Made by a program: the position numbers and the translations under genes. DNA of 59,370 bases from a virus. Below the pieces are notes generated by a model. The model did no database searches, was not told the DNA's origin, and saw only the letters and a list, made by a program, of their open reading frames with translations. Shown here piece after piece: positions 1 to 59,370 of this stretch (positions are counted from its first letter, which is position 1; each line of letters begins with the position of its first letter). Location: the IMG/VR virus record IMGVR_UViG_3300017917_005063, positions 1 through 59,370 of that record; one strand, given 5' to 3'.

Positions 1-2
1 CA

Positions 3-539
3 ATGTCAACGGAAACAGTAAAATCAATTAAAATTGATAGTAAAAACAAAAAAGTTTTTATGGTATCATCATCGAATAATATTTATCCAAAGGACTACAG
101 TCGTTCACACTTGCCGTTTTATGACAAGTTTTTTAATGAAATTGACGGTATTGAAAAAATTCAAAAACATATTTTATTTACTTTTTTTTCAGGAGAGTCA
201 AAGGGTCTATATACAACTTATGGAAAAGCAATGGCTAGCTTTAAATGCGATGGCGATGCTTATGAAATTTGGCAAAAATGCAGAAACGATTTAGAATTTA
301 AGAAAAGTTTTGAAAATAAACTTTTTAAACATTTTCAGGATTATGAAGCTAAAAGAAAATGTAAAAGAGTTTTTAATGTAAAAGTTGGCTCCGACTGGAT
401 CTTTAAATTAAAAAGAAATAATACTCAAACTTGCAAAGATCAAAAACAAGCAAAACAATTTAATATTACCGTTGCAGAAACAGTTGTAAAAAGATTTGCA
501 CATTATCAAGCGGAGCTCGTAGAAATAATATTAAAATAA
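3..539 (+). CDS. Hypothetical lysine-rich phage protein (possibly 5'-incomplete)
   Basis: The frame gives 178 residues, rich in Lys and aromatic residues, with no signal peptide, membrane segment or recognised motif. The ATG is the third base of the window, so no ribosome binding site can be judged and the true start may lie further upstream. It precedes a run of small genes that each have their own promoter, so it probably ends an upstream transcription unit. I do not recognise the family. Confidence 0.55.
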   Translation: MSTETVKSIKIDSKNKKVFMVSSSNNIYPKDYSRSHLPFYDKFFNEIDGIEKIQKHILFTFFSGESKGLYTTYGKAMASFKCDGDAYEIWQKCRNDLEFKKSFENKLFKHFQDYEAKRKCKRVFNVKVGSDWIFKLKRNNTQTCKDQKQAKQFNITVAETVVKRFAHYQAELVEIILK

Positions 540-568
540 TATTTTTAAAAAATAATTAAATTAGGGTA

Positions 569-596
569 TTGACAATTAAAATTTAACTATTATAAC
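569..596 (+). promoter_or_regulatory. Sigma70-type promoter of the 38-aa leader gene
   Basis: TTGACA (569-574) and TATAAC (591-596) are separated by 16 bp. The predicted transcription start lies at about 603, on the palindrome at 604-620. Inferred from consensus only. Confidence 0.6.
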
Positions 597-603
597 TTAT
601 TTA

Positions 604-620
604 CCAATTTTTAAAATTGG
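604..620. promoter_or_regulatory. Palindrome at the transcription start (candidate operator)
   Basis: CCAATTT-TTA-AAATTGG is a perfect inverted repeat with 7-bp arms. It sits just downstream of the -10 box of the 569-596 promoter, the usual place for a repressor site. The arm sequence differs from the GCAATC/GATTGC palindromes of the next two genes. Confidence 0.45.
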
Positions 621-622
621 CT

Positions 623-636
623 TTATTAATTAAATT
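623..636 (+). repeat. 14-nt leader element, copy 1
   Basis: TTATTAATTAAATT occurs identically at 623-636, 847-860, 1753-1766 and 2411-2424, each time between a promoter and a start codon. In this copy it is followed by a strong AGGAGGAGG ribosome site. Confidence 0.6.
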
Positions 637-651
637 AGAGGAGGAGGAAAT

Positions 652-768
652 ATGCGATATTTTAGAAAATTACTATTATTAGTTGCAATAGCACAGTTCG
701 AGGGTTATGAGCCAATTTTTGAGGTAGAATGCCAAAAAGAGTGTTATTTTGTAGAAATAAAAAAATAA
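652..768 (+). CDS. 38-aa small protein with a strong Shine-Dalgarno
   Basis: A 38-codon frame starts at ATG 652, just after GAGGAGGAGGAAAT, by far the strongest ribosome site in this part of the window. Residues 4-15 (FRKLLLLVAIAQ) are a short hydrophobic stretch; the rest is acidic and includes two Cys. It has its own promoter (569-596), a candidate operator and the shared 14-nt leader. It may be a small membrane-associated early protein. Coding is supported by the expression signals rather than by homology. Confidence 0.55.
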   Translation: MRYFRKLLLLVAIAQFEGYEPIFEVECQKECYFVEIKK

Positions 769-792
769 TTAAATTTTTTTTAAAAATAATAC

Positions 793-818
793 TTGCAATT
801 AAAAAACTATGTTATAAT
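793..818 (+). promoter_or_regulatory. Promoter with extended -10, before the 871 gene
   Basis: TATAAT (813-818) is preceded by TG one base upstream, giving an extended -10 (810-818). The TTGCAA at 793-798 is only 14 bp away, so the extended -10 probably carries the promoter. A TTG-initiated frame beginning at 793 would start inside this promoter, which argues for the downstream ATG at 871. Confidence 0.5.
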
Positions 819-827
819 TTATAGCCT

Positions 828-844
828 GCAATCTAATCGATTGC
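828..844. promoter_or_regulatory. GCAATC/GATTGC palindrome (candidate operator)
   Basis: GCAATC-TAATC-GATTGC has perfect 6-bp arms about 10 bp after the -10 box. A near-identical site occurs before the next gene (1732-1745), suggesting a common regulator. Confidence 0.5.
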
Positions 845-846
845 TA

Positions 847-860
847 TTATTAATTAAATT
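847..860 (+). repeat. 14-nt leader element, copy 2
   Basis: An exact copy of TTATTAATTAAATT, directly after the palindrome at 828-844 and 10 nt before ATG 871. Confidence 0.6.
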
Positions 861-870
861 TAAAAGAATT

Positions 871-1443
871 ATGCAAAATCATTTTATAACAAAAGAACAA
901 GTAAAAGACGGCAAATATATCGGCAAGGATATATCAAGCGGTTACGATATAATAGAAATAGATAAGTCAATTAGTGATATAGAATTTAGCAACTCTATTA
1001 TTTGCAATTCTTTTTATTCCGATGCAAATATTAAGATCGATGGCTATTTATCAGTTACTGAGTTGTTTTGTCAATCAATAAAAGCGAAACGAATAGAAGA
1101 GACTAGACATAGATATAAAGAGCAGAAGATTGTTATTGCAGGTTATAAGAGCGAATTAAAAATAGATATTATGGGCGACTTCATAATAGAAGCGGTTGAT
1201 TGTGAAATTGAAACTAAAGATGTTGTTTGCAAAAGCATTATTTGCAGAGAGCTAAAAGTAAATACAATTAATTGCACTATTTTGCAAGCTAATAGAATAG
1301 AAGCTAACAGAATAAAAGCTAATTCTATTTTTACAAGAGACAAAGTCAATTGTGAATATGTCTATTGTGATTTGTTGCTTATAAAAAACAGTTGCTTATT
1401 GAATAGAAACATTCCAGAAGAAGTATTAAAGTATATAAAATAA
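871..1443 (+). CDS. Beta-solenoid-like hypothetical protein
   Basis: The frame gives 190 residues from ATG 871. This start was chosen over an in-frame TTG at 793 because that codon overlaps the -35 region. From about residue 20 on, short hydrophobic units alternate with polar turns, rich in Ile, Asn and Cys. A clear example is QANRIEANRIKANSI near residues 146-160. The pattern resembles bactofilin or hexapeptide beta-solenoids. Function is unknown; the promoter and leader suggest early expression together with its neighbours. Confidence 0.6.
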   Translation: MQNHFITKEQVKDGKYIGKDISSGYDIIEIDKSISDIEFSNSIICNSFYSDANIKIDGYLSVTELFCQSIKAKRIEETRHRYKEQKIVIAGYKSELKIDIMGDFIIEAVDCEIETKDVVCKSIICRELKVNTINCTILQANRIEANRIKANSIFTRDKVNCEYVYCDLLLIKNSCLLNRNIPEEVLKYIK

Positions 1444-1694
1444 GGCTTGGGGCGGGGTTTTGATTAATTATTTTTTAGAATTAGAATTAATTTTTTTTAA
1501 TGATTTGTTTTATTTTTTTTTGATAGTTGTTTGAAACCCCCCCTTTTTACCCCTAAAAAATCAATCTATTATAAGTAAAACTTATATTATTTTACCAATT
1601 TTTACTAAAAGTATCAAAAATTCCCGAGGAAACACTTTTTAATATAAGTTTTTTTTATATTAAAAGATTTTTTAACTTTTTTACATTAGGGCGG
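1444..1694. other. Non-coding gap with G/C tracts and two hairpins
   Basis: No credible gene is seen. The stretch holds GGGGCGGGG (1449-1457), C7 (1537-1543) and CCCC (1550-1553). These could pair as a long-range GGGG/CCCC stem. It also holds the palindrome TATAAGT-AAA-ACTTATA (1570-1586) and an 11-bp AT hairpin, TTTTAATATAA (1637-1647) with TTATATTAAAA (1655-1665), followed by T-rich sequence. The last may be a terminator for the 871 gene. Confidence 0.45.
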
Positions 1695-1723
1695 TTGACA
1701 AATAATTTTTATTATTCTATTAT
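1695..1723 (+). promoter_or_regulatory. Sigma70 promoter of the 1779 gene
   Basis: TTGACA (1695-1700) and TATTAT (1718-1723) are 17 bp apart, the best-spaced promoter in the left cluster. Confidence 0.65.
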
Positions 1724-1731
1724 CTTTTTAG

Positions 1732-1745
1732 CAATCAATCGATTG
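1732..1745. promoter_or_regulatory. CAATC/GATTG palindrome (candidate operator)
   Basis: CAATC-AATC-GATTG begins 8 bp after the -10 box. With its flanking G it matches the site at 828-844 (GCAATC...GATTG), supporting a shared DNA-binding protein. Confidence 0.5.
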
Positions 1746-1752
1746 TTTTTAT

Positions 1753-1766
1753 TTATTAATTAAATT
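1753..1766 (+). repeat. 14-nt leader element, copy 3
   Basis: An exact copy of TTATTAATTAAATT, 12 nt before ATG 1779. No Shine-Dalgarno lies between them. Confidence 0.6.
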
Positions 1767-1778
1767 TTTTATTATTAT

Positions 1779-2309
1779 ATGGAGTTAGCTTTAAATTTTG
1801 GTGGTTTTTACAACTCAGTACACGATGATCTTATTGATTGCTTTATTGAAAGAAATCATGACTTCGACTCGGAGCAGGAACAAGAAATAGAAGAGCATTA
1901 TGATAATGTGGATCATAAGGCAACAAGAAAGAATTATTGTTTTGTTTATCTTGAAGCGCTGGAAGATTTTTTAAAAGAAAATGGAGTTGAAGTCAATTTA
2001 GAATTTGTTAAATTAGAAAGTCCAGCTTATTACAACTTTAAAACCGATGTAATTATTGTTAAAATTGAAGCGGCCGATCAAGCTCAGATTGTTGATTTTG
2101 TTAAGAATAAATATAAGAAAGAGCTTGTTGATTATGTTAAAAGGATAACAACAGATCATGATGGTTATTGGTCATTCTATACATACGATCAGACTATGCA
2201 AAATAAGGATAATAAGTTAATAGAAGCTTGCTTAACATTGCTTGCAAAAAAGATTAATGAAGATATTTATAATCGAATTGAGGAGCTAGAAATAGAATAT
2301 ATAAACTAA
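1779..2309 (+). CDS. Acidic phage hypothetical protein
   Basis: The frame gives 176 residues, strongly acidic. The N-terminus reads LNFGGFYNSVHDDLID, followed by a Glu/Asp-rich stretch at about 28-45. Later motifs are LESPAYYNFKTDVIIV and DGYWSFYTY. It recalls small acidic proteins of many phages that share a 'GFYxSxHxD ... PxYYNFxTD ... DGxWSFY' pattern; this is from memory and no function is established. High acidity would fit a DNA mimic, but that is speculation. No Shine-Dalgarno is visible. It has its own promoter, palindrome and 14-nt leader. Confidence 0.6.
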   Translation: MELALNFGGFYNSVHDDLIDCFIERNHDFDSEQEQEIEEHYDNVDHKATRKNYCFVYLEALEDFLKENGVEVNLEFVKLESPAYYNFKTDVIIVKIEAADQAQIVDFVKNKYKKELVDYVKRITTDHDGYWSFYTYDQTMQNKDNKLIEACLTLLAKKINEDIYNRIEELEIEYIN

Positions 2310-2346
2310 CCCCCCCGCCCCGCGCGGGTGGGCTAAAACTTTTTTT
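2310..2346 (+). terminator. GC-rich intrinsic terminator after the 1779 gene
   Basis: C7-G-CCCC (2310-2321) leads into GCGCGGGTGGGC, able to form a GCCC/GGGC hairpin, followed by a T7 run (from about 2340). It stands out in the surrounding AT-rich DNA. Confidence 0.6.
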
Positions 2347-2376
2347 AAAATATTTTTATTTTTTTAAAGAAATTAG

Positions 2377-2404
2377 TTGACAATAAGTTTTAATGTATTA
2401 TTGT
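2377..2404 (+). promoter_or_regulatory. Promoter of the 2433 gene
   Basis: TTGACA (2377-2382) is followed after 16 bp by TATTGT (2399-2404). The -10 is weak. Unlike the three preceding promoters, no obvious palindrome follows. Confidence 0.45.
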
Positions 2405-2410
2405 TATTTT

Positions 2411-2424
2411 TTATTAATTAAATT
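2411..2424 (+). repeat. 14-nt leader element, copy 4
   Basis: An exact copy of TTATTAATTAAATT, 8 nt before ATG 2433. Confidence 0.6.
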
Positions 2425-2432
2425 TTTTTATT

Positions 2433-2813
2433 ATGAGTGCAAATTTGGAAAATAAAAAACTAAAAAAAATCAAAAATTTTCAAGGCTGGAAATTTTGTTT
2501 TAGTAATGTTTATAGATTTTATTTCGATCATGAAGATGTCGATCAAGATAACATTAGTTTGCAATTAGAAATTATTGCAACAAAAAATAATAAAGAAAAG
2601 ATTTTTGCATTTCAAAACGGTGGGAGCGGCTTAAATGGTTTTGAGCAGGAAGAATGGGATCTGTATGATGATGGATGTGATAATGTTTTAGTTCGCAGTG
2701 GTTTTAATAATCTTCATAAGAACGATAATGAGCTGATTGATTATTTAAAAGAGTATTTAGCATCTTATAATTATTCTGAAGATTATATTGTAGATGATCA
2801 CATATATTTTTAA
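2433..2813 (+). CDS. Small acidic hypothetical protein
   Basis: The frame gives 126 residues. A basic N-terminus (about residues 1-20) is followed by an acidic body with many Asp and Asn. Tyr-rich acidic motifs near the end (YSEDYIVDD) and an FQNGGSGLNGFEQEEWD segment in the middle are distinctive but unrecognised. It has its own promoter and the shared 14-nt leader and is closed by a strong terminator (2850-2879). It probably belongs to the same early regulon as the three genes upstream. Confidence 0.55.
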   Translation: MSANLENKKLKKIKNFQGWKFCFSNVYRFYFDHEDVDQDNISLQLEIIATKNNKEKIFAFQNGGSGLNGFEQEEWDLYDDGCDNVLVRSGFNNLHKNDNELIDYLKEYLASYNYSEDYIVDDHIYF

Positions 2814-2849
2814 AAAATTATTTGACTAATAAAAGTTATCTTATAAAAT

Positions 2850-2879
2850 GGGGGGGGTTGCCACCGCCCCCCTTTTTTT
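2850..2879 (+). terminator. Poly-G/poly-C intrinsic terminator
   Basis: G8 (2850-2857), a loop TTGCCACCG, C6 (2867-2872) and T7 (2873-2879) make an almost homopolymeric G:C stem with a U-run. It closes the left gene cluster. Confidence 0.75.
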
Positions 2880-2917
2880 ATAATAAATATATAAAAAACC
2901 GAAAAATTTACCTGTCT

Positions 2918-3319
2918 ATGGTGTTTGACCCCCCACCCCCCCTTAAAATACAATCGCTCAACCCTTTACACCTTATATTATCACACCTTAACACAACCCC
3001 CACTCATCTCTCTAAAGTTTCTGGCATACCTGTTCGATCAATTTATCAAAGAATGTCTGGTTATTATGATGTTTCTCCTAAGTATTTGCAAAATGTTATA
3101 AAAAATCTTGACATTTCAAAAGAATTAGTTTTACAATTACAAAACTATCTTTCCTTGTATAAAGTTTATACTATGTATAAAAAGGATATTGCTTCTATTG
3201 ATAAGAAGATGAAAGGGAATGTTATTACTGAGAGTGAGTATTTATCTTTTGCCAACAACATCGATAAAACTTACAGAGAATTATTTATAAATATATATGG
3301 AAATAACAACAATATCTAA
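2918..3319 (+). CDS. Helix-turn-helix protein before the terminase genes
   Basis: The frame extends upstream through the terminator, so the ATG at 2918 (133 residues) is the most reasonable start. Residues from about 15 to 60 read like an HTH: LHLILSHLNTTPTHLSKVSG, then IPVRSIYQRMSG. The rest is helical and charged. Position just upstream of the large terminase fits a small terminase subunit or a regulator, but the sequence alone does not decide. A run of prolines encoded by C-tracts (residues 5-8) is unusual. Its 3' end overlaps the next gene. Confidence 0.5.
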   Translation: MVFDPPPPLKIQSLNPLHLILSHLNTTPTHLSKVSGIPVRSIYQRMSGYYDVSPKYLQNVIKNLDISKELVLQLQNYLSLYKVYTMYKKDIASIDKKMKGNVITESEYLSFANNIDKTYRELFINIYGNNNNI

Positions 3320-3782
3320 TGCTAAAAATGGAGTAGTGTCTTCTCGTGTTACCACTAGAAATCCTACTTATAGAAACTTTGTTAATGAAAATTGCAAAAC
3401 TCTTAATGAGAAAGTTGCCGAAACTATTAAAATGCTTGATGAAGTAGTGAATGAAATTGTTTTGCCTTTGGTTAATAATATTGGTCACATTGATGACAAA
3501 GAAGCTACAAATAAGTTAAGGACTGTTAGAAAAGTTCTTGAAGTTACTGACTCTGTTGTAATGCAATATCAAAGTTTGGGTAGATTGAATAGCGATATTG
3601 CCATTGCCGAAAACAACACTATTAATAACTATGCTAATAAAATTGCCAATACAGAATTAGCGGAAAGTGTCGAGCCTGAATATAAAGAAGCTATTATACA
3701 AGAACAACAAAGATTTAAAGATGCTAGTGTTGATGCCATAGAAAGTGAAATGGACGAAAATATAGAAGATGATATTTTATAA
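3297..3782 (+). CDS. Hypothetical helical protein upstream of terminase
   Basis: The frame gives 161 residues, predicted mostly helical, with an acidic C-terminus (ESEMDENIEDDIL). The ATG overlaps the end of the HTH gene, and its own end overlaps the next gene, so the genes appear translationally coupled. No known domain was recognised. A small terminase or terminase-associated role is possible from position only. Confidence 0.55.
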   Translation: MEITTISNAKNGVVSSRVTTRNPTYRNFVNENCKTLNEKVAETIKMLDEVVNEIVLPLVNNIGHIDDKEATNKLRTVRKVLEVTDSVVMQYQSLGRLNSDIAIAENNTINNYANKIANTELAESVEPEYKEAIIQEQQRFKDASVDAIESEMDENIEDDIL

Positions 3783-4146
3783 TATTAGATTTTATCAAAA
3801 TAAAGAAGGTTTTATTGTTTTTGATAATGCTTTTTCAAAACTAGAGGCAAAAGAAGTAGTTTTAATTAGATTTAAGTTTTATTCAAGAACTATGGCTTCA
3901 TTAGTGATATATAGTGCTTGTGGATTGATACATGAGTTTCCTATTAAACTATCTTTTGCCAAAAACTATTATAGTAAATCTAATCAAAATTTACCATTTA
4001 AAGAAATTAAATATTTATTGTCTAAAGAAATAAAAAGAAATCCTAATTGCGAAAAACAATTTTTTACACTTTATCAATTCTGTGAAAAACATAAAATTGA
4101 TTTTAAATTTTATATGTCAAATCAAGAATGGAAAAAAATAGAATAA
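3769..4146 (+). CDS. Hypothetical protein coupled to terminase
   Basis: The frame gives 125 residues, basic and aromatic-rich, no recognised motif. It starts inside the preceding gene and its end overlaps the terminase start by 19 nt, consistent with one operon running from the HTH gene to terL. Confidence 0.5.
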   Translation: MIFYNIRFYQNKEGFIVFDNAFSKLEAKEVVLIRFKFYSRTMASLVIYSACGLIHEFPIKLSFAKNYYSKSNQNLPFKEIKYLLSKEIKRNPNCEKQFFTLYQFCEKHKIDFKFYMSNQEWKKIE

Positions 4147-5822
4147 AATATAATCCTAAGCAAAAATTTTTTCTTAGAGAGCTTTGTAAAAAATATTATA
4201 GAACAATTGCCGTTTATGGTGGAGGCAGATCTGGTAAAACTTTTATAATTTGCGAACAAATACTAAAATCTTGTTATTTATTTCCCGGGATTAATGTTTT
4301 AATTATTAGAGAAAGTTTATCTTCTGGTAAAAGCACTATTATGGAAACTTTGTTTAAAATTTTAAATAATTATTATCCTTATAATAACCCTGTTTATTTA
4401 GATTATGGCAAGATTACATCAAAGAAAGATAAATTAGGCAATAAAGGTAGCTCGAATAGAAAAGAAGGCACTATTGTTTTTAAAAATGGCAGTAAAATAC
4501 AAATAGGTGGTGTGCAGAATATCGATAAGTATCTTGGTGGTGAATATCAAATAATATATCTTAATGAAGCATCACAATTGCCTGAAAGTGTTTTTTTTGG
4601 CATACATTCTATTACTAGTCGATTAACTGGCTTTGTTCCTATTCCTGAAAAATTTAGCCATCGTTTTCAATTTGAATGCGGAGGTGCAAAAGATATAGTT
4701 TATAGCACTGAAGAATATTTAAAAGAAAATGGTCTTTTTATTCCCTTTTATTTAGAAAATAAAGTTTTTAGAGATGGAAAAAAATTTGCTCCATTGCAAC
4801 TTTTTATTGACTTTAACCCTACTTATAAAACACATTGGACTTATAACTTGTTTATAAAAAAACAAGATAATAGAGGTGATGATTATCATGATGCTCATAG
4901 AATGTTAGTTTATAAACTTAACCCTGCTGATAATTATCATATACCGCAAGAACAATATATAGCAAATTTTCCTGATGAAAATTCTAAAAGAAGGTTTGTT
5001 GATGGTGAGTTCTTAGAAGAAGATGGTGTTTTATTTAAATTTAGCTCATTGAATAGATATACTTCTTATCCTGAATTTGATGAAATATTTTTTACTTGTG
5101 ATTTGGCTTCCACTGATAATAGATATAGTGATTATAGTGTTGTTTGCTGTTGGGGACTAGTTCAAGAAAATACTAATGGCAACAAACCATTTGAAGTATA
5201 TTTACTTGATATGCATCGTAAAAAAACTAATATTGATGAATGGATTGATTTTATAGGAAAGTTTTTATCTAATTGGACTAATGACAAAATTAAAAAATAC
5301 AACATTGTTAATCATAGTAACGATAATAATATATTTTTACTAGAAGACACATCCAATCCTACTTTATTAAAAAATACTATTGGCAAAGACAATGATGAAG
5401 TTGATTTTAGAGTTGTAATGAGAAGAAAAATAAGAGGAAGTAATAACCGAATGAATAGATTAAGGGAAGTTGCACCTCTAATTAATTGTAATTCTGTTAT
5501 TTATATCCCTGATAATAGCTTTGAATTGCCATTTGCACCAAATGATGAGTATTTATTAAGTATAATGGGAGGTAACGAAGATATGTCTTTCAAAAAAGAT
5601 ACAAAACAAGAAGTTTATCTTGCAAAAATGATAAGTTATATCGAAGATGAATTTAATTCTTGCAAAGTAAAGAGTGGTAATATAAAATCAACTAAAACAA
5701 TTAAGGATGATATTATAGATAACTTTGCCGATGCTGTTGCTTATAAATATTGTTTAGAATATGACGAAGAAACTGAAACTTATTTTAGAATTGAACCATT
5801 AAATTTTTCGAAAAATGCCTAA
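4128..5822 (+). CDS. terL: Phage terminase large subunit
   Basis: The ATPase and nuclease motor subunit that packages phage DNA into the prohead. The 564 residues are typical. Walker A is GGGRSGKT at 31-38; a Walker B-like IIYLNEAS at about 142-149 has Asn before the catalytic Glu. The C-terminal RNase H-like nuclease is marked by FFTCDLASTD (Asp near 325 and 330) and DNFADA near 531-536. It overlaps the gene before it by 19 nt and the gene after it by 8 nt. The portal gene that normally follows is on the other strand at 6322-7725. Confidence 0.92.
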   Translation: MEKNRIKYNPKQKFFLRELCKKYYRTIAVYGGGRSGKTFIICEQILKSCYLFPGINVLIIRESLSSGKSTIMETLFKILNNYYPYNNPVYLDYGKITSKKDKLGNKGSSNRKEGTIVFKNGSKIQIGGVQNIDKYLGGEYQIIYLNEASQLPESVFFGIHSITSRLTGFVPIPEKFSHRFQFECGGAKDIVYSTEEYLKENGLFIPFYLENKVFRDGKKFAPLQLFIDFNPTYKTHWTYNLFIKKQDNRGDDYHDAHRMLVYKLNPADNYHIPQEQYIANFPDENSKRRFVDGEFLEEDGVLFKFSSLNRYTSYPEFDEIFFTCDLASTDNRYSDYSVVCCWGLVQENTNGNKPFEVYLLDMHRKKTNIDEWIDFIGKFLSNWTNDKIKKYNIVNHSNDNNIFLLEDTSNPTLLKNTIGKDNDEVDFRVVMRRKIRGSNNRMNRLREVAPLINCNSVIYIPDNSFELPFAPNDEYLLSIMGGNEDMSFKKDTKQEVYLAKMISYIEDEFNSCKVKSGNIKSTKTIKDDIIDNFADAVAYKYCLEYDEETETYFRIEPLNFSKNA

Positions 5823-6144
5823 ACCACCAAAAATAGTCCAAAATAATGCAAAAAAAGGACTAGAATTAAGACAAAATGCACCTGATAGTAAAAAAGGTGG
5901 CACTGCAGTAGGAGTTGCAAGAGCTAGAGACCTTTCTAATGGCAAAAACATACCAATTGAAACCCTAAAAAGAATATCGCAGTTTAGAAGGCACCAGAAA
6001 AGCTACAAACCTGAAATAAAAGTCGAAGGTATTAACGGCAAAAAGACTGCAACTAAAGGCACACAAGCCGTTTTATTATGGGGAGGAATGGAGGGAATTA
6101 ACTGGGCTAGCCGAGAAGTAGAAAAATACAACAAAAAGAAATGA
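5815..6144 (+). CDS. Small conserved phage module ('GGTAVGVARARDL')
   Basis: The frame gives 109 basic residues. The order KKGLELR, GGTAVGVARARDLSNGK, ETLKRISQFRRHQ and LLWGGMEGINWA matches a short module common in phage structural regions, often as 'GGT.VG.ARARDL ... WALWGGD.G..WA'. Its biochemical role is not established. It overlaps the terminase end and is followed by a 4-nt overlap with the next gene. Confidence 0.6.
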   Translation: MPKPPKIVQNNAKKGLELRQNAPDSKKGGTAVGVARARDLSNGKNIPIETLKRISQFRRHQKSYKPEIKVEGINGKKTATKGTQAVLLWGGMEGINWASREVEKYNKKK

Positions 6145-6332
6145 ATAAAAAAATTGAAAAAGAAATAGAATTGGCAAATATTATTTTTTTAGAAAATTCA
6201 CTTTCTAATAATAAAAATCAATTCTATTGCTGGATATTAAAAATGATGAATATAAAAAAAGAAGACCTATTATTAAATTTGGCAATAAAAAAACAAATTA
6301 TAAAGGAAGAAATTAAGAAAATTAACCTTTAG
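6141..6332 (+). CDS. Small charged hypothetical protein
   Basis: The frame gives 63 residues, Lys/Glu/Ile-rich and probably helical. Its ATG overlaps the stop of the previous gene (ATGA type) and its last codons run into the 3' end of the oppositely oriented portal gene. No homology recognised. Confidence 0.45.
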   Translation: MNKKIEKEIELANIIFLENSLSNNKNQFYCWILKMMNIKKEDLLLNLAIKKQIIKEEIKKINL

Positions 6333-7725
6333 TTTTTCCATCATAAGTCATTTTATTATCTATTTCGCTATAATAAAGCTCGGAGTCACCTTTTAGATTA
6401 CCCCATTTATCATCAATAGCTTTCAATCCTTCTATTGCTGAGCCATTAGAGATTAAATTTGATTTATATAATTCTTTTATCTCTTCTACTTCTCTTGCTT
6501 TTAGTATTTCTACTCCTGAAGTATCTAAATCAAAATATACATTGTTGATATTTTTAAATTTATCTTGCAGTTTTATAGTTTCTGCATTTTTATATAAATC
6601 TTTAAAGAATATATCAAAAGTAGAGCAAATTAAAGGTTTTGCCATTCTTATTGTTCCTTTGTAAGACTCTTCGATTTTAATTTCTGCATTATTAGAGTAT
6701 TCATTTAAACCCTCAAATACCGATCTATTGCCACCATCTACTGAAGCATAGATTTTATCGCCACACATATTAATCATTTTTTCTACTTCTGTTGATATAA
6801 CTGGTTGTGAAAGTCTATCTATAGTAATTTTACCGTTTTTTGTAAATGCAATTATTGATTTGCCAGAATTTTGAGCGCCTTCAAAATCTTCTTTTATTCT
6901 ATTTTGCTCCATTTCCATTAAAGCCCTTGTTCTTTCTGTGGCAGATTTTGTTGATGATGTGTAATCATCAGAGGATATATTAACAATAGAGCCAAGAATA
7001 CAATTATTTTTATAATAATTTTTAGCACTTTCAATTGCAGAATTTTGTCCTTCTATAAATGGCAAAACCTCTACAAATGGACTTAAACATCTTCCTTTTT
7101 CTTCGATAAAATTAATAAAAGGACATAAAATATAAATTTTACCTCTTTCTTCGCAAACAAAATTAGAATAATTAGGGCTATGCTTAAATTTTAATGGCTT
7201 ATTATCCTCTTTTATTATGGCAGTAAATTCTAGCTCTTGATTTTGATTATTTTCCATTGATAATCTTTTAGGAGTAATAATTCTATCAAAAGTATCTAAA
7301 TAAGAAATATTTTTTACATTTTTAAAAACAAATACTAATCCTGTTAACCCTGTCTTATTATAGTTTCTAATTATATAAGAAAATATATCCTCAATCTTTT
7401 TGGGAAAAACTTGATTATTTGGCTTATTTAACCATTCTAAAAATCTATTATAATATATATTAGTGGTATTTTCATCTCTGCCATTTATTTTTTCTTTTAT
7501 TCTTAATTGACAGTTATTTATAATGCTAGTTTGTTTTTTATTTATTGTATTGATACTAACATTTAGTTCAATAATTTCTTCCGCCTCTAGGTAATCTATT
7601 GAATTTTTATATCTTCCAGTTGTGTCCGCTGGATTATATTCCCTAGAAAAAATATTTCTGTAGATACTTTGTTCTACATTATCGGCTTTTTCTTTTAAAA
7701 AAAAATTTGTAAGAAATCGTTTCAT
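6322..7725 (-). CDS. HK97-type portal protein (inverted)
   Basis: The frame gives 467 residues. The portal dodecamer forms the DNA channel at one capsid vertex and docks terminase. The general HK97-type pattern is visible: a basic N-terminus, a central helical region with IEGQNSAIESAKNYYKNN (the long-helix region), SVDGGNRSVFEGLNEYSNNA, and a C-terminal acidic part. It is encoded opposite to terminase and capsid genes, with its own promoter (7768-7795), and ends 11 nt inside the small gene at 6141-6332. Family assignment rests on pattern and position between terL and protease. Confidence 0.75.
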   Translation of the reverse strand: MKRFLTNFFLKEKADNVEQSIYRNIFSREYNPADTTGRYKNSIDYLEAEEIIELNVSINTINKKQTSIINNCQLRIKEKINGRDENTTNIYYNRFLEWLNKPNNQVFPKKIEDIFSYIIRNYNKTGLTGLVFVFKNVKNISYLDTFDRIITPKRLSMENNQNQELEFTAIIKEDNKPLKFKHSPNYSNFVCEERGKIYILCPFINFIEEKGRCLSPFVEVLPFIEGQNSAIESAKNYYKNNCILGSIVNISSDDYTSSTKSATERTRALMEMEQNRIKEDFEGAQNSGKSIIAFTKNGKITIDRLSQPVISTEVEKMINMCGDKIYASVDGGNRSVFEGLNEYSNNAEIKIEESYKGTIRMAKPLICSTFDIFFKDLYKNAETIKLQDKFKNINNVYFDLDTSGVEILKAREVEEIKELYKSNLISNGSAIEGLKAIDDKWGNLKGDSELYYSEIDNKMTYDGKTKG

Positions 7726-7746
7726 TTGTTTATTTGTAAAAAAATC

Positions 7747-7774
7747 TTGACTTAATTAAGTTTTATAATAATAA
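7747..7774 (+). promoter_or_regulatory. Promoter toward the head genes
   Basis: TTGACT (7747-7752) with TAATAA (7769-7774) at 16 bp; a better TATAAT lies too close (11 bp). It probably starts the protease-capsid transcript. It overlaps the divergent portal promoter. Confidence 0.4.
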
Positions 7775-7795
7775 TTATATTTTATTTGTTGTCAA
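7768..7795 (-). promoter_or_regulatory. Divergent promoter of the portal gene
   Basis: On the minus strand TTGACA (7790-7795) and TATTAT (7768-7773) are 16 bp apart, a near-consensus sigma70 promoter reading into the portal gene. Its -10 shares bases with the plus-strand -10, so the two directions may compete. Confidence 0.6.
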
Positions 7796-7807
7796 TTAAA
7801 TTTTAAA

Positions 7808-8965
7808 ATGTATAATACTTATAAAAACTATTGCAAAATAGATAATTTTGATGAAGTAAAAGGTATATTTACTGGCAAGGTATGTCGTCTTGGAGAAAAT
7901 CCTAATAATCTTCGCAATCTTAATTTTCATAAAACATCTTTTGATAACTGCATTAATAATAAGTTTATTACTGCTAATATCGAGCATAATAATTGCATTA
8001 AAGTTGCCGACTCTGTAAAAATTTGGCGAGATGATAATTATCTTTATAGCGAAATTACTGTTGCCGATTATTTTAAAAAAGATGAAAAACGATATTCTTA
8101 TTTAATAGATAAATATAATAAAGGTCAACTATATTTTTCACTTGGCGGAAAAATGTTAGATAGCGAACTAAAAAGAAATAATCAAGAACAATACTATCAA
8201 AATATAAAAAGATTTGGCAGAGCTAAATTAAAAGATACAGTTTATAAGTTTAAGTTAGATCATATTGCTTTTACAACAACTCCTGTTGATACCGAAGCGG
8301 AAGTATTTCAATTACAAAGTGATAATGGAATAACAAAATATAATATTCTTATTGATGATAATTTTAACAAAGAAGAGGCTTTGTTAAATTGGAAAAGATA
8401 CACAGGCAGTTTAGAAGCTCCTAGCCCTATTTATAGTCAAGGCTTTTTATATAGTGATATTACCAATAAGGAAGATTTTAACAGCTATGATTACTTATTT
8501 GTAAATATTGTAGATTTAAAACCTTATATTAGCGAAAAAGCAATAATAGATTTATTTGATGAAATTTATAATAATCAATCTATTGACAAATTTATAAAAA
8601 TTAAACTATTAGAAAAAATTGATCTAATTTTATTAGAAATAAATAAACTTAGAGAACAAAAAAATTTACCAACAATTTCTTTTAACAAAATGACAACAAG
8701 ACAAGAAATTAATGCTATTAGCGGAAAAGTTAGTGCAGCAAAATTTTTAAAAAAAAATAAAACTTTATCAAATAATATGATCGATAGTTTTATTGAAAAA
8801 TTATTTGACTTAAATAAAAAAGCAAATACAATGGAAGAACGAGGGCAGAGTCCAGCCCTCATTGCTCAATCTGCTCAATGTGAGGAGCAACAACCTATCG
8901 AAGAAGCAAGTAATGAAATATCTCTCATAACACTTGCAGAAATTTTAAAACAAAAATCAAAATAA
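7808..8965 (+). CDS. Prohead maturation protease with C-terminal extension
   Basis: Cleaves the capsid scaffold during head maturation. The N-terminal ~190 residues have the prohead protease pattern: FITANIEHN (candidate catalytic His near residue 60), a strand with SEITVADYF, and LYFSLGGKM (candidate Ser near 117). Residues ~195-385 form an extra region with LNWKRYTGSL and a Lys-rich helical end, possibly scaffold-like. One base separates it from the capsid gene. The start follows the divergent promoter region. Confidence 0.7.
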   Translation: MYNTYKNYCKIDNFDEVKGIFTGKVCRLGENPNNLRNLNFHKTSFDNCINNKFITANIEHNNCIKVADSVKIWRDDNYLYSEITVADYFKKDEKRYSYLIDKYNKGQLYFSLGGKMLDSELKRNNQEQYYQNIKRFGRAKLKDTVYKFKLDHIAFTTTPVDTEAEVFQLQSDNGITKYNILIDDNFNKEEALLNWKRYTGSLEAPSPIYSQGFLYSDITNKEDFNSYDYLFVNIVDLKPYISEKAIIDLFDEIYNNQSIDKFIKIKLLEKIDLILLEINKLREQKNLPTISFNKMTTRQEINAISGKVSAAKFLKKNKTLSNNMIDSFIEKLFDLNKKANTMEERGQSPALIAQSAQCEEQQPIEEASNEISLITLAEILKQKSK

Positions 8966-8966
8966 A

Positions 8967-10511
8967 ATGTCAGAACAAGAACAAAAATTGGCGGATGTAA
9001 TTCTGGAGTCCACTAGTAAAGCAGTAGAAAGTGCTTTAGCAAAAAATGCAGAAAGTCAACTTGCAAAAGAAAATGAAGCTTTGAAAAAACAAGTAGAAGC
9101 TTTTGAAACAAAATTTGAAGAACTAACTAGTCAAGTATCTCAATCTAAAACTGAAATTGAAATTTTGCAAAAAACAACTAGCTCAATGGATGCAAAACAT
9201 AATATTTCTAGTAAGTCAGGAGATATTGATAATAGCAAAATTAATAAAGTTAAGGCTTCAATTATTAAAGAAGGTTTATTATCTTCTGCTAATAATTCTA
9301 AAGTTAATATAATTGATGTTGTAAAAAATACTTTTAAAGATTATAATAATGAAGAAGTTGATTTTGTAACTCAATCAATTGCCACTGGAGTTATTAGTGA
9401 TAAAAATTATCAAGTGCCAAATGTTAATCTTCCAGCTTTAGAAGTATTCGCTCAACAAGAAACTTTTGTATCTGGACTTGTTAATAGAGAAATCAATACA
9501 GAAGCAAAGCCAATTTTTACAATTCATGGAAATATGGAAGAAAGCTTGATTGATGATGAAAACAATCCAACAGTAATTGCTGAAGGCGGAACTGGTAATT
9601 ATTCAAGTTTTGGTAGCTCTACTACTTTTAGTCAAACTAGTGAAATAACTCAAGTTTCTCATATTATTAGTAATATAGTAACTTGGTCTGGAATGGCTGA
9701 TATTGAATTTGCTAAGTTTTATAATAAAATGGTAAAGCAAATAGAAATTAATAGAAGTAAAGCAATTTTAAATGGTTATAAATATCAACTTCAAAATGGA
9801 AAATCAGTATTAATTCCTTCTAATAGTGCAATAGGTATTGAAGGTATTTTTGCATTAGCAAATAATCCTGTTAATCCAACTAGTAATTTTTCTCGTTATA
9901 TAGAAAAAATTCCTCTTGGTAGTATTTCTAGTTCTAATGTCAGTATTGGATTTAACGATTTAGATACATTAGTTGATTTGTATCCGTCAGATGATACTCC
10001 TGATATTGTTATTGCTGATAGTGTTTTAAAAAGCTTAAAAAGACAAGCAAATGATATTAAAGACCTTGTTTTTAATCAGTATTTTAATAATGGATATTTT
10101 TTAGCTGCTAATGGTAAAGAATGCAGAATAATTGTTGTTCCTTGTTACAATAGTGCACAAAAAACAATAGTTGATGGAAATAACAATACCGCACTTTCAA
10201 AAAGAATACCTCTTTTAAAACAAAAAGGTTTTGAAAATTATATTGGCTTTGCTCCAGGACAAACGACATTAATTGACTCAGGTTTTAATAACGGAGGAGC
10301 AGTTTCTAGTGAAGGTGGTAAAATTGTTGCTATGGCTTGTAATTTAAGACAGGCTTATACTTTATATCCTTCTTCTTGGATTGATTTCCAAAAATCATCT
10401 CCATTTGATACTTCAAATACTGGTAGAACAAAAGCTATTATGACAACTGCTCATGCTGGTGTTGTAACTGACTTTACCAAAATAGCAATTGGTTATGCTA
10501 GAGTTTCTTAA
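8967..10511 (+). CDS. Major capsid protein, HK97 fold
   Basis: The frame gives 514 residues. Residues 1 to about 75 are a coiled coil rich in Glu/Lys/Gln, as in the cleaved delta domain of HK97 gp5-type capsids. From about residue 115 comes the capsid body: a TQSIATGVISDKNYQVPNVN stretch near 131-150, then many beta-type segments. It sits one base after the protease gene, the normal head order. Strong expression is expected. Assignment rests on domain layout and position. Confidence 0.85.
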   Translation: MSEQEQKLADVILESTSKAVESALAKNAESQLAKENEALKKQVEAFETKFEELTSQVSQSKTEIEILQKTTSSMDAKHNISSKSGDIDNSKINKVKASIIKEGLLSSANNSKVNIIDVVKNTFKDYNNEEVDFVTQSIATGVISDKNYQVPNVNLPALEVFAQQETFVSGLVNREINTEAKPIFTIHGNMEESLIDDENNPTVIAEGGTGNYSSFGSSTTFSQTSEITQVSHIISNIVTWSGMADIEFAKFYNKMVKQIEINRSKAILNGYKYQLQNGKSVLIPSNSAIGIEGIFALANNPVNPTSNFSRYIEKIPLGSISSSNVSIGFNDLDTLVDLYPSDDTPDIVIADSVLKSLKRQANDIKDLVFNQYFNNGYFLAANGKECRIIVVPCYNSAQKTIVDGNNNTALSKRIPLLKQKGFENYIGFAPGQTTLIDSGFNNGGAVSSEGGKIVAMACNLRQAYTLYPSSWIDFQKSSPFDTSNTGRTKAIMTTAHAGVVTDFTKIAIGYARVS

Positions 10512-10533
10512 TAACATTTAATTTTATAAAACA

Positions 10534-11061
10534 ATGAAACAAATTTTTAAACAACTAGTCGATCAATCTACTAGAGTTCTTGCCACACCAGGCTCACCAA
10601 TTACTACTTCATATACAACTGAAGTAGTAGATTTATCTTTATTTGATGAAGCGGTATTATTTACTAATATCACAAGCATGACAGATGGAGATAAATTGCA
10701 ATTAAGTAAAATTGAATTTGCAAATAATACCGCAATGGATAATGGTCTTGTGTCTTTCGAGGTAAATCAACCTTATCCTTTTGGAAATAATACTTTTGCA
10801 CCAGTTGGCTCTGGCGAGTTTATTTTCTATCCTAAAACAAATGTAAAAAAAGATGCATTAATTGAAGCTGTTATTACTAAAGCTGATGTTGATGCTAGCA
10901 AACCGTTTGCAAAAGGCAGATATAGGCTTATTGGTATTCAATTAAATAATTATCCATTTGGAAAATTTGCAAGATTTACCTTTACTGCATCTTCTACTGT
11001 TAGCACTGCAAGTGTTGTAGTTGCTTCTATTTCACTTGGCTTAAAAGGACAAGAATACTAA
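10534..11061 (+). CDS. Head-associated protein (decoration candidate)
   Basis: The frame gives 175 residues, beta-rich, with alternating Thr/Ser/Val in the last third (FTASSTVSTASVVVASISLG). It follows the capsid gene by 22 nt and is closed by a strong terminator, so capsid and this gene likely end one abundant transcript. Position and composition fit a capsid decoration or head-stabilising protein; no family was recognised. Confidence 0.55.
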   Translation: MKQIFKQLVDQSTRVLATPGSPITTSYTTEVVDLSLFDEAVLFTNITSMTDGDKLQLSKIEFANNTAMDNGLVSFEVNQPYPFGNNTFAPVGSGEFIFYPKTNVKKDALIEAVITKADVDASKPFAKGRYRLIGIQLNNYPFGKFARFTFTASSTVSTASVVVASISLGLKGQEY

Positions 11062-11068
11062 AATTATT

Positions 11069-11101
11069 AACTAGACTTCCTAATAAGAAGTCTAGTTTTT
11101 T
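11069..11101 (+). terminator. Intrinsic terminator after the capsid genes
   Basis: A perfect 11-bp stem, AACTAGACTTC (11069-11079) with GAAGTCTAGTT (11087-11097), a 7-nt loop and a T-run to 11101. The clearest terminator in the late region; it would set a lower level of expression for the tail genes, or be read through. Confidence 0.85.
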
Positions 11102-11114
11102 AACACTTATTTAT

Positions 11115-11456
11115 ATGCTTATTTATAAAACCTCAAAAGATGATAACTCTCAATTAGTAAAATTTACTAAAGATTTAGAGCATTCAAGATTATCTAAAGT
11201 TACTAATTTTAAACAAGGCGATATTTACTCTCTTGATTACCTTACTAAATACGAAGATATAGCTGAAATTTTGTTAAAAATACATAACGGTTTTAAATCT
11301 AGTATTGAATATATTGATACTATTCCAGAAGAACAGCCTGCAGTTAAAATTGAAAATATTGAAATTCAAGCAGTAGTAGAGCCTCAAGAACAACCTGCAG
11401 TTGAAATTGAAGAAGAGCCTAAAACAAAAGCTAAAAAAACTAAAAAAGAGCAATAA
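11115..11456 (+). CDS. Hypothetical head/neck protein with acidic repeat tail
   Basis: The frame gives 113 residues: about 70 residues of mixed alpha/beta character, then a Pro/Glu-rich linker with an imperfect repeat (EEQPAVKIE and QEQPAVEIE), then a Lys-rich end (KTKAKKTKKEQ). Located between the capsid terminator and the connector gene. No homology recognised. Confidence 0.5.
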   Translation: MLIYKTSKDDNSQLVKFTKDLEHSRLSKVTNFKQGDIYSLDYLTKYEDIAEILLKIHNGFKSSIEYIDTIPEEQPAVKIENIEIQAVVEPQEQPAVEIEEEPKTKAKKTKKEQ

Positions 11457-11461
11457 TTTTT

Positions 11462-12169
11462 ATGCAAAATAGAATTGGAGAATATGTAGTTCAACTAAAC
11501 AATGCTTTTTATACAATAGTTTCAAGAAATACATCAAGTTATCCAATTTCTATTTCTGATGTAAAGTTTTATAGTAAATATTTTCAAGCTAATCCAAGCG
11601 ATCAAAGTCAAGATACTTTTGTTAATCAAAGAATAAAAATGGATTTAAACAATTTTGAAGAAGAAACTTGTTTTATTATATTAGATACTACTTTTAAAAC
11701 TTATTATAATGATAAAAAAACTTATCATTTTAGTAATTATGTAAAAAATTATCCACCGCAATGTTTTTTAAATGGTATAAGTCTTTCTAGTTTAAATGTA
11801 AGAAATATAACCGAAATAAATTATTATGATATAAATAGAATGGATAATCAGTCTAGAATATTATTGCCATCTAGTAATTATTATACCGAAGAGGAATTGC
11901 AGGGAATACCAAAAATTATAAGAATGATGGATAATTCTTATATAAATTTACCACAAGTAAATAATTCTATTGAAATTAAATATTCTGCTGGATATGAAAA
12001 TAATAACTTTACTACAATGCCAGATGATATTAAAACGGCTTTAGCACAGTTAGTTGCATATAACATTGATATAAAAAATGAAGTATGTAATTATGAATAT
12101 GTCGACAATATTAATGCTGTTTTTTCAAAATATAGAAGATACGATATAACTAAATTTGTATATATTTAA
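11462..12169 (+). CDS. Head-tail connector (gp6-like)
   Basis: The frame gives 235 residues. The C-terminal part shows the gp6-like connector signature: IEIKYSAGYE, then MPDDIKTALAQLVAYNID, a helix following a 'yxaGy' strand. Connectors of this class form the ring between portal and tail. Its location after capsid and before the gp10-like protein agrees. The N-terminal half is not recognisable. Confidence 0.65.
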   Translation: MQNRIGEYVVQLNNAFYTIVSRNTSSYPISISDVKFYSKYFQANPSDQSQDTFVNQRIKMDLNNFEEETCFIILDTTFKTYYNDKKTYHFSNYVKNYPPQCFLNGISLSSLNVRNITEINYYDINRMDNQSRILLPSSNYYTEEELQGIPKIIRMMDNSYINLPQVNNSIEIKYSAGYENNNFTTMPDDIKTALAQLVAYNIDIKNEVCNYEYVDNINAVFSKYRRYDITKFVYI

Positions 12170-12172
12170 AAT

Positions 12173-12661
12173 ATGCCTTCATTTGCAAAATGCTGTAGCA
12201 CAAATTCAAATAATGGTGGCGGTGTAACTCCTGTAGACCCAGGCGATATAGATGCCTTTATAACTTCTACTATTACTATTTATACAACAAACATTTCTAC
12301 GACAAATTATATTAGCGATCAAGATATTTTTGTTAATGCCACTTCTATTGGCAATTATAGTTGCTGTGTGATAGATGAGAATTTTTCAGGCTCTCAAACA
12401 ATGCTAGAATACGGCGGAAATCCAAAAAGTGAAGGTGCGGCTAAAAAATTCTATCTTAAAAAAAACAATGCCCTAAAAAACTTAAATCCATCTTTGATAA
12501 GTTTTAATGGCGTTAAGTTTAAAATAGAAACTATTGACTATAATAGAAAAGAAGCTAGACTTAAAAAAATAAATGATGTTGGTGCCTCTACAAGTAAAAA
12601 CTTTAGAATGGAAGATAATAACCTTTTAATAGAAATTAAAGCATATGAGTTTAAAGGTTAA
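12173..12661 (+). CDS. Neck protein candidate (head closure)
   Basis: The frame gives 162 residues. After a low-complexity N-terminus (Asn/Gly/Pro to about residue 25) follow beta-type segments; SFNGVKFKIETIDYNR and LLIEIKAYEFKG recall head-tail joining proteins. It lies between the connector and the gp10-like gene and its end overlaps the next start by 17 nt. Function is inferred from position. Confidence 0.5.
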   Translation: MPSFAKCCSTNSNNGGGVTPVDPGDIDAFITSTITIYTTNISTTNYISDQDIFVNATSIGNYSCCVIDENFSGSQTMLEYGGNPKSEGAAKKFYLKKNNALKNLNPSLISFNGVKFKIETIDYNRKEARLKKINDVGASTSKNFRMEDNNLLIEIKAYEFKG

Positions 12662-13127
12662 AGTAACTGCATATAATAAAAAAGTTCTTGCAAAACTAGA
12701 CCAAGCTTTAGTATCAAAAAGAAGAAGAGCATTGGCAGAGGCAACAAAAGTATTTAAAAAAGCTTTAGTCGATGAAATGAGAAGAAATAATAAAACAGGA
12801 AGACCTAGACCAATTAATAGTAGACTTAAGTCGCAATATGCTACCTCAAGAGCATCTGCAGTAGGGGAAAGTTTAGGAACATTTACTGGCAAAACAGAGT
12901 CAAGAATTAGAAGTGATGTTAATAATAATAATGCTGTTGTCGGCTTTTTAAAAGGTGGGAAAACTACTTTAGCTTATAAGAAGATAAAAACAGGGCAAAC
13001 AATTAGAATAGCAAAATTTGACCCAATAAAATATTGGGAAGAAAATGGAAGACCTACTTTACTTCTTGCTTATAAAAATTCTAAAAAAAATTTACAGTCA
13101 ACTTTTAGAAGAGTAATGAGACCTTAA
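12645..13127 (+). CDS. Tail completion/neck protein, HK97 gp10-like
   Basis: The frame gives 160 strongly basic residues. An N-terminal helix (VLAKLDQALVSKRRRALAEA) is followed by ATKVFKKALVDEMRRNNKTG, typical of HK97 gp10-like and Mu gpG-like tail completion proteins that act at the head-tail interface. The C-terminus contains KYWEENGRPTLLLAY. It begins inside the preceding gene and is followed one base later by the next. Confidence 0.6.
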   Translation: MSLKVKVTAYNKKVLAKLDQALVSKRRRALAEATKVFKKALVDEMRRNNKTGRPRPINSRLKSQYATSRASAVGESLGTFTGKTESRIRSDVNNNNAVVGFLKGGKTTLAYKKIKTGQTIRIAKFDPIKYWEENGRPTLLLAYKNSKKNLQSTFRRVMRP

Positions 13128-13128
13128 T

Positions 13129-14235
13129 ATGTATTCAGTATCGGAGAAAATTTTAAATATTTTAAAAAACTATTACTATTTTGTTGAAGAGGATAAAACC
13201 CAAATCAAAAAAGTTTCACCAGAGCCACAAAGTTTTTCAGTTGTTAGTAATCAATTAGTTATGCAATTTAATCCAAATGATTATGATAACTTAAAATTTA
13301 TAAGTAGTTTAGATAATTTTTTTAATATTAGAAATATACATTTAAAAAATAATATTGTTTCTTTTTCCAAGGATGCAATGTTAGATAAATTTTATAATGT
13401 TGAATTTGCTAATCCTGTTAATAAAAAAAAAGATGATATTTTAGAGTTTTATAATTTTAATCCAATATCTTTTAACGGTCAGTATAAAATTATTTTTATT
13501 GCAAATGATAGAAGGTTTGTTAAATTATATAAAGAAACAACTAATAATGATGCAATTTTAACTAATGGATATACATCTTTAGAATATTTTGGTGGAATTA
13601 ATAAATCAACTCAATTAGTTTTTGACGATATAAATAAAACAGCTAGCTACACTTTTGATATTGATTCTATTTATTCACCAAAGCAAACTAGTGATTTAGA
13701 TTTAACAAAAAAACCTAAAATATATCAATCCTTAATTTTGTTAATGAATTATAAAACATTTCTTGCTAATAATAAGGTAAATAGTGAATATATAATCATT
13801 GACTCAAGTAGTTTTACAATTCAAACCGCTAAAAATCCGCAAAATCAAACCGACTCCATAGTTAATTTAACAAATAATGCCACAATACAATATGATATAT
13901 ATAGTGGAACAATATATTATGTAATTAATAGAAAAGTAGAAGATAGTTTAAATAAAACACAATCTGGCGGAGATATAGAGGCAAAACAAACAGAAATGTT
14001 AAATAATTTAAGGGGTTTATTACTTCATATAGAGGATAATACGAAATGCTACATTATATCATCATCAATAGATGACGAGATAATCGAAGGTTCTTTTGTA
14101 GTGCAATATTTAATAGAATTTACTAAACCAATAACTATTTCTAATATTTATGTGAACTTTATAAATAATGCTTATCCAATAAAACAACTTCAAATTAATA
14201 ATGATACAATAAATATTGATAATTATATTGATTAA
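13129..14235 (+). CDS. Hypothetical protein in the tail-terminator position
   Basis: The frame gives 368 residues, rich in Asn, Ile and Tyr, with mixed beta and alpha content, no signal peptide or membrane segment. It lies between the gp10-like gene and the sheath, where myophages usually encode a tail terminator or a further neck protein, but it is longer than typical terminators. No motif identified. Confidence 0.5.
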   Translation: MYSVSEKILNILKNYYYFVEEDKTQIKKVSPEPQSFSVVSNQLVMQFNPNDYDNLKFISSLDNFFNIRNIHLKNNIVSFSKDAMLDKFYNVEFANPVNKKKDDILEFYNFNPISFNGQYKIIFIANDRRFVKLYKETTNNDAILTNGYTSLEYFGGINKSTQLVFDDINKTASYTFDIDSIYSPKQTSDLDLTKKPKIYQSLILLMNYKTFLANNKVNSEYIIIDSSSFTIQTAKNPQNQTDSIVNLTNNATIQYDIYSGTIYYVINRKVEDSLNKTQSGGDIEAKQTEMLNNLRGLLLHIEDNTKCYIISSSIDDEIIEGSFVVQYLIEFTKPITISNIYVNFINNAYPIKQLQINNDTINIDNYID

Positions 14236-14292
14236 TATAATTTTATTTATAAGTTTATAAAAAATTCTATTTTAACAACAAAACTATTTAAA

Positions 14293-15900
14293 ATGACGAA
14301 TGCTATTCAAATAAGTTCTCAAATAAAAGCATCAAATGTAAATGCTAATTATTCGAACACTGTTGTGCTTGTAGGACAGGCAACTACTGCCAATACTGGT
14401 ATTTTTACTGACATTGAGCTTAAATCTAATAATGAAATAAATACTTTATTCGGTGCTGGATCACATCTCTCAATGATTTTAAGAGAAGCTGTTAATGTAT
14501 GTAATAATAACGGCTTTACTAAACCTAAAGTAATGGCTATTTCTTATCCTGACGATGTTTCTGGAGATGTTGCCAAGATTATTAGTTTAGAATTGACTGG
14601 AACAACTGCCACCGAAAGCAAAATATTAAAAATTATTTTTAATAGACATAATGCTTCAAGATATTCTGCTTTAATATCTACTTTATTTGCCTCAAAGGTG
14701 ACTAATAATACAGATATAAGTAAATATTTTAATCTAGGGTTAGGAAGCCCTAAACTTGCTTCAAAAGGCTATTGTGCTAATTTAACCACAATCTATGATA
14801 ATGATTTAATTATAGATGTGGAAGTTTTAAAAGGCGAAACAATTAGTCAAATTGCAACTAAAATCAATACTGCTATCAACAATACTTCTACTTGCACTTT
14901 TTCTTCAACCGTAAGTGCTGGAGTTTTAACTCTAACTGCAAAAAATAAAGGTCTTGTTAGTCAGGAATATACGATTGAAATAGATAATACCACTATCCCA
15001 GCTGGAATTACTACAACAATTACTCAAACCACAGAAGGAACTGGCACTATTGATATTTCTAATATACTTAACTTAACAAAAAATAATATTAAGTTAGATA
15101 ATATGAAGTTTAAATATATTGCTATACCTTATGGTTGGAATGATACAAATCTTGTTATAAATGCAAAACAAAAATATGATAATGTTTTACAATATAATAA
15201 CCAAGCTTTAGATTACAGAATTATTAAAACTTCTGCCGTTGATTGCTCTAATATTGCAAATATCGATACTTTTGCTAGCAATAATCCAAAAAGTGAAGAT
15301 GGTTTAAATAAAATAGTTTTTGTTTTAAATAAAATTAGTAATTTAAAAAACAAAGCAATTATTGGTTTAGATATATACAATAAGTTAGATTTTTACAACT
15401 TAACAGGTATTGCATTTGATAATTATGATGAATACTCAGTTCATTTAAGACCAGTAAGAACTCTATCATCAGTAGATACTTTAAAAGATTTGCCTAAATT
15501 AATTACAATTTCTATTATTAGAGAAGTATTTGTTGAAAGACTTATACCTAGAGACTTTACTGGAAATGAAAATTATACTGATGGAACTGGAGATCAGGGA
15601 GAAAAACTTTATGATAAAGCTATATTAAAAAGTATTTTCTTAAATTATTGTAATTATTTTTATTTAGGCTCTGATAGTAATAATCAACAAATTACATCTC
15701 AAGGAATAATCCCAGCATCAGTTCTTTCAGGTCAATTTGCTGGCATGATAAATGATAGTGAGACTGCAAAGCAAACACTTGAAGATGTAATTGATGCAAC
15801 TTTAAACTATAATTCTAATGTAAAAGAAGTTAGAATTGAATTAGCTTTTAATTTATTCTCTCAAATCGAAAAATTAACAATCATTAACAATATAATGTAA
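14293..15900 (+). CDS. Contractile tail sheath protein, Mu gpL-like
   Basis: The frame gives 535 residues. The sheath contracts to drive the tail tube through the host envelope. Family features are an N-terminal VVLVGQA strand, a variable central domain, AIPYGWNDTNLV near 280, LRPVRTLSSV near 395, FVERLIPRDF near 418, and a C-terminal IPASVLSGQFAGM followed by VRIELAFNLFSQIEKLTI. It directly precedes the tube gene with 2 nt between them, the Mu gpL-gpM order. This is the main evidence for a myovirus morphology. Confidence 0.85.
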   Translation: MTNAIQISSQIKASNVNANYSNTVVLVGQATTANTGIFTDIELKSNNEINTLFGAGSHLSMILREAVNVCNNNGFTKPKVMAISYPDDVSGDVAKIISLELTGTTATESKILKIIFNRHNASRYSALISTLFASKVTNNTDISKYFNLGLGSPKLASKGYCANLTTIYDNDLIIDVEVLKGETISQIATKINTAINNTSTCTFSSTVSAGVLTLTAKNKGLVSQEYTIEIDNTTIPAGITTTITQTTEGTGTIDISNILNLTKNNIKLDNMKFKYIAIPYGWNDTNLVINAKQKYDNVLQYNNQALDYRIIKTSAVDCSNIANIDTFASNNPKSEDGLNKIVFVLNKISNLKNKAIIGLDIYNKLDFYNLTGIAFDNYDEYSVHLRPVRTLSSVDTLKDLPKLITISIIREVFVERLIPRDFTGNENYTDGTGDQGEKLYDKAILKSIFLNYCNYFYLGSDSNNQQITSQGIIPASVLSGQFAGMINDSETAKQTLEDVIDATLNYNSNVKEVRIELAFNLFSQIEKLTIINNIM

Positions 15901-15902
15901 TT

Positions 15903-16301
15903 ATGTCTAGAACAAAAATTATTTTTTTAAGTCATAACAACTGTAACATTGTTGATACAATGCCAGCAGATGAACAGCAAAAAACATATGATTTTAGTTC
16001 TTTTAGAACTAATGTTACTATTTGCAGTGATGGTAAAACATTTCCCGGCACAACACCTCAATTGCCACCATCACAATCATTTATGATTATTCCACAGGCA
16101 TTAAAAGATAAAAGCAAATCATTGTTTCAATTGATAACTCAATATAATTCTATTAATCCTAATGTTTCTTTAGGACCAGTTTTAGTAGTGCAATCAACAG
16201 GACAAGTAACTTATAATAAATCATATCTTGTAAAATCTCTTGATGTGCAAAGTGATCCTTCTGTCCCTGTTTCTTGTGAAATACAAATTTGTTTAAGATA
16301 A
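15903..16301 (+). CDS. Tail tube protein
   Basis: The frame gives 132 residues, immediately after the sheath, where contractile phages encode the tube (Mu gpM). Cys/Ser-rich beta segments and a closing VSCEIQICLR strand are visible. The stop overlaps the next start (TAATG). Confidence 0.65.
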   Translation: MSRTKIIFLSHNNCNIVDTMPADEQQKTYDFSSFRTNVTICSDGKTFPGTTPQLPPSQSFMIIPQALKDKSKSLFQLITQYNSINPNVSLGPVLVVQSTGQVTYNKSYLVKSLDVQSDPSVPVSCEIQICLR

Positions 16302-16927
16302 TGATTGATATTGCAAAAAAAATAACAATAGATTTGGCTCAAAAAAGCTTTTCTATAATACTAGAAGATCAATATTGTGGAAAATATTCTATAAACGATC
16401 AATTGGTAAAAGTAAATACAATAACTTTTATTGAGCCAAAATTTAGCGATAAAGCATTTTTAGATAAAATTTCTACTTTGCTAAGTTCTTATACCGAAAA
16501 ATATATTAAGTTTATAAGAGAGCAATATGTAAATAATTTTGAAACTAATGAGATTTTAAGATATTTTCAGCCAGAAATTAATAAAACAAAAGAAGAACAG
16601 GTTAAATTAACAGAAGAAGAAGCTAAAATTTATCTTTCAGGTATTGTATTTGATATATTTAATATAAATTCTGATCGTCAGGAACATTCTGCTAATCTTG
16701 ATTTTATTAGAAACCAAATTGTTCCTAAAGCAAAATTATTTGCCGATAATAAAGAGATTTTTCAAGATTTTGAAATAGTTTTTAGTCAATTAAAAGATAA
16801 AGATTTTAGAGAATTTGAGGAGTTTCAAGATAGCTTGGTTTTTTATTTCTTGGGTTTTTTTTACAATGTTTTTGCCTATCGATACAGAGATCTGATGAAA
16901 GAAAGATACCAGAGCTACAATTCTTAA
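16301..16927 (+). CDS. Tail assembly chaperone, gpG-type
   Basis: The frame gives 208 residues from ATG 16301, coupled to the tube gene by TAATG; an in-frame TTG 12 nt upstream is less likely. Tail chaperones coat the tape measure before tube polymerisation. The protein is helical and acidic with no membrane segments. A T8 slippery tract at 16855-16862, near the 3' end, allows a -1 shift into a long open frame (16834-17145), as in lambda G/GT and the Mu gp41-type genes. Confidence 0.7.
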   Translation: MIDIAKKITIDLAQKSFSIILEDQYCGKYSINDQLVKVNTITFIEPKFSDKAFLDKISTLLSSYTEKYIKFIREQYVNNFETNEILRYFQPEINKTKEEQVKLTEEEAKIYLSGIVFDIFNINSDRQEHSANLDFIRNQIVPKAKLFADNKEIFQDFEIVFSQLKDKDFREFEEFQDSLVFYFLGFFYNVFAYRYRDLMKERYQSYNS

Positions 16928-17145
16928 ATTTTATTAACACAACTGATTACATTAAATTATTTGATGATAATATAGCTGGTTTATTAAAATTTTATGAAGG
17001 GTCAATTCAAATTAATTCGATAAAAGATATAACATATAGCACTTTGCAAAAATTGTATATTGGCTTTTCTTACCATTTAGACGAAACAGAAAAACAATAT
17101 AAGCAATATCAGGAAGCTTTACAAAAAATAAAAAATGGCAGATAA
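16834..17145 (+). CDS. gpT-like extension reached by -1 frameshift
   Basis: A frame without its own start, open from 16834 to TAA 17143-17145, in the -1 phase relative to the chaperone gene. It overlaps that gene's last ~90 nt and fills the otherwise empty 207 nt before the tape measure. The part after the overlap reads as a normal acidic helical protein (LKFYEGSIQI, then LHLDETEKQ-like: YHLDETEKQYKQYQEAL). A fusion made at the T8 tract would be about 281 residues. It ends 11 nt inside the tape measure gene. Confidence 0.7.
   Translation, partial: LGFLFLGFFLQCFCLSIQRSDERKIPELQFLNFINTTDYIKLFDDNIAGLLKFYEGSIQINSIKDITYSTLQKLYIGFSYHLDETEKQYKQYQEALQKIKNGR
16855..16862 (+). promoter_or_regulatory. 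Slippery T8 tract for -1 frameshifting
   Basis: In the chaperone frame the codons are GGT TTT TTT TAC, so a T-TTT-TTT heptamer is present in the correct phase for a -1 slip. It lies in the overlap of the two frames, about 65 nt before the zero-frame stop. Confidence 0.65.
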
Positions 17146-19597
17146 ATATTCTTTACAATTTCAATTAGGAACTACTCTTGATAAGAAGGGTTTAGAAGAG
17201 CTTAAGAAACAATTAGAGCAAATTGGTCTAAAATCTGTCAATATAGGCACTAATTTTAAAAAGCTTAGTGATGCACAATTAAAAGCTTTTAAAGATACCA
17301 CAAAAGCTTACAATAAAAGAAATCAAATAGAAGAAGACAATATAAAGCTTACTAGAAGAAAAAATAATCAATTAGAAAAGCAAAGAATATTAGTTAATAA
17401 TGTTGCTAAAGATGAAAGAAGAAATGCAGGGCAGACACTTGCTAGTTTAAAAAAAGAAAATGAAATAAGATTAAAAAATCAACAACTAGATTTAAGTGGA
17501 AGAAGAATTACACAAAGGGAAAGAAGAGTTAATTTAAAATATCTTCCGCAACAAAATGAAGCTGATATAGCATTTAAAGCATCAAAAAGAATTAATGTAG
17601 AGGCAAGAACTGGAAAATTAAATGCTCAGTCTGAGGCAATTAATATTGCTAATCAATTTGCTCCGCAAAGAACTCAATCAATTATTGATAATATAAGAGC
17701 TAAAACCAATAAAACTATAGGCGATACTTTTTTAACAGGTCAAAAATTTATTGGTGAAAAAATTAAAAATACTTTTTCTCCTTATGTTAATTTTTTAAAT
17801 CTTCAAGATAAACAAGCTAAGATTAACTTAACTAATGCAAAAATACAAGATATTAATGATAAAAAGGTTGAAAGAGAAAAACAGGAATTTAGAAAAGAAA
17901 ACGATAGAATTAGAAGAGAAGCTGAGAGAGTAATAAGAAGGGCAGAAAAAGATAAATTACAAAATTTTTTGAATACTAAAAATGCACTATACGGTAAAGC
18001 TAATTTATTGGAAAATGTTGCAAATCCAGTATTTTATGGAGCAACATTACCATCTGCATATTACTTAACAACTTCAGTAACTCAATCTGCCGTAAATAGA
18101 ATTTCAAGAGAAAGTCAAATGAAACTTTTATTTGGCGAGCAAACTCCAGAAATGCTTAGATTTGCAAAACAATATGCAAAAGATACTCCAATTGGTGTCG
18201 AAGAGGCATCTGCTTTATTATCTAGAGTAAAGGGAGCGCAAGAAGCTCTAGGTATAAACGATCAAGAAGTAAAATCATTTGCAAAAGGCTTAGGTGATTT
18301 TGCCTTGGTATTTGGTAGAGGAAAAGTTGGTATGGAAAGTATTATTTACCAATTAACTCAAATTGCAGATAAAGGTAAAGCTGATTATAGACAAGATATT
18401 AGACCGATTTTTGATGCTGGTGGTGGTGTTGTATTGGAAAAAGCATTTCGTAAAAGATATGGTATTTCTTTGGCTCAAGCTAGTGAAAGTGGAGATTTAG
18501 AAAGAGGACGAATATTTCAAGTTATAAAAGATATAATTAGCGATCCTAAATTTCAATCAAAAATTGAAGAAAGAAAAAAAGAATTATCGGGACAGCTAGA
18601 CCAATTAACTACATCTTTAGAATTATTTAAAGAGTCAGTTGGTGTTGTTGTAGATAAAATGTTTGGAATTGGAGATAAGGCATCTAAATTTTCAGATGTT
18701 TTAGATAAATTTGGTAAAAAAATGGATGAAAGTAAAGGTGGTGGAGCTGCTGGAATTGGAATTGCTGGTTTAGTTGGTTTAGGTCTTGGTGGCATTGGTT
18801 TGCTTGGACATTCTAAATATGCTAGAGCAAAAGCTAATTATTTTGCTTCAAAAGGTATGGCTAATGAAGGAAATGCTAAGTTTTTATCTTCTATTTTTTA
18901 TTCGCAACCTAGTAAAATTTTAGGATTAGCTACCGCTGGAACAATGGCTTATGCTGGCAAAGATGTTTTAGTAAATGCATTTGAAAAAGGTAAAGAAGGA
19001 TATAAGCAATATGCTGGTGAGTCTAAAATTAGTGGTGCATTAAAATTTGGTAAAGAATTTTTTGGCGAAATTGGTATTGGTAATAGTGTGGTATTGACAG
19101 CTGGAATAGCACAATTAGTATCATTGGGAAAAGAACTTCCTATTATAAAACAAGTTATAGATCAATTAGCAAAATTGCCATTAATTTTTACTGGAATAGG
19201 AGCTTCTTTAGTTAAATCTGGTCTTGGTCGTCTTGGATTAATTGGTGTTGGTGGATTTGCAGCTTATGAGATTGGAAAATTTCTTGGAGATGCATATAGT
19301 AATTTTGCAGATAGTGAAGAAATCAAAGCAACAAGAGATACAAATAGATTTTTACAAAGCTTGCAAGGTAAAACTTCACAAGAAAGATATGATTACTTAA
19401 AAAATTTAAAAAGAGAAACATTAAATTCAAGTGAAAAAATAGTTTTTGACTCTTTGCTAAATTCTTATGAAGGCAGAACAGCATCTTTTCCAACGGTGCA
19501 AAAAGGCGAAGTAAGTAAAAATTCTAATAACAAAAATCCTTATAAAGAAAGAACGAGAGTTCAAAATCCTATTTATGCAACAACGGGGGATAATTAA
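17135..19597 (+). CDS. Tail tape measure protein
   Basis: The frame gives 820 residues; it sets tail length and is ejected into the host envelope. Residues 1-290 are highly charged coiled coil (KERQEFRKENDR-type heptads). Several hydrophobic Gly/Ala-rich segments follow, notably GIGIAGLVGLGLGGIGLLGH near 540 and others near 600, 650 and 700. Position after the chaperones is the conserved one. A shift from Arg/Lys-rich coil to hydrophobic middle is typical of the family. Confidence 0.85.
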   Translation: MADKYSLQFQLGTTLDKKGLEELKKQLEQIGLKSVNIGTNFKKLSDAQLKAFKDTTKAYNKRNQIEEDNIKLTRRKNNQLEKQRILVNNVAKDERRNAGQTLASLKKENEIRLKNQQLDLSGRRITQRERRVNLKYLPQQNEADIAFKASKRINVEARTGKLNAQSEAINIANQFAPQRTQSIIDNIRAKTNKTIGDTFLTGQKFIGEKIKNTFSPYVNFLNLQDKQAKINLTNAKIQDINDKKVEREKQEFRKENDRIRREAERVIRRAEKDKLQNFLNTKNALYGKANLLENVANPVFYGATLPSAYYLTTSVTQSAVNRISRESQMKLLFGEQTPEMLRFAKQYAKDTPIGVEEASALLSRVKGAQEALGINDQEVKSFAKGLGDFALVFGRGKVGMESIIYQLTQIADKGKADYRQDIRPIFDAGGGVVLEKAFRKRYGISLAQASESGDLERGRIFQVIKDIISDPKFQSKIEERKKELSGQLDQLTTSLELFKESVGVVVDKMFGIGDKASKFSDVLDKFGKKMDESKGGGAAGIGIAGLVGLGLGGIGLLGHSKYARAKANYFASKGMANEGNAKFLSSIFYSQPSKILGLATAGTMAYAGKDVLVNAFEKGKEGYKQYAGESKISGALKFGKEFFGEIGIGNSVVLTAGIAQLVSLGKELPIIKQVIDQLAKLPLIFTGIGASLVKSGLGRLGLIGVGGFAAYEIGKFLGDAYSNFADSEEIKATRDTNRFLQSLQGKTSQERYDYLKNLKRETLNSSEKIVFDSLLNSYEGRTASFPTVQKGEVSKNSNNKNPYKERTRVQNPIYATTGDN

Positions 19598-19599
19598 AA

Positions 19600-20934
19600 A
19601 TGGCAGGAGTATTGCAAAAATTAATAGAAAATGGTGAAATAAGCCTTAATAGAAAAGACAAAGAAGATTTTATAGAGCTAAAAATAGTTTCTAATGGTTT
19701 TGATACATTACAGCAAGATATTAGTTATAAGGTGGCTATAAATGATGGTTTAGGCGGCGCTCAATTAGAGCCTTTAGGAATGGGAGCTAATTTTTGGAAT
19801 TTTACTGCAATTTTTATTTCTCAAGAGGAAAAAGAAGCTTTTAAAACATTTTACGAGAAACAAAAGCCATTTATTCTTGTAAGTCCATTTTATCCAGAGT
19901 TAGAAATACCATTAAATTTTGCCTCAATATCTAATTTTAGAAGTGATGTAGATGGAACACAGTATTATATAGATATAACTATTACAGATGCTAAATATAT
20001 AGAAGAGGATGAAAATTTATATTTAGTTGCAATGCAAAATGTTTTTGCAAGACAAAAGAAAGAAAAACCTAATAAAAAGAATTTTTTAGATAAAATGAAA
20101 GACTTGGCAAAAAAAGTCTCTGATTTTAGTTCTGATGTAAATTCAAAAGTTGGTGCTTATACATCTGCAATAGACCAATATGCTACGACTTTTAATCAAC
20201 TTTGCCAAGGTTTAGCCTCAACAAGCACAATAGTAACAAATCCAATAAATTCTGTCAAAGACTCACTAAATTTAGTTGTTGGTGGTGTTGGTGGGATAAT
20301 TAATGCATTATACGAAATAAAAATTACAATTAAAAATGTTCCTAGTGATATTGGTAATGTTATAAATCAAATTTCCTCTTTAGGCGATCAGTTTAAAAAC
20401 TTATTTAAGAGTGGAGAAAATTATAACGAAGATATAACTTATAACACTCAATTTTTGCAAGAATTAGCTGAAACTACAGTTGATAATAATTTTAATGAAG
20501 GAATATATGGAAACTCTGAAAATTCAAATGGAATAAGAAATAATAACGATGCTTTACAATTTTTATTATTAAATGGAATTATAACTGGAATATATGAAAA
20601 TTTAGAGTTAATTGACACTTGGGTTCTGTCTGATTTAGACTCTATTAAAAAAACTGAAAATAAACTTTATAAAAAATTAATTAGTTATAATTTTATTGAC
20701 AGTAACTACATTTATCAATTAAATTTATTAAGATCAAATTTTTATTCTATTTATGCAAATTTATATGAAAATGGCAATAAAATAATAGAATATAATGCCC
20801 AGCAACCAATATCTATTTATAATATAGTTTATGCAATAAATGGAAATTTAGACTTTTTAGATGAAACTATTAAGCTAAATAATATTGTAAAGCCTTTTGT
20901 ATTTGGTAAAATTAAAGTTATTGCAAATGCTTAG
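19600..20934 (+). CDS. Tail/DNA circulation-type protein, Mu gpN-like
   Basis: The frame gives 444 residues, 2 nt after the tape measure. The N-terminal ~140 residues are beta-rich (FWNFTAIFISQEEKEAFKTF; PFYPELEIPLNFASISNF), then helical segments with a Gly/Val-rich hydrophobic stretch near 222-236. In Mu-like myophages this slot holds gp43 (N), at the tail-baseplate junction. Assignment is mainly by synteny. Confidence 0.5.
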   Translation: MAGVLQKLIENGEISLNRKDKEDFIELKIVSNGFDTLQQDISYKVAINDGLGGAQLEPLGMGANFWNFTAIFISQEEKEAFKTFYEKQKPFILVSPFYPELEIPLNFASISNFRSDVDGTQYYIDITITDAKYIEEDENLYLVAMQNVFARQKKEKPNKKNFLDKMKDLAKKVSDFSSDVNSKVGAYTSAIDQYATTFNQLCQGLASTSTIVTNPINSVKDSLNLVVGGVGGIINALYEIKITIKNVPSDIGNVINQISSLGDQFKNLFKSGENYNEDITYNTQFLQELAETTVDNNFNEGIYGNSENSNGIRNNNDALQFLLLNGIITGIYENLELIDTWVLSDLDSIKKTENKLYKKLISYNFIDSNYIYQLNLLRSNFYSIYANLYENGNKIIEYNAQQPISIYNIVYAINGNLDFLDETIKLNNIVKPFVFGKIKVIANA

Positions 20935-22099
20935 TGTTCCGAAAATAGAAATTAATGGAAAAGAATATTTTTCGATAAGAAGATTTAGCTTTGATCACTC
21001 TGTACAGTATGGAATGGCTTTAAAAACCTGTGCTATAGATTGTAATGTAAATTCTAGAATGTTAGATTTTTTTAACTTATTAGAGCAGAAAAAGACTTTA
21101 TTAGCGACAGTATATTTGCAAGATAAAGTTTTCTTAGAAGGTTTTATTACTTTTCCAATGATAAAAATTGGCAAAGTGGCTGATACTGGTGCTTTTTTTA
21201 CATTTAATTTATATGATAGATTTTATTCTTTGGCAATAAGTGATACAGTAACAATCGGCACATATAAAAAAATTAAAACATTAGAGCAGACTTTAGAAAT
21301 ACTTTTAAATGAATTTCATTTTGTAAGTTACAAAGATCCAATTAGTAAAATAACAACAACTTATCCTTATCAAAAATCTATATCCAGTGAAAAAGATTTT
21401 ATTTCTGTTGGCTATAATGTTAAAAGACCAATAATAATTGAAAAATATGGCGAAAACTATGGAGAATTTAAGCAAAAAGCAAGTGATGTTATTGGTAGAT
21501 TATGCAATATAAATCAAAAAATTATTATTTCTAATGGTTACGACACTTTAAAAATAGAAAATATTAATGAGGGATCACCTCAACCTGTTTATATTTTAAA
21601 TGATAGCCAAATAGATGGAAATGTAATGACTTGGAATAAAGGCGGAAATTCAAATGATATACAAGGAAAACATATTGATATTTATAATAATCCAAGTAAA
21701 ATTGCTAATGAAAAAGATAATAATACATTATTAATTTTAAATTATCTTAATGGATTGCCTAATATAAAACAAGTAAGAAACATTAATAGAAATATGAGTG
21801 CTAGCGATATAAAAAAACATATCGATTATGAGATGGCTCAAATAAATGCTAATTCACGAAATTATTCTATTACTATTACCGCTCCTTCATTTTTAGATAT
21901 AAATAAGAATTTTTTAGAGCCAAATAAAATTGTTTCATTTAAATCAGACAATTTTGGAATAAGAGAAGATATGACAATACTTTCTGTTAGTGGTGAAGTA
22001 GAGCCAGATGGAATTAGATGTGTTTTAGGATGTAGTCCAGTAGAGGTATTTAAAAAAGAAGCTAATCAAAAATTTAAAAAGGGAACTATTAAAAGATGA
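20927..22099 (+). CDS. Baseplate hub protein, Mu gpP (gp44)-like
   Basis: The frame gives 390 residues from ATG 20927, overlapping the previous gene by 8 nt; a TTG start 30 nt earlier is less likely. The N-terminus is hub-like (IEINGKEYFSIRRFSFDHSV), with a later YILNDSQIDG and a C-terminal beta region with VSGEVEPDGIRCVLGCSP. The hub joins tube and spike. Its place between gpN-like and gp45-like genes matches Mu. Confidence 0.6.
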   Translation: MLSVPKIEINGKEYFSIRRFSFDHSVQYGMALKTCAIDCNVNSRMLDFFNLLEQKKTLLATVYLQDKVFLEGFITFPMIKIGKVADTGAFFTFNLYDRFYSLAISDTVTIGTYKKIKTLEQTLEILLNEFHFVSYKDPISKITTTYPYQKSISSEKDFISVGYNVKRPIIIEKYGENYGEFKQKASDVIGRLCNINQKIIISNGYDTLKIENINEGSPQPVYILNDSQIDGNVMTWNKGGNSNDIQGKHIDIYNNPSKIANEKDNNTLLILNYLNGLPNIKQVRNINRNMSASDIKKHIDYEMAQINANSRNYSITITAPSFLDINKNFLEPNKIVSFKSDNFGIREDMTILSVSGEVEPDGIRCVLGCSPVEVFKKEANQKFKKGTIKR

Positions 22100-22605
22100 A
22101 TATATTTAGAAAAATTAAAGAATTTTTTGTTAAAGGTAATCAAGTTAAAGTTAAGTTACCATCATATAACTCAACTGCTGATTTTGAAAAATTTTTATAT
22201 TTTCCAGATGGGTTAATTAGCAAGTCATTAAACACTTTTGCTAAATTTACTATAAAAGGTGAAGAGTTTGCAACTCTAATTAACAATCCTACTGATGCAG
22301 TTGTTTTATTTGAAAAATTAGCAAATGGAGATATAATAACTGGCAGAGATGGAGTTTATATACATTATTCTACTGAATTAAAGCAAATAAATATTCTTGC
22401 AAATAAAATATCTTTTAATATTAATGGTAATATATTTAATATTGATGACAATGGAATTTCTGCAACTGCAAATAAATTAGATATTGATATTAATGGTAAA
22501 AAACTAACAATTGATAGTAAGCTTAAATTTAATAATAAAGAAGTTGCTGTAATTGGTGGTTTAGTTAACTTATCAAATGGTCAAATAACAAATAGCGGAC
22601 AATAA
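22096..22605 (+). CDS. Baseplate spike/assembly protein, Mu gp45-like
   Basis: The frame gives 169 residues. The C-terminal half is a run of short beta repeats with Asn/Gly/Asp turns (FNINGNIFNIDDNG, then LDIDINGKKLTIDSKL), as in trimeric spike beta-prisms. It closes with VAVIGGLVNLSNGQITNSGQ, a standard gp45/gpV ending. It forms the membrane-piercing tip. It overlaps both neighbours by 1-4 nt. Confidence 0.7.
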   Translation: MNIFRKIKEFFVKGNQVKVKLPSYNSTADFEKFLYFPDGLISKSLNTFAKFTIKGEEFATLINNPTDAVVLFEKLANGDIITGRDGVYIHYSTELKQINILANKISFNINGNIFNIDDNGISATANKLDIDINGKKLTIDSKLKFNNKEVAVIGGLVNLSNGQITNSGQ

Positions 22606-23036
22606 TGAAAACTTGGGCTTTTGAATTAAATAGTAACAATGTATTTGATTTAAAAATTGAAAATAAAAAAGGTCAATTAGAAGATATTGAAGTTTCTTTT
22701 TCAAAACATAATTTTTTTTGCAAAGGTAGAGTTTCGAAATTTGTTGAAAACAATTACTCAAATAGATTTGGATCAATTTTTAGTTTTATTCGTAATAAGC
22801 AATTATATTCTACTGCTTATCAATTTTATGAAAATCAAAATAATGCTAAAGAAAATTTAGAATACATTAAGAAATTTTTTAATGTAGCTTGCTCCAGAGA
22901 TTATAAAGATGGACTTTTTGAAAAAAAGATTGTTATGACTGATATTATATCAAATAATAATGAAATAATATGCAATATTCAAATTGGTGAACAACAACCT
23001 ATTCAACTAAAATATGTTAACAATTCCAACTCCTAG
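22605..23036 (+). CDS. Baseplate protein, Mu gp46/gpW-like
   Basis: The frame gives 143 residues starting on the last base of the spike gene (TAATG). Size and position between gp45-like and gp47-like genes fit gp46 (gpW/gp25 class). Its end overlaps the baseplate J gene by 23 nt. Sequence motifs of gp25 are not obvious, so the call is mostly from synteny. Confidence 0.5.
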   Translation: MKTWAFELNSNNVFDLKIENKKGQLEDIEVSFSKHNFFCKGRVSKFVENNYSNRFGSIFSFIRNKQLYSTAYQFYENQNNAKENLEYIKKFFNVACSRDYKDGLFEKKIVMTDIISNNNEIICNIQIGEQQPIQLKYVNNSNS

Positions 23037-24363
23037 CAATCAATCTGCTAATATATCTACTAATATTAATGCATCTTCTAACGGAAGTGTTAATGTTGAT
23101 AGTCTATTAGGCTTAAGAGAATTAATTGATGCAATTGCAATTGTTGATGTTGACTTATACAGGGCAATAGATACAACAATTAAACAAGCATTATTTCCAG
23201 CATTAGCGACAGAAGATGTTTTTGTTATTAATAATGCTTTTAGAGATACCGCTAATCAAATACAAAGAAAGCCAGCAACTTTTTCTACTGGAAATGTAAT
23301 ATTTGTAACAACAGAAACAACAACTATACCAATTGGGACAGAATTATTAACATTGGATGGTAATCTTTATAAAACAGTAATTCAAAGAGATGCTGTTTTG
23401 CAAGAATTTAGCATTACATCACTTCAAAGAATAAATGGATATGTAAATGCTAAAGTTCCTAATCAAAATTTAGCAAATGGAATTACTATTACTATTACTG
23501 GAAGCAGTGATGCAAGTTTAAATGGCAGTTATTCAATAGAAATATTGGATCAAGATACTATTAGATACAAAAACTCAGGAACAAATACTGCTTTAATAAC
23601 TGACAATATTATTGGTAGTTATTTAGGAGCAAGCATTGAGGTGGCAGCATTAAATCCAACAGAAAGTGCAAATAAAGATTATAATGCTTCAATTGATTTA
23701 TCAGGACAATTAAATTTTGTTGATAGCACATATATAACTTTTAATGGAATTGCTGGTGGCTCAGATGCCGAGACAATAGAAAGTTTAAATAAAAGAACAC
23801 AAGAATTTTTAAGAAATCCGCAAAATAAAGGTAATAGATTTGCTGTTGAAAGCTTTATTAAGCAAAATACAAATGTAAATTATTGCTATTCTTTTAAATA
23901 CGAAGATACATCTTATATTTATTTTAAAATTGTTGTTGCTAGATTTGACGAAACAACAATTCAATTTTATACTTTTACAAATGACGAGCTAACAACTATT
24001 AGAAATTTAGTATTGGATAATAATTATCTTAATTTATCAACTTCTGCAATTCAATTTTCTGTTGTAAATCCAAGTAATAAAGCAATTGGAGTTGCTATTA
24101 CTGGATTATCGCCTAATACATTAGATATGCAAAATCAAGTCAAGAAGAATATAATACAATATATTAACTTATTGCCTATCAAAAAATATCTTGCAAGCGG
24201 AATACCTGAATTGAATGTTGACAAAATTAGAAATATTGTTTTAAATACTAGAGATAAAAATGGCAATATTGCAACTTGCTCTAATTTAACTATAACTGGT
24301 GTTAATGCAATTATAAATGACACAGACAAAGCTAATATTGATAATATATCTATAACTTTCTAA
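23014..24363 (+). CDS. Baseplate wedge protein, gpJ/Mu gp47-like
   Basis: The frame gives 449 residues. The pattern ALFPALATEDVFVINNAF, RKPATFSTGNVIFV, a central insertion with Asn/Thr-rich beta repeats, then GIAGGSDAETIESLNKRTQEF and NKGNRFAVESF is characteristic of baseplate J-like proteins. It forms the wedge ring around the hub. It starts within the preceding gene and overlaps the next by one base. Confidence 0.8.
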   Translation: MLTIPTPSNQSANISTNINASSNGSVNVDSLLGLRELIDAIAIVDVDLYRAIDTTIKQALFPALATEDVFVINNAFRDTANQIQRKPATFSTGNVIFVTTETTTIPIGTELLTLDGNLYKTVIQRDAVLQEFSITSLQRINGYVNAKVPNQNLANGITITITGSSDASLNGSYSIEILDQDTIRYKNSGTNTALITDNIIGSYLGASIEVAALNPTESANKDYNASIDLSGQLNFVDSTYITFNGIAGGSDAETIESLNKRTQEFLRNPQNKGNRFAVESFIKQNTNVNYCYSFKYEDTSYIYFKIVVARFDETTIQFYTFTNDELTTIRNLVLDNNYLNLSTSAIQFSVVNPSNKAIGVAITGLSPNTLDMQNQVKKNIIQYINLLPIKKYLASGIPELNVDKIRNIVLNTRDKNGNIATCSNLTITGVNAIINDTDKANIDNISITF

Positions 24364-25013
24364 TGAAAACAGTTAATTTACTAGACAATGTTGAAAACTT
24401 AGATAAATTTTCTAAAGCTTGTTTTTTGTCTTTTCCAAAAGGTGGAATTTATAATGTAGCAAATGGAGAGAAAGGAGAAAATAATTATACATATTTTTTT
24501 CAATTATTTAGGGGAATTCTTGCATCGAAATTTAGTATTTTTGCAACACTAAACGAGATTATTAATCAATGTTACGAAATAACTGTTGATAATTTATATT
24601 TAGATGAATATAAAAATAAATATGGATTACCAAATCCAATTTTTCAACCAAGCGATTTACAAACAAAAGAAAATATTGTTTTTGCTATAAATGCAATGAA
24701 ATTTGCTAATCAGTTGCTTGATATTAAAAGTTTTAGAAACTTTTTTACATTTTTAAATATTAATGTAAAATTTTATAAGCATACCGATATGTTTTCAACA
24801 ACAGTTCCAAAAGAAAAATTATTATATTATGTTTATGTTGCTGATGATAACGATACAACAGAATTTTATAATTTAGGCTCTGCTTTTCCGTTGCAATTTG
24901 GAGTTATTGGTGATAAAACTAATAAAGTAAAACAAACTTTAGAATATTTAGCTCCAGTAGATGCAATATTTTCAATTGTTAGTAGTCCATATCCAAATCA
25001 ATACGAATTATGA
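24363..25013 (+). CDS. Tail protein I, Mu gp48-like
   Basis: The frame gives 216 residues. The segment LYLDEYKNKYGLPNPIFQPS followed by LQTKENIVFAINAM is the 'Glp ... R/K-x-x-I' pattern of gp48/gpI proteins that link wedge and fibres. It directly follows baseplate J and precedes the fibre genes. Confidence 0.65.
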   Translation: MKTVNLLDNVENLDKFSKACFLSFPKGGIYNVANGEKGENNYTYFFQLFRGILASKFSIFATLNEIINQCYEITVDNLYLDEYKNKYGLPNPIFQPSDLQTKENIVFAINAMKFANQLLDIKSFRNFFTFLNINVKFYKHTDMFSTTVPKEKLLYYVYVADDNDTTEFYNLGSAFPLQFGVIGDKTNKVKQTLEYLAPVDAIFSIVSSPYPNQYEL

Positions 25014-26371
25014 CTTATTTAATACCTAGTGGCAAAACTGCAATAGATAAATATGATAATAGGACAGTAAATACTGAAAAAGTATTGCCAAGACTTGATA
25101 TGCAACTTCTTGCATCAAATTTGCAATATTTAGCTGAAATAACTCAAGGTTATTCGCTATCTGGAAATGAAGGATATGCTCAGGCACAAAATTTATTATC
25201 AACAATTACTGTTGGTAATTATGCCGATTACTCTAATGCTTTGTCTAAAATGATTTCAACATTAGTGGCTCATAGAAATTTTTTAGATGTTGATCCAAGC
25301 TCGACTGCAAATGCAATTATACTTATAAAATCTAAAATTACAACAGAAGATGCTCCAAGTGGAGTTGGCAATTTTACTAGAGAGGAAGAACTGCCTTTTA
25401 AATTTAAAAGTAATTTATCTTTTACTTTTAAGGCAAAAGATACAAATACTGGTGCTGTTACTGTTAATATTGTTGGTTTAAATGGTTTAAGTGGCTCTAT
25501 TCCTTTAAAAAATCAAGATGGAACTACTTTATTGCCAAATGATATTATTCAAAATTATATTTACGAAATTACAAGTGACACTGTTAATAATTGTTTTATT
25601 CTTACACCTCACTTAAGAAAAGCAACTAATTTAGTTCAGGGAATTAGTTATATTTATAATCCAATAACTATTGCTAATAATTCAACCGATGCCAACAATG
25701 ATATAGATTTTTCTGCTGGCAATTTTCAATTTGCTGATGGCTCAGGACAGGCTATTTTATCTGCAATAACTAAAAGATTAGATGCTTCGTGGACTGCTGG
25801 CACTAATCAAGGAGGTTTAGATACAGGAACAAAAGCTAATTCTACTTGGTATCATTGCTATGCAATATATAACCCTACAAGCGGAATAAGTGATGCTATA
25901 TTTTCAACAAATGCAACAAGTCCATCTTTGCCAACTGGTTTTACTAAATATAAGTATCAAGGCTCTGTTTATACAAATACCAGTGGCAATATAGTTCCAT
26001 TTACTCAAAAAGATAAATTTTTTGAGTGGAAGCAACCTATTTTTGAATCAAGCGGAACATTGAGCGGAACAATTACTCACACAATAACTGTGCCAAATGT
26101 TTCTGTTTTGGCTAATATAAGTATGATAGGGTCTGGTGGTAGCGGTCAAACCGTAGCTCGTGTTAGTATTGTTGGAAATAATGCAACATCTAGTAGCAAT
26201 GCTAATGATTTTGCTATTGCTTTTCTTTCTGGACAATGGGATGGGCCTGGCAGTGCAACAAAATTAATTTTAACAACTAATAGAACTATCAAATCAACAA
26301 CTGTTTATAGTATAGGCTCTAGCTCATATTACGAGTTATCAACGTTTGGTTATTACAATTTAGCATTATAA
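25010..26371 (+). CDS. Tail fibre/receptor-binding protein
   Basis: The frame gives 453 residues. The C-terminal half has the fibre motif STWYHCYAIYNPTSGISDAI followed by FSTNATSPSLPTGFTKYKY and GSVYTNTSGNI, found in many phage tail fibres, and ends in a Ser/Gly/Thr-rich beta domain. The N-terminus probably docks to the baseplate. It overlaps the gp48-like gene by 4 nt. Confidence 0.7.
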   Translation: MTYLIPSGKTAIDKYDNRTVNTEKVLPRLDMQLLASNLQYLAEITQGYSLSGNEGYAQAQNLLSTITVGNYADYSNALSKMISTLVAHRNFLDVDPSSTANAIILIKSKITTEDAPSGVGNFTREEELPFKFKSNLSFTFKAKDTNTGAVTVNIVGLNGLSGSIPLKNQDGTTLLPNDIIQNYIYEITSDTVNNCFILTPHLRKATNLVQGISYIYNPITIANNSTDANNDIDFSAGNFQFADGSGQAILSAITKRLDASWTAGTNQGGLDTGTKANSTWYHCYAIYNPTSGISDAIFSTNATSPSLPTGFTKYKYQGSVYTNTSGNIVPFTQKDKFFEWKQPIFESSGTLSGTITHTITVPNVSVLANISMIGSGGSGQTVARVSIVGNNATSSSNANDFAIAFLSGQWDGPGSATKLILTTNRTIKSTTVYSIGSSSYYELSTFGYYNLAL

Positions 26372-26376
26372 AACAT

Positions 26377-26916
26377 ATGACAAAAATTTATTTACAAAAC
26401 CCTGAAAAAACTCAAGTCGCAGTTTTTGATAACGAAAATCAAATCGGAGCTGGCTTTATCAATTGGATAAAACTAACTCAAGACGAGATAGCACAATTTT
26501 TACTAAAAGAAGCTAAAAATAACAAGCAAAAAGAACTTGATGCTTATTATAACAACAATCAAAATGATTGCTGGGTTTTTAAAGTATTTACTAATAATGC
26601 CAATTCAAAAGGGACTTATGCTTCTCTAACAAGAGATGCTGATTTTTTTGCTAAATTGTTGCCTGCGGCAAGAGGTAAAATAATACAAATATTTGACGAT
26701 AATAATCAAATTATTGATTATAGTTTATCTATTGAAAAAGCCGATAATTTGAATTATAAGATCAATATTAACAACGGAACTTTGTTAAAAGCAAAAAAAA
26801 TCGATTTAGAAAATCAAATTTTGCTTGCAAAAGATATTGCAACTTTAAATAATATCAATATTGTGAATGAATTGCAAAATGCCGTTTCAAGACAAATTAA
26901 CCTAGAGGAGATATAA
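26377..26916 (+). CDS. Tail fibre assembly-type protein
   Basis: The frame gives 179 residues. A beta N-terminus (MTKIYLQNPEKTQVAVFDNE) is followed by KELDAYYNNNQND, CWVFKVFTN, SLTRDADFFAKLLPAA and a helical end. A similar 'ERDADLYTAIKPLA' segment occurs in the gene at 33922. Both follow a fibre gene, which fits fibre chaperones or attachment proteins. It ends TAATG into the next gene. Confidence 0.5.
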   Translation: MTKIYLQNPEKTQVAVFDNENQIGAGFINWIKLTQDEIAQFLLKEAKNNKQKELDAYYNNNQNDCWVFKVFTNNANSKGTYASLTRDADFFAKLLPAARGKIIQIFDDNNQIIDYSLSIEKADNLNYKININNGTLLKAKKIDLENQILLAKDIATLNNINIVNELQNAVSRQINLEEI

Positions 26917-27038
26917 TGTTAAAAAAAGGTAAATCACAAAAAGTTATTTCTTATAACATAAAACAAGAAATAAAAGCAGGCAAAAGCCAAAAACAAGCTG
27001 TTGCTATTGCATTAAGTAAAACTAAAAAGAAAAAATAA
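26916..27038 (+). CDS. 40-aa basic phage protein (KQAVAIALS motif)
   Basis: A 40-codon frame starts on the last base of the previous stop and has a GAGGAG ribosome site inside that gene. The protein is very basic. The segment IKQEIKAGKSQKQAVAIALS matches a short, widely distributed phage and plasmid motif ('aGKpqKQAvAIAl') of unknown function. Nothing else fills this gap and the signals are good. Confidence 0.65.
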   Translation: MLKKGKSQKVISYNIKQEIKAGKSQKQAVAIALSKTKKKK

Positions 27039-27040
27039 TT

Positions 27041-27436
27041 ATGCCAATAATAAAATCACCTGATCAAAAATCAATTGGAATATTAATTAACTCATCAAGT
27101 CCACAAGTTGCAAATTGTAGTCAGGAAGAATTTGTATTTAATTCAAATCTTAATTCTTTAAATGGTTTTCCATTAAGTGAAACTAATTTTGTTGAATTTG
27201 GTGTGGAAATTTCTAATACTGGTCTTTTTGTTGAATTTTATAGATATTTAGATGTTGGTAATTTATCACAAATAACTCCAATTACTTTTAACCCAAAGAC
27301 TTTAGATAAAGTTGTTATTAGCCAAAGTATGGGTGGATTAGCATTAAGTAATAATGCTTTTAAAGGCAAGTTAATTTTTAAAGCTAGTCAAATACTTACT
27401 GGAAATCAATTTATTTCAATTATTTTTGTATGGTAG
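27041..27436 (+). CDS. Hypothetical tail-region protein
   Basis: The frame gives 131 residues, beta-rich and Ser/Asn/Phe-rich, without recognised motif. It begins 2 nt after the 40-aa gene and lies between fibre genes, so a structural role is plausible. It overlaps the next small gene by 7 nt. Confidence 0.5.
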   Translation: MPIIKSPDQKSIGILINSSSPQVANCSQEEFVFNSNLNSLNGFPLSETNFVEFGVEISNTGLFVEFYRYLDVGNLSQITPITFNPKTLDKVVISQSMGGLALSNNAFKGKLIFKASQILTGNQFISIIFVW

Positions 27437-27594
27437 TAGAGTCAATAATTATACCAATTATTAATACTGTAATTTTACCTGTTGTTGTTTTAACAACTGA
27501 TAATAATCCCACTCCATCAAATAGTGTTCTTTTATTAGAAAGTGGTTCTCAAATGTTACTTGAAAATAGCTCATCAATTTTATTGGAACAATAA
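27430..27594 (+). CDS. 54-aa protein with LLLESGS-type end
   Basis: ATG 27430 overlaps the previous stop (ATGGTAG). The 54 residues comprise a hydrophobic N-terminal half (about 5-22, Ile/Val/Leu) and a C-terminal half with two copies of a 'LLLExxS' motif, LLLESGS and LLENSSS. Such motifs are found in short phage structural proteins. It ends 2 nt before the giant fibre gene. Confidence 0.5.
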   Translation: MVVESIIIPIINTVILPVVVLTTDNNPTPSNSVLLLESGSQMLLENSSSILLEQ

Positions 27595-27596
27595 AT

Positions 27597-30500
27597 ATGA
27601 CAGATAAAAAGATTAGTGAATTAATAATAGCATCGGTTTTGCCAGATAATAGTTTAATACCGATTGCTAATGGCACAAATAACTTTTCTATACCATCAAC
27701 ATCAATTTTAAGACCAGAAAAATTATTAAGTGAATTTGATACTGAAATTAAAAAACAAACAGTTAGGGAAAATATTGGAGTTTATGGTATAACAGAAAGT
27801 TTTTCTCAAACACAAGTTACTACATTATTAGATGAAAAAGCTATAAAACAAAAAAACGATCCAAATGGTTTTTGGAATGCCTCAACAGAAATTTCTTTAT
27901 CTTGGAATGAAACAACAAGAACATTAACAGTAAATAAAATTGGTGCAGAATTTTCATTCTTTATTCGTGGTGATAAATATACTAAAACAGTAAGTGAAAC
28001 TATAACAATTCCAAATACAACTGGTTCATATTTTATTTACTATGATTTAGTAAGTGGAGTTCCTACTTTGCAATATCAAACAAGTTTTAGCTCTGATTTA
28101 ATATTACAAAAATGTTATGTTGCTTTTGTATATTGGAATTCAACTCAATCTATTTCTGTTCCTGATCTGCAAATTGAAACTCACGGCTCATCTATGTCTG
28201 GAGATGATCATTTATATAATCATACAACAACAGGAACAGCATTTGTAAGTGGTCTTGCATTATCTCTTGATACTACTGGAACTGGATCAACAGATAATCA
28301 AGCAAGATTTATTGGTGCAAGTGGAGTTATTGCCGATGAAGATTTGCAACATACAATTACTGCAAAAAACATAACAGATAATTTTCCAATAATTTATCGT
28401 GTAGGTAATGAATGGAGGGCAAATAAAACTTCAAATTTTGTTACGATAAAAGGGACAAATTTACCTTATTACAATCAAAATAATGCTGGCACTTGGCAAT
28501 TAACAGAAATGACTAATAATAAATATGGTGTAATATACATATTTGCAAGTCCAGGGCTAACCAATAAATGGTTTATTTTGATGGGTCAAAATCAATACGA
28601 TAATGTTAATTCTGCCACTAATGCCGCTAAATTATATCCTGATTTAGGAAATTTACCATTACAAGAATTTAAACTTGTTGGGTCTGCAATTTTTCAAGCA
28701 AGCAATTCATTTCCAAATACATCAAAATCTGCTTTACAAAAACTTTCTAGCGGAGTTGATTATTATGACTGGAGAAAAACTAGCATTGCTGGGCAAGAAG
28801 CCAGTATTTTATCATCAGATATTGTAAATCTTAGTAATCAAATAAATACTGTTAATACTACATTAACAGATCAAATAAACACTGTTAATACTACATTAGG
28901 AACACAAATATCTGGATTAGATAATTCTAAAGCTGATAAATTAACAACTATTACCGCAACTAATGGATTAAATATATCTAGCGGTGGAACATTAGGTCAA
29001 AATACAAATATTACTGGAATAGATGCAACAATAAGTAATAAAGGTGTAGTGCAATTATCTAATAACGAAGGAAATAGTGAAGTTCTTGCAATAACACAAA
29101 AAGGATTAGATAATTTTTTAAATGGCACAAATTTAAAAGAAAAAACAGAAGATATTATTTCGAATTTAATTCAAGATACAACTAGTATTAAAAAAACTTA
29201 CGATGACTTAAATAATCAAATTACTTTTAATCTTGCAAAATCTCAAAATTCATTAACGGTTGATTTAACAGATGATATTACAATTAATGGAGGAATAAAA
29301 GCTGAGGTAAAAGATAATTCTATTACAAATTCAAAAATTAAATCAACTGCTGATATTGAAACAAGCAAAATAAAACAAATAACAATCAATCCCAATACTA
29401 ACACTCCTACTAATAATTCTACTCAGGAACAATTAAATAATAGTTTTGCTGGTAATATTGCAAATCGCATCCCTAAAGTCCCCACTGCGACAGTAAATAA
29501 TTTTGCAATATTTGATCTTAATGGTAATGTTGTTGACAGCCTAAAGAATGCGAGTAGTTTTGAGCCAGCTGATGCTACGATATTAAAAGAAGCTGAAGTT
29601 GTTAATAATCTAACAAGCACGGCAACAAATTTACCACTCTCTGCAAATCAAGGCAAGGTTTTGCAAGATAATAAACTAAATATTACTGATGCCCCTGCCA
29701 CTGCTATTACTGCAGTTGGCGGTGTTTTAACCGATACTAATTCAATTGATTTTGTTTATACAGCAAGCCCACAGAAAATCGAGGCAAATATAAGAACAAC
29801 TAACTCAAGTAAAATTAGCATCACAACAGTACCTAACGGAATTCAAGGCAATATAGTTGCTGACAGTTTAGTTAATGCTGATATTAATAATAATGCAAAT
29901 ATTGCCGCATCAAAAATACAAAGCGGAACTTTAGCATCAAATACAAACGATATTGCTAATAATGATTTATTATCCGATGTTATTAATAAAACTTCTTCAC
30001 TGTTACCGATTTTTAACAATACTGCTGGAAAATATTTATCTGCAAATAAAACTTGGTCAGACTTAAATCAAAATGCTGTTGGAATAAGTAGTGATATAAG
30101 AAGAGATGCAAGTGACAATATTGTTTTATCCGATCAGGCAAGCACAGATCTAGGAACTCAAACAGATTTAACTGTAAGACTTGGCAATACAAGGACATCA
30201 TCAACAAAAGGTGGAAATCTAATATTGCAACCAAGCAACGGTACTGCGGGAAGCGGAGATGTTGCTATACAAGTTGCACCAAACTCAATTCCGCCTATTG
30301 ACATTGATACGAAGACAAATTATTCAAATGTTAATATACAGAATGCTAGTTTTTCACATACTGTTAACTCTGGCAAAACTAATAGATTGTTGCTATTATT
30401 TATTACTTATCCAGCCACAGTTTCAGTTACTTCTGTAACTTATGGCGGTGTTGCTATGTCAACATTGTTAACAACTACTTCTGTTGATGTAAAGTTGCAA

Positions 30501-33500
30501 ACATATTATTTAATTAATCCGACCGTAGGCACTGCCAACATTGTTATTAATCGAAATGCAACTAATAGTATTGCGGCAACTGCAATAAATTTTTCAAATA
30601 TTAACCAAAGCACACCAATTTCAGGAAACGTTGGGACATGGAGTAATTCTCAAGTCACAAGTGCATTGCTTAATATAAGTAGCGGTCAAAATAAAATACC
30701 AATCTCCGCTATTTCAACAATCAATGCACTCGTTACAATCCCATCTGACCAATCTCAATTGTCTATTAATGTAACTGGAGCGCAAGAAGTTTTATCATCT
30801 TCTTACAAAATTTCAAATTTAACTAATACATCTTTATCTTATAATTTTCCACTTAGCACATTTGCCATGCAGGCTTTTGCTTTAAATCCAATAGCAAACA
30901 ATTCGCTAGGCACGATGCAGAATACTGCAGTTTTTAATGCTCAAGGAGTAAATGGAAACTTTGTTAAAAAAACCTCGGTATATGATACTGCACAGAATTT
31001 AGTTTTAACAGAAGATCAGGCTCAAAATTTAATTTTTACAAATTTAGTTGGTGCAAATTCAACAATAAAATTGCCGAATGCAACTAGAATGTCCGTAGGC
31101 ACAACCTATGTAATTACAAATAATAATATATCTACAGTTACAGTCAGTAGTAGTGATGATGTAGTATTGGGAACAATTACAGGAGTAAATAAGCAAATTA
31201 GTTTTGTTTTAACAAACAATCTTAATACTGCTGGGACTTGGATTATTGACCCAATAATATCAAGGGGAAATGTTAGCGATTTAGAATTTTCAACACTTGA
31301 TGGAATATCTACAGCATCAACGATACAGAGCCAAATTGACGGAAAGTTATCAATTAGTTTAAAAGGTGTCGCTAATGGCTTGGCAGAACTTGGCTCAGAC
31401 GGTAAAGTTCCTGCAGCTCAATTACCTGCCGCTGTCGATGAAATATTAGAATATAGCAATATATCTCTTTTTCCGCCAATTGGTGAAACAAATAAAATTT
31501 ATCTTGCTTTAGATACTAATATAATGTATCGTTGGAGTGGCTCTCAGTATATTGAAATATCATCTTCCCTTGCTCTTGGCGAAACATCATCAACTGCTTA
31601 TCGAGGAGATAGAGGTAAAATAGCTTATGATCACTCGCAAACTTCTGGAAATCCACATAATACAACTAAGGCAGATATTGGGCTCGGCAATGTTGACAAT
31701 ACTAGCGATTTGAATAAACCAATTTCTATTGCTACTCAAACTGCTTTAAATGATAAGTTTGGCAAGACAACAAATAACGAATTTAATGTATTAACTGCGA
31801 AAGCCAAGATTGTTGATGGAGATGTTTTACCAATAGAAGATAGCGCAGCTAGTTTTAGTAAGAAAAAATCGTCTCTTTCGACTATTTCAAGTTATGTATA
31901 TAGTAAAGCAAGCTCAAAAAAGATTATTTATTTGTCTCCCACTGGACTTGATACTAATAGCGGTTTCTCTCAAGAAACTGCAGTTTTAACTCTAACAAAA
32001 GCACTAGAATTAGCTGGAAATGCTGGTAATCAAATTGAGGTATTGCCCGGAACTTATCCCGGAGATTATACAATAACAGAACAGAATATTAGTATTGTTG
32101 GCTCAAATAATGAAACAAGAGGTATTTGCAATTTTACGGGAACTTTAACATTAAATAATACAGCGGCATCAAGTCAATCTTTAACAGGCTTATCATTAGC
32201 TACCGTTAATAACACAGGAAACGGTGGAGTTTATATAGAGAATTGCACGATTAATACAGCCCTTTCTAATTCTACGAGTGGTTATATGCAAGTAGAACGT
32301 TGTGATATGGGAGCTGCTCCGATCAATATAACTGGAGCTGGTAATAAGAACTTTCTTGCTTGCAATGGCGGTATCTACACAATAAACAATGCTTCGGCAA
32401 TTCTTAATGTAAAAGATTGTTTAACAGTTGTATTCCCTACTCTTACAAGTGGCATTCTAGCTATTAGCAATGCAATTATTTATTCAATAATAAATGGCGA
32501 CTTTGCTATTAATACTAGTAGCGGATCAATATTATATTTATCGAACTGCAGTATTATCAACGAAGATAAAACTCCAGCTAAAATTAATATAAGAACAGGA
32601 TCTTTTTATTCATTTTGTAATATTAATTACGACAGAGCAAACTCCACACTAAATGGAACAAATCTAAACAGAGAGTTTAATTTTGACAATATAAGAGCTA
32701 ATATTATAAACGGCATTAGCAATACCGCTTTGCAATATATATCAACATTATCTTCTGATGCTCAAACACAACTAAATAATAAACAACCTCTTGCCAATAA
32801 TTTGACTAATTTAGCAAATATGGCTCAGCCTACTGGTGCAGATAGCAACAAATTTATTTCAGTTAATTCTTCTGGCTCTTTTCAATTAGGAACAGCATCT
32901 GGAAACGGTAATGTTTCCGCTACTGGACTAACTGGAGTAACTGGTAAATTAGCAATGTTTCAGAACGGCACAGGAACACTTATTGCAGATCCGTCAAATG
33001 CTACAGCCGAACAAAGACAAGCAAATGCAAGATTATTAAAACTTCCTGGAATATTTACAACAACAGAAGTTGCAAGTTTAACTTGGCTAGAAAACGATAT
33101 TATTTACAACTCAACTGCAAATAAACTTTTGAGATATACATCTTCTGCAACTTGGGTTGATGCTAATGCAAATATTGGCGATTATAAAGATGTTATTGAT
33201 ACAACACAAGCATGGGGCTGGAGAAACTGCAATAGTCAAGAAATATCTAGGACTTCATACCCAGAGGCATTCGTATTACTTGGAGTTCAGTTTGGAGAAG
33301 GAAACGGCACGACAACTTTTAATTTACCTGACTTTAGGGGTAAAGTCACGGGATATACTGGAACTGGAACATTTACAGAAACATTTCTACCGACTGCAAT
33401 TAACACATCGACAGATATAATAACAGTTAGCTCTGGAAATGCTTTGGAAAATGGAGTTGCAGTAGTTATGACGACAACTGGAACATTGCCTCAAGGCATT

Positions 33501-33920
33501 ACAGCTGGCACTACTTATTATGTCATTAAAGTCACTGCAACAACAATTAAATTAGCAACAAGTTTAACTAATGTGCAAAATGCAAATGGTATTAATTTTG
33601 TCACAACTGGGAGTGGTGTTGGCACTGGTGTTCATAAACTTACAACAACATTAACAACAAGGTCGTTGGGAAATAAAGCTGGTGAAGAAGAAACTATTTT
33701 AACACCAGATGAAATGCCTCCACATACTCATGGGCTTTACGGCGACTCTGGATCTGGAATAGGAGGTAATGCAAGTACTGATAGAGTATTATTAAATGAT
33801 GACGGAGCATCAAAAAATAATTATGTAAAAGAAACTGCAAGTACTGGTGGAAATTTAAAGCATAATAATATGCAACCTACACTCTTTGGAGCAACAAAAC
33901 AAATATTTTTGGGGAGATAA
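27597..33920 (+). CDS. Giant tail fibre with collar domain
   Basis: The frame gives 2107 residues. The N-terminus (about 1-60, KKISELIIASVLPDNSLIPI) is the phage attachment type. Long beta-rich repeats follow. Near 1345 comes NPHNTTKADIGLGNVDNTSD, the standard tail-fibre repeat. From about 1440 a parallel beta-helix begins with YLSPTGLDTNSGFSQETAVL. The C-terminus has a tail collar domain (WGWRNCNSQEISRTSYPEAF, LPDFRGKV, then DEMPPHTHG near 2040) and ends MQPTLFGATKQIFLGR. It is probably the host-specificity factor, possibly with polysaccharide-cleaving or -binding activity in the helix. Confidence 0.85.
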   Translation: MTDKKISELIIASVLPDNSLIPIANGTNNFSIPSTSILRPEKLLSEFDTEIKKQTVRENIGVYGITESFSQTQVTTLLDEKAIKQKNDPNGFWNASTEISLSWNETTRTLTVNKIGAEFSFFIRGDKYTKTVSETITIPNTTGSYFIYYDLVSGVPTLQYQTSFSSDLILQKCYVAFVYWNSTQSISVPDLQIETHGSSMSGDDHLYNHTTTGTAFVSGLALSLDTTGTGSTDNQARFIGASGVIADEDLQHTITAKNITDNFPIIYRVGNEWRANKTSNFVTIKGTNLPYYNQNNAGTWQLTEMTNNKYGVIYIFASPGLTNKWFILMGQNQYDNVNSATNAAKLYPDLGNLPLQEFKLVGSAIFQASNSFPNTSKSALQKLSSGVDYYDWRKTSIAGQEASILSSDIVNLSNQINTVNTTLTDQINTVNTTLGTQISGLDNSKADKLTTITATNGLNISSGGTLGQNTNITGIDATISNKGVVQLSNNEGNSEVLAITQKGLDNFLNGTNLKEKTEDIISNLIQDTTSIKKTYDDLNNQITFNLAKSQNSLTVDLTDDITINGGIKAEVKDNSITNSKIKSTADIETSKIKQITINPNTNTPTNNSTQEQLNNSFAGNIANRIPKVPTATVNNFAIFDLNGNVVDSLKNASSFEPADATILKEAEVVNNLTSTATNLPLSANQGKVLQDNKLNITDAPATAITAVGGVLTDTNSIDFVYTASPQKIEANIRTTNSSKISITTVPNGIQGNIVADSLVNADINNNANIAASKIQSGTLASNTNDIANNDLLSDVINKTSSLLPIFNNTAGKYLSANKTWSDLNQNAVGISSDIRRDASDNIVLSDQASTDLGTQTDLTVRLGNTRTSSTKGGNLILQPSNGTAGSGDVAIQVAPNSIPPIDIDTKTNYSNVNIQNASFSHTVNSGKTNRLLLLFITYPATVSVTSVTYGGVAMSTLLTTTSVDVKLQTYYLINPTVGTANIVINRNATNSIAATAINFSNINQSTPISGNVGTWSNSQVTSALLNISSGQNKIPISAISTINALVTIPSDQSQLSINVTGAQEVLSSSYKISNLTNTSLSYNFPLSTFAMQAFALNPIANNSLGTMQNTAVFNAQGVNGNFVKKTSVYDTAQNLVLTEDQAQNLIFTNLVGANSTIKLPNATRMSVGTTYVITNNNISTVTVSSSDDVVLGTITGVNKQISFVLTNNLNTAGTWIIDPIISRGNVSDLEFSTLDGISTASTIQSQIDGKLSISLKGVANGLAELGSDGKVPAAQLPAAVDEILEYSNISLFPPIGETNKIYLALDTNIMYRWSGSQYIEISSSLALGETSSTAYRGDRGKIAYDHSQTSGNPHNTTKADIGLGNVDNTSDLNKPISIATQTALNDKFGKTTNNEFNVLTAKAKIVDGDVLPIEDSAASFSKKKSSLSTISSYVYSKASSKKIIYLSPTGLDTNSGFSQETAVLTLTKALELAGNAGNQIEVLPGTYPGDYTITEQNISIVGSNNETRGICNFTGTLTLNNTAASSQSLTGLSLATVNNTGNGGVYIENCTINTALSNSTSGYMQVERCDMGAAPINITGAGNKNFLACNGGIYTINNASAILNVKDCLTVVFPTLTSGILAISNAIIYSIINGDFAINTSSGSILYLSNCSIINEDKTPAKINIRTGSFYSFCNINYDRANSTLNGTNLNREFNFDNIRANIINGISNTALQYISTLSSDAQTQLNNKQPLANNLTNLANMAQPTGADSNKFISVNSSGSFQLGTASGNGNVSATGLTGVTGKLAMFQNGTGTLIADPSNATAEQRQANARLLKLPGIFTTTEVASLTWLENDIIYNSTANKLLRYTSSATWVDANANIGDYKDVIDTTQAWGWRNCNSQEISRTSYPEAFVLLGVQFGEGNGTTTFNLPDFRGKVTGYTGTGTFTETFLPTAINTSTDIITVSSGNALENGVAVVMTTTGTLPQGITAGTTYYVIKVTATTIKLATSLTNVQNANGINFVTTGSGVGTGVHKLTTTLTTRSLGNKAGEEETILTPDEMPPHTHGLYGDSGSGIGGNASTDRVLLNDDGASKNNYVKETASTGGNLKHNNMQPTLFGATKQIFLGR

Positions 33921-33921
33921 A

Positions 33922-34797
33922 ATGAAAATTGCAATTTTTAACTTAATAAATAATAAAAAAATTTTTCGCTCAATAATAGATGCACCAAAAATTGGAGACA
34001 GATATTTTACAATAGCAAACAGCACAGATATTTTGCCTGATATTTTGCCAAATATTAATCAGTATTTATCTTTTGAAAACGAAAACTGGGTTTTATATGA
34101 CAACGAACTGAGTGGTGTTTATTATAAAAAAAGCAACGGAGAAATCACTAATACACTTCTTGAAAGAGATGCTGATTTATATACTGCAATAAAGCCTTTA
34201 GCGACATTTAATGATGGGACAACACAAAGATTTAACGAAGAATTGCAAAATTGGGAATATATAGAAAAAGGCAACGAATTATTGGCTTTTGAGCTGCAAG
34301 ATTTAAAAAATAAAAAGATTGCAGAAATACAAAGTAATTATGAAAAATCTCAAAAAGTTTTGTTAAAAAATGGAAAAACTGTATTAATAAAAATCATGGG
34401 TCAAGAATACTCTGATTTGCAACGAGAATTTAATAAAAGCTCGTGGCGAGTAGACAAAACTGCAATCATTGTGATAAAAGATTTGAACGATCAAAAAAGG
34501 TATAAATTAGTAATTCCCAGATCTTTCGGGAAATTTTTACTAACAAAGATACAAGATTTATCTCAAAAAAACTTTTTTAAAAAAGAAATTGCAATGCAAA
34601 AAATAGAAAGAAATGAATTGACTTATGAAGAGATATATGATTTAAAAGTTGATTTTTCTTACGATAACGAAATCAATATCAATACAGAAGCTGATAACTA
34701 TATCAATGATGAATATTATAACATCAAGTATCCACTCGATGTTGAATTTGTTATTAACTCCGACAAACACTTTTTTACTGAATTAGATGCAAAATAA
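33922..34797 (+). CDS. Fibre assembly/attachment protein
   Basis: The frame gives 291 residues from ATG 33922, preceded by GGGGAGATAAA, a good ribosome site within the end of the fibre gene; an in-frame TTG 36 nt earlier is less likely. It shares LLERDADLYTAIKPLATF with the gene at 26377. The C-terminal 150 residues are Lys/Glu-rich helical. A role as fibre chaperone is inferred from position. Confidence 0.5.
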   Translation: MKIAIFNLINNKKIFRSIIDAPKIGDRYFTIANSTDILPDILPNINQYLSFENENWVLYDNELSGVYYKKSNGEITNTLLERDADLYTAIKPLATFNDGTTQRFNEELQNWEYIEKGNELLAFELQDLKNKKIAEIQSNYEKSQKVLLKNGKTVLIKIMGQEYSDLQREFNKSSWRVDKTAIIVIKDLNDQKRYKLVIPRSFGKFLLTKIQDLSQKNFFKKEIAMQKIERNELTYEEIYDLKVDFSYDNEININTEADNYINDEYYNIKYPLDVEFVINSDKHFFTELDAK

Positions 34798-35407
34798 GAA
34801 ATATTTATTCGATAATCTAAAAAACGGCGACCTTATCGGCTTTCACTTTAAAAGTTGGAAATATATTGCTGGTGTTTTTATTGGCAAAGTCACTGGCAAA
34901 ACTGGAAACAATTTAAAAGTTCCTGGCTTGGGTCACATTGGTATGATTGCTAATGTTAAAAGAGTTGAAAATATAGTCTTTTTTTCTTTTTGCGAATATC
35001 TAGTATCAAGTGGCAAAACTATCACAAATTACTCTATAATTAGAGATAAAGATGGTGATTACTTTATTGACAGTCATTTTAAAAGAAAAAATGTTGACAT
35101 TTATTATACAGAGATTAAAAAAGAGTTAACAGAAGAGGAATTAGATATTGTAAATTGTTTTTGGCAAAATCAAAAAGAATATTCTGTTATTAAAGCGATG
35201 CTTTCGCCAAATTGGGCTGAAAGAATATTAAAATTTGTTGGTATTAAAAAAAGCAATAAAGAAAATAACTTTTGCAGCGGCGGAATTTACGATTGTTTAA
35301 AACTTGCTGGAAGAAAATTTGATAAAAAGAATAATGCTCCAACTCCTGTTGAATTAATAAATAACAACATTTTTAATAAAACAACAAAAATATGTTTAGA
35401 TATCTAA
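34787..35407 (+). CDS. YiiX-like (NlpC/P60 superfamily) hydrolase
   Basis: The frame gives 206 residues. It has the permuted papain-like pattern: LKNGDLIGF at 11-19, GLGHIGMI with His near 50, and a C-terminal NFCSGGIYDCLKLAGRKF with Cys near 163, followed by APTPVELIN. Such enzymes cleave peptide or amide bonds in cell-wall or lipid substrates. No signal peptide is seen. It begins the lysis and envelope block and overlaps both neighbours, so wall degradation during entry or lysis is plausible. Confidence 0.65.
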   Translation: MQNKKYLFDNLKNGDLIGFHFKSWKYIAGVFIGKVTGKTGNNLKVPGLGHIGMIANVKRVENIVFFSFCEYLVSSGKTITNYSIIRDKDGDYFIDSHFKRKNVDIYYTEIKKELTEEELDIVNCFWQNQKEYSVIKAMLSPNWAERILKFVGIKKSNKENNFCSGGIYDCLKLAGRKFDKKNNAPTPVELINNNIFNKTTKICLDI

Positions 35408-36219
35408 AAAACAATTTTAAAGGCATTTTGATAGTAGTTATAGCATCTTTACTGATAGCAATTGCAAAAGCTAACTTCAAACATACTAAATCTATTGCTT
35501 ATGCTATTTCAAATGATTTGTATAAATTTGCTGGTGTCGATATCTATGGCAAAAAGATGACAATTGCTAACCGCATAAAAAAAGAAGCAGATGATTGTTT
35601 AGATGGTTATGCTTTTAGCTCTTGGAGTTTTGAAAGAGATGCTCAGATTTATAGAAATGATACGATTTACGGCTGTACTGGTGCAGTGTATGGTGATAAT
35701 CGTGCTTGTTATGAAAGTGAGAACTTAAAAACAAAGAACAATGCTTATGTTGGCAATTATGTTTTAGAAGATGGGTGGTTTGAGGATTTATTATTAAAAT
35801 CATCGGATATAAAAAGCCCAAAAGTATTTGAATGTAATTTTAAAGATGGAAAAATATGCCCAGAAATTGAAAAAGTTGAGTTTTTCAAGTTTCAGATTTT
35901 TTGCTCTATACAAGGCACAATGAACCCAGTTAGATGCGAAGAGATTATTGATAATATGGTAAGAAGAAATCGGTATGTTGAAGTAGACGGCGATTTGGTT
36001 GAAGTAAAAATGAGTCCAAAAGAAGCACGAGAACATTATATCAATCAAATTGTTAACACTAGAAATCCAATAAAAAATCTAAAATTTATTATCGTTAAAG
36101 AAAAAGACCCTAGATTTTTACGAGCTATAATCTTGACTGATATGAGCGATAGCAATATGAGATGCGATGGAAACTTAGGCTCTTTAAGATTAATATCATT
36201 TGTAAATAGTTTAGAATAA
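35392..36219 (+). CDS. Membrane-anchored hypothetical protein, lysis block
   Basis: The frame gives 275 residues. A basic start and a hydrophobic segment at about 12-28 (GILIVVIASLLIAIAKA) indicate a membrane anchor or signal peptide. The remainder is soluble with about ten Cys, suggesting a periplasmic domain with disulfides. No catalytic motif was recognised. It lies between the YiiX-like enzyme and membrane proteins, and the ATG overlaps the previous gene. Confidence 0.5.
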   Translation: MFRYLKNNFKGILIVVIASLLIAIAKANFKHTKSIAYAISNDLYKFAGVDIYGKKMTIANRIKKEADDCLDGYAFSSWSFERDAQIYRNDTIYGCTGAVYGDNRACYESENLKTKNNAYVGNYVLEDGWFEDLLLKSSDIKSPKVFECNFKDGKICPEIEKVEFFKFQIFCSIQGTMNPVRCEEIIDNMVRRNRYVEVDGDLVEVKMSPKEAREHYINQIVNTRNPIKNLKFIIVKEKDPRFLRAIILTDMSDSNMRCDGNLGSLRLISFVNSLE

Positions 36220-36740
36220 TGGAATTTTCGCTTTTCGAAATACTCGGCATTTTTCAAAAAGTCGATTTAATATCAAGATTTTTAGCAAGAACTGACTTTG
36301 TTGACTTTTTAACTTTTGCAATCATAATAGGAATTATTTATTCTAAATTAGGAGCAGGAACAAAAAAATTAGTCGAAAGTTTTGATACTAAGTTTAGCAC
36401 TTTTGAAACAAAAAGCGAAAATAGATTTGCAAATTTAAAAACAGAACTTGACACTAAAATTAAGGATTTACAAGACAATAATGATAAAAACACAAGAAAA
36501 ATAGAAGACCTTGGCAGAAATTTAACACAAAATATTAGCAATGTTGAAGATAAGCTCAATAAAGCAATCATAGCTGATAAAACAGAGCTAAAAACAGAGA
36601 TAATTACAAACAAAACTGATTTAAAAACAGAAATAATGGCTAATAAAAGCGAAATAAAGGGCGAGATTGTGGTTATTAATCAAAAGATTGATAATTTGCA
36701 CGAATTGGTTTATAGCAACATTAAATTAAAAAGAAAATGA
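36219..36740 (+). CDS. Membrane-anchored coiled-coil protein
   Basis: The frame gives 173 residues. A hydrophobic segment near 29-44 (VDFLTFAIIIGIIYSKL) precedes a long coiled coil to the end. The coil includes an 11-residue-like repeat: ADKTELKTEII, TNKTDLKTEIM, ANKSEIKGEIV. It starts on the last base of the upstream stop and overlaps the holin candidate by 4 nt. It might regulate lysis, but no specific family is recognised. Confidence 0.5.
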   Translation: MEFSLFEILGIFQKVDLISRFLARTDFVDFLTFAIIIGIIYSKLGAGTKKLVESFDTKFSTFETKSENRFANLKTELDTKIKDLQDNNDKNTRKIEDLGRNLTQNISNVEDKLNKAIIADKTELKTEIITNKTDLKTEIMANKSEIKGEIVVINQKIDNLHELVYSNIKLKRK

Positions 36741-37009
36741 ACTTTTTTAATTTGAATAAAATAATAGAAACTAATAACGGAATATCATCTAAAAGATGGT
36801 GTATGGTTTTTTCTTTACTAGTTGGTTTTGCATTGACTTTAATTGCTTTATTTTGCAATATATCAAGCGACAAATATGAATTAATTACAGATCTAGTTGA
36901 TGCATGGTTAATTCTTTCTGGAGCCTCTGGTGGCTTTGTTTTAGCTGAAAGAGGTAAGTGGCTTAATAAAAGAAACAAAAATGATACAACTGATAACAAT
37001 ACTTTTTAG
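36737..37009 (+). CDS. Holin candidate (two membrane segments)
   Basis: The frame gives 90 residues. Two hydrophobic segments at about 25-42 (VFSLLVGFALTLIALF) and 55-75 (LVDAWLILSGASGGFVLAE) are separated by a short polar loop; the C-terminus is basic and polar (GKWLNKRNKND). This topology and the position just before the spanin genes fit a class II holin. Confidence 0.6.
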   Translation: MNFFNLNKIIETNNGISSKRWCMVFSLLVGFALTLIALFCNISSDKYELITDLVDAWLILSGASGGFVLAERGKWLNKRNKNDTTDNNTF

Positions 37010-37205
37010 CTTTGTTAGTGGCTTTTTTGTCAAGAAAAAAGTTAGCGAAAGCGAAGGTTTAAAACAACAAATAAAACAATATGAAGCAAAACAAAAACTG
37101 CAAAATCAAATACAACAAAGGAATATTGATAATAATCTTACTAGCAATGATGATGCAATCTTGCAGTTCAAGAAAAATCGAGCCAACTTTAAGTCAAGTA
37201 AATAA
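36981..37205 (+). CDS. Inner-membrane spanin, Rz-like
   Basis: The frame gives 74 residues. A short N-terminal membrane anchor (ITILFSFVSGFFV, about 5-17) is followed by a charged coiled coil rich in Lys, Gln and Glu. This is the i-spanin layout. The lipoprotein partner is embedded from 37081 in another frame, the Rz/Rz1 arrangement. Spanins fuse inner and outer membrane in the last step of lysis. It overlaps the holin candidate by 29 nt. Confidence 0.65.
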   Translation: MIQLITILFSFVSGFFVKKKVSESEGLKQQIKQYEAKQKLQNQIQQRNIDNNLTSNDDAILQFKKNRANFKSSK

Positions 37206-37341
37206 TTATAAAGACAATCTATGCTCTTGGCTAAAGCCTTATTATGCAATTGACGGTAATTTTGAGGAGCAAGTTCCTAACGAAGTATTAAAATTAATGC
37301 TTCGTAGCGATAATGAATTTAACGAGATTTGTTTAAAATAA
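37081..37341 (+). CDS. Outer-membrane spanin lipoprotein, Rz1-like
   Basis: The frame gives 86 residues. A basic N-terminus and hydrophobic stretch (GILIIILLAMMMQ) lead to a lipobox-like MMQSC with Cys near 28. The mature protein is short. It overlaps the Rz-like gene by 125 nt in another frame and extends beyond it, as in overlapping spanin pairs. The downstream M15 peptidase follows after 1 nt. Confidence 0.65.
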   Translation: MKQNKNCKIKYNKGILIIILLAMMMQSCSSRKIEPTLSQVNNYKDNLCSWLKPYYAIDGNFEEQVPNEVLKLMLRSDNEFNEICLK

Positions 37342-37342
37342 T

Positions 37343-37846
37343 ATGCAACTAGAAAATATTAATCAAAAAAACTTTAGATATCAAGAGTTTCTTTTTTCTG
37401 ACACTGCAATTAGAAATAACATTGACAATGAAGCCGAGCTATTAAAAGACCCTAATTACAAGGTTTATATCTTGAATGGAGTGCATTTAGCAACTACATT
37501 ACAAAAGATAAGGGATTTAATGAATACTAGCAAAGAGCTAAAAGAGATTATCGATAGTGATAAGGTAATAATCAATATTAATAGCGGTTATCGTTGCCCT
37601 AAACTTAATCAATTAGTTGGTGGCAGACCAACAAGTCAGCACACAAGATTTCAAGCTGTAGACTTTAGAATAAATGGCATTAGTGATTTGGATATATTAA
37701 AAGAAATCGCACTCTGGTTAAAAAAGCAAAAAGTTGCTGTTGATCAATGTTTAGTTGAAAGAACTTGGATACATTTATCTGCAAAATTAAAAGACAACAG
37801 AATGATGTTCGGAACTTTCTTAGATAATAAATTTACCGCATTTTAA
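37343..37846 (+). CDS. M15 family peptidase (endolysin candidate)
   Basis: The frame gives 167 residues. The zinc-peptidase motifs of M15A are visible: INSGYRCPKLNQLVGG near 75-90, SQHTRFQAVDFR (SxHxxxxAxD) near 97-108 and WIHLS near 139-143, giving His, Asp, His as zinc ligands. These enzymes cleave peptidoglycan cross-links. No signal peptide, so export would need the holin. Placed directly after the spanins. Confidence 0.8.
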   Translation: MQLENINQKNFRYQEFLFSDTAIRNNIDNEAELLKDPNYKVYILNGVHLATTLQKIRDLMNTSKELKEIIDSDKVIININSGYRCPKLNQLVGGRPTSQHTRFQAVDFRINGISDLDILKEIALWLKKQKVAVDQCLVERTWIHLSAKLKDNRMMFGTFLDNKFTAF

Positions 37847-38290
37847 ATGAAAAAATTAGCAATAATATTCTGTCTTTTTGCAAGTAATGTTTTAGCTTGC
37901 GAAAAAGTTATAAAAGTAATTGACGGCGACACAATCGAAACCAATAAAACTGGCAGAATTAGAATTTTAGGGATTGATAGTTTTGACAAAATACAAAGTA
38001 GAGTAGAAAAACAAGCAAAAAGAACTGGTTTTAGCAATAAAGATATACTTCATCTTAGAGAAGTGGGGAAAGATTTTGCAATAGATACATTATTAAATAA
38101 ATGTGTTATTGTAGAAAAAGATTATAAAGATACAGATATTTACGGCAGAAAACTTAGATATATTTCTATTGATGGAGTAGATTATAGTTTTTCAGTAATA
38201 AAACAAGGATTAGCAATGCCTTATTGCGAAGATAAGAGAATAAAAAACTTTAAAAAATATAATCAAGTTAGTAACTTTAAATGCAAATAA
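37847..38290 (+). CDS. Secreted thermonuclease-like (SNase) protein
   Basis: The frame gives 147 residues with a signal peptide (KKLAIIFCLFASNVLA, about 2-17) and the SNase fold pattern: VIDGDTIETNKTGRIRILGID, DTDIYGRKLRYI and VIKQGLAMPY. Family Arg residues are present. The usual 'GIDAPE' Glu is replaced by GIDSFD, so the general base may be altered. It would act in the periplasm. It follows the M15 gene directly and ends the plus-strand late block. Confidence 0.75.
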   Translation: MKKLAIIFCLFASNVLACEKVIKVIDGDTIETNKTGRIRILGIDSFDKIQSRVEKQAKRTGFSNKDILHLREVGKDFAIDTLLNKCVIVEKDYKDTDIYGRKLRYISIDGVDYSFSVIKQGLAMPYCEDKRIKNFKKYNQVSNFKCK

Positions 38291-38527
38291 ATACCCTTAA
38301 TGTGTGAATAAGGGCATTTATCCTTATGAAAAAGTATTCCACATTCCTTAATCGCAACACTACACACCAATAACCAGAAAGAGGTGCAGTAATGCTTCGT
38401 GTGTGGTTAATGTTTTCTTTATATTAGAAATATATTGTAAAACAATAACAATAGAATTTTAAAAGAAAAAAAGAATAAGTCAAGGATTATTTAATGGACT
38501 GCCTAAATTTATAAACTGCTATTAAAA
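38291..38527. other. Convergent intergenic region with weak hairpins
   Basis: The plus-strand late genes end and the minus-strand block ends here. CCCTTA (38294-38299) can pair with TAAGGG (38309-38314), and ATAAGG (38308-38313) can instead pair with CCTTAT (38322-38327), so two mutually exclusive short stems exist. No T-run of terminator quality follows. No gene was found. Confidence 0.4.
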
Positions 38528-38812
38528 CTAAAATTGTTTTCTTTTTGCTTTTTCTATTTTTAACCAATTCTTTAGATTAATTTTTTTACCATCAATAATA
38601 TCATTATAATATGCAAGATATTCTTCCCTTGTAGCATTCATTTTCAATATTGTAACCATATCATCTAATGTTAAAAACATATCACCAATAGAAAATATAT
38701 CGCCTATTTCGCCACCAGTCCAATCTGATTTATCGTATTCGCAATCAAATATTTTGCAAACTTCTTTGGCGATATCTTCTATCGCATTTTCATAGTTTAT
38801 TACTAGTTTCAT
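38528..38812 (-). CDS. Small acidic hypothetical protein
   Basis: The frame gives 94 residues, acidic in the middle (DCEYDKSDWTGGEIGD), basic at the C-terminus. Predicted alpha/beta. No family recognised. It is the last gene of the minus-strand block, 8 nt after the preceding gene. Confidence 0.5.
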   Translation of the reverse strand: MKLVINYENAIEDIAKEVCKIFDCEYDKSDWTGGEIGDIFSIGDMFLTLDDMVTILKMNATREEYLAYYNDIIDGKKINLKNWLKIEKAKRKQF

Positions 38813-38820
38813 AATTTTAG

Positions 38821-39315
38821 TTAAAAATGTTTTAATATTGACTGCTCTATTTCTTTTCGCTCTACATTAATTTGCATAATTCTTTCATTTTCTAGCCTTA
38901 TTCTTTCATTTTCTAGCCTTTGAGAGATAGCAATCGAAATTAGTTCTTTTCCTTCTGCTTTTCCGTATTCTTTGCTTAAATCATATGCTACCATTAATCC
39001 ACCACTAGGTTTATAAATATACAGTATATTTTTTTTATAATCATCATCTTTTAAATAATATGATATAGAAAATTCTTCATTTTTATATATTATCCTTTCC
39101 GAATCAATTTTACAAGATCCAGATTTAATTAAATCTAAAATTTTCTTTATTATAACATAATAATAGTCATTTTGAGTAATTTTAATATCACGAAAATCAA
39201 AACCATTCAAAGAAACACTAATAATTTTAGTTTCAATTGGCTTAGTTTCAATTGGCTTAGTTTCAATTGGCTTAGTTTTTTTCTTGCCAAACAATATTCT
39301 TGTTATTAGTCCCAT
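38821..39315 (-). CDS. Hypothetical protein with short tandem repeats
   Basis: The frame gives 164 residues. The N-terminus contains three KPIET repeats near residues 15-29, encoded by three identical 15-bp units. The C-terminus has RLENERI repeated twice, again as near-identical DNA. The middle is mixed alpha/beta. A purine-rich ribosome site (AAAGAGGAAA) lies upstream. Repeat copy number may vary between isolates. Function unknown. Confidence 0.5.
   Translation of the reverse strand: MGLITRILFGKKKTKPIETKPIETKPIETKIISVSLNGFDFRDIKITQNDYYYVIIKKILDLIKSGSCKIDSERIIYKNEEFSISYYLKDDDYKKNILYIYKPSGGLMVAYDLSKEYGKAEGKELISIAISQRLENERIRLENERIMQINVERKEIEQSILKHF
39231..39275 (-). repeat. Three 15-bp tandem repeats (KPIET)
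   Basis: TTTCAATTGGCTTAG occurs three times without interruption on the plus strand. It keeps the reading frame of the 38821-39315 gene. Confidence 0.85.
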
Positions 39316-39398
39316 TTACTTTTTTTCCTCTTTTTTTATTAATAATTCATAATAGCAAAAACTATTATTTTTTAAAACTTTTTGCATTCTAATTTTAG

Positions 39399-39494
39399 TC
39401 ACGGTCTCGATAAAGTCCAATTGCATAAAGCTTTATGCAATTCGTTTTTAGCCTCTTCTTTAGTCAGTTGCTTTTTTATTTTGCGATATTTCAT
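39399..39494 (-). CDS. 31-aa small basic protein overlapping the DUF3310 gene
   Basis: ATG at 39494 lies inside the 3' end of the DUF3310 gene, in another frame. The 31 residues are Lys-rich (YRKIKKQLTKEEAKNELHKA) and read like a real amphipathic helix. A palindrome (39419-39442) lies within the coding sequence. Too short to assign. Confidence 0.35.
   Translation of the reverse strand: MKYRKIKKQLTKEEAKNELHKALCNWTLSRP
39419..39442. repeat. 24-bp perfect palindrome
   Basis: The arm AATTGCATAAAG is followed directly by its exact complement. It is followed on the plus strand by TTCGTTTTTA. Candidate protein-binding site or weak terminator; also within the putative 31-aa gene. Confidence 0.55.
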
Positions 39495-40305
39495 TTTGTC
39501 TCTCTATTAATAACTCAAGATATTTTTTAGCTTTTAGCAAGTCCTCAAGACCGTTTTTTTGCTTATATCTTGACACATATTTAATTACATTACCCTCAAG
39601 AAAATCAAGGTTGTTTTTAACAATATAATCAATCGGCGATATTGCTAATTGGTAATGTTGCGGATTAGTATTGTCAATTGATTGAGTATCATTTTTATTT
39701 TCTTCTTTTATTTGTTGAATTAAATTACAATTAACTAGTCCATTGACTTCAGCATTGCCAGAAACTTTTGCATTACAATAAACTCTTGCATTGCCATAAA
39801 CTTTAGCATACTCAAAAACTTCAGGAACATCATAAACTTTAGCATAGTTAAAAACTTCAGCATTGCCATAAACTCTTGCATAGCCAAAAACTTTAGCTTT
39901 GCCAGAAACTCTTGCATCGCCAAAGACTTCAGATCTGCCAGAAACTCTTGCATCGCCACAAACTTCAGCATACCCACAAACTTTAGCATTGCCAAAAACT
40001 TCAGCACAGTAAAAAACTTCAGCATTACCAAAAACTTCAGCACAGTAAAAAACTTCAGCATAGTCAAAGACTTTAGCATTTTCAAAGACTTTAGCATTGT
40101 CATAAACTCTTGCATTGTCAAAAACTTTAGCATTATCATATATCCAGCAGTCTCCTTCATGACTAAGATTGCTCTCTTTTTCAACATAACCTCCAAGATC
40201 TCCAGCTTTTACATCGCTAAAACCTCTTAATGCTTGTATTCTATACAGTTTTGTATCATCTTCTAAAGTTATAAACTCTTCTGTTAATTTATATTTTTTT
40301 TCCAT
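39460..40305 (-). CDS. Hexapeptide beta-solenoid fused to DUF3310
   Basis: The frame gives 281 residues. Residues 1-50 are a beta N-terminus with LRGFSDVKAGDLGGYVEKES. About 20 hexapeptide-like units then follow (NAKVFD, NARVYD, YAEVFY, NAEVFG), a left-handed beta-helix pattern. Residues 195-281 form a DUF3310 domain: SPIDYIVKNNLDFLEGNVIK, then YVSRYKQKNGLEDLLKAKKY. DUF3310 occurs in phage nucleotide-metabolism regions. A ribosome site (AAAGGAG) lies upstream. The repeats produce antiparallel and shifted false frames. Confidence 0.75.
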   Translation of the reverse strand: MEKKYKLTEEFITLEDDTKLYRIQALRGFSDVKAGDLGGYVEKESNLSHEGDCWIYDNAKVFDNARVYDNAKVFENAKVFDYAEVFYCAEVFGNAEVFYCAEVFGNAKVCGYAEVCGDARVSGRSEVFGDARVSGKAKVFGYARVYGNAEVFNYAKVYDVPEVFEYAKVYGNARVYCNAKVSGNAEVNGLVNCNLIQQIKEENKNDTQSIDNTNPQHYQLAISPIDYIVKNNLDFLEGNVIKYVSRYKQKNGLEDLLKAKKYLELLIERQNEISQNKKATD

Positions 40306-40307
40306 TT

Positions 40308-40814
40308 TTACTCCTTTATAATTACAATATTTTCATTTACAAAATTAGTTATTACTGTTGCAATTTTTATTTTTAATTCAGTATCATTTTTTATATAATC
40401 AAATTGCTTATCAACCGCAGACATTCCGATATTAACTATTGATCTTGCTACTTTATGTTGTATCTCTTGCGATATCAATACTTTTGAATTTTGATTTTCT
40501 AAAAAATCATTCAAGCCATCGCCAATTATTTTTTTTATATTATTATGATTTTCTTTAAGTAATTCCAAAATTATTTTTACTAACGGACTATCCCAGTTAG
40601 TAAGACGTTCTTGGCAAATCTTTTTTATCGATGATTGTATATCATTTTTTATGTTATACATAATAGATTTTTCTATCTCGATAGGTTCATATTTTTGATT
40701 TGCTTTTTCAATGCTATTATCAACTTTTTCATTTAAAGAATTGATTTGTTGATTTAAAATTTTTATTGTTTCGTGTAATTTTTCGATTGTTTTTTCTAGC
40801 TCTTGTTTTTTCAT
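40308..40814 (-). CDS. Coiled-coil hypothetical protein
   Basis: The frame gives 168 residues. Residues 1-40 are a coiled coil (LEKTIEKLHETIKILNQQI); the rest is helical and amphipathic. No recognised domain. It is the first gene after the operator-bearing promoter at 40844-40895 and 2 nt upstream of the DUF3310 fusion gene. Confidence 0.55.
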   Translation of the reverse strand: MKKQELEKTIEKLHETIKILNQQINSLNEKVDNSIEKANQKYEPIEIEKSIMYNIKNDIQSSIKKICQERLTNWDSPLVKIILELLKENHNNIKKIIGDGLNDFLENQNSKVLISQEIQHKVARSIVNIGMSAVDKQFDYIKNDTELKIKIATVITNFVNENIVIIKE

Positions 40815-40843
40815 TGTAGTTTTTTGGTTTGTTAATAATTAAG

Positions 40844-40862
40844 TATAAGAAAAATTCTTATA
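40844..40862. promoter_or_regulatory. Palindrome TATAAGAA/TTCTTATA (operator candidate)
   Basis: A perfect inverted repeat with 8-bp arms and an AAA spacer. Related sites occur at 52095-52109 and 56370-56388, each just downstream of a minus-strand promoter. Confidence 0.6.
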
Positions 40863-40866
40863 AATC

Positions 40867-40895
40867 TATTTAAGCAAATAATTTTTAATAGTCAA
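40867..40895 (-). promoter_or_regulatory. Minus-strand promoter with TTGACT/TAAATA
   Basis: TTGACT (40890-40895) and TAAATA (40867-40872), spacer 17 bp. The palindrome at 40844-40862 falls at the predicted start of transcription. Confidence 0.55.
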
Positions 40896-40908
40896 GTAAA
40901 ATAATTAA

Positions 40909-41676
40909 TTATTTAAAAAATATATCAACAACTTGCTGATAATGTCTATCACTCAACTCACTCTCTTCTTTTGTCAATAAGTTGCCATTAATTGCTTTTT
41001 TAACAATATCAATTTGTTCTTTGGTTAGTGTTTTGCTTTCAATTTTAAATCTTTTGAAAGCTTGCCAAGTCAACGGAAATTTCTCGGCAATAATCTCGGC
41101 AATTTGCTCCGCATACCACCTAATCTCTGCCTGTGCCGTGCCGTGCATTCTTAATTTAATAAAATGCAACAAATTTTTTAGATTTGTCTTGTAAATAAAT
41201 GTAGTAAAATATGCTGTTGGCAAAACTATTCTTGCCTGCTCTCTGCATACTCCTAAATTAATTAGATATTCATAAGAGTTCCAAGCCTCTTCCATTATTT
41301 GTTCACTTACTTCTTTTGCTATTTCGTTATTTTCTTTATTTTCCATTGCAACACTGCCCTGCTTGTTAGTTTTTGACTGCTCCCTAAAATTTTCAGGTAA
41401 AAAGTAGTCTTTTGACGGCTCTGTATATCTTAAAGATATTTCGTTATAAGAAGCCGTCCTGTGACGAAACCATTGTCTAGCAACAAAAATAGGGGCTTTT
41501 ATTTCGAAAATAAGCTCCGCCATCTCGAAAGGGGAAGAGTGATCGTGTTCCATTAAGTAATTTATAAGATTTTCACAATCTTTGCCTTCATTAGCCTTGC
41601 CAAAAGATATTCTAGCACTGTCGCCGATAAATTGATCTGATCCAGTGTGATTTATTAGTTTTATATAGCCTCTCAT
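40909..41676 (-). CDS. thyX: Flavin-dependent thymidylate synthase ThyX
   Basis: The frame gives 255 residues. It makes dTMP from dUMP using FAD, NADPH and methylene-THF. The signature RHRTASYNEISLRY at 71-84 matches RHRxxSxNxxSxRY. A C-terminal KLRMHGTAQAEIRWYAEQI is also typical of the family. With dUTPase (50148-50594) it provides a dUMP-to-dTMP route. It precedes the promoter at 40867-40895, so its transcript likely ends there. Length is close to the family norm. Confidence 0.93.
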   Translation of the reverse strand: MRGYIKLINHTGSDQFIGDSARISFGKANEGKDCENLINYLMEHDHSSPFEMAELIFEIKAPIFVARQWFRHRTASYNEISLRYTEPSKDYFLPENFREQSKTNKQGSVAMENKENNEIAKEVSEQIMEEAWNSYEYLINLGVCREQARIVLPTAYFTTFIYKTNLKNLLHFIKLRMHGTAQAEIRWYAEQIAEIIAEKFPLTWQAFKRFKIESKTLTKEQIDIVKKAINGNLLTKEESELSDRHYQQVVDIFFK

Positions 41677-41679
41677 TTG

Positions 41680-42375
41680 TTAAAATAGATTACCTTGTTT
41701 TAATTCTGTTTCAATTCTTTTGCAGGATAAATCAAAATACTCGTTGTCAAGTTCGCAACCGATAAATCTACGATTAGTTTTTATGCAAGCAACTGCAGTA
41801 GTTCCTGAGCCACTAAAACCATCAAAAACAAGTTCGTTTTCATTACTGCCGAATATTGTTAATTTTGATATTAAATCAATAGGTTTTTCCGTAGGGTGAT
41901 TATTTTCTCTTTTTGTGTTATAGTTAAAAACCCTAGAATTATAAGCTCCATTAAAACTAGAGCCTGTTTCTCTTATATGAATTATGTATTCAACATCATG
42001 TAAATAAGTTTTGCCAAAAGGTCTGCCGCCTTTTTTCCAAGTAAGTAAATTAGTTTGCAACTTATTGTCAAAACCCCAATTCATAATTTCGGGAATTTGT
42101 CTAGTTGAGCAAAAGCAAAATAAGTTAAAAAAATTTGATATTTTCTTAAAAAGACTAAATGTATTTTTAATATCAAAACTAGAGGAGATTGTTTTGATAA
42201 AATTAATATTGTCTTCTTTTTCATCAAATCCTTTATTTCCTGCAGAATAATCTAAATACAAATATGGCGGATCAGTTAATACTAAATCCACCTTCTCCTG
42301 CATATTAGCCATAAAATCAAGGCAATCTGTGTTGTATAAAGTTATTCTTCCATTAAGAAACTCTTGCTTTGACAT
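41680..42375 (-). CDS. DNA methyltransferase (DPPY, N4/N6 class)
   Basis: The frame gives 231 residues. Motif IV DPPYLYLDY is near 36-44; C-terminal motif I FDGFSGSGTTAVACI near 186-200, followed by RFIGCELDNEYF. DPPY before the FxGxG motif indicates the beta class of amino-methyltransferases. It may protect phage DNA from restriction. No restriction enzyme gene is adjacent. A truncated paralogue lies at 44110-44280. It is 3 nt from thyX. Confidence 0.85.
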   Translation of the reverse strand: MSKQEFLNGRITLYNTDCLDFMANMQEKVDLVLTDPPYLYLDYSAGNKGFDEKEDNINFIKTISSSFDIKNTFSLFKKISNFFNLFCFCSTRQIPEIMNWGFDNKLQTNLLTWKKGGRPFGKTYLHDVEYIIHIRETGSSFNGAYNSRVFNYNTKRENNHPTEKPIDLISKLTIFGSNENELVFDGFSGSGTTAVACIKTNRRFIGCELDNEYFDLSCKRIETELKQGNLF

Positions 42376-42392
42376 TATTTTGTCTAAGCTGA

Positions 42393-42785
42393 TTAAAATA
42401 TTATATCTTCTTCTGTTTCAGGCTCTTCAACTTGATTTTGATTGCCCTTTATTATTTGTATTGCACCGTTATAATCGACCGCAATTTTAGTAATATATTT
42501 TTCTTGATTGTTTTTGTCTGTATATTTACTAGTTTCAACTTTACCCTCGATATAAAGAGTTGCACCTTTATCGATGTAGTCGCAAATGCTACCGTCTTTT
42601 GTAAGCGCTGGGTTTCTAATAGATATATTATGCCATTCAGTTTTTGTCTTTTTTTCGCCAGTAGATTTATCTTTCCATTGCTCGCTAGTTGCAAGTGTAA
42701 ATTCTACAATAACACCTAATTTCGTTGTTATTCTCTTTGGTATTGCACCAACATTGCCGATAAGTATTACTTTGTTAATTGACAT
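42393..42785 (-). CDS. ssb: Single-stranded DNA-binding protein
   Basis: The frame gives 130 residues. An OB fold with the usual start (INKVILIGNVGAIPKRI), FTLATSEQWKD, TEWHNISI and GATLYIEGKVET. The tail is short and acidic, ending EEDIIF, like the DDDIPF tip that recruits partner proteins. It serves replication and RecT-type recombination. It sits between a hypothetical gene and the methyltransferase. Confidence 0.92.
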   Translation of the reverse strand: MSINKVILIGNVGAIPKRITTKLGVIVEFTLATSEQWKDKSTGEKKTKTEWHNISIRNPALTKDGSICDYIDKGATLYIEGKVETSKYTDKNNQEKYITKIAVDYNGAIQIIKGNQNQVEEPETEEDIIF

Positions 42786-42788
42786 AGT

Positions 42789-43361
42789 TTAATAGTTTTT
42801 GATTTTTATTTTAAAAATTCCAAGGTAAAGTTTTACATAAGAATTTCTTGACATATCAAGAGTTCCGTTTTCATATTTTTTACACTGCTCTATAAGTTTT
42901 TTTTGTATTCCTAAACAATGATCGTTTTTTATTTCTATGTTATTTCTAACACAATAACCTAAATGAAATGCTTGTTGCCTTAAAAATTCTACCGAGTCTA
43001 TTTTCATCGTTTTTACAATATGAGTTTTGTCGACACTAAATAGAGCTTGATAAATTTCTTTTGATAAATCATTTTTTAGTTCACTATCATTTTCTAAACC
43101 ATTTCTATATGCCTGCAGATGATAAAACATTGTTCGATTTGGAAAACTTTGTAATGTTTTAATATTTTCAATTTCTTTTTTGTATTCATTAGCTTTCTTT
43201 GAATGCTTGTAATTCAAAATTTTTTCTTGATTTTTTTCTGCAAAGCCAATGCAAAAAGCATAAGCATTATTGAAATTATAATTATCTAATTTGTAATGTT
43301 TTTTTATAGATACTAAATCTCTGGTTGAGATATAATCTAAAAATAATTTGTTGATTTCCAT
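42789..43361 (-). CDS. Hypothetical helical protein
   Basis: The frame gives 190 residues, mostly helical, basic C-terminus. Repeated patterns of an aromatic plus 'GYC/GFA' (NAYAFCIGFAEKN and QAFHLGYCVRNN, then SYVKLYLGIFK) suggest internal duplication. No known family. Its promoter is at 43398-43425 and it is followed by ssb after 3 nt. Confidence 0.5.
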   Translation of the reverse strand: MEINKLFLDYISTRDLVSIKKHYKLDNYNFNNAYAFCIGFAEKNQEKILNYKHSKKANEYKKEIENIKTLQSFPNRTMFYHLQAYRNGLENDSELKNDLSKEIYQALFSVDKTHIVKTMKIDSVEFLRQQAFHLGYCVRNNIEIKNDHCLGIQKKLIEQCKKYENGTLDMSRNSYVKLYLGIFKIKIKNY

Positions 43362-43397
43362 ATGTTTTTAAAAAAAAGTTAAAATTAATTAATTAAC

Positions 43398-43425
43398 ATT
43401 ATTTGTATATTTTTTTATTTGTCAA
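43398..43425 (-). promoter_or_regulatory. Minus-strand promoter before the ssb operon
   Basis: TTGACA (43420-43425) and AATAAT (43398-43403), spacer 16 bp. It reads into the 42789-43361 gene and then ssb, methyltransferase and thyX. Confidence 0.55.
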
Positions 43426-43474
43426 CGATTATTTACATTTATTATAAAAAAGTTTTTCAATTTTTACTAAACTA

Positions 43475-43930
43475 TTATTTGTTGAATTTGCCAATATTGC
43501 AATCTTTGCAAATTGTTTTTAAATTTTCTATATAATTATCTCCACCTTTTGAAATAGGTACAATATGATCTATTTGTAATTCTATATTTGCATCAATAGC
43601 TGGTGATTTTCCGCAATAATTGCATTTAAAGTTATCTCTTTTCATAACATCATATTTCAAACTATTGTTAATAGTTTTTCTTGATTTCCTAAATTGGCTT
43701 GGCTCTTGTAATTCTATTGCTCCGTTTTTATATTTTACAAATTCCATTAAAGCATTTTTCCAACTTCCAAATCTATTAAAGTAAGTGGCAAAGCATATTT
43801 TGCTTGGTGCTATTTGCATATCTTTAAGAAGTGGCTGGCTTTTTTTGAAATTCCATACTGTTTCTATATTATCAAAAAGCTCTTGTTTAGAGTATCTATT
43901 TGTAGTGTTTTTAAATTTTAGATTATACAT
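43475..43930 (-). CDS. HNH endonuclease with homing-type repeat
   Basis: The frame gives 151 residues. The N-terminal part has the homing-endonuclease-associated repeat pattern (YSKQELFDNIETVWNF ... YFNRFGSWKNALMEF). The C-terminal HNH shows CNYCGKSP, LQIDHIVPISKGGDN and NLKTICKDCNIGKFN, with two CxxC zinc pairs. It is a mobile DNA-cleaving gene type. It has its own promoter (43961-43989) and operator. It lies just after a dam remnant, as though it replaced the rest of that gene. Confidence 0.85.
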   Translation of the reverse strand: MYNLKFKNTTNRYSKQELFDNIETVWNFKKSQPLLKDMQIAPSKICFATYFNRFGSWKNALMEFVKYKNGAIELQEPSQFRKSRKTINNSLKYDVMKRDNFKCNYCGKSPAIDANIELQIDHIVPISKGGDNYIENLKTICKDCNIGKFNK

Positions 43931-43948
43931 TGTTTTTATAAAGTTATT

Positions 43949-43974
43949 AAAGTTATTATAACTATAACAACTTT
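43949..43974. promoter_or_regulatory. 26-bp palindrome over the HNH promoter
   Basis: An imperfect palindrome with outer arms AAAGTT/AACTTT and inner arms TTATA/TATAA, one mismatched pair. It covers the -10 box of the HNH promoter, so a bound protein would block transcription. Confidence 0.55.
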
Positions 43975-43989
43975 AATAATAATAATCAA
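43961..43989 (-). promoter_or_regulatory. Promoter of the HNH gene
   Basis: TTGATT (43984-43989) and TATAGT (43961-43966) are 17 bp apart on the minus strand. The -10 lies inside the 26-bp palindrome. Confidence 0.6.
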
Positions 43990-44109
43990 GTATATTTTTA
44001 TTATTTTTTGAAATAACTCAACAGCTACTTTATTTTTACTTCCCATATAGGGTATCCTTAATCCTAGACTTTCTGGTAATATTGGTCTGCCTAATAAATC
44101 AAAATTCAT

Positions 44110-44280
44110 TTATAAAAAACTTTTTTGTATTAATTCATTTTCAATTCTTTTGCAAGCCATATTGAAATATTCATTATTTAATTCACAACCAATAAATTTT
44201 CGGTTATTTTTAATACAAGCAACTGCAGTAGTTCCTGAGCCACTAAATGGATCAAAAATAAGTTCATTTTCTTGACTAGA
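44110..44280 (-). pseudogene. 3' fragment of a second DNA methyltransferase
   Basis: The last ~56 codons of a methyltransferase: ENELIFDPFSGSGTTAVACI, then KFIGCELNNEYFNMACKRIE and a short tail. It is close in DNA and protein to the end of the intact gene at 41680-42375, but not identical. It lacks the N-terminal DPPY part and breaks off at about 44280, where unrelated DNA with the MORN frame begins. Confidence 0.75.
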
Positions 44281-44435
44281 ATTTCGAATTATCGGAATTA
44301 AGAATTTCTAAGCTTCAATTCAAAGAGATAATTGAAATCAGATACCGTAAGGAATCAGATAGCTTTATCGAGACAAGTCGATACAACAAAACAGCAGAAA
44401 ATTCCTATAACTTAATCGGCAAATGTCAAGGAAAA

Positions 44436-45416
44436 ATGGTTGACAACCAATACAAAGGTAAGGCATTTTATGATTATTCAGACCTGCAAAGAAGTGTCGG
44501 ACTTAATAGCAACAATTATTATGGCGATTACATAAATGACAAAGCCAGCGGCAAAGGACGATTAACCAGTTGCAACCCTCAAGGCAAGATCGAATTCATA
44601 TATCAAGGCGAATTTGCAGGAAACAAACCGGAAGGAAAAGGAGTTTGCACTTTTTATCAAGAAGGCGTTATTGAGAAATACGAAGGGCAATGGGAAGATG
44701 GCAAAAAACACGGCATAGGCATCTATCACAACAAAAAAGGCACAAAGTATATTGGAGAATGGCAAAGAAACCAAAAGCACGGTCGAGCTATATTAATCAA
44801 CAAAGACGGCGGCGTATTTATTGGCAAATTTGCAGACGGCATTCCTTTTGAAGGCAGCGGCACAATCAAAGATGCTAAGGGCAATATTTACAGCGGGGAA
44901 TTAAAAGATGGCAAATTTACTGGAGAATGCGCCATCGATTTAGGCGGGGTTAAATATATTGGAGGATGCATAAATGATAAGAAAAACGGTTATGGCAAGC
45001 TATTTCTTGGCGACAGATCTTACGAAGGAGAATTTAGAGATGACAAAATGCACGGATTTGGGGTGCTGATCGAAAAAAATGGTAAAATATTTATAGGAGA
45101 GTGGAAAAATAACAAAAAAAATGGCTACTCCAGATCTTATCACAACAAAGAGCAATATGAAGGCGAGTATCAAGAAGACAAAAAACATGGAAAAGGAATT
45201 TTTATCAATTCCGAAGGAAAGCAATTTTTACAAATATGGGAACAAGATCAACTATTACAACAAAAAGAAATTAAACAACAAAGAGAATCTGGGCAAGATG
45301 GCAATATTCACAAGGCAATAAAGCAAAAAACCACTCCTTCAAACAATGTTTTAGCACCTTCTCAAGGATTGGACTTTAGAAGGTTACTTAAAAATATCGC
45401 TTGCATCAATCAGTAA
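44436..45416 (+). CDS. MORN-repeat protein, 5'-truncated at the junction
   Basis: The first ATG is 44436 (326 residues), but the frame is open without stop back to 44280, and the upstream part reads like protein (SFIETSRYNKTAENSYNLIG). The original start is therefore probably lost at the junction. The protein has about ten MORN repeats, e.g. YEGQWEDGKKHGIGIYHNKK and YEGEYQEDKKHGKGIFIN, then a Gln/Lys-rich tail. MORN proteins bind membranes or act as scaffolds and are common in bacteria that live with eukaryotes. Codon use looks less AT-rich than in the phage genes. Confidence 0.75.
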   Translation: MVDNQYKGKAFYDYSDLQRSVGLNSNNYYGDYINDKASGKGRLTSCNPQGKIEFIYQGEFAGNKPEGKGVCTFYQEGVIEKYEGQWEDGKKHGIGIYHNKKGTKYIGEWQRNQKHGRAILINKDGGVFIGKFADGIPFEGSGTIKDAKGNIYSGELKDGKFTGECAIDLGGVKYIGGCINDKKNGYGKLFLGDRSYEGEFRDDKMHGFGVLIEKNGKIFIGEWKNNKKNGYSRSYHNKEQYEGEYQEDKKHGKGIFINSEGKQFLQIWEQDQLLQQKEIKQQRESGQDGNIHKAIKQKTTPSNNVLAPSQGLDFRRLLKNIACINQ

Positions 45417-45732
45417 TATTTATCGCTGACTTTGAAGAATATTTTATTAGAATTTGCAAAAAAGTTCGACGCCGAAAAATAATTGCAAACTAACATAATA
45501 ATAACAATATCTTGCTAAAAGATAGATTGCAAGATTTCTCGAAAGGCTTTAATTTCTAGTCACAAGCCAGCGATATCTTGCAGAAAAATTGGCGATCGCC
45601 TCCCCCTAATCCTTGACATTAATATTTTAACTTCTAAAAATAAATTAACAGGAAGGAGTTTTGATTTGGAGATTTTACCCGACAAACAATAACTTATGCA
45701 CTATTTTTTTAATAAATTTACAATTTCATTTT
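45417..45732 (+). other. Intergenic region before parA
   Basis: No gene seen. It contains the 10-bp palindrome GGCGATCGCC (45591-45600), a candidate promoter and the ribosome site GGAAGGAG (45651-45658). That site would fit a start near 45665 better than the ATG at 45733, so parA may start with an alternative codon or the site may serve a lost start. Confidence 0.5.
45613..45640 (+). promoter_or_regulatory. Candidate parA promoter
   Basis: TTGACA (45613-45618), then a weak TAAAAA -10 (45635-45640) at 16 bp. Confidence 0.4.
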
Positions 45733-46887
45733 ATGGCAGAAATCATTACACTCTTTAGTCACAAGGGTGGTGTTGGTAAAACAACAGCCGCACAAAACAT
45801 CGCCGTATCTTTAACTAAAAGAGGTAAAAATGTATTACTAATCGATGCCGATGCGCAAATGAATTTAACATCTTCAGTATTAGGCTTATCAGACTCGGTA
45901 GAATATGCTGAAACAAATGAATCAAAATGGAATCAGTTATGTGCAGAATATACAAACATTAAGGATTATCTTGACTGGTATACTGCAAAAGACACGCGAA
46001 TCAAAGAGCTTGATATCAAGCTTTTTGATTACAATCCAAAGAATATCTATCCTGATTTATTTCAAGCTCAGGAAAGAGGTATATTATCATTACTACTTGG
46101 GCATATTAAGATCTTTGAAATTGAGGCAACGCTTTATAACATATCAAAAACAGTGCGAGATAGTAATAAATTTTACTTAATACAGGAGGGTATTAAAAGT
46201 CTCGCATCTTGGAATGGGAGAAAATACGACTACATTATCGTAGATACTTCCCCAAGTGCAAGTAGCATTTTAAACGGCACATTGCTGATGATGTCGGACT
46301 ACTTTTTATGCCCTGTATTGCCTAATTTCTTTTCATTGCAGGCGATTGATAATTTGCAGGAAATTGTAAAACATTGGGTATCATCGCTAGATGACTTTCG
46401 TGCGACAACAAATACTCGTGGCTTGACCTTTGCACCAAAATTTATTGGAATTGTAATTAATGTTGCCAAAAGATTCAAGAAAGACAATTCGCGGGAAGTT
46501 ACAAAATATGCCGAAAAATGGCGTGAAAAAATTAACACGAGCGTTAACAAATTTTGTAAATACGCATTTGATTGCGATCGCTTGTTAACAAAAGATAAAT
46601 TCGCTGTCGCATTTCCAGATTCAAGCCCTTACATAATATCAGAAATTTGTGATTTTACTGGCAATTTGCGAAGTGTTGGCGAAATAACTGGCATTCCAAT
46701 TGTCGATCTAAACAACGCAATTGTACAAGATGGGTGTGGGAAGTTAGGAATTAGTCCATTCACAATAGAAAAAGTAAAAAAAGACACAGGAGACGATCAT
46801 TATAAAAGAGCATTTTCCGAAGCCTGTAAATCTTACGATTATATCGCTGAAGGTATTCTTAAGCTGCCAAAAAAAACTTCGACTTAA
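45733..46887 (+). CDS. parA: ParA-family partition ATPase
   Basis: The frame gives 384 residues from ATG 45733, which gives the standard start AEIITLFSHKGGVGKTT. Deviant Walker A KGGVGKTT is at 11-18; LLIDADAQMNL follows (Walker A'), and YDYIIVDTSPSASSILN is Walker B. ParA proteins position plasmids or chromosomes with a ParB and parS sites; neither is recognised nearby. Presence in a phage could mean a plasmid-like prophage or cargo from a plasmid. An in-frame TTG at 45661 is possible but adds an unlikely leader. Confidence 0.85.
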   Translation: MAEIITLFSHKGGVGKTTAAQNIAVSLTKRGKNVLLIDADAQMNLTSSVLGLSDSVEYAETNESKWNQLCAEYTNIKDYLDWYTAKDTRIKELDIKLFDYNPKNIYPDLFQAQERGILSLLLGHIKIFEIEATLYNISKTVRDSNKFYLIQEGIKSLASWNGRKYDYIIVDTSPSASSILNGTLLMMSDYFLCPVLPNFFSLQAIDNLQEIVKHWVSSLDDFRATTNTRGLTFAPKFIGIVINVAKRFKKDNSREVTKYAEKWREKINTSVNKFCKYAFDCDRLLTKDKFAVAFPDSSPYIISEICDFTGNLRSVGEITGIPIVDLNNAIVQDGCGKLGISPFTIEKVKKDTGDDHYKRAFSEACKSYDYIAEGILKLPKKTST

Positions 46888-46964
46888 TTTGCAGGAAAAT
46901 AATCTAACCGATCAAATAAATTTTAATATACGAAAATTTGTGCAATAACAAAATGGTTTTGAAA

Positions 46965-47175
46965 TCAATTAAAACACCCTTCTTTTATCATCAAATCAAG
47001 TAAAGTCTTTTTTGCTTGCAAGCCTCCAGCGTTGCTAGATCTATCGCCGACTTCTCCGCTTGTGTGAATTGCATAGGAAATAATCTGTTCGTTTTTTTCT
47101 GCAAAACCAACGAAATAACCCTCTACGAAATAACCCTCTTTTACATTAGATAAATTTTGCGATTTCCTATCGCCA
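46965..47175 (-). pseudogene. C-terminal remnant of a penicillin-binding/class D lactamase-type gene
   Basis: An open stretch of about 70 codons without a start. The segment EGYFVGFAEKNEQIISYAI, then SSNAGGLQAKKTLLDLM, recalls the last strands and helix of penicillin-binding transpeptidases or class D beta-lactamases ('G(W/Y)FVGFxE'). A 15-bp tandem duplication encodes GYFVEGYFVG. The 5' part is missing up to the end of the peptidase gene. Family is uncertain. Confidence 0.35.
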
Positions 47176-47179
47176 AAAA

Positions 47180-49048
47180 TTAAAATTGCCGACCAAGAAA
47201 ATGGGCTTCAATCTTGTCGATATAGCTAGAAATAAGATCAAGTCCTCCCTGCCAAAACGCTGGCGATTTTAAATCGAGTGCAAAAGGCTCGATTGCCTTG
47301 CTGTATTTCTCGCTACCGCCCTTTTTCAGAAGCTCAAGGTATTTTTCTTCGAAATTGCTAATTTTTCCACTACAATAAGATGCATATAAAGAATTTACCA
47401 AACAATCGCCAAATGCGTAGGCGTAGACATAAAATGGCGAATGAATAAAATGAGGAATATAGCACCAAAAATATCGGTAATCGCCATCGAAATCAAAAGC
47501 ATCGCCAAGACTTTCTTGCTGGACTTCTAGCCAAAAGTTACAAATTTGATCGACCGATAACTCGCCGCTTTTTCTTGCGTTATGGATTCTAGTCTCAAAT
47601 TCTAAGAAAGCGATTTGCCTAATTGTTGTGTTAATCATATCTTCAACTTTATTGGCAATAACTAACATCTTCTGTTGCAAATTCTTTTGCTCTTTGAGAA
47701 TTCTCTGAAAAACCAACTGCTCGCCGAAAACCGAGGCAGTTTCCGCTAAAGTTAGCGGAGTTTGGCTAGCGAAAAAACCCCGATCTCTTGCCAAAAACTG
47801 GTGAATCCCATGTCCTAATTCATGAGCTAAAGTGGCAACATCCCTGATTTTTCCTTGATAGTTCATGAGAATATAAGGATGAACACTAGGAACAGCAGGA
47901 TGCGAGAACGCTCCAGAGTCCTTAGCGTTGAGTGGCTTTGCATCAATCCAGCGATGCTCAAAAAATTTATTCGCAATAACTGCCATTTCTGGATGAAAAT
48001 CAGCATAAGCCTGTAAAACTAAAGCCCTGGCATCGCTAAAATCAATTAACCGCTCTGTTTTTTTCTGTAAAGGAGCGTTGCGATCCCAGAATTTTAATTT
48101 CTCTAAACCAAGAATTTTTGCCTTAATTTTGTAGTAACGATGAGCGATTTGACGATAATTTACTTTTACCTGATTAATCATTGTTGCAACAACTTCATCT
48201 TCGATATTATTTGCAACATTTCTTGCTGCAATAACGGTTTTAAAGCCTCGGCATCGATCATCAATCGCCTTGTCTTTTGCCAAAATATTGGTAATAAAGG
48301 CGAAGGTTTTGATATTTTCTGCAAAAGTCTTTGCAATTGATTTTGCCGCCTTCTCTCTTGTCAATCTTCGGTTGTTAGCCATCAAATTAAAGGCTTCTTG
48401 CGAATTAATCTTACGACCAGCATAGTCAAATTGTAAATTGGTCACCGTTTCATCGAATAATCTTACCCAAGCATTGTTCGCCACTGCCGATTTCTCGATT
48501 AAAATCTTTTCAACTTCTTCGCTAAGTTGGTATTGGCGATAGCTACGAACATTAGCAACAAACTCTACAAAATCCTTGAGCTTAGGCGATTTTAACATCA
48601 TATTCAAACGATCTTCGCTGATTTTGTTTATCTCAAGAGAAAAGAAAACCAAACGAGACTCTTGTTCGTTAACTTTCTCGGTAATATTTTGAAAGAAAGA
48701 GATGATTTGCTGATTTGATAGATTTTTTGCATAATTAAGATAGGCAAAACAAGCAATTTTTGCAAAGACTTCGCTAATATGCTGATAGTCGCTGATTGCA
48801 GAAAATAAAAAATCTTCATCTTGGTTGTTGGCAATATTTAGATGGTATTGATCGATAAATTTATCAACCCTTGAAACATTTTCTAAAAAATCATTATCAA
48901 TTTCTGGGTCAGCAATTGACTTATAAAGATCGTCAAGATTCCATTCTGGCAGAACATCTGGCAAGGATTTACTATTTTCCTCAACCTGAATATTTTTGCT
49001 TTGCAAATTGCTGGTGGCGGATTTTTTTCTGTCGAATTTCTTTTTCAT
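47180..49048 (-). CDS. pepF: Oligoendopeptidase F, M3 family
   Basis: The frame gives 622 residues, close to the family length. A cytoplasmic zinc peptidase that degrades short peptides. HELGHGIHQF (HExxH) near residue 409 is the zinc site; the downstream ETASVFGEQLVF supplies the third ligand region. Flanking SHPAVPSVHPYILMNYQGK is also typical. The first ~35 residues are an extra basic tail. Complete and apparently functional, and unusual as phage cargo; it looks like a normal bacterial housekeeping gene. Confidence 0.9.
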   Translation of the reverse strand: MKKKFDRKKSATSNLQSKNIQVEENSKSLPDVLPEWNLDDLYKSIADPEIDNDFLENVSRVDKFIDQYHLNIANNQDEDFLFSAISDYQHISEVFAKIACFAYLNYAKNLSNQQIISFFQNITEKVNEQESRLVFFSLEINKISEDRLNMMLKSPKLKDFVEFVANVRSYRQYQLSEEVEKILIEKSAVANNAWVRLFDETVTNLQFDYAGRKINSQEAFNLMANNRRLTREKAAKSIAKTFAENIKTFAFITNILAKDKAIDDRCRGFKTVIAARNVANNIEDEVVATMINQVKVNYRQIAHRYYKIKAKILGLEKLKFWDRNAPLQKKTERLIDFSDARALVLQAYADFHPEMAVIANKFFEHRWIDAKPLNAKDSGAFSHPAVPSVHPYILMNYQGKIRDVATLAHELGHGIHQFLARDRGFFASQTPLTLAETASVFGEQLVFQRILKEQKNLQQKMLVIANKVEDMINTTIRQIAFLEFETRIHNARKSGELSVDQICNFWLEVQQESLGDAFDFDGDYRYFWCYIPHFIHSPFYVYAYAFGDCLVNSLYASYCSGKISNFEEKYLELLKKGGSEKYSKAIEPFALDLKSPAFWQGGLDLISSYIDKIEAHFLGRQF

Positions 49049-49116
49049 TGTCGAAGCGATTTAATTGTTAGCGGGTTGACATAAATATAAGGCAATATGA
49101 AGAAATATTATTGCAA

Positions 49117-49150
49117 GATTAAGCAGCCTGAAGCGAATAGCTGCTTAATC
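49117..49150. repeat. Hairpin with perfect 11-bp arms upstream of pepF
   Basis: GATTAAGCAGC (49117-49127) and GCTGCTTAATC (49140-49150) with a 12-nt loop. No T-run, so not a typical terminator. It may also be part of a short coding remnant (FDKVLDEIKQLFASG on the minus strand). Confidence 0.5.
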
Positions 49151-49212
49151 TCGTCAAGCACTTTGTCAAATGGGTTTTTGCTAGGACTGTTTCTGACCTA
49201 ATTGCATTTTAA

Positions 49213-49404
49213 TTATTGCCCATCACGATTCGAGTGATCAAGACCACTACTTTTAACTAAATCATCAAAACTTTTTTTGAAAGATTCTTGTCTTTGTTGT
49301 TCAGTTTTGTTGTCAGGAGGTTTCCGAGATACTCCACTCTTAATAGAGTTGAATGCCCCCTTAATTCCTTCTTTAATTTTTGAAGTAGGACTAGAGTAAG
49401 ACAT
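49213..49404 (-). CDS. 63-aa hydrophilic protein
   Basis: The start at 49404 (MSYSSPTSK) is preferred: it follows AACAAGGCG, 8 nt after the stop of the DUF4116 gene. A longer in-frame version to 49476 would overlap that gene. Residues include KIKEGIKGAFNSIKSGVS and a Gln/Lys/Ser-rich end. Unknown function; it appears to be the last gene before the foreign segment. Confidence 0.5.
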   Translation of the reverse strand: MSYSSPTSKIKEGIKGAFNSIKSGVSRKPPDNKTEQQRQESFKKSFDDLVKSSGLDHSNRDGQ

Positions 49405-49411
49405 CGCCTTG

Positions 49412-49798
49412 TTAACTTGCATAAGATAAAGCCCAACCATATTTCTTAACCGCTTCAAGAACCACTTCTTTATCATTTCTTAACTCTTCGCTTGCATATT
49501 TCAAATTAAAAATATGTTGTTTAAGCAGGTGTAAAACTACTTCTTTATTACCCATTAACTCCTTACCAACATATTCCAAAGCACGTTGATCTTGCTTTAC
49601 TACATTAATAATAAAATTTTTATCATTTCTTAGCTCCTCACTTGCATATTCTAAAGCACAATAATCTTGCTTAACTGCCTCTAAAACCACTTCTTTATCT
49701 CCTCTTAGCTCCTCACTAGCAAGTAGCAAAATCCAACCATTTTGCTTAACTAACTCAAGAACAAATTCTTTATTGTTCCAATTTCCTGTATTTTTCAT
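49412..49798 (-). CDS. DUF4116 repeat protein
   Basis: The frame gives 128 residues made almost wholly of five repeats of ~25 residues, e.g. DYCALEYASEELRNDKNFII and KQDQRALEYVGKELMGNKEVV. DUF4116 repeats occur mainly in bacteria and viruses linked with protists; role unknown, possibly protein binding. A shorter relative lies at 51891-52061, and the first ~12 residues of the two are similar (NTENWNDKDF / NTGNWNNKEF). Confidence 0.8.
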   Translation of the reverse strand: MKNTGNWNNKEFVLELVKQNGWILLLASEELRGDKEVVLEAVKQDYCALEYASEELRNDKNFIINVVKQDQRALEYVGKELMGNKEVVLHLLKQHIFNLKYASEELRNDKEVVLEAVKKYGWALSYAS

Positions 49799-49823
49799 TT
49801 TGTTTTTATTTAAAGTTATTTTT

Positions 49824-50147
49824 TTAGTTTTGATATTTTAACATTCTATTAGTTAATTCTATCAAGCCTTCTTGGTCGATGCCAAATTTTTCTTCAAAAG
49901 CAATTCTGCCGATATTATGAAAAGCAAACTCACCGTTTTGGTGATGCTCGTCACACAAAGCCATAACCCTTAAATCGCTTGCTTTTTTACCTAGTCCACC
50001 GCCGTGGTAATGATGGACTGTTGTTCTTGTTTTTTGTTTTTGATTAATAAAAAAACAAAGGGTGCAAGGTAATTTTGCTACTCTTTCTAAATGTTTAGGG
50101 TCTTTATAGCCATTTCGTAAAGTATGGTCTGGTTTTAAATTATTCAT
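49824..50147 (-). CDS. Ref/DUF968-like HNH nuclease
   Basis: The frame gives 107 residues. The pattern ERVAKLPCTLC, TTVHHYHGGGLGKKASDLRV, MALCDEHHQ and FAFHNIGRIAFEEKFG matches the Ref recombination-enhancement nuclease family of phages, with Cys and His zinc ligands. Such proteins act with RecA or RecT-type recombination. It directly follows dUTPase. Confidence 0.8.
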   Translation of the reverse strand: MNNLKPDHTLRNGYKDPKHLERVAKLPCTLCFFINQKQKTRTTVHHYHGGGLGKKASDLRVMALCDEHHQNGEFAFHNIGRIAFEEKFGIDQEGLIELTNRMLKYQN

Positions 50148-50594
50148 TTATTTACTACCTGTTGATCCAAAACCGCCTTCGCCCCTTTCGGTCTCACTTA
50201 ACTCATCGACAAAATCAAATCTTACTTTTTCGTGTTTCATTAAAACGGCTTGGGCTATTCTGTCGCCTTCGTTAATAACAAAATCAACATTGCCAGCATT
50301 GTAAATAATAGCTTGTATCTCGCCCCTGTAGTCGCTATCTACGACACCAACAGCATTGCCTAGGGTGATGTTATGTTTTAAGGCTAAACCGCTTCTAGGA
50401 TGTATTGCCAAATAAAAGCCGTCAGGGATTTCCATTTGCAAGCCTGTAGGCACTAGGGCATTTTTGCCAGCAGGGATAACAATCGGTTCTTTGCCGATAT
50501 ATTTTAAATCGAAGCCTGCGGCCCCTGATGTTTGATAAAATTTACCGTCATAAATTTCTTTTGCATTTCGCAAAAGGACTGTTTTAGTTCTCAT
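50148..50594 (-). CDS. dut: dUTPase
   Basis: The frame gives 148 residues, trimeric dUTPase type. Motifs in order: AAGFDL near 24-29, PRSGLALKHN near 68-77, NAVGVVDSDYRGEI near 83-96, GDRIAQAVL near 112 and the C-terminal GEGGFGSTGSK. It converts dUTP to dUMP, feeding ThyX and keeping uracil out of DNA. It overlaps the preceding gene by 11 nt. Confidence 0.94.
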   Translation of the reverse strand: MRTKTVLLRNAKEIYDGKFYQTSGAAGFDLKYIGKEPIVIPAGKNALVPTGLQMEIPDGFYLAIHPRSGLALKHNITLGNAVGVVDSDYRGEIQAIIYNAGNVDFVINEGDRIAQAVLMKHEKVRFDFVDELSETERGEGGFGSTGSK

Positions 50595-50862
50595 ATTTTT
50601 TTAATTGTTGTTTTAGTTCCTCGATTATAATTTGCTTAAAAAACAAATTCAAATCTGTCTCGCTCATTTTCGAATAATTGCCCGTGATTAGCCTAGCAAG
50701 GTTAATTTTAATCTTGCTTAACAAATCTCGTTGATTATTCTTAATCTCTTTTAATAGCTCTGCTCTTGCTTGTTTTTCGGCAAATGATGCCAATAGAATT
50801 ATCGACTGCGGAGTATGATAATATCTTGTTGCCTGTTGTTTTTTAATTTGATAATAGCTCAT
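50584..50862 (-). CDS. Helical hypothetical protein
   Basis: The frame gives 92 residues, helical and basic (YYQIKKQQATRYYHTPQS at the start). Overlaps the dUTPase start. No family recognised. Confidence 0.5.
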   Translation of the reverse strand: MSYYQIKKQQATRYYHTPQSIILLASFAEKQARAELLKEIKNNQRDLLSKIKINLARLITGNYSKMSETDLNLFFKQIIIEELKQQLKKYEN

Positions 50863-50885
50863 GTGAAAATATTTTTAAAATAGCT

Positions 50886-51278
50886 TTATTTACAATATTT
50901 ATTATAAAATTCTGCTACAATACAATAATCTTCGTGTCTAAAATAAGGAATTTTTGATTTAAAAAGCTCTTCATATTCTTCAGCAAGTCTATCATACCAA
51001 TATTCAACAAAATTGCTTTCGTGTATTTTCCTAATATAATTGATTAAAACAATATTAGGTTCTTTTATTTTTAACTTTATAACAAAATCACAAATAGATA
51101 CAACTTGCTTGAAAAAGTCTTGATGAATAGAAGATTTATCAGACCAAACAAAAATATTTGAAGTTGCATCTGCTAAAATTACTTTATTAGTAAATTCGTT
51201 TTCTTTTTTAATTAGTAATTCTAATTTTTTTTCAATTTCGTTAAAATATTGCATTTTAGATTTTCTTGATAAAAACAT
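50886..51278 (-). CDS. Hypothetical protein
   Basis: The frame gives 130 residues, helical with aromatic and acidic content (EYWYDRLAEEYEELF). No signal peptide or known motif. It starts 2 nt downstream of the outer-membrane-like gene. Confidence 0.5.
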   Translation of the reverse strand: MFLSRKSKMQYFNEIEKKLELLIKKENEFTNKVILADATSNIFVWSDKSSIHQDFFKQVVSICDFVIKLKIKEPNIVLINYIRKIHESNFVEYWYDRLAEEYEELFKSKIPYFRHEDYCIVAEFYNKYCK

Positions 51279-51280
51279 TT

Positions 51281-51838
51281 TTAAAATAGTTTTATTTGAT
51301 ACGAATAAGATAAACCAATACCATATTCGGCTTTAATTGCCTGCGATGGAGCTAATAAAATCAAGTTTACTGTTTGATTATTGATTTTCTTGCCAATGCT
51401 AACACCGTATAAAATCGCCGTTTCTTGGCTCTTTTTGTAATAATTTGCCATTTCTAATTTTTGTTTTAGCAATAGATTGCCAACAAAAACACTCATTGTT
51501 ATATCTTTAGTAATAGCATAGCCAAGACTAGCACTGTCTAAAATAACTTGACTGCGGTATTGATACTCTCGATTATAATTATCAAGAACAACTCGATTAT
51601 TGCCGTTGTTAAATAGTCTATTAGTTGCAACACTATATATTAACCTACCATAATTATTAGTTAAGCTAATATTAACATTCCTGATTGCATTTATCGGGTC
51701 TTGTATATTTTCGTATTCTTTAGCAAACCTCAGCTCAGGATCGTTTATCTTGCTGTAAAAAGTATTAGTGCCAATGCCGAGACTTGTTGCAAAGGCAAAG
51801 TTTGGTATAAAAGCAAGTATTATTAAAAGTTTTTTCAT
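51281..51838 (-). CDS. Secreted beta-barrel-like outer-membrane protein
   Basis: The frame gives 185 residues. A signal peptide (KKLLIILAFIPNFAFA, cleavage near residue 17) is followed by alternating hydrophobic strands (LGYAITKDITMSVFVGN, TAILYGVSIGKKI, VNLILLAPSQ) and a C-terminal YGIGLSYSYQIKLF ending in Phe, the usual end of outer-membrane barrels. This is consistent with a small barrel. In a phage it may change the host surface, e.g. block re-infection. No family is recognised. Confidence 0.6.
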   Translation of the reverse strand: MKKLLIILAFIPNFAFATSLGIGTNTFYSKINDPELRFAKEYENIQDPINAIRNVNISLTNNYGRLIYSVATNRLFNNGNNRVVLDNYNREYQYRSQVILDSASLGYAITKDITMSVFVGNLLLKQKLEMANYYKKSQETAILYGVSIGKKINNQTVNLILLAPSQAIKAEYGIGLSYSYQIKLF

Positions 51839-51890
51839 AGCTTTTTATCTTTTTATTATTAATTCTCTCATTTTCTCCTCTCCTTCGCTA

Positions 51891-52061
51891 TCAATATGAA
51901 GAATATCTTTCCAGTAAAGCCCTACCATTTCGCTTAATCGCCGTAAGAACTACTTCTTTATCATTCCGTAGCTCGTAACTTGCATAATACAAATCCAAAC
52001 CATTTTGCTTAACTTTCTCCAGAGCGAAGTCTTTATCGTTCCAATTTTCTGTATTTGTCAT
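51891..52061 (-). CDS. Short DUF4116 protein
   Basis: ATG 52061, TGA 51891-51893, 56 residues. Two DUF4116-type repeats: NWNDKDFALEKVKQNGLDLY and YASYELRNDKEVVLTAIK. It may be a shortened copy of the 49412-49798 gene. It is the first gene downstream of the promoter and palindrome at 52095-52145. Confidence 0.65.
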   Translation of the reverse strand: MTNTENWNDKDFALEKVKQNGLDLYYASYELRNDKEVVLTAIKRNGRALLERYSSY

Positions 52062-52094
52062 TTTATTTTTAGTTTTAGTTTAATAATTAATTAA

Positions 52095-52109
52095 TAAGAA
52101 AAATTCTTA
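52095..52109. promoter_or_regulatory. Palindrome TAAGAA-AAA-TTCTTA (operator candidate)
   Basis: Perfect 6-bp arms with the same core and spacer as the site at 40844-40862, again at the predicted transcription start. Confidence 0.6.
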
Positions 52110-52117
52110 ATAACTTA

Positions 52118-52145
52118 AATATATATTGCTTGTTTTAATATTCAA
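52118..52145 (-). promoter_or_regulatory. Minus-strand promoter TTGAAT/TATATT
   Basis: TTGAAT (52140-52145), TATATT (52118-52123), spacer 16 bp. It reads into the short DUF4116 gene and the outer-membrane protein. Confidence 0.5.
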
Positions 52146-52173
52146 GTAAAATTATTAATTATTATTAAAAAAA

Positions 52174-52419
52174 TTAATTTGTGTAAATTATTGAAAGAAA
52201 ATCATTCTTGCCAAATTTATCTTTTACAAAAAACTTAGAATATTTTTGATAGTCTGCTGGAGCTCCGTTGCAGTGCGACTTATTAATTTGCTTTATTACA
52301 AATCTCATAGCATCGGGCTTGACATTAAGCTTTTTAGCAATATCCGCTGGAGTGTCGCCAGTAATCATTCCTAGCTCTTTTATTTTGTCTAGAATTGTAT
52401 CATTAATTTTTTTTGTCAT
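52174..52419 (-). CDS. Small putative DNA-binding protein
   Basis: The frame gives 81 residues. A helical segment with GDTPADIAKKLNVKPDAMRF looks like a helix-turn-helix, so it may be a regulator. It is located next to the operator-bearing promoter at 52095-52145, which makes it a candidate for binding the shared palindrome. Not a recognised family. Confidence 0.5.
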   Translation of the reverse strand: MTKKINDTILDKIKELGMITGDTPADIAKKLNVKPDAMRFVIKQINKSHCNGAPADYQKYSKFFVKDKFGKNDFLSIIYTN

Positions 52420-52444
52420 AATTAGTTTTTTTGTTTTAAATTAG

Positions 52445-53302
52445 TTAAAAAAAGCAATTAATAACTTGCAATCTTTCGCCACTTTCAATTTTAAGAATAC
52501 GAGTCGAATTTGTTGTTATAAGTTTGTCAAACCAAGCATTTTTCATTTTCTGCTCTTTATTGTCAAAGTGCCCGAATGAACCATCTTGATTTACAATAGC
52601 CCAATCAGGCGGTGGATTTTCTACAAAACAATGCAATGCAAAAACATTTACTTTTTCAACTCCATATTTTTCTTTTAACTTTTTGGCAATATCATTTGCT
52701 TTTATAAAAGTATCGTTATCTGCTATTGACAAGAATATTGTGACGGGTCTTGTTTTTATTTCAGCTACACCTGCGGTAAGTGATTTTATATCATTTGCAA
52801 TAAAAATTTCTGTGTCTTTATTATCATCAACATAAAGCCCGATATGATTTTTAAAATATTTTTGAAAAAGTTTCAAATCTTTTTTATACAAAAATAAAAC
52901 GGTATCGTCTGGCGGAATATACTTAAAACACTTTTTTAAATCATAGTTTTTATTGTTTTTTAATTTAGCTAAAACTATTGCTTGAGCTAATTTTTCGCTT
53001 TGTATTGTAAATTCTTGAAAATAATCAGACTCAATCTTTGTCAGTAATTTCTTTGATTTTTTCAATCTCATCCGCAAAAATATTGATTTGCTGTCTTCTG
53101 CAAAACAATAAATCAACACTATTCCAATTAATGAAAATAAGTTGCCGTCAAGTAAATAATAGTTCAGTAATATTGCAAAAAGATAAGCACTGTGAAACAA
53201 TGATCTTTTTAATAGCCAATACTTATCCTTTTTAATTCTAATAGTTATGCCACATGGTGATTTAGTTTCAAAAAACAGATCTTCATCGCTTTGTATAGTC
53301 AT
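52445..53302 (-). CDS. Membrane protein with PRTase/PRPP-synthase-like end
   Basis: The frame gives 285 residues. Two hydrophobic segments near 31-50 and 54-67 form a membrane hairpin; a coiled-coil region (~70-115) follows. The C-terminal part reads VEKVNVFALHCFVENPPP, then FDKLITTNSTRILKI and LQVINCF, recalling the last strands of PRPP synthetase-type phosphoribosyltransferase folds. Key PRPP-binding motif residues are not clear. The role could be metabolic or membrane-linked; the similarity is weak. Confidence 0.4.
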   Translation of the reverse strand: MTIQSDEDLFFETKSPCGITIRIKKDKYWLLKRSLFHSAYLFAILLNYYLLDGNLFSLIGIVLIYCFAEDSKSIFLRMRLKKSKKLLTKIESDYFQEFTIQSEKLAQAIVLAKLKNNKNYDLKKCFKYIPPDDTVLFLYKKDLKLFQKYFKNHIGLYVDDNKDTEIFIANDIKSLTAGVAEIKTRPVTIFLSIADNDTFIKANDIAKKLKEKYGVEKVNVFALHCFVENPPPDWAIVNQDGSFGHFDNKEQKMKNAWFDKLITTNSTRILKIESGERLQVINCFF

Positions 53303-53328
53303 TATTTGTTCTCTAATTTTGTTAATAA

Positions 53329-54378
53329 TTAATTTTTAATAGTTAATAAAAATTTTGCAGGCGAAGATACATCACCAACATTAAGTTTTTTTACTTTTTC
53401 AATAGCGGAAGTAATTGTCTCTTCAGTATGAAAAGATGTTTTGCTAAATTTAGCTTCAACATTATAAGAATTATGACTAATTCTTGCTCTACCTTTTTGT
53501 AAATTTTGCATTGTGGCTTTAATTTCTTCTTTTATTTCTTTTTCTAGTTTTTCATATTCTTTTACAAAAGCCTCTATTTCTTTTAATCTTGCTATTTTAT
53601 AAGTAAGATTATCATTTGGCTCTATATCTACTGTATCAGCCTCGTGGATTAAGAACTCATCTATTTGCTTGTCTTTTGTAGTTTTATTTTCTTCTGCCTT
53701 ATTAAATAAAACTCCTTTTTTAAATTCGTAACTAAACCAAATAAGCGAAGTTTTTATTGCCTTAATTATTGCATTATCTTTTTCTAATTCGAATGATTTA
53801 GTTTGCAAAATATTATAACTTTTATCTTTGCCATTTTTTACAGTTTCGATGCCAGCAATATGCAATATTGCCTCTTCTTTCTTATGCATCCACATCTGTG
53901 CCTGCACTTGAATATAATAATTATAAGGCATTCTATAACTATCATCATCTCCACAGTTAAATTCCCATTGACTAATTGCCGTTGTTTTAATCTCAAGAAT
54001 TTTATTATTATCAAGAATGTAATCAATAGTTGCTCTAAAAGGAAAAATAGCTCCAGTAATTAAATCATCGACACTAGTTTGGTCTTCAATTATTTCTCCA
54101 CCATTTGTTGCTAAATAATCTTCTGCAACCATTTGCTCGCAATCTTTACCCCTTTGCATAGCTTCATTTTCCATAGATTTTGAATATTTTTCAAAATATA
54201 CTTCGTTCATCTCTAATTTTTTTGCCAAAGAATATCTTGTTTCAAGATAACTCGGCATTTTAGAGATTTTATTAAATTGTTCTTCGTTGATAATATTCTC
54301 AGCAAGTAAATTGCCAGCATATTCTTTTAATAAGCCAGCAACTTCACTGGCTCCGATAATTTGAAATCTATTTCTCAT
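53329..54378 (-). CDS. YqaJ-type exonuclease
   Basis: The frame gives 349 residues. Recombination exonuclease that resects DNA for RecT. Motifs: IGASEVAGLL (N-terminal), MQRGKDCE with Glu81, RATIDYI with Asp119, LEIKTT with Glu129 and Lys131, and YYIQVQAQMWM. These match the PD-(D/E)XK core of YqaJ-like exonucleases. It lies directly next to recT (9 nt). Confidence 0.85.
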   Translation of the reverse strand: MRNRFQIIGASEVAGLLKEYAGNLLAENIINEEQFNKISKMPSYLETRYSLAKKLEMNEVYFEKYSKSMENEAMQRGKDCEQMVAEDYLATNGGEIIEDQTSVDDLITGAIFPFRATIDYILDNNKILEIKTTAISQWEFNCGDDDSYRMPYNYYIQVQAQMWMHKKEEAILHIAGIETVKNGKDKSYNILQTKSFELEKDNAIIKAIKTSLIWFSYEFKKGVLFNKAEENKTTKDKQIDEFLIHEADTVDIEPNDNLTYKIARLKEIEAFVKEYEKLEKEIKEEIKATMQNLQKGRARISHNSYNVEAKFSKTSFHTEETITSAIEKVKKLNVGDVSSPAKFLLTIKN

Positions 54379-54387
54379 GTTTTTAAT

Positions 54388-55212
54388 TTAATTAATTTCG
54401 TTATTTAATTCTTGGTTACCTTTTTCAATCTCTTGAATGATTTTCTCTTGCTCCTCTTCTGTTAAAGGTGGCAAATCTGTTAATGGCGGTAAGTCATTTA
54501 TAATTTTTACTTCAGTGGCAGTTTCTTTTTGTAAATCATAATTTTGATTATCAGTCTCAATTATATTATTTAATAAACTATTATTAAGCCCTGCAAATAT
54601 AATCTTGCAGGCTCTACGGACAATAGCAACTTTACATTTTTCCTCAAACCATTCTTTCCAAATGTAATCTTGTTTTGCTTTACTTCTTATTGTTTTTAGC
54701 TCAGCTTCATTGATTAATTCTATTTTTGAAACTTTACGATCTCCTAAAGTGTAAGAAATATAGCAATAACCACCTAATATTTTTCCATCGGCAAAAGGAT
54801 TAGTATTTTTGTGGATATAGCTAACATTATCGCCTTCTCCAATTATTTCTAATGTATCGCCTTCTTTTACTAGATTTACAATTATATTGGCATCAGGATA
54901 TTCTCTTTTAATTGCATAGATAAAGCCACGATAACCTATTTGCAAATCTGCATTATTACCATACTTAACTAAATGGCAGTGCTGTCTTGCATCTATTTCC
55001 AAACCTAAATCAATCGCTTTTTTAATTGCCGTATAAATCGATACAGGACTGCATTGTGTTAAATCTTTTTTAGGATCGTTACTTGTTTTTGATATTTCAA
55101 TAAAAACAGACTTGATATATCGCTCCGCATTAGGATTACCTTGCAAATCTTTTTCTAATTTTTCCGTAAGATTGCTTTTTAATTTATCAAATTTAGTTAT
55201 TTCTTTTGTCAT
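54388..55212 (-). CDS. recT: RecT single-strand annealing protein
   Basis: The frame gives 274 residues. It binds single-stranded DNA and anneals homologous strands. Typical features: CSPVSIYTAIKKAIDLGLEI, LQIGYRGFIYAIKRE, GDTLEI, and KCKVAIVRRACKII near 205. The C-terminus is acidic and Leu/Pro-rich with a direct repeat (LPPLTDLPPLTEEE). With the exonuclease and SSB it forms a complete phage recombination set. Confidence 0.9.
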   Translation of the reverse strand: MTKEITKFDKLKSNLTEKLEKDLQGNPNAERYIKSVFIEISKTSNDPKKDLTQCSPVSIYTAIKKAIDLGLEIDARQHCHLVKYGNNADLQIGYRGFIYAIKREYPDANIIVNLVKEGDTLEIIGEGDNVSYIHKNTNPFADGKILGGYCYISYTLGDRKVSKIELINEAELKTIRSKAKQDYIWKEWFEEKCKVAIVRRACKIIFAGLNNSLLNNIIETDNQNYDLQKETATEVKIINDLPPLTDLPPLTEEEQEKIIQEIEKGNQELNNEIN

Positions 55213-55251
55213 TTTCTTTTTAGTTTAATTAATAGATTAATAATAAGTGCA

Positions 55252-56037
55252 CTATTGGTAATTTTCGTTTTTTGCAATAAGATCGTCAAAGCCTCTTTTT
55301 AAGTTACCGATAAGGTAATAAACCATTGCTTTACAATCTCCGCTTTCCATTATTTGCATAGTTCTATTTTGAATATCGTGAATTCCACGAAGTTGTTGCA
55401 ATAATATTTGATTGATTTCTTTAGTATATTCTATTTTTTCAAAAATATTATTTAAAAAACTAAAAAAACTATCACCTTCTTCTCTATCAAACAAAGATAT
55501 GCTATCGATAATATTTTTACGATTTTTTTCTTGTAATATATTGTTAAAAGTTTTTTTATCGCCATCATAATTACTTATTATGATAATATGCGACATTACT
55601 TTCAAAATATGAACCACATCAAGAAAATTGGTAATAAATTTTTGACTTAAATAATTCATCGAATTAGCTAAATAAAAATCATAGTTATTCGGAGTTATTA
55701 TAAAGTTTCTAAAAATATTTTTTGTTTTATCATTAGCTGTTCTTGTGATATAAACAATTCCAACTTCTTCGTTTGGTCTTATTGAAAAAAAGAATTTTAA
55801 GTTATTCCAGTTAGTTTCTATATTATTAAGAAATGTCTCAGGATTTTTGATTTTATTATGAGGTCTTTTATCATAAAAATTGCTATTTTGTATTTTGATA
55901 TTTGTTGAAACTTCATTAATTTTTTTTTCTATAATGCAGTTTCTTTTTATTTTTTTACCATCATTACATAATTTTTCTTGTTCTGTAAAGCTAATTAGCT
56001 TTCCCCAAACCGTTCTAATTTCTTCTTGTGTTTTCAT
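55252..56037 (-). CDS. Hypothetical protein upstream of recT
   Basis: The frame gives 261 residues, Asn/Ile/Lys-rich, alpha/beta, no membrane segment. No motif was recognised. It lies 39 nt upstream of recT in the same operon and is likely involved in DNA metabolism by context only. Confidence 0.5.
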   Translation of the reverse strand: MKTQEEIRTVWGKLISFTEQEKLCNDGKKIKRNCIIEKKINEVSTNIKIQNSNFYDKRPHNKIKNPETFLNNIETNWNNLKFFFSIRPNEEVGIVYITRTANDKTKNIFRNFIITPNNYDFYLANSMNYLSQKFITNFLDVVHILKVMSHIIIISNYDGDKKTFNNILQEKNRKNIIDSISLFDREEGDSFFSFLNNIFEKIEYTKEINQILLQQLRGIHDIQNRTMQIMESGDCKAMVYYLIGNLKRGFDDLIAKNENYQ

Positions 56038-56157
56038 AGTTTTTTTATTTTAGTTGATTAAAAATCTTTTATTAAAAAAGATAAAATATATTGTCATTGT
56101 TTTAATTTATTTGTCAATAAGTAATTACTTATTTTTTATAAATAATTTAAAATATTT

Positions 56158-56316
56158 CTACCTCTGCCTTTCGCATAAGATAATTATTGCAAGACTGCAA
56201 GCTACCCACAAAAATCTACCAATATCAGTCCAATGATAACAATTAAAACTTTGTTGCACGAAAGACATAATAAGGTAAGTCGATATAAATAATTGAAGTC
56301 GCATTAAGTGTTTCAT
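56158..56316 (-). CDS. 52-aa small membrane protein
   Basis: ATG 56316, TAG 56158-56160. Two hydrophobic stretches: about 8-20 (QLFISTYLIMSFV) and 35-48 (FLWVACSLAIIIL), with Cys and Trp between. It is the first frame after the promoter at 56395-56422 and its palindrome. Possibly an early membrane protein; no homology known. Confidence 0.5.
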   Translation of the reverse strand: MKHLMRLQLFISTYLIMSFVQQSFNCYHWTDIGRFLWVACSLAIIILCERQR

Positions 56317-56369
56317 TTTTATTTCTATTTTGTTTTTTAATTAATTAGTAAAAATTAAATTTAATGCTA

Positions 56370-56388
56370 TATAAGAAAAAATCTTATA
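56370..56388. promoter_or_regulatory. Palindrome TATAAGA-AAAAA-TCTTATA (operator candidate)
   Basis: Perfect 7-bp arms with a 5-nt spacer; third member of the palindrome family. It lies at the predicted start of the minus-strand promoter. Confidence 0.6.
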
Positions 56389-56394
56389 AATTTA

Positions 56395-56422
56395 ATTATG
56401 ATTAATAGTTTTAATAAGTCAA
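56395..56422 (-). promoter_or_regulatory. Minus-strand promoter TTGACT/CATAAT
   Basis: TTGACT (56417-56422), CATAAT (56395-56400), spacer 16 bp. Likely drives the 52-aa gene, the 55252 gene, recT and the exonuclease. Confidence 0.55.
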
Positions 56423-56441
56423 ATAAAATAATTAATTATTT

Positions 56442-56801
56442 TTAACTCTCTATAAAAAGCAGGTCTGGATATTTAAGCCGAAACATTTTGCTTTTAATTT
56501 TATATTCATTTGTTCTGTATCCTTTAGCATCTTCAACAACATACTCTTGCTTTTGGCAATCGTAATAGTAAAAATCTGCAATGTATTTAATAGCTCGGAC
56601 GGTCTCGATTTTATGCGGTGGCTTCACTCCTCTTGCCTTAAATTTTTCTTGTAAAACAAAAACTTTTTGCTCTTCTAATTCTTTTATAAGTCCAGCTTTT
56701 AGCAATAGGGCAAGCTCTTTAGCTCTCTTGCTTTCTTTTTTGCTATCATAACCAGCAGTTTTTATATTTTTGTATTTTATTATTTTTTTCTTGAAAAACA
56801 T
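56442..56801 (-). CDS. DUF1064 phage nuclease
   Basis: The frame gives 119 residues. The PD-(D/E)XK-like pattern is clear: YDSKKESKRAKEL, LEEQKVFVLQ, IKYIADFYYYD, EYVVEDAKGYRTNEYKIKSK and a final F-R-x-KYP. Catalytic Glu, Asp and E-D-x-K are present. DUF1064 is found in phage replication regions and is thought to be a Holliday-junction or structure-specific nuclease. It follows DnaB. Confidence 0.8.
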   Translation of the reverse strand: MFFKKKIIKYKNIKTAGYDSKKESKRAKELALLLKAGLIKELEEQKVFVLQEKFKARGVKPPHKIETVRAIKYIADFYYYDCQKQEYVVEDAKGYRTNEYKIKSKMFRLKYPDLLFIES

Positions 56802-56815
56802 AGTTTAGTCTTTTA

Positions 56816-58099
56816 TTAAAATTTTTCGTCAATTATAAATTTACCAATTTTACCATCAAAAATTCCTGATATTATTCCGCTTTCGCCATACCTGTTTTTT
56901 GCAATGATAATTTCTGTTTTATTTTCTAGATACTGCAATTCGCTATTAACATCTCTTTTTCTATGCAAAATAATAGCAACATCTGCATCCTCTTCTATTC
57001 CACCTGATCCTTTAAAATCGTTTAAATTTGGCTTCTTATCCTCCCCTTCAACTCCCTTTCTATTTATTTGAGCTAGTGCCAATATAGATATATTGTAATC
57101 CTTGGCAATAGATTTAAGACTAGATGTAATATCTTTTATTATCGTTGCCTCGCTTTTATTAAAAACATTATCACCTTTTACTATTTGAATATAATCTACC
57201 ACGACTAAATCAACTCCATATAAATCAATTTGTCTTTTTATTGCTCGTTTAATTTGCGAGATTGATACTTGTGAGCTATCATCGATATAAATTGGTAATT
57301 TAGATAACTTATTTTTAGCTTCCTGATAAGCTTGAGTATTTGTTCCTATGTTTCTTTGAATATTGTAACCTGATATATTCGATACTAATGCTAAAAACTT
57401 TTGCATTACATTCTTCTCACCTATTTCCAATGACAGAAAAAAACATTTTTTATTATTTGTTGCAACATTTAGCATTATATTTTGTGCGAATGTAGTTTTA
57501 CCTACACTAGGTCTTGCACCTAAAACTATTAGTTGTTGTTTATAAAAGCCTCCGTTTAACATATTATCTAAAGTTTCAAAACCAGTAGGTATAAACTCTT
57601 CATTGATACTCTGCTCTTCAAAACTTTTTACAATTTCACCAATGCTTTTTATTTTTTTTATTTCACTATTAGCCGTGATACCAAGTAAAGAATTTTCAAA
57701 TTTACTGATAACAAAATTAAAATCTTTATTTTTTAAATCATTTGCAGAATTACTTGCAATCGATATAAACTCTCTTTTCCGCCAAAGGTCAACAATATTT
57801 TTAGCACTCTGTCTTTTATCCATTATAAAAGTTGCCTTACTCATTAACCACGATAAATAAGCTCCTCCGTTTTCGATATTATTAACAAAAAAAACTTTTA
57901 ACGAAACATCATCTATATATCCTTCTTTAGCTCTATTCTCCATCTCTTTGTAAATGATTTGATGAGTTTTATAATAAAAATGCTCTGCTTTTAAAATATC
58001 GAATACAAAGCTCCATCTTTTTTCTGTTAGTCCCTCAAATATAATAGTTCCTAAAAGTCTTGCCTCTTCATCAAGATTGCAAAAATTTTCGACTGTCAT
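56816..58099 (-). CDS. dnaB: Replicative DNA helicase, DnaB family
   Basis: The frame gives 427 residues. It unwinds DNA at the phage fork. A helical N-terminal domain (1-110) is followed by a RecA-like core: Walker A GARPSVGKT at 194-202, FFLSLEIGEKNVMQKF, Walker B VDLVVVDYIQIV near 295, and ALAQINRKGVEGEDKKPNLN with DVAIILHR. Full length; its start overlaps the stop of the DUF6291 gene by one base. Confidence 0.93.
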   Translation of the reverse strand: MTVENFCNLDEEARLLGTIIFEGLTEKRWSFVFDILKAEHFYYKTHQIIYKEMENRAKEGYIDDVSLKVFFVNNIENGGAYLSWLMSKATFIMDKRQSAKNIVDLWRKREFISIASNSANDLKNKDFNFVISKFENSLLGITANSEIKKIKSIGEIVKSFEEQSINEEFIPTGFETLDNMLNGGFYKQQLIVLGARPSVGKTTFAQNIMLNVATNNKKCFFLSLEIGEKNVMQKFLALVSNISGYNIQRNIGTNTQAYQEAKNKLSKLPIYIDDSSQVSISQIKRAIKRQIDLYGVDLVVVDYIQIVKGDNVFNKSEATIIKDITSSLKSIAKDYNISILALAQINRKGVEGEDKKPNLNDFKGSGGIEEDADVAIILHRKRDVNSELQYLENKTEIIIAKNRYGESGIISGIFDGKIGKFIIDEKF

Positions 58100-58953
58100 T
58101 ACTTTCTTCTCCAGTTATTTATTGTTGATATTTTTTCTATCTGCTCTTTTATTAAATCTCTTTTATCTTTACTGCTACTAAATAGTTTATTGCCTTTTTC
58201 ATCATTTATTTGATAAAATATTGCCTCGTTGTTTTTTATTTCAAGCTTATAAATAACATCCTCGCCGATCGTTTTATTGATAAAATTAGTTAAGTCTGGG
58301 AACTCGTTTTCTATCTTATTATCCTTATCGGCAGGATGATCGTCTTTCCATCCTTCACTATTTAACCAAGTTGAGACTGCTTTAGTATAAGAATTTTTTG
58401 TTTTGCAATAAGACATATATCTTTCTAGTCCTGCCATAATATCATCGAAGCTTTCTTTTTTTATAATTTTGCTAAACTTTTTTTCTGCATCTTTTTTACT
58501 TCCCTTGCTTGTGTGTATTGGTTCATATTTTTGCCAAAAAGTTTCAAAAAGATTATTCTTAGTTACTGTTAATTGATCATTGTTACTATCATTCTTACTG
58601 TTACTCTTACTATCACTCTTACTATCACTATCGGCTTTTTTGGGTTCTTTTGGGTTTTCTTGGATTGCCAAATAACCCAGTGGGTTTTCTTGGGTTTTAG
58701 GTCTACCACCCTTCGAGCCATTGATTTTATTCCTTTCAACAACATTTTGATATTTTACATCATCTCTTTTAAATTGATTTAAAAACGGTTCAAAAATAAT
58801 CGATGTTAATGTATCTTCAGGCAAAACATTATTTATTTGATAATAAAAAATTGCTTTAAAAAGCTTCCCAGCCTGCTCGTCTGTCAGTTTATTTAAAACA
58901 GATAGGCTATCTTTGTGGATAATAAAAGATTTATTTATTGCTTGATTTGTCAT
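58099..58953 (-). CDS. DUF6291 replication-type protein
   Basis: The frame gives 284 residues. The N-terminal DUF6291 pattern is clear: FIIHKDSLSVLNKLTDEQAG, KLFKAIFYYQINN, FEPFLNQFKRDDVKYQ and RNKINGSKGGRPK. A Ser/Asp/Lys repeat linker (SDSKSDSKSNSKNDSNND) follows. The C-terminal half is DnaD-like helical (WQKYEPIHTSKGSKKDAEKK; STWLNSEGWKDD). Found next to DnaB it probably recruits the helicase. Ribosome site CAGGACAC upstream. Confidence 0.75.
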   Translation of the reverse strand: MTNQAINKSFIIHKDSLSVLNKLTDEQAGKLFKAIFYYQINNVLPEDTLTSIIFEPFLNQFKRDDVKYQNVVERNKINGSKGGRPKTQENPLGYLAIQENPKEPKKADSDSKSDSKSNSKNDSNNDQLTVTKNNLFETFWQKYEPIHTSKGSKKDAEKKFSKIIKKESFDDIMAGLERYMSYCKTKNSYTKAVSTWLNSEGWKDDHPADKDNKIENEFPDLTNFINKTIGEDVIYKLEIKNNEAIFYQINDEKGNKLFSSSKDKRDLIKEQIEKISTINNWRRK

Positions 58954-59110
58954 TTTGAGTGTCCTGTATTAATTTAATAAGATTCTGAGCAAAATCATAA
59001 AACCCTTGCTTAATTCTATCTTCGACAACTTTAGGAAGCTTTAAATCTGCCAAGTCGTCAAGAGTTCTCGCAATTTGTCTATTTTGTTGTCGCTTAATCT
59101 CGTTTATCAT
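58931..59110 (-). CDS. 59-aa small protein upstream of the DUF6291 gene
   Basis: The ATG at 59110 gives 59 residues (INEIKRQQNRQIARTLDDLA). It is preferred over a longer frame to 59182, because a conserved ACAGGACAC leader precedes it as it does the next gene. It overlaps the DUF6291 gene by 23 nt. Helical; no family known. Confidence 0.55.
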   Translation of the reverse strand: MINEIKRQQNRQIARTLDDLADLKLPKVVEDRIKQGFYDFAQNLIKLIQDTQNDKSSNK

Positions 59111-59135
59111 TGTGTCCTGTGTTAATTGGTTGCCC

Positions 59136-59173
59136 TGTGTCAAATAGCTGATTTCAAACAAAAATTTGACACA
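59136..59173. repeat. 10-bp inverted repeat TGTGTCAAAT/ATTTGACACA
   Basis: Perfect 10-bp arms (59136-59145 and 59164-59173) separated by 18 nt, between the promoter at 59184-59211 and ATG 59110. Could be a regulator or initiator site. Confidence 0.5.
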
Positions 59174-59183
59174 AGACAACAAG

Positions 59184-59211
59184 ATTATTATTGATTAAAA
59201 GAATAAGTCAA
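59184..59211 (-). promoter_or_regulatory. Minus-strand promoter before the replication genes
   Basis: TTGACT (59206-59211), AATAAT (59184-59189), spacer 16 bp, reading into the 59-aa gene, DUF6291 and DnaB. Unlike other minus-strand promoters, no TAAGAA palindrome is present. Confidence 0.5.
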
Positions 59212-59213
59212 GT

Positions 59214-59370
59214 TTATTCTAGTAGTAAGAAATTGTTTTTATTTACTTGAAAATTATTAAAGTTTAAATCGGCATCGCTAATATCCATTGCAAACTCCTC
59301 TTTTGCCTGCTTCTTATCTTTTATCCATCCTTTCAAAAGACTAGCTTGTATATTAAAAGCCTTGGCAAAA
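59214..59370 (-). CDS. Partial protein (C-terminus only)
   Basis: The last 51 residues of a minus-strand gene that begins beyond the window. AFNIQASLLKGWIKDKKQAK resembles a helix-turn-helix; it may be a regulator or terminase-like small protein. The rest (EEFAMDISDADLNF) is acidic. Incomplete, so family cannot be decided. Confidence 0.55.
   Translation of the reverse strand, partial: FAKAFNIQASLLKGWIKDKKQAKEEFAMDISDADLNFNNFQVNKNNFLLLE

Follow-up and report, generated by a model that had tools for sequence, protein, structure and literature searches.

A probable 5.1 kb Rickettsiales-type segment in place of accessory DNA of a tailed phage

Gene content of the locus and of its counterpart in a sister phage

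The window analysed here, i.e. the whole 59.4 kb viral record IMGVR_UViG_3300017917_005063 from IMG/VR (59370 nucleotides), carries the tailed-phage genes for a terminase, baseplate J, a tail collar protein, RecT and a RecE/YqaJ exonuclease. Between 38.5 and 59 kb its recognizable genes lie on the minus strand, with the exception of two plus-strand genes at 44.4–46.9 kb, which encode a MORN-repeat protein and a ParA-type ATPase. These two genes belong to a 5.1 kb stretch (approx. 44287–49414), referred to here as the cargo, which holds complete genes for ParA and the oligoendopeptidase PepF, as well as the MORN-repeat gene. The features of the locus are listed below, where L113 denotes a sister phage.

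43406–44109, minus strand: left phage flank, with an HNH endonuclease gene (43475–43930) and a 57-residue scrap (43936–44109); 95% nucleotide identity with L113 19928–19223
44110–44292, minus strand: 3′ tail of a methyltransferase gene, 5′ part missing; PF01555 positions 173–219, E 2.5e-18
44287–44295, no strand: left boundary of the bacterial cargo with phage DNA, where the methyltransferase homology ends
44436–45416, plus strand: MORN-repeat protein gene, 326 residues; PF02493, seven repeat stretches, E 3.9e-32
45733–46887, plus strand: stand-alone ParA-type ATPase, 384 residues, apparently complete; PF13614, E 3.6e-28
47180–49048, minus strand: oligoendopeptidase F (PepF, peptidase M3), 622 residues, complete, with an HELGH zinc motif; PF01432, E 2.2e-48
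49213–49412, minus strand: ORF tail without its 5′ part; coding score approx. 2.8 S.D. above shuffles in its frame
49412–49416 (approx. 49414), no strand: right boundary of the cargo with phage DNA; alignments of the DUF4116 repeat, both to L113 and to other units in the window, stop at approx. 49415
Approx. 49413–49798, minus strand: phage DUF4116 repeat gene without its 3′ end; PF13475, E 4.9e-57; 75% nucleotide identity with L113 8311–7947
49815–50594, minus strand: right phage flank, with a DUF968-like gene and a dUTPase gene; 91% and 79% nucleotide identity with L113 18382–18051 and 17199–16501
53329–55212, minus strand: RecE/YqaJ-type exonuclease and RecT annealing protein; PF09588, E 1e-8, and PF03837, E 1e-20; phrog_434 and phrog_148

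The first-pass annotation of this DNA had proposed a comparison with related phages lacking the interval 44.28–49.2 kb, and such a phage was found. L113 (IMGVR_UViG_3300044638_008875, 30.8 kb) is collinear with the window over 38.1–59.2 kb, with 72–96% nucleotide identity over the matched pieces, and has both flanks of the locus in the same order, at 95% identity for window positions 43406–44110 and 91% for 49815–50149. Between these flanks it holds 841 bp of other genes, comprising a 187-residue ORF to which no function is assigned and a 106-residue ORF weakly resembling GNAT acetyltransferases, and it contains none of MORN, ParA, PepF or the methyltransferase tail. A search for further phages with the right flank returned only L113 again. 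As L113 is without the cargo, the methyltransferase tail and an intact methyltransferase gene found at 41680–42375 of the window, gene content at the locus varies between close relatives, and we regard the locus, from this comparison of genomes, as a probable cargo-swapping site in an accessory region.

The HNH endonuclease (PF01844, E 7.6e-12), which is 98.7% identical in L113, lies approx. 0.36 kb from the left edge of the cargo. The 57-residue scrap adjoining this homing-type endonuclease produced no Pfam score, and resembles the N-terminal end of a D12-type adenine methyltransferase (IPYMGSKNKVAVELF); a second methyltransferase gene, from which the scrap would derive, may have been split by the endonuclease. 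The intact methyltransferase paralogue at 41680–42375, located between thyX and ssb, has 78% DNA identity with the tail over 44110–44277, and since it is missing from the sister phage it, too, appears to have been gained or lost recently as a module.

The two edges of the cargo

At the left edge, the methyltransferase tail derives from an N4/N6 DNA methyltransferase and shows 72% amino acid identity with its best intact relative, found in L127. It was annotated at first as a minus-strand remnant cut at approx. 44280, and the loss of its 5′ part is borne out by our analysis, but homology with L127 passes that position. DNA identity with the intact L127 gene runs exactly to 44286 (GCGAAATTCTAGTCAAGAAAATGA compared with TTCGAAATTCTAGTCAAGAAAATGA), and at the protein level the likeness extends for two more codons (LLRNSSQENEL compared with IIRNSSQENEL in L127). 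The PF01555 match begins at the fifth residue of the ORF at 44110–44307 (minus strand), i.e. from approx. 44295, and the motif (L/I)(L/I)RNSSQENEL and the Pfam alignment together reach approx. 44292–44295. Because DNA identity, protein motif and Pfam alignment all continue past 44280, we place the left break at 44287–44295. The tail itself is absent from L113, in which homology to the left of it stops at 44110, a gene boundary, and the tail therefore belongs to the variable part of the locus.

On the cargo side of this junction, the MORN frame had been described as open from 44280 without a start until 44436, and this stands with a small shift, as the frame is open back to 44283 and its first start codon is the ATG at 44436. 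The residues upstream had further been said to look like real protein. Coding potential was scored with a codon-usage model trained on 56 Rickettsiales ORFs, an earlier model from three cargo genes having been too small to tell frames apart, and the upstream frame scored only approx. 0.8 S.D. above shuffles, yet ranked first among the six frames. In shuffles, an equally long open stretch upstream of the ATG arises in that frame with P = 0.047 by chance, no MORN repeat (PF02493) scored upstream of 44436, and no homologue of the N-terminal extension was found in the genomes and viral contigs searched. In addition, an AAGGA at 44428–44432 lies three bases before the ATG. Given these results, truncation of the MORN gene at the left junction is possible, but unproven; of the two genes said to be cut at the same site, the break is upheld for the methyltransferase and unproven for MORN.

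A second, matching break lies at approx. 49414, which the first-pass annotation did not include. Here the DUF4116 gene stops inside a repeat unit, and the frame of the ORF tail at 49213–49412, for which the searches returned only chance-level matches and no homologue, continues into the DUF4116 DNA; the right edge thus mirrors the left in that two partial genes meet. How many DUF4116 repeat genes there are, and where they lie, also varies between the sister phages: they occupy 7353–9914 in L113, and 49413–49798 and 51891–52061 in the window.

Composition and ancestry of the cargo

The cargo has a GC content of 35.7%, compared with a phage mean of 28.2% (S.D. 1.9; maximum 33.8%) over 440 overlapping pieces of equal size, and its tetranucleotide profile falls outside the phage range. 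The GC fraction is 0.35–0.37 in each of MORN, ParA, PepF and the ORF tail. Promoter-like sites in the cargo number 21, compared with 21.0 in shuffles, and terminator-like sites four, compared with 4.6.

The nearest relative of PepF, with 61% identity, is a protein of the Rickettsiales genome G256, and in the tree the two are sisters (support 99/98) inside a Rickettsiales clade (98/100). The PepF branch is approximately three times the median length (0.76 compared with 0.25), pointing either to an unsampled donor or to rapid evolution of the gene after its capture. Full-length automatic patterns gave no hits in the genome scan for PepF, and a conserved 67-residue stretch succeeded. ParA has up to 44% identity with Rickettsiales ParA proteins, and of the 263 genomes of that order, 11 have this type of ParA (below 1e-25), standing as a single gene among housekeeping-type genes in the neighbourhoods that were read. 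No ParB partner or second partition gene, such as a plasmid or phage-plasmid partition locus would have beside ParA, was found among the cargo ORFs. MORN matches were present in six of these 11 genomes, compared with 20 of the 263 overall (Fisher P 3e-5, which is only indicative as the genomes are related). No genome was found in which MORN, ParA and PepF lie side by side, and searches of viral contigs for PepF and MORN found none. Taken together, the cargo apparently originates from a Rickettsiales bacterium.

The phage family phrog_27765, to which no function is assigned, matches PepF nearly full-length (E 1.7e-87); other phages therefore carry PepF-like peptidases.

Capture of the segment and competing explanations

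Given the edges and the composition of the cargo, we propose that the junction at approx. 44290 marks the left end of a 5.1 kb Rickettsiales-type segment that took the place of some of the accessory DNA of a tailed phage, a reading to which we assign a probability of roughly 0.7. As a second boundary lies at approx. 49414, the event is best described as a two-edged, substitution-type capture of bacterial DNA, and not a single join. The first-pass annotation had offered either illegitimate recombination, with insertion or deletion of cargo, or an assembly join; the 5.1 kb of bacterial DNA between flanks that are collinear in L113 supports recombination of cargo, and an assembly join is unlikely, as two false joins would be needed.

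In this proposal the segment would have entered as one fragment, through non-homologous or very-short-homology joining during phage replication, possibly with help from the RecT and the RecE-like exonuclease of the phage, or from a cut by the HNH endonuclease encoded nearby. The simplest history would be a single replacement in which the methyltransferase gene lost its 5′ part and the DUF4116 gene its 3′ end, and the segment may have been kept because nothing essential lies at the site. Diverged DNA can be recombined by the Rad52-like recombinases of phages, RecT among them (PMC3945230), and the present phage has the same class of recombinase together with an exonuclease, at a locus that varies between close relatives. 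In contrast with the exchanges described there, homology between the cargo edge and the phage could not be shown here, and the cargo edge has no parental sequence, so that microhomology cannot be read; relaxed homology is thus only a possibility. The same paper makes the case that exchange driven by homology is far more frequent than purely illegitimate joining, which counts against our proposal.

The main rival to capture as one fragment is a stepwise mosaic, in which MORN, ParA, PepF and the ORF tail were acquired in a number of independent exchanges, either with phages or with bacteria. That no genome has MORN, ParA and PepF together tells against a single-fragment origin, as the cargo could sum several events, and no donor with the whole block was found. 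The cargo-swapping nature of the site, at which L113 has different genes while also being without the methyltransferase at 41680–42375, is likewise in keeping with repeated exchange, as is the existence of PepF-like and ParA-like phage families (phrog_27765 and phrog_164). Against this, GC is raised in all of the cargo genes and partial genes sit only at the outer ends, and we consider a stepwise history unlikely. The second rival, an assembly chimera in which Rickettsiales and phage contigs from the same metagenome were joined in silico, would account for the sharp change in composition over the segment in what is an IMG/VR contig, and no second viral contig with the cargo was found. Such a chimera would, however, need two false joins that both lead back to one phage and one locus. 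The flanks are collinear in L113, which holds other genes at what is an already variable site, and the longest repeat common to the edges, 7 bp, is too short to confuse an assembler; we therefore judge it very unlikely.

A discrete segment of accessory genes that includes ParA might also suggest a transposon or other recombinase-driven element, and the 7 bp word GACTAGA occurs near both edges. However, no transposase or integrase is present among MORN, ParA, PepF and the ORF tail, and there are no terminal inverted repeats at the edges (longest inverted match 5 bp). GACTAGA, the best word common to both edges, was considered as a target duplication and rejected, as it lies away from the breakpoints and has P = 0.18. 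The original observation that neither a transposase nor an obvious direct repeat marks the site is thus confirmed, and insertion of a mobile element is largely refuted and, in our estimate, extremely improbable.

Capture of a bacterial segment places the locus close to the mosaic junctions and 'moron' loci of tailed phages, in which cargo of different origin and composition lies between conserved genes and differs in a close relative; as in such loci, breaks fall in neighbouring genes of a phage that has RecT and an exonuclease. Morons are compact genes with their own promoter and terminator; the present cargo differs in consisting of bacterial DNA of housekeeping type (PepF), and at least two of the phage genes bordering it are incomplete. 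There is also a resemblance to the eukaryotic association module of phage WO (PMC5062602) in the extra repeat-protein genes (MORN and DUF4116) of a phage that probably infects a host-associated alphaproteobacterium. In contrast with that module, the cargo genes are bacterial-type, and no eukaryote-derived gene was found. It is improbable, in our view, that the captured MORN, ParA and PepF are functional and alter the bacterial host, a host-associated alphaproteobacterium, or its eukaryotic partner, in infection, with the locus by the HNH gene serving as a dedicated cargo-collecting site.

To our knowledge, few phages have been tied to Rickettsiales. The present case documents a multi-gene Rickettsiales-type block captured by a phage, in which both edges have been located and a relative shows the empty site, and it connects a phage lineage that is uncultured with a probable group of donors; it is otherwise ordinary phage genome mosaicism, one more instance of a type of event already known. 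As clues to the host of the phage, TerL gave weak matches in two of the 263 Rickettsiales genomes, and ThyX, present in most genomes at approx. 40% identity, was uninformative. The phage terminase and a 535-residue phage protein (14293–15900) had no homologues in viral contigs, and Rfam and tRNA searches found none. A further variable gene of the phage is the ORF at 39460–40305, which contains approx. 18 tandem 18 bp units encoding six-residue repeats such as NAKVFG. Its alignment with L113 is limited to the C-terminal 60 residues (90%), and with L127 it has a 75-residue N-terminal part in common (61%); as L113 aligns only C-terminally and L127 N-terminally, the repeat part of this ORF appears to have been exchanged.
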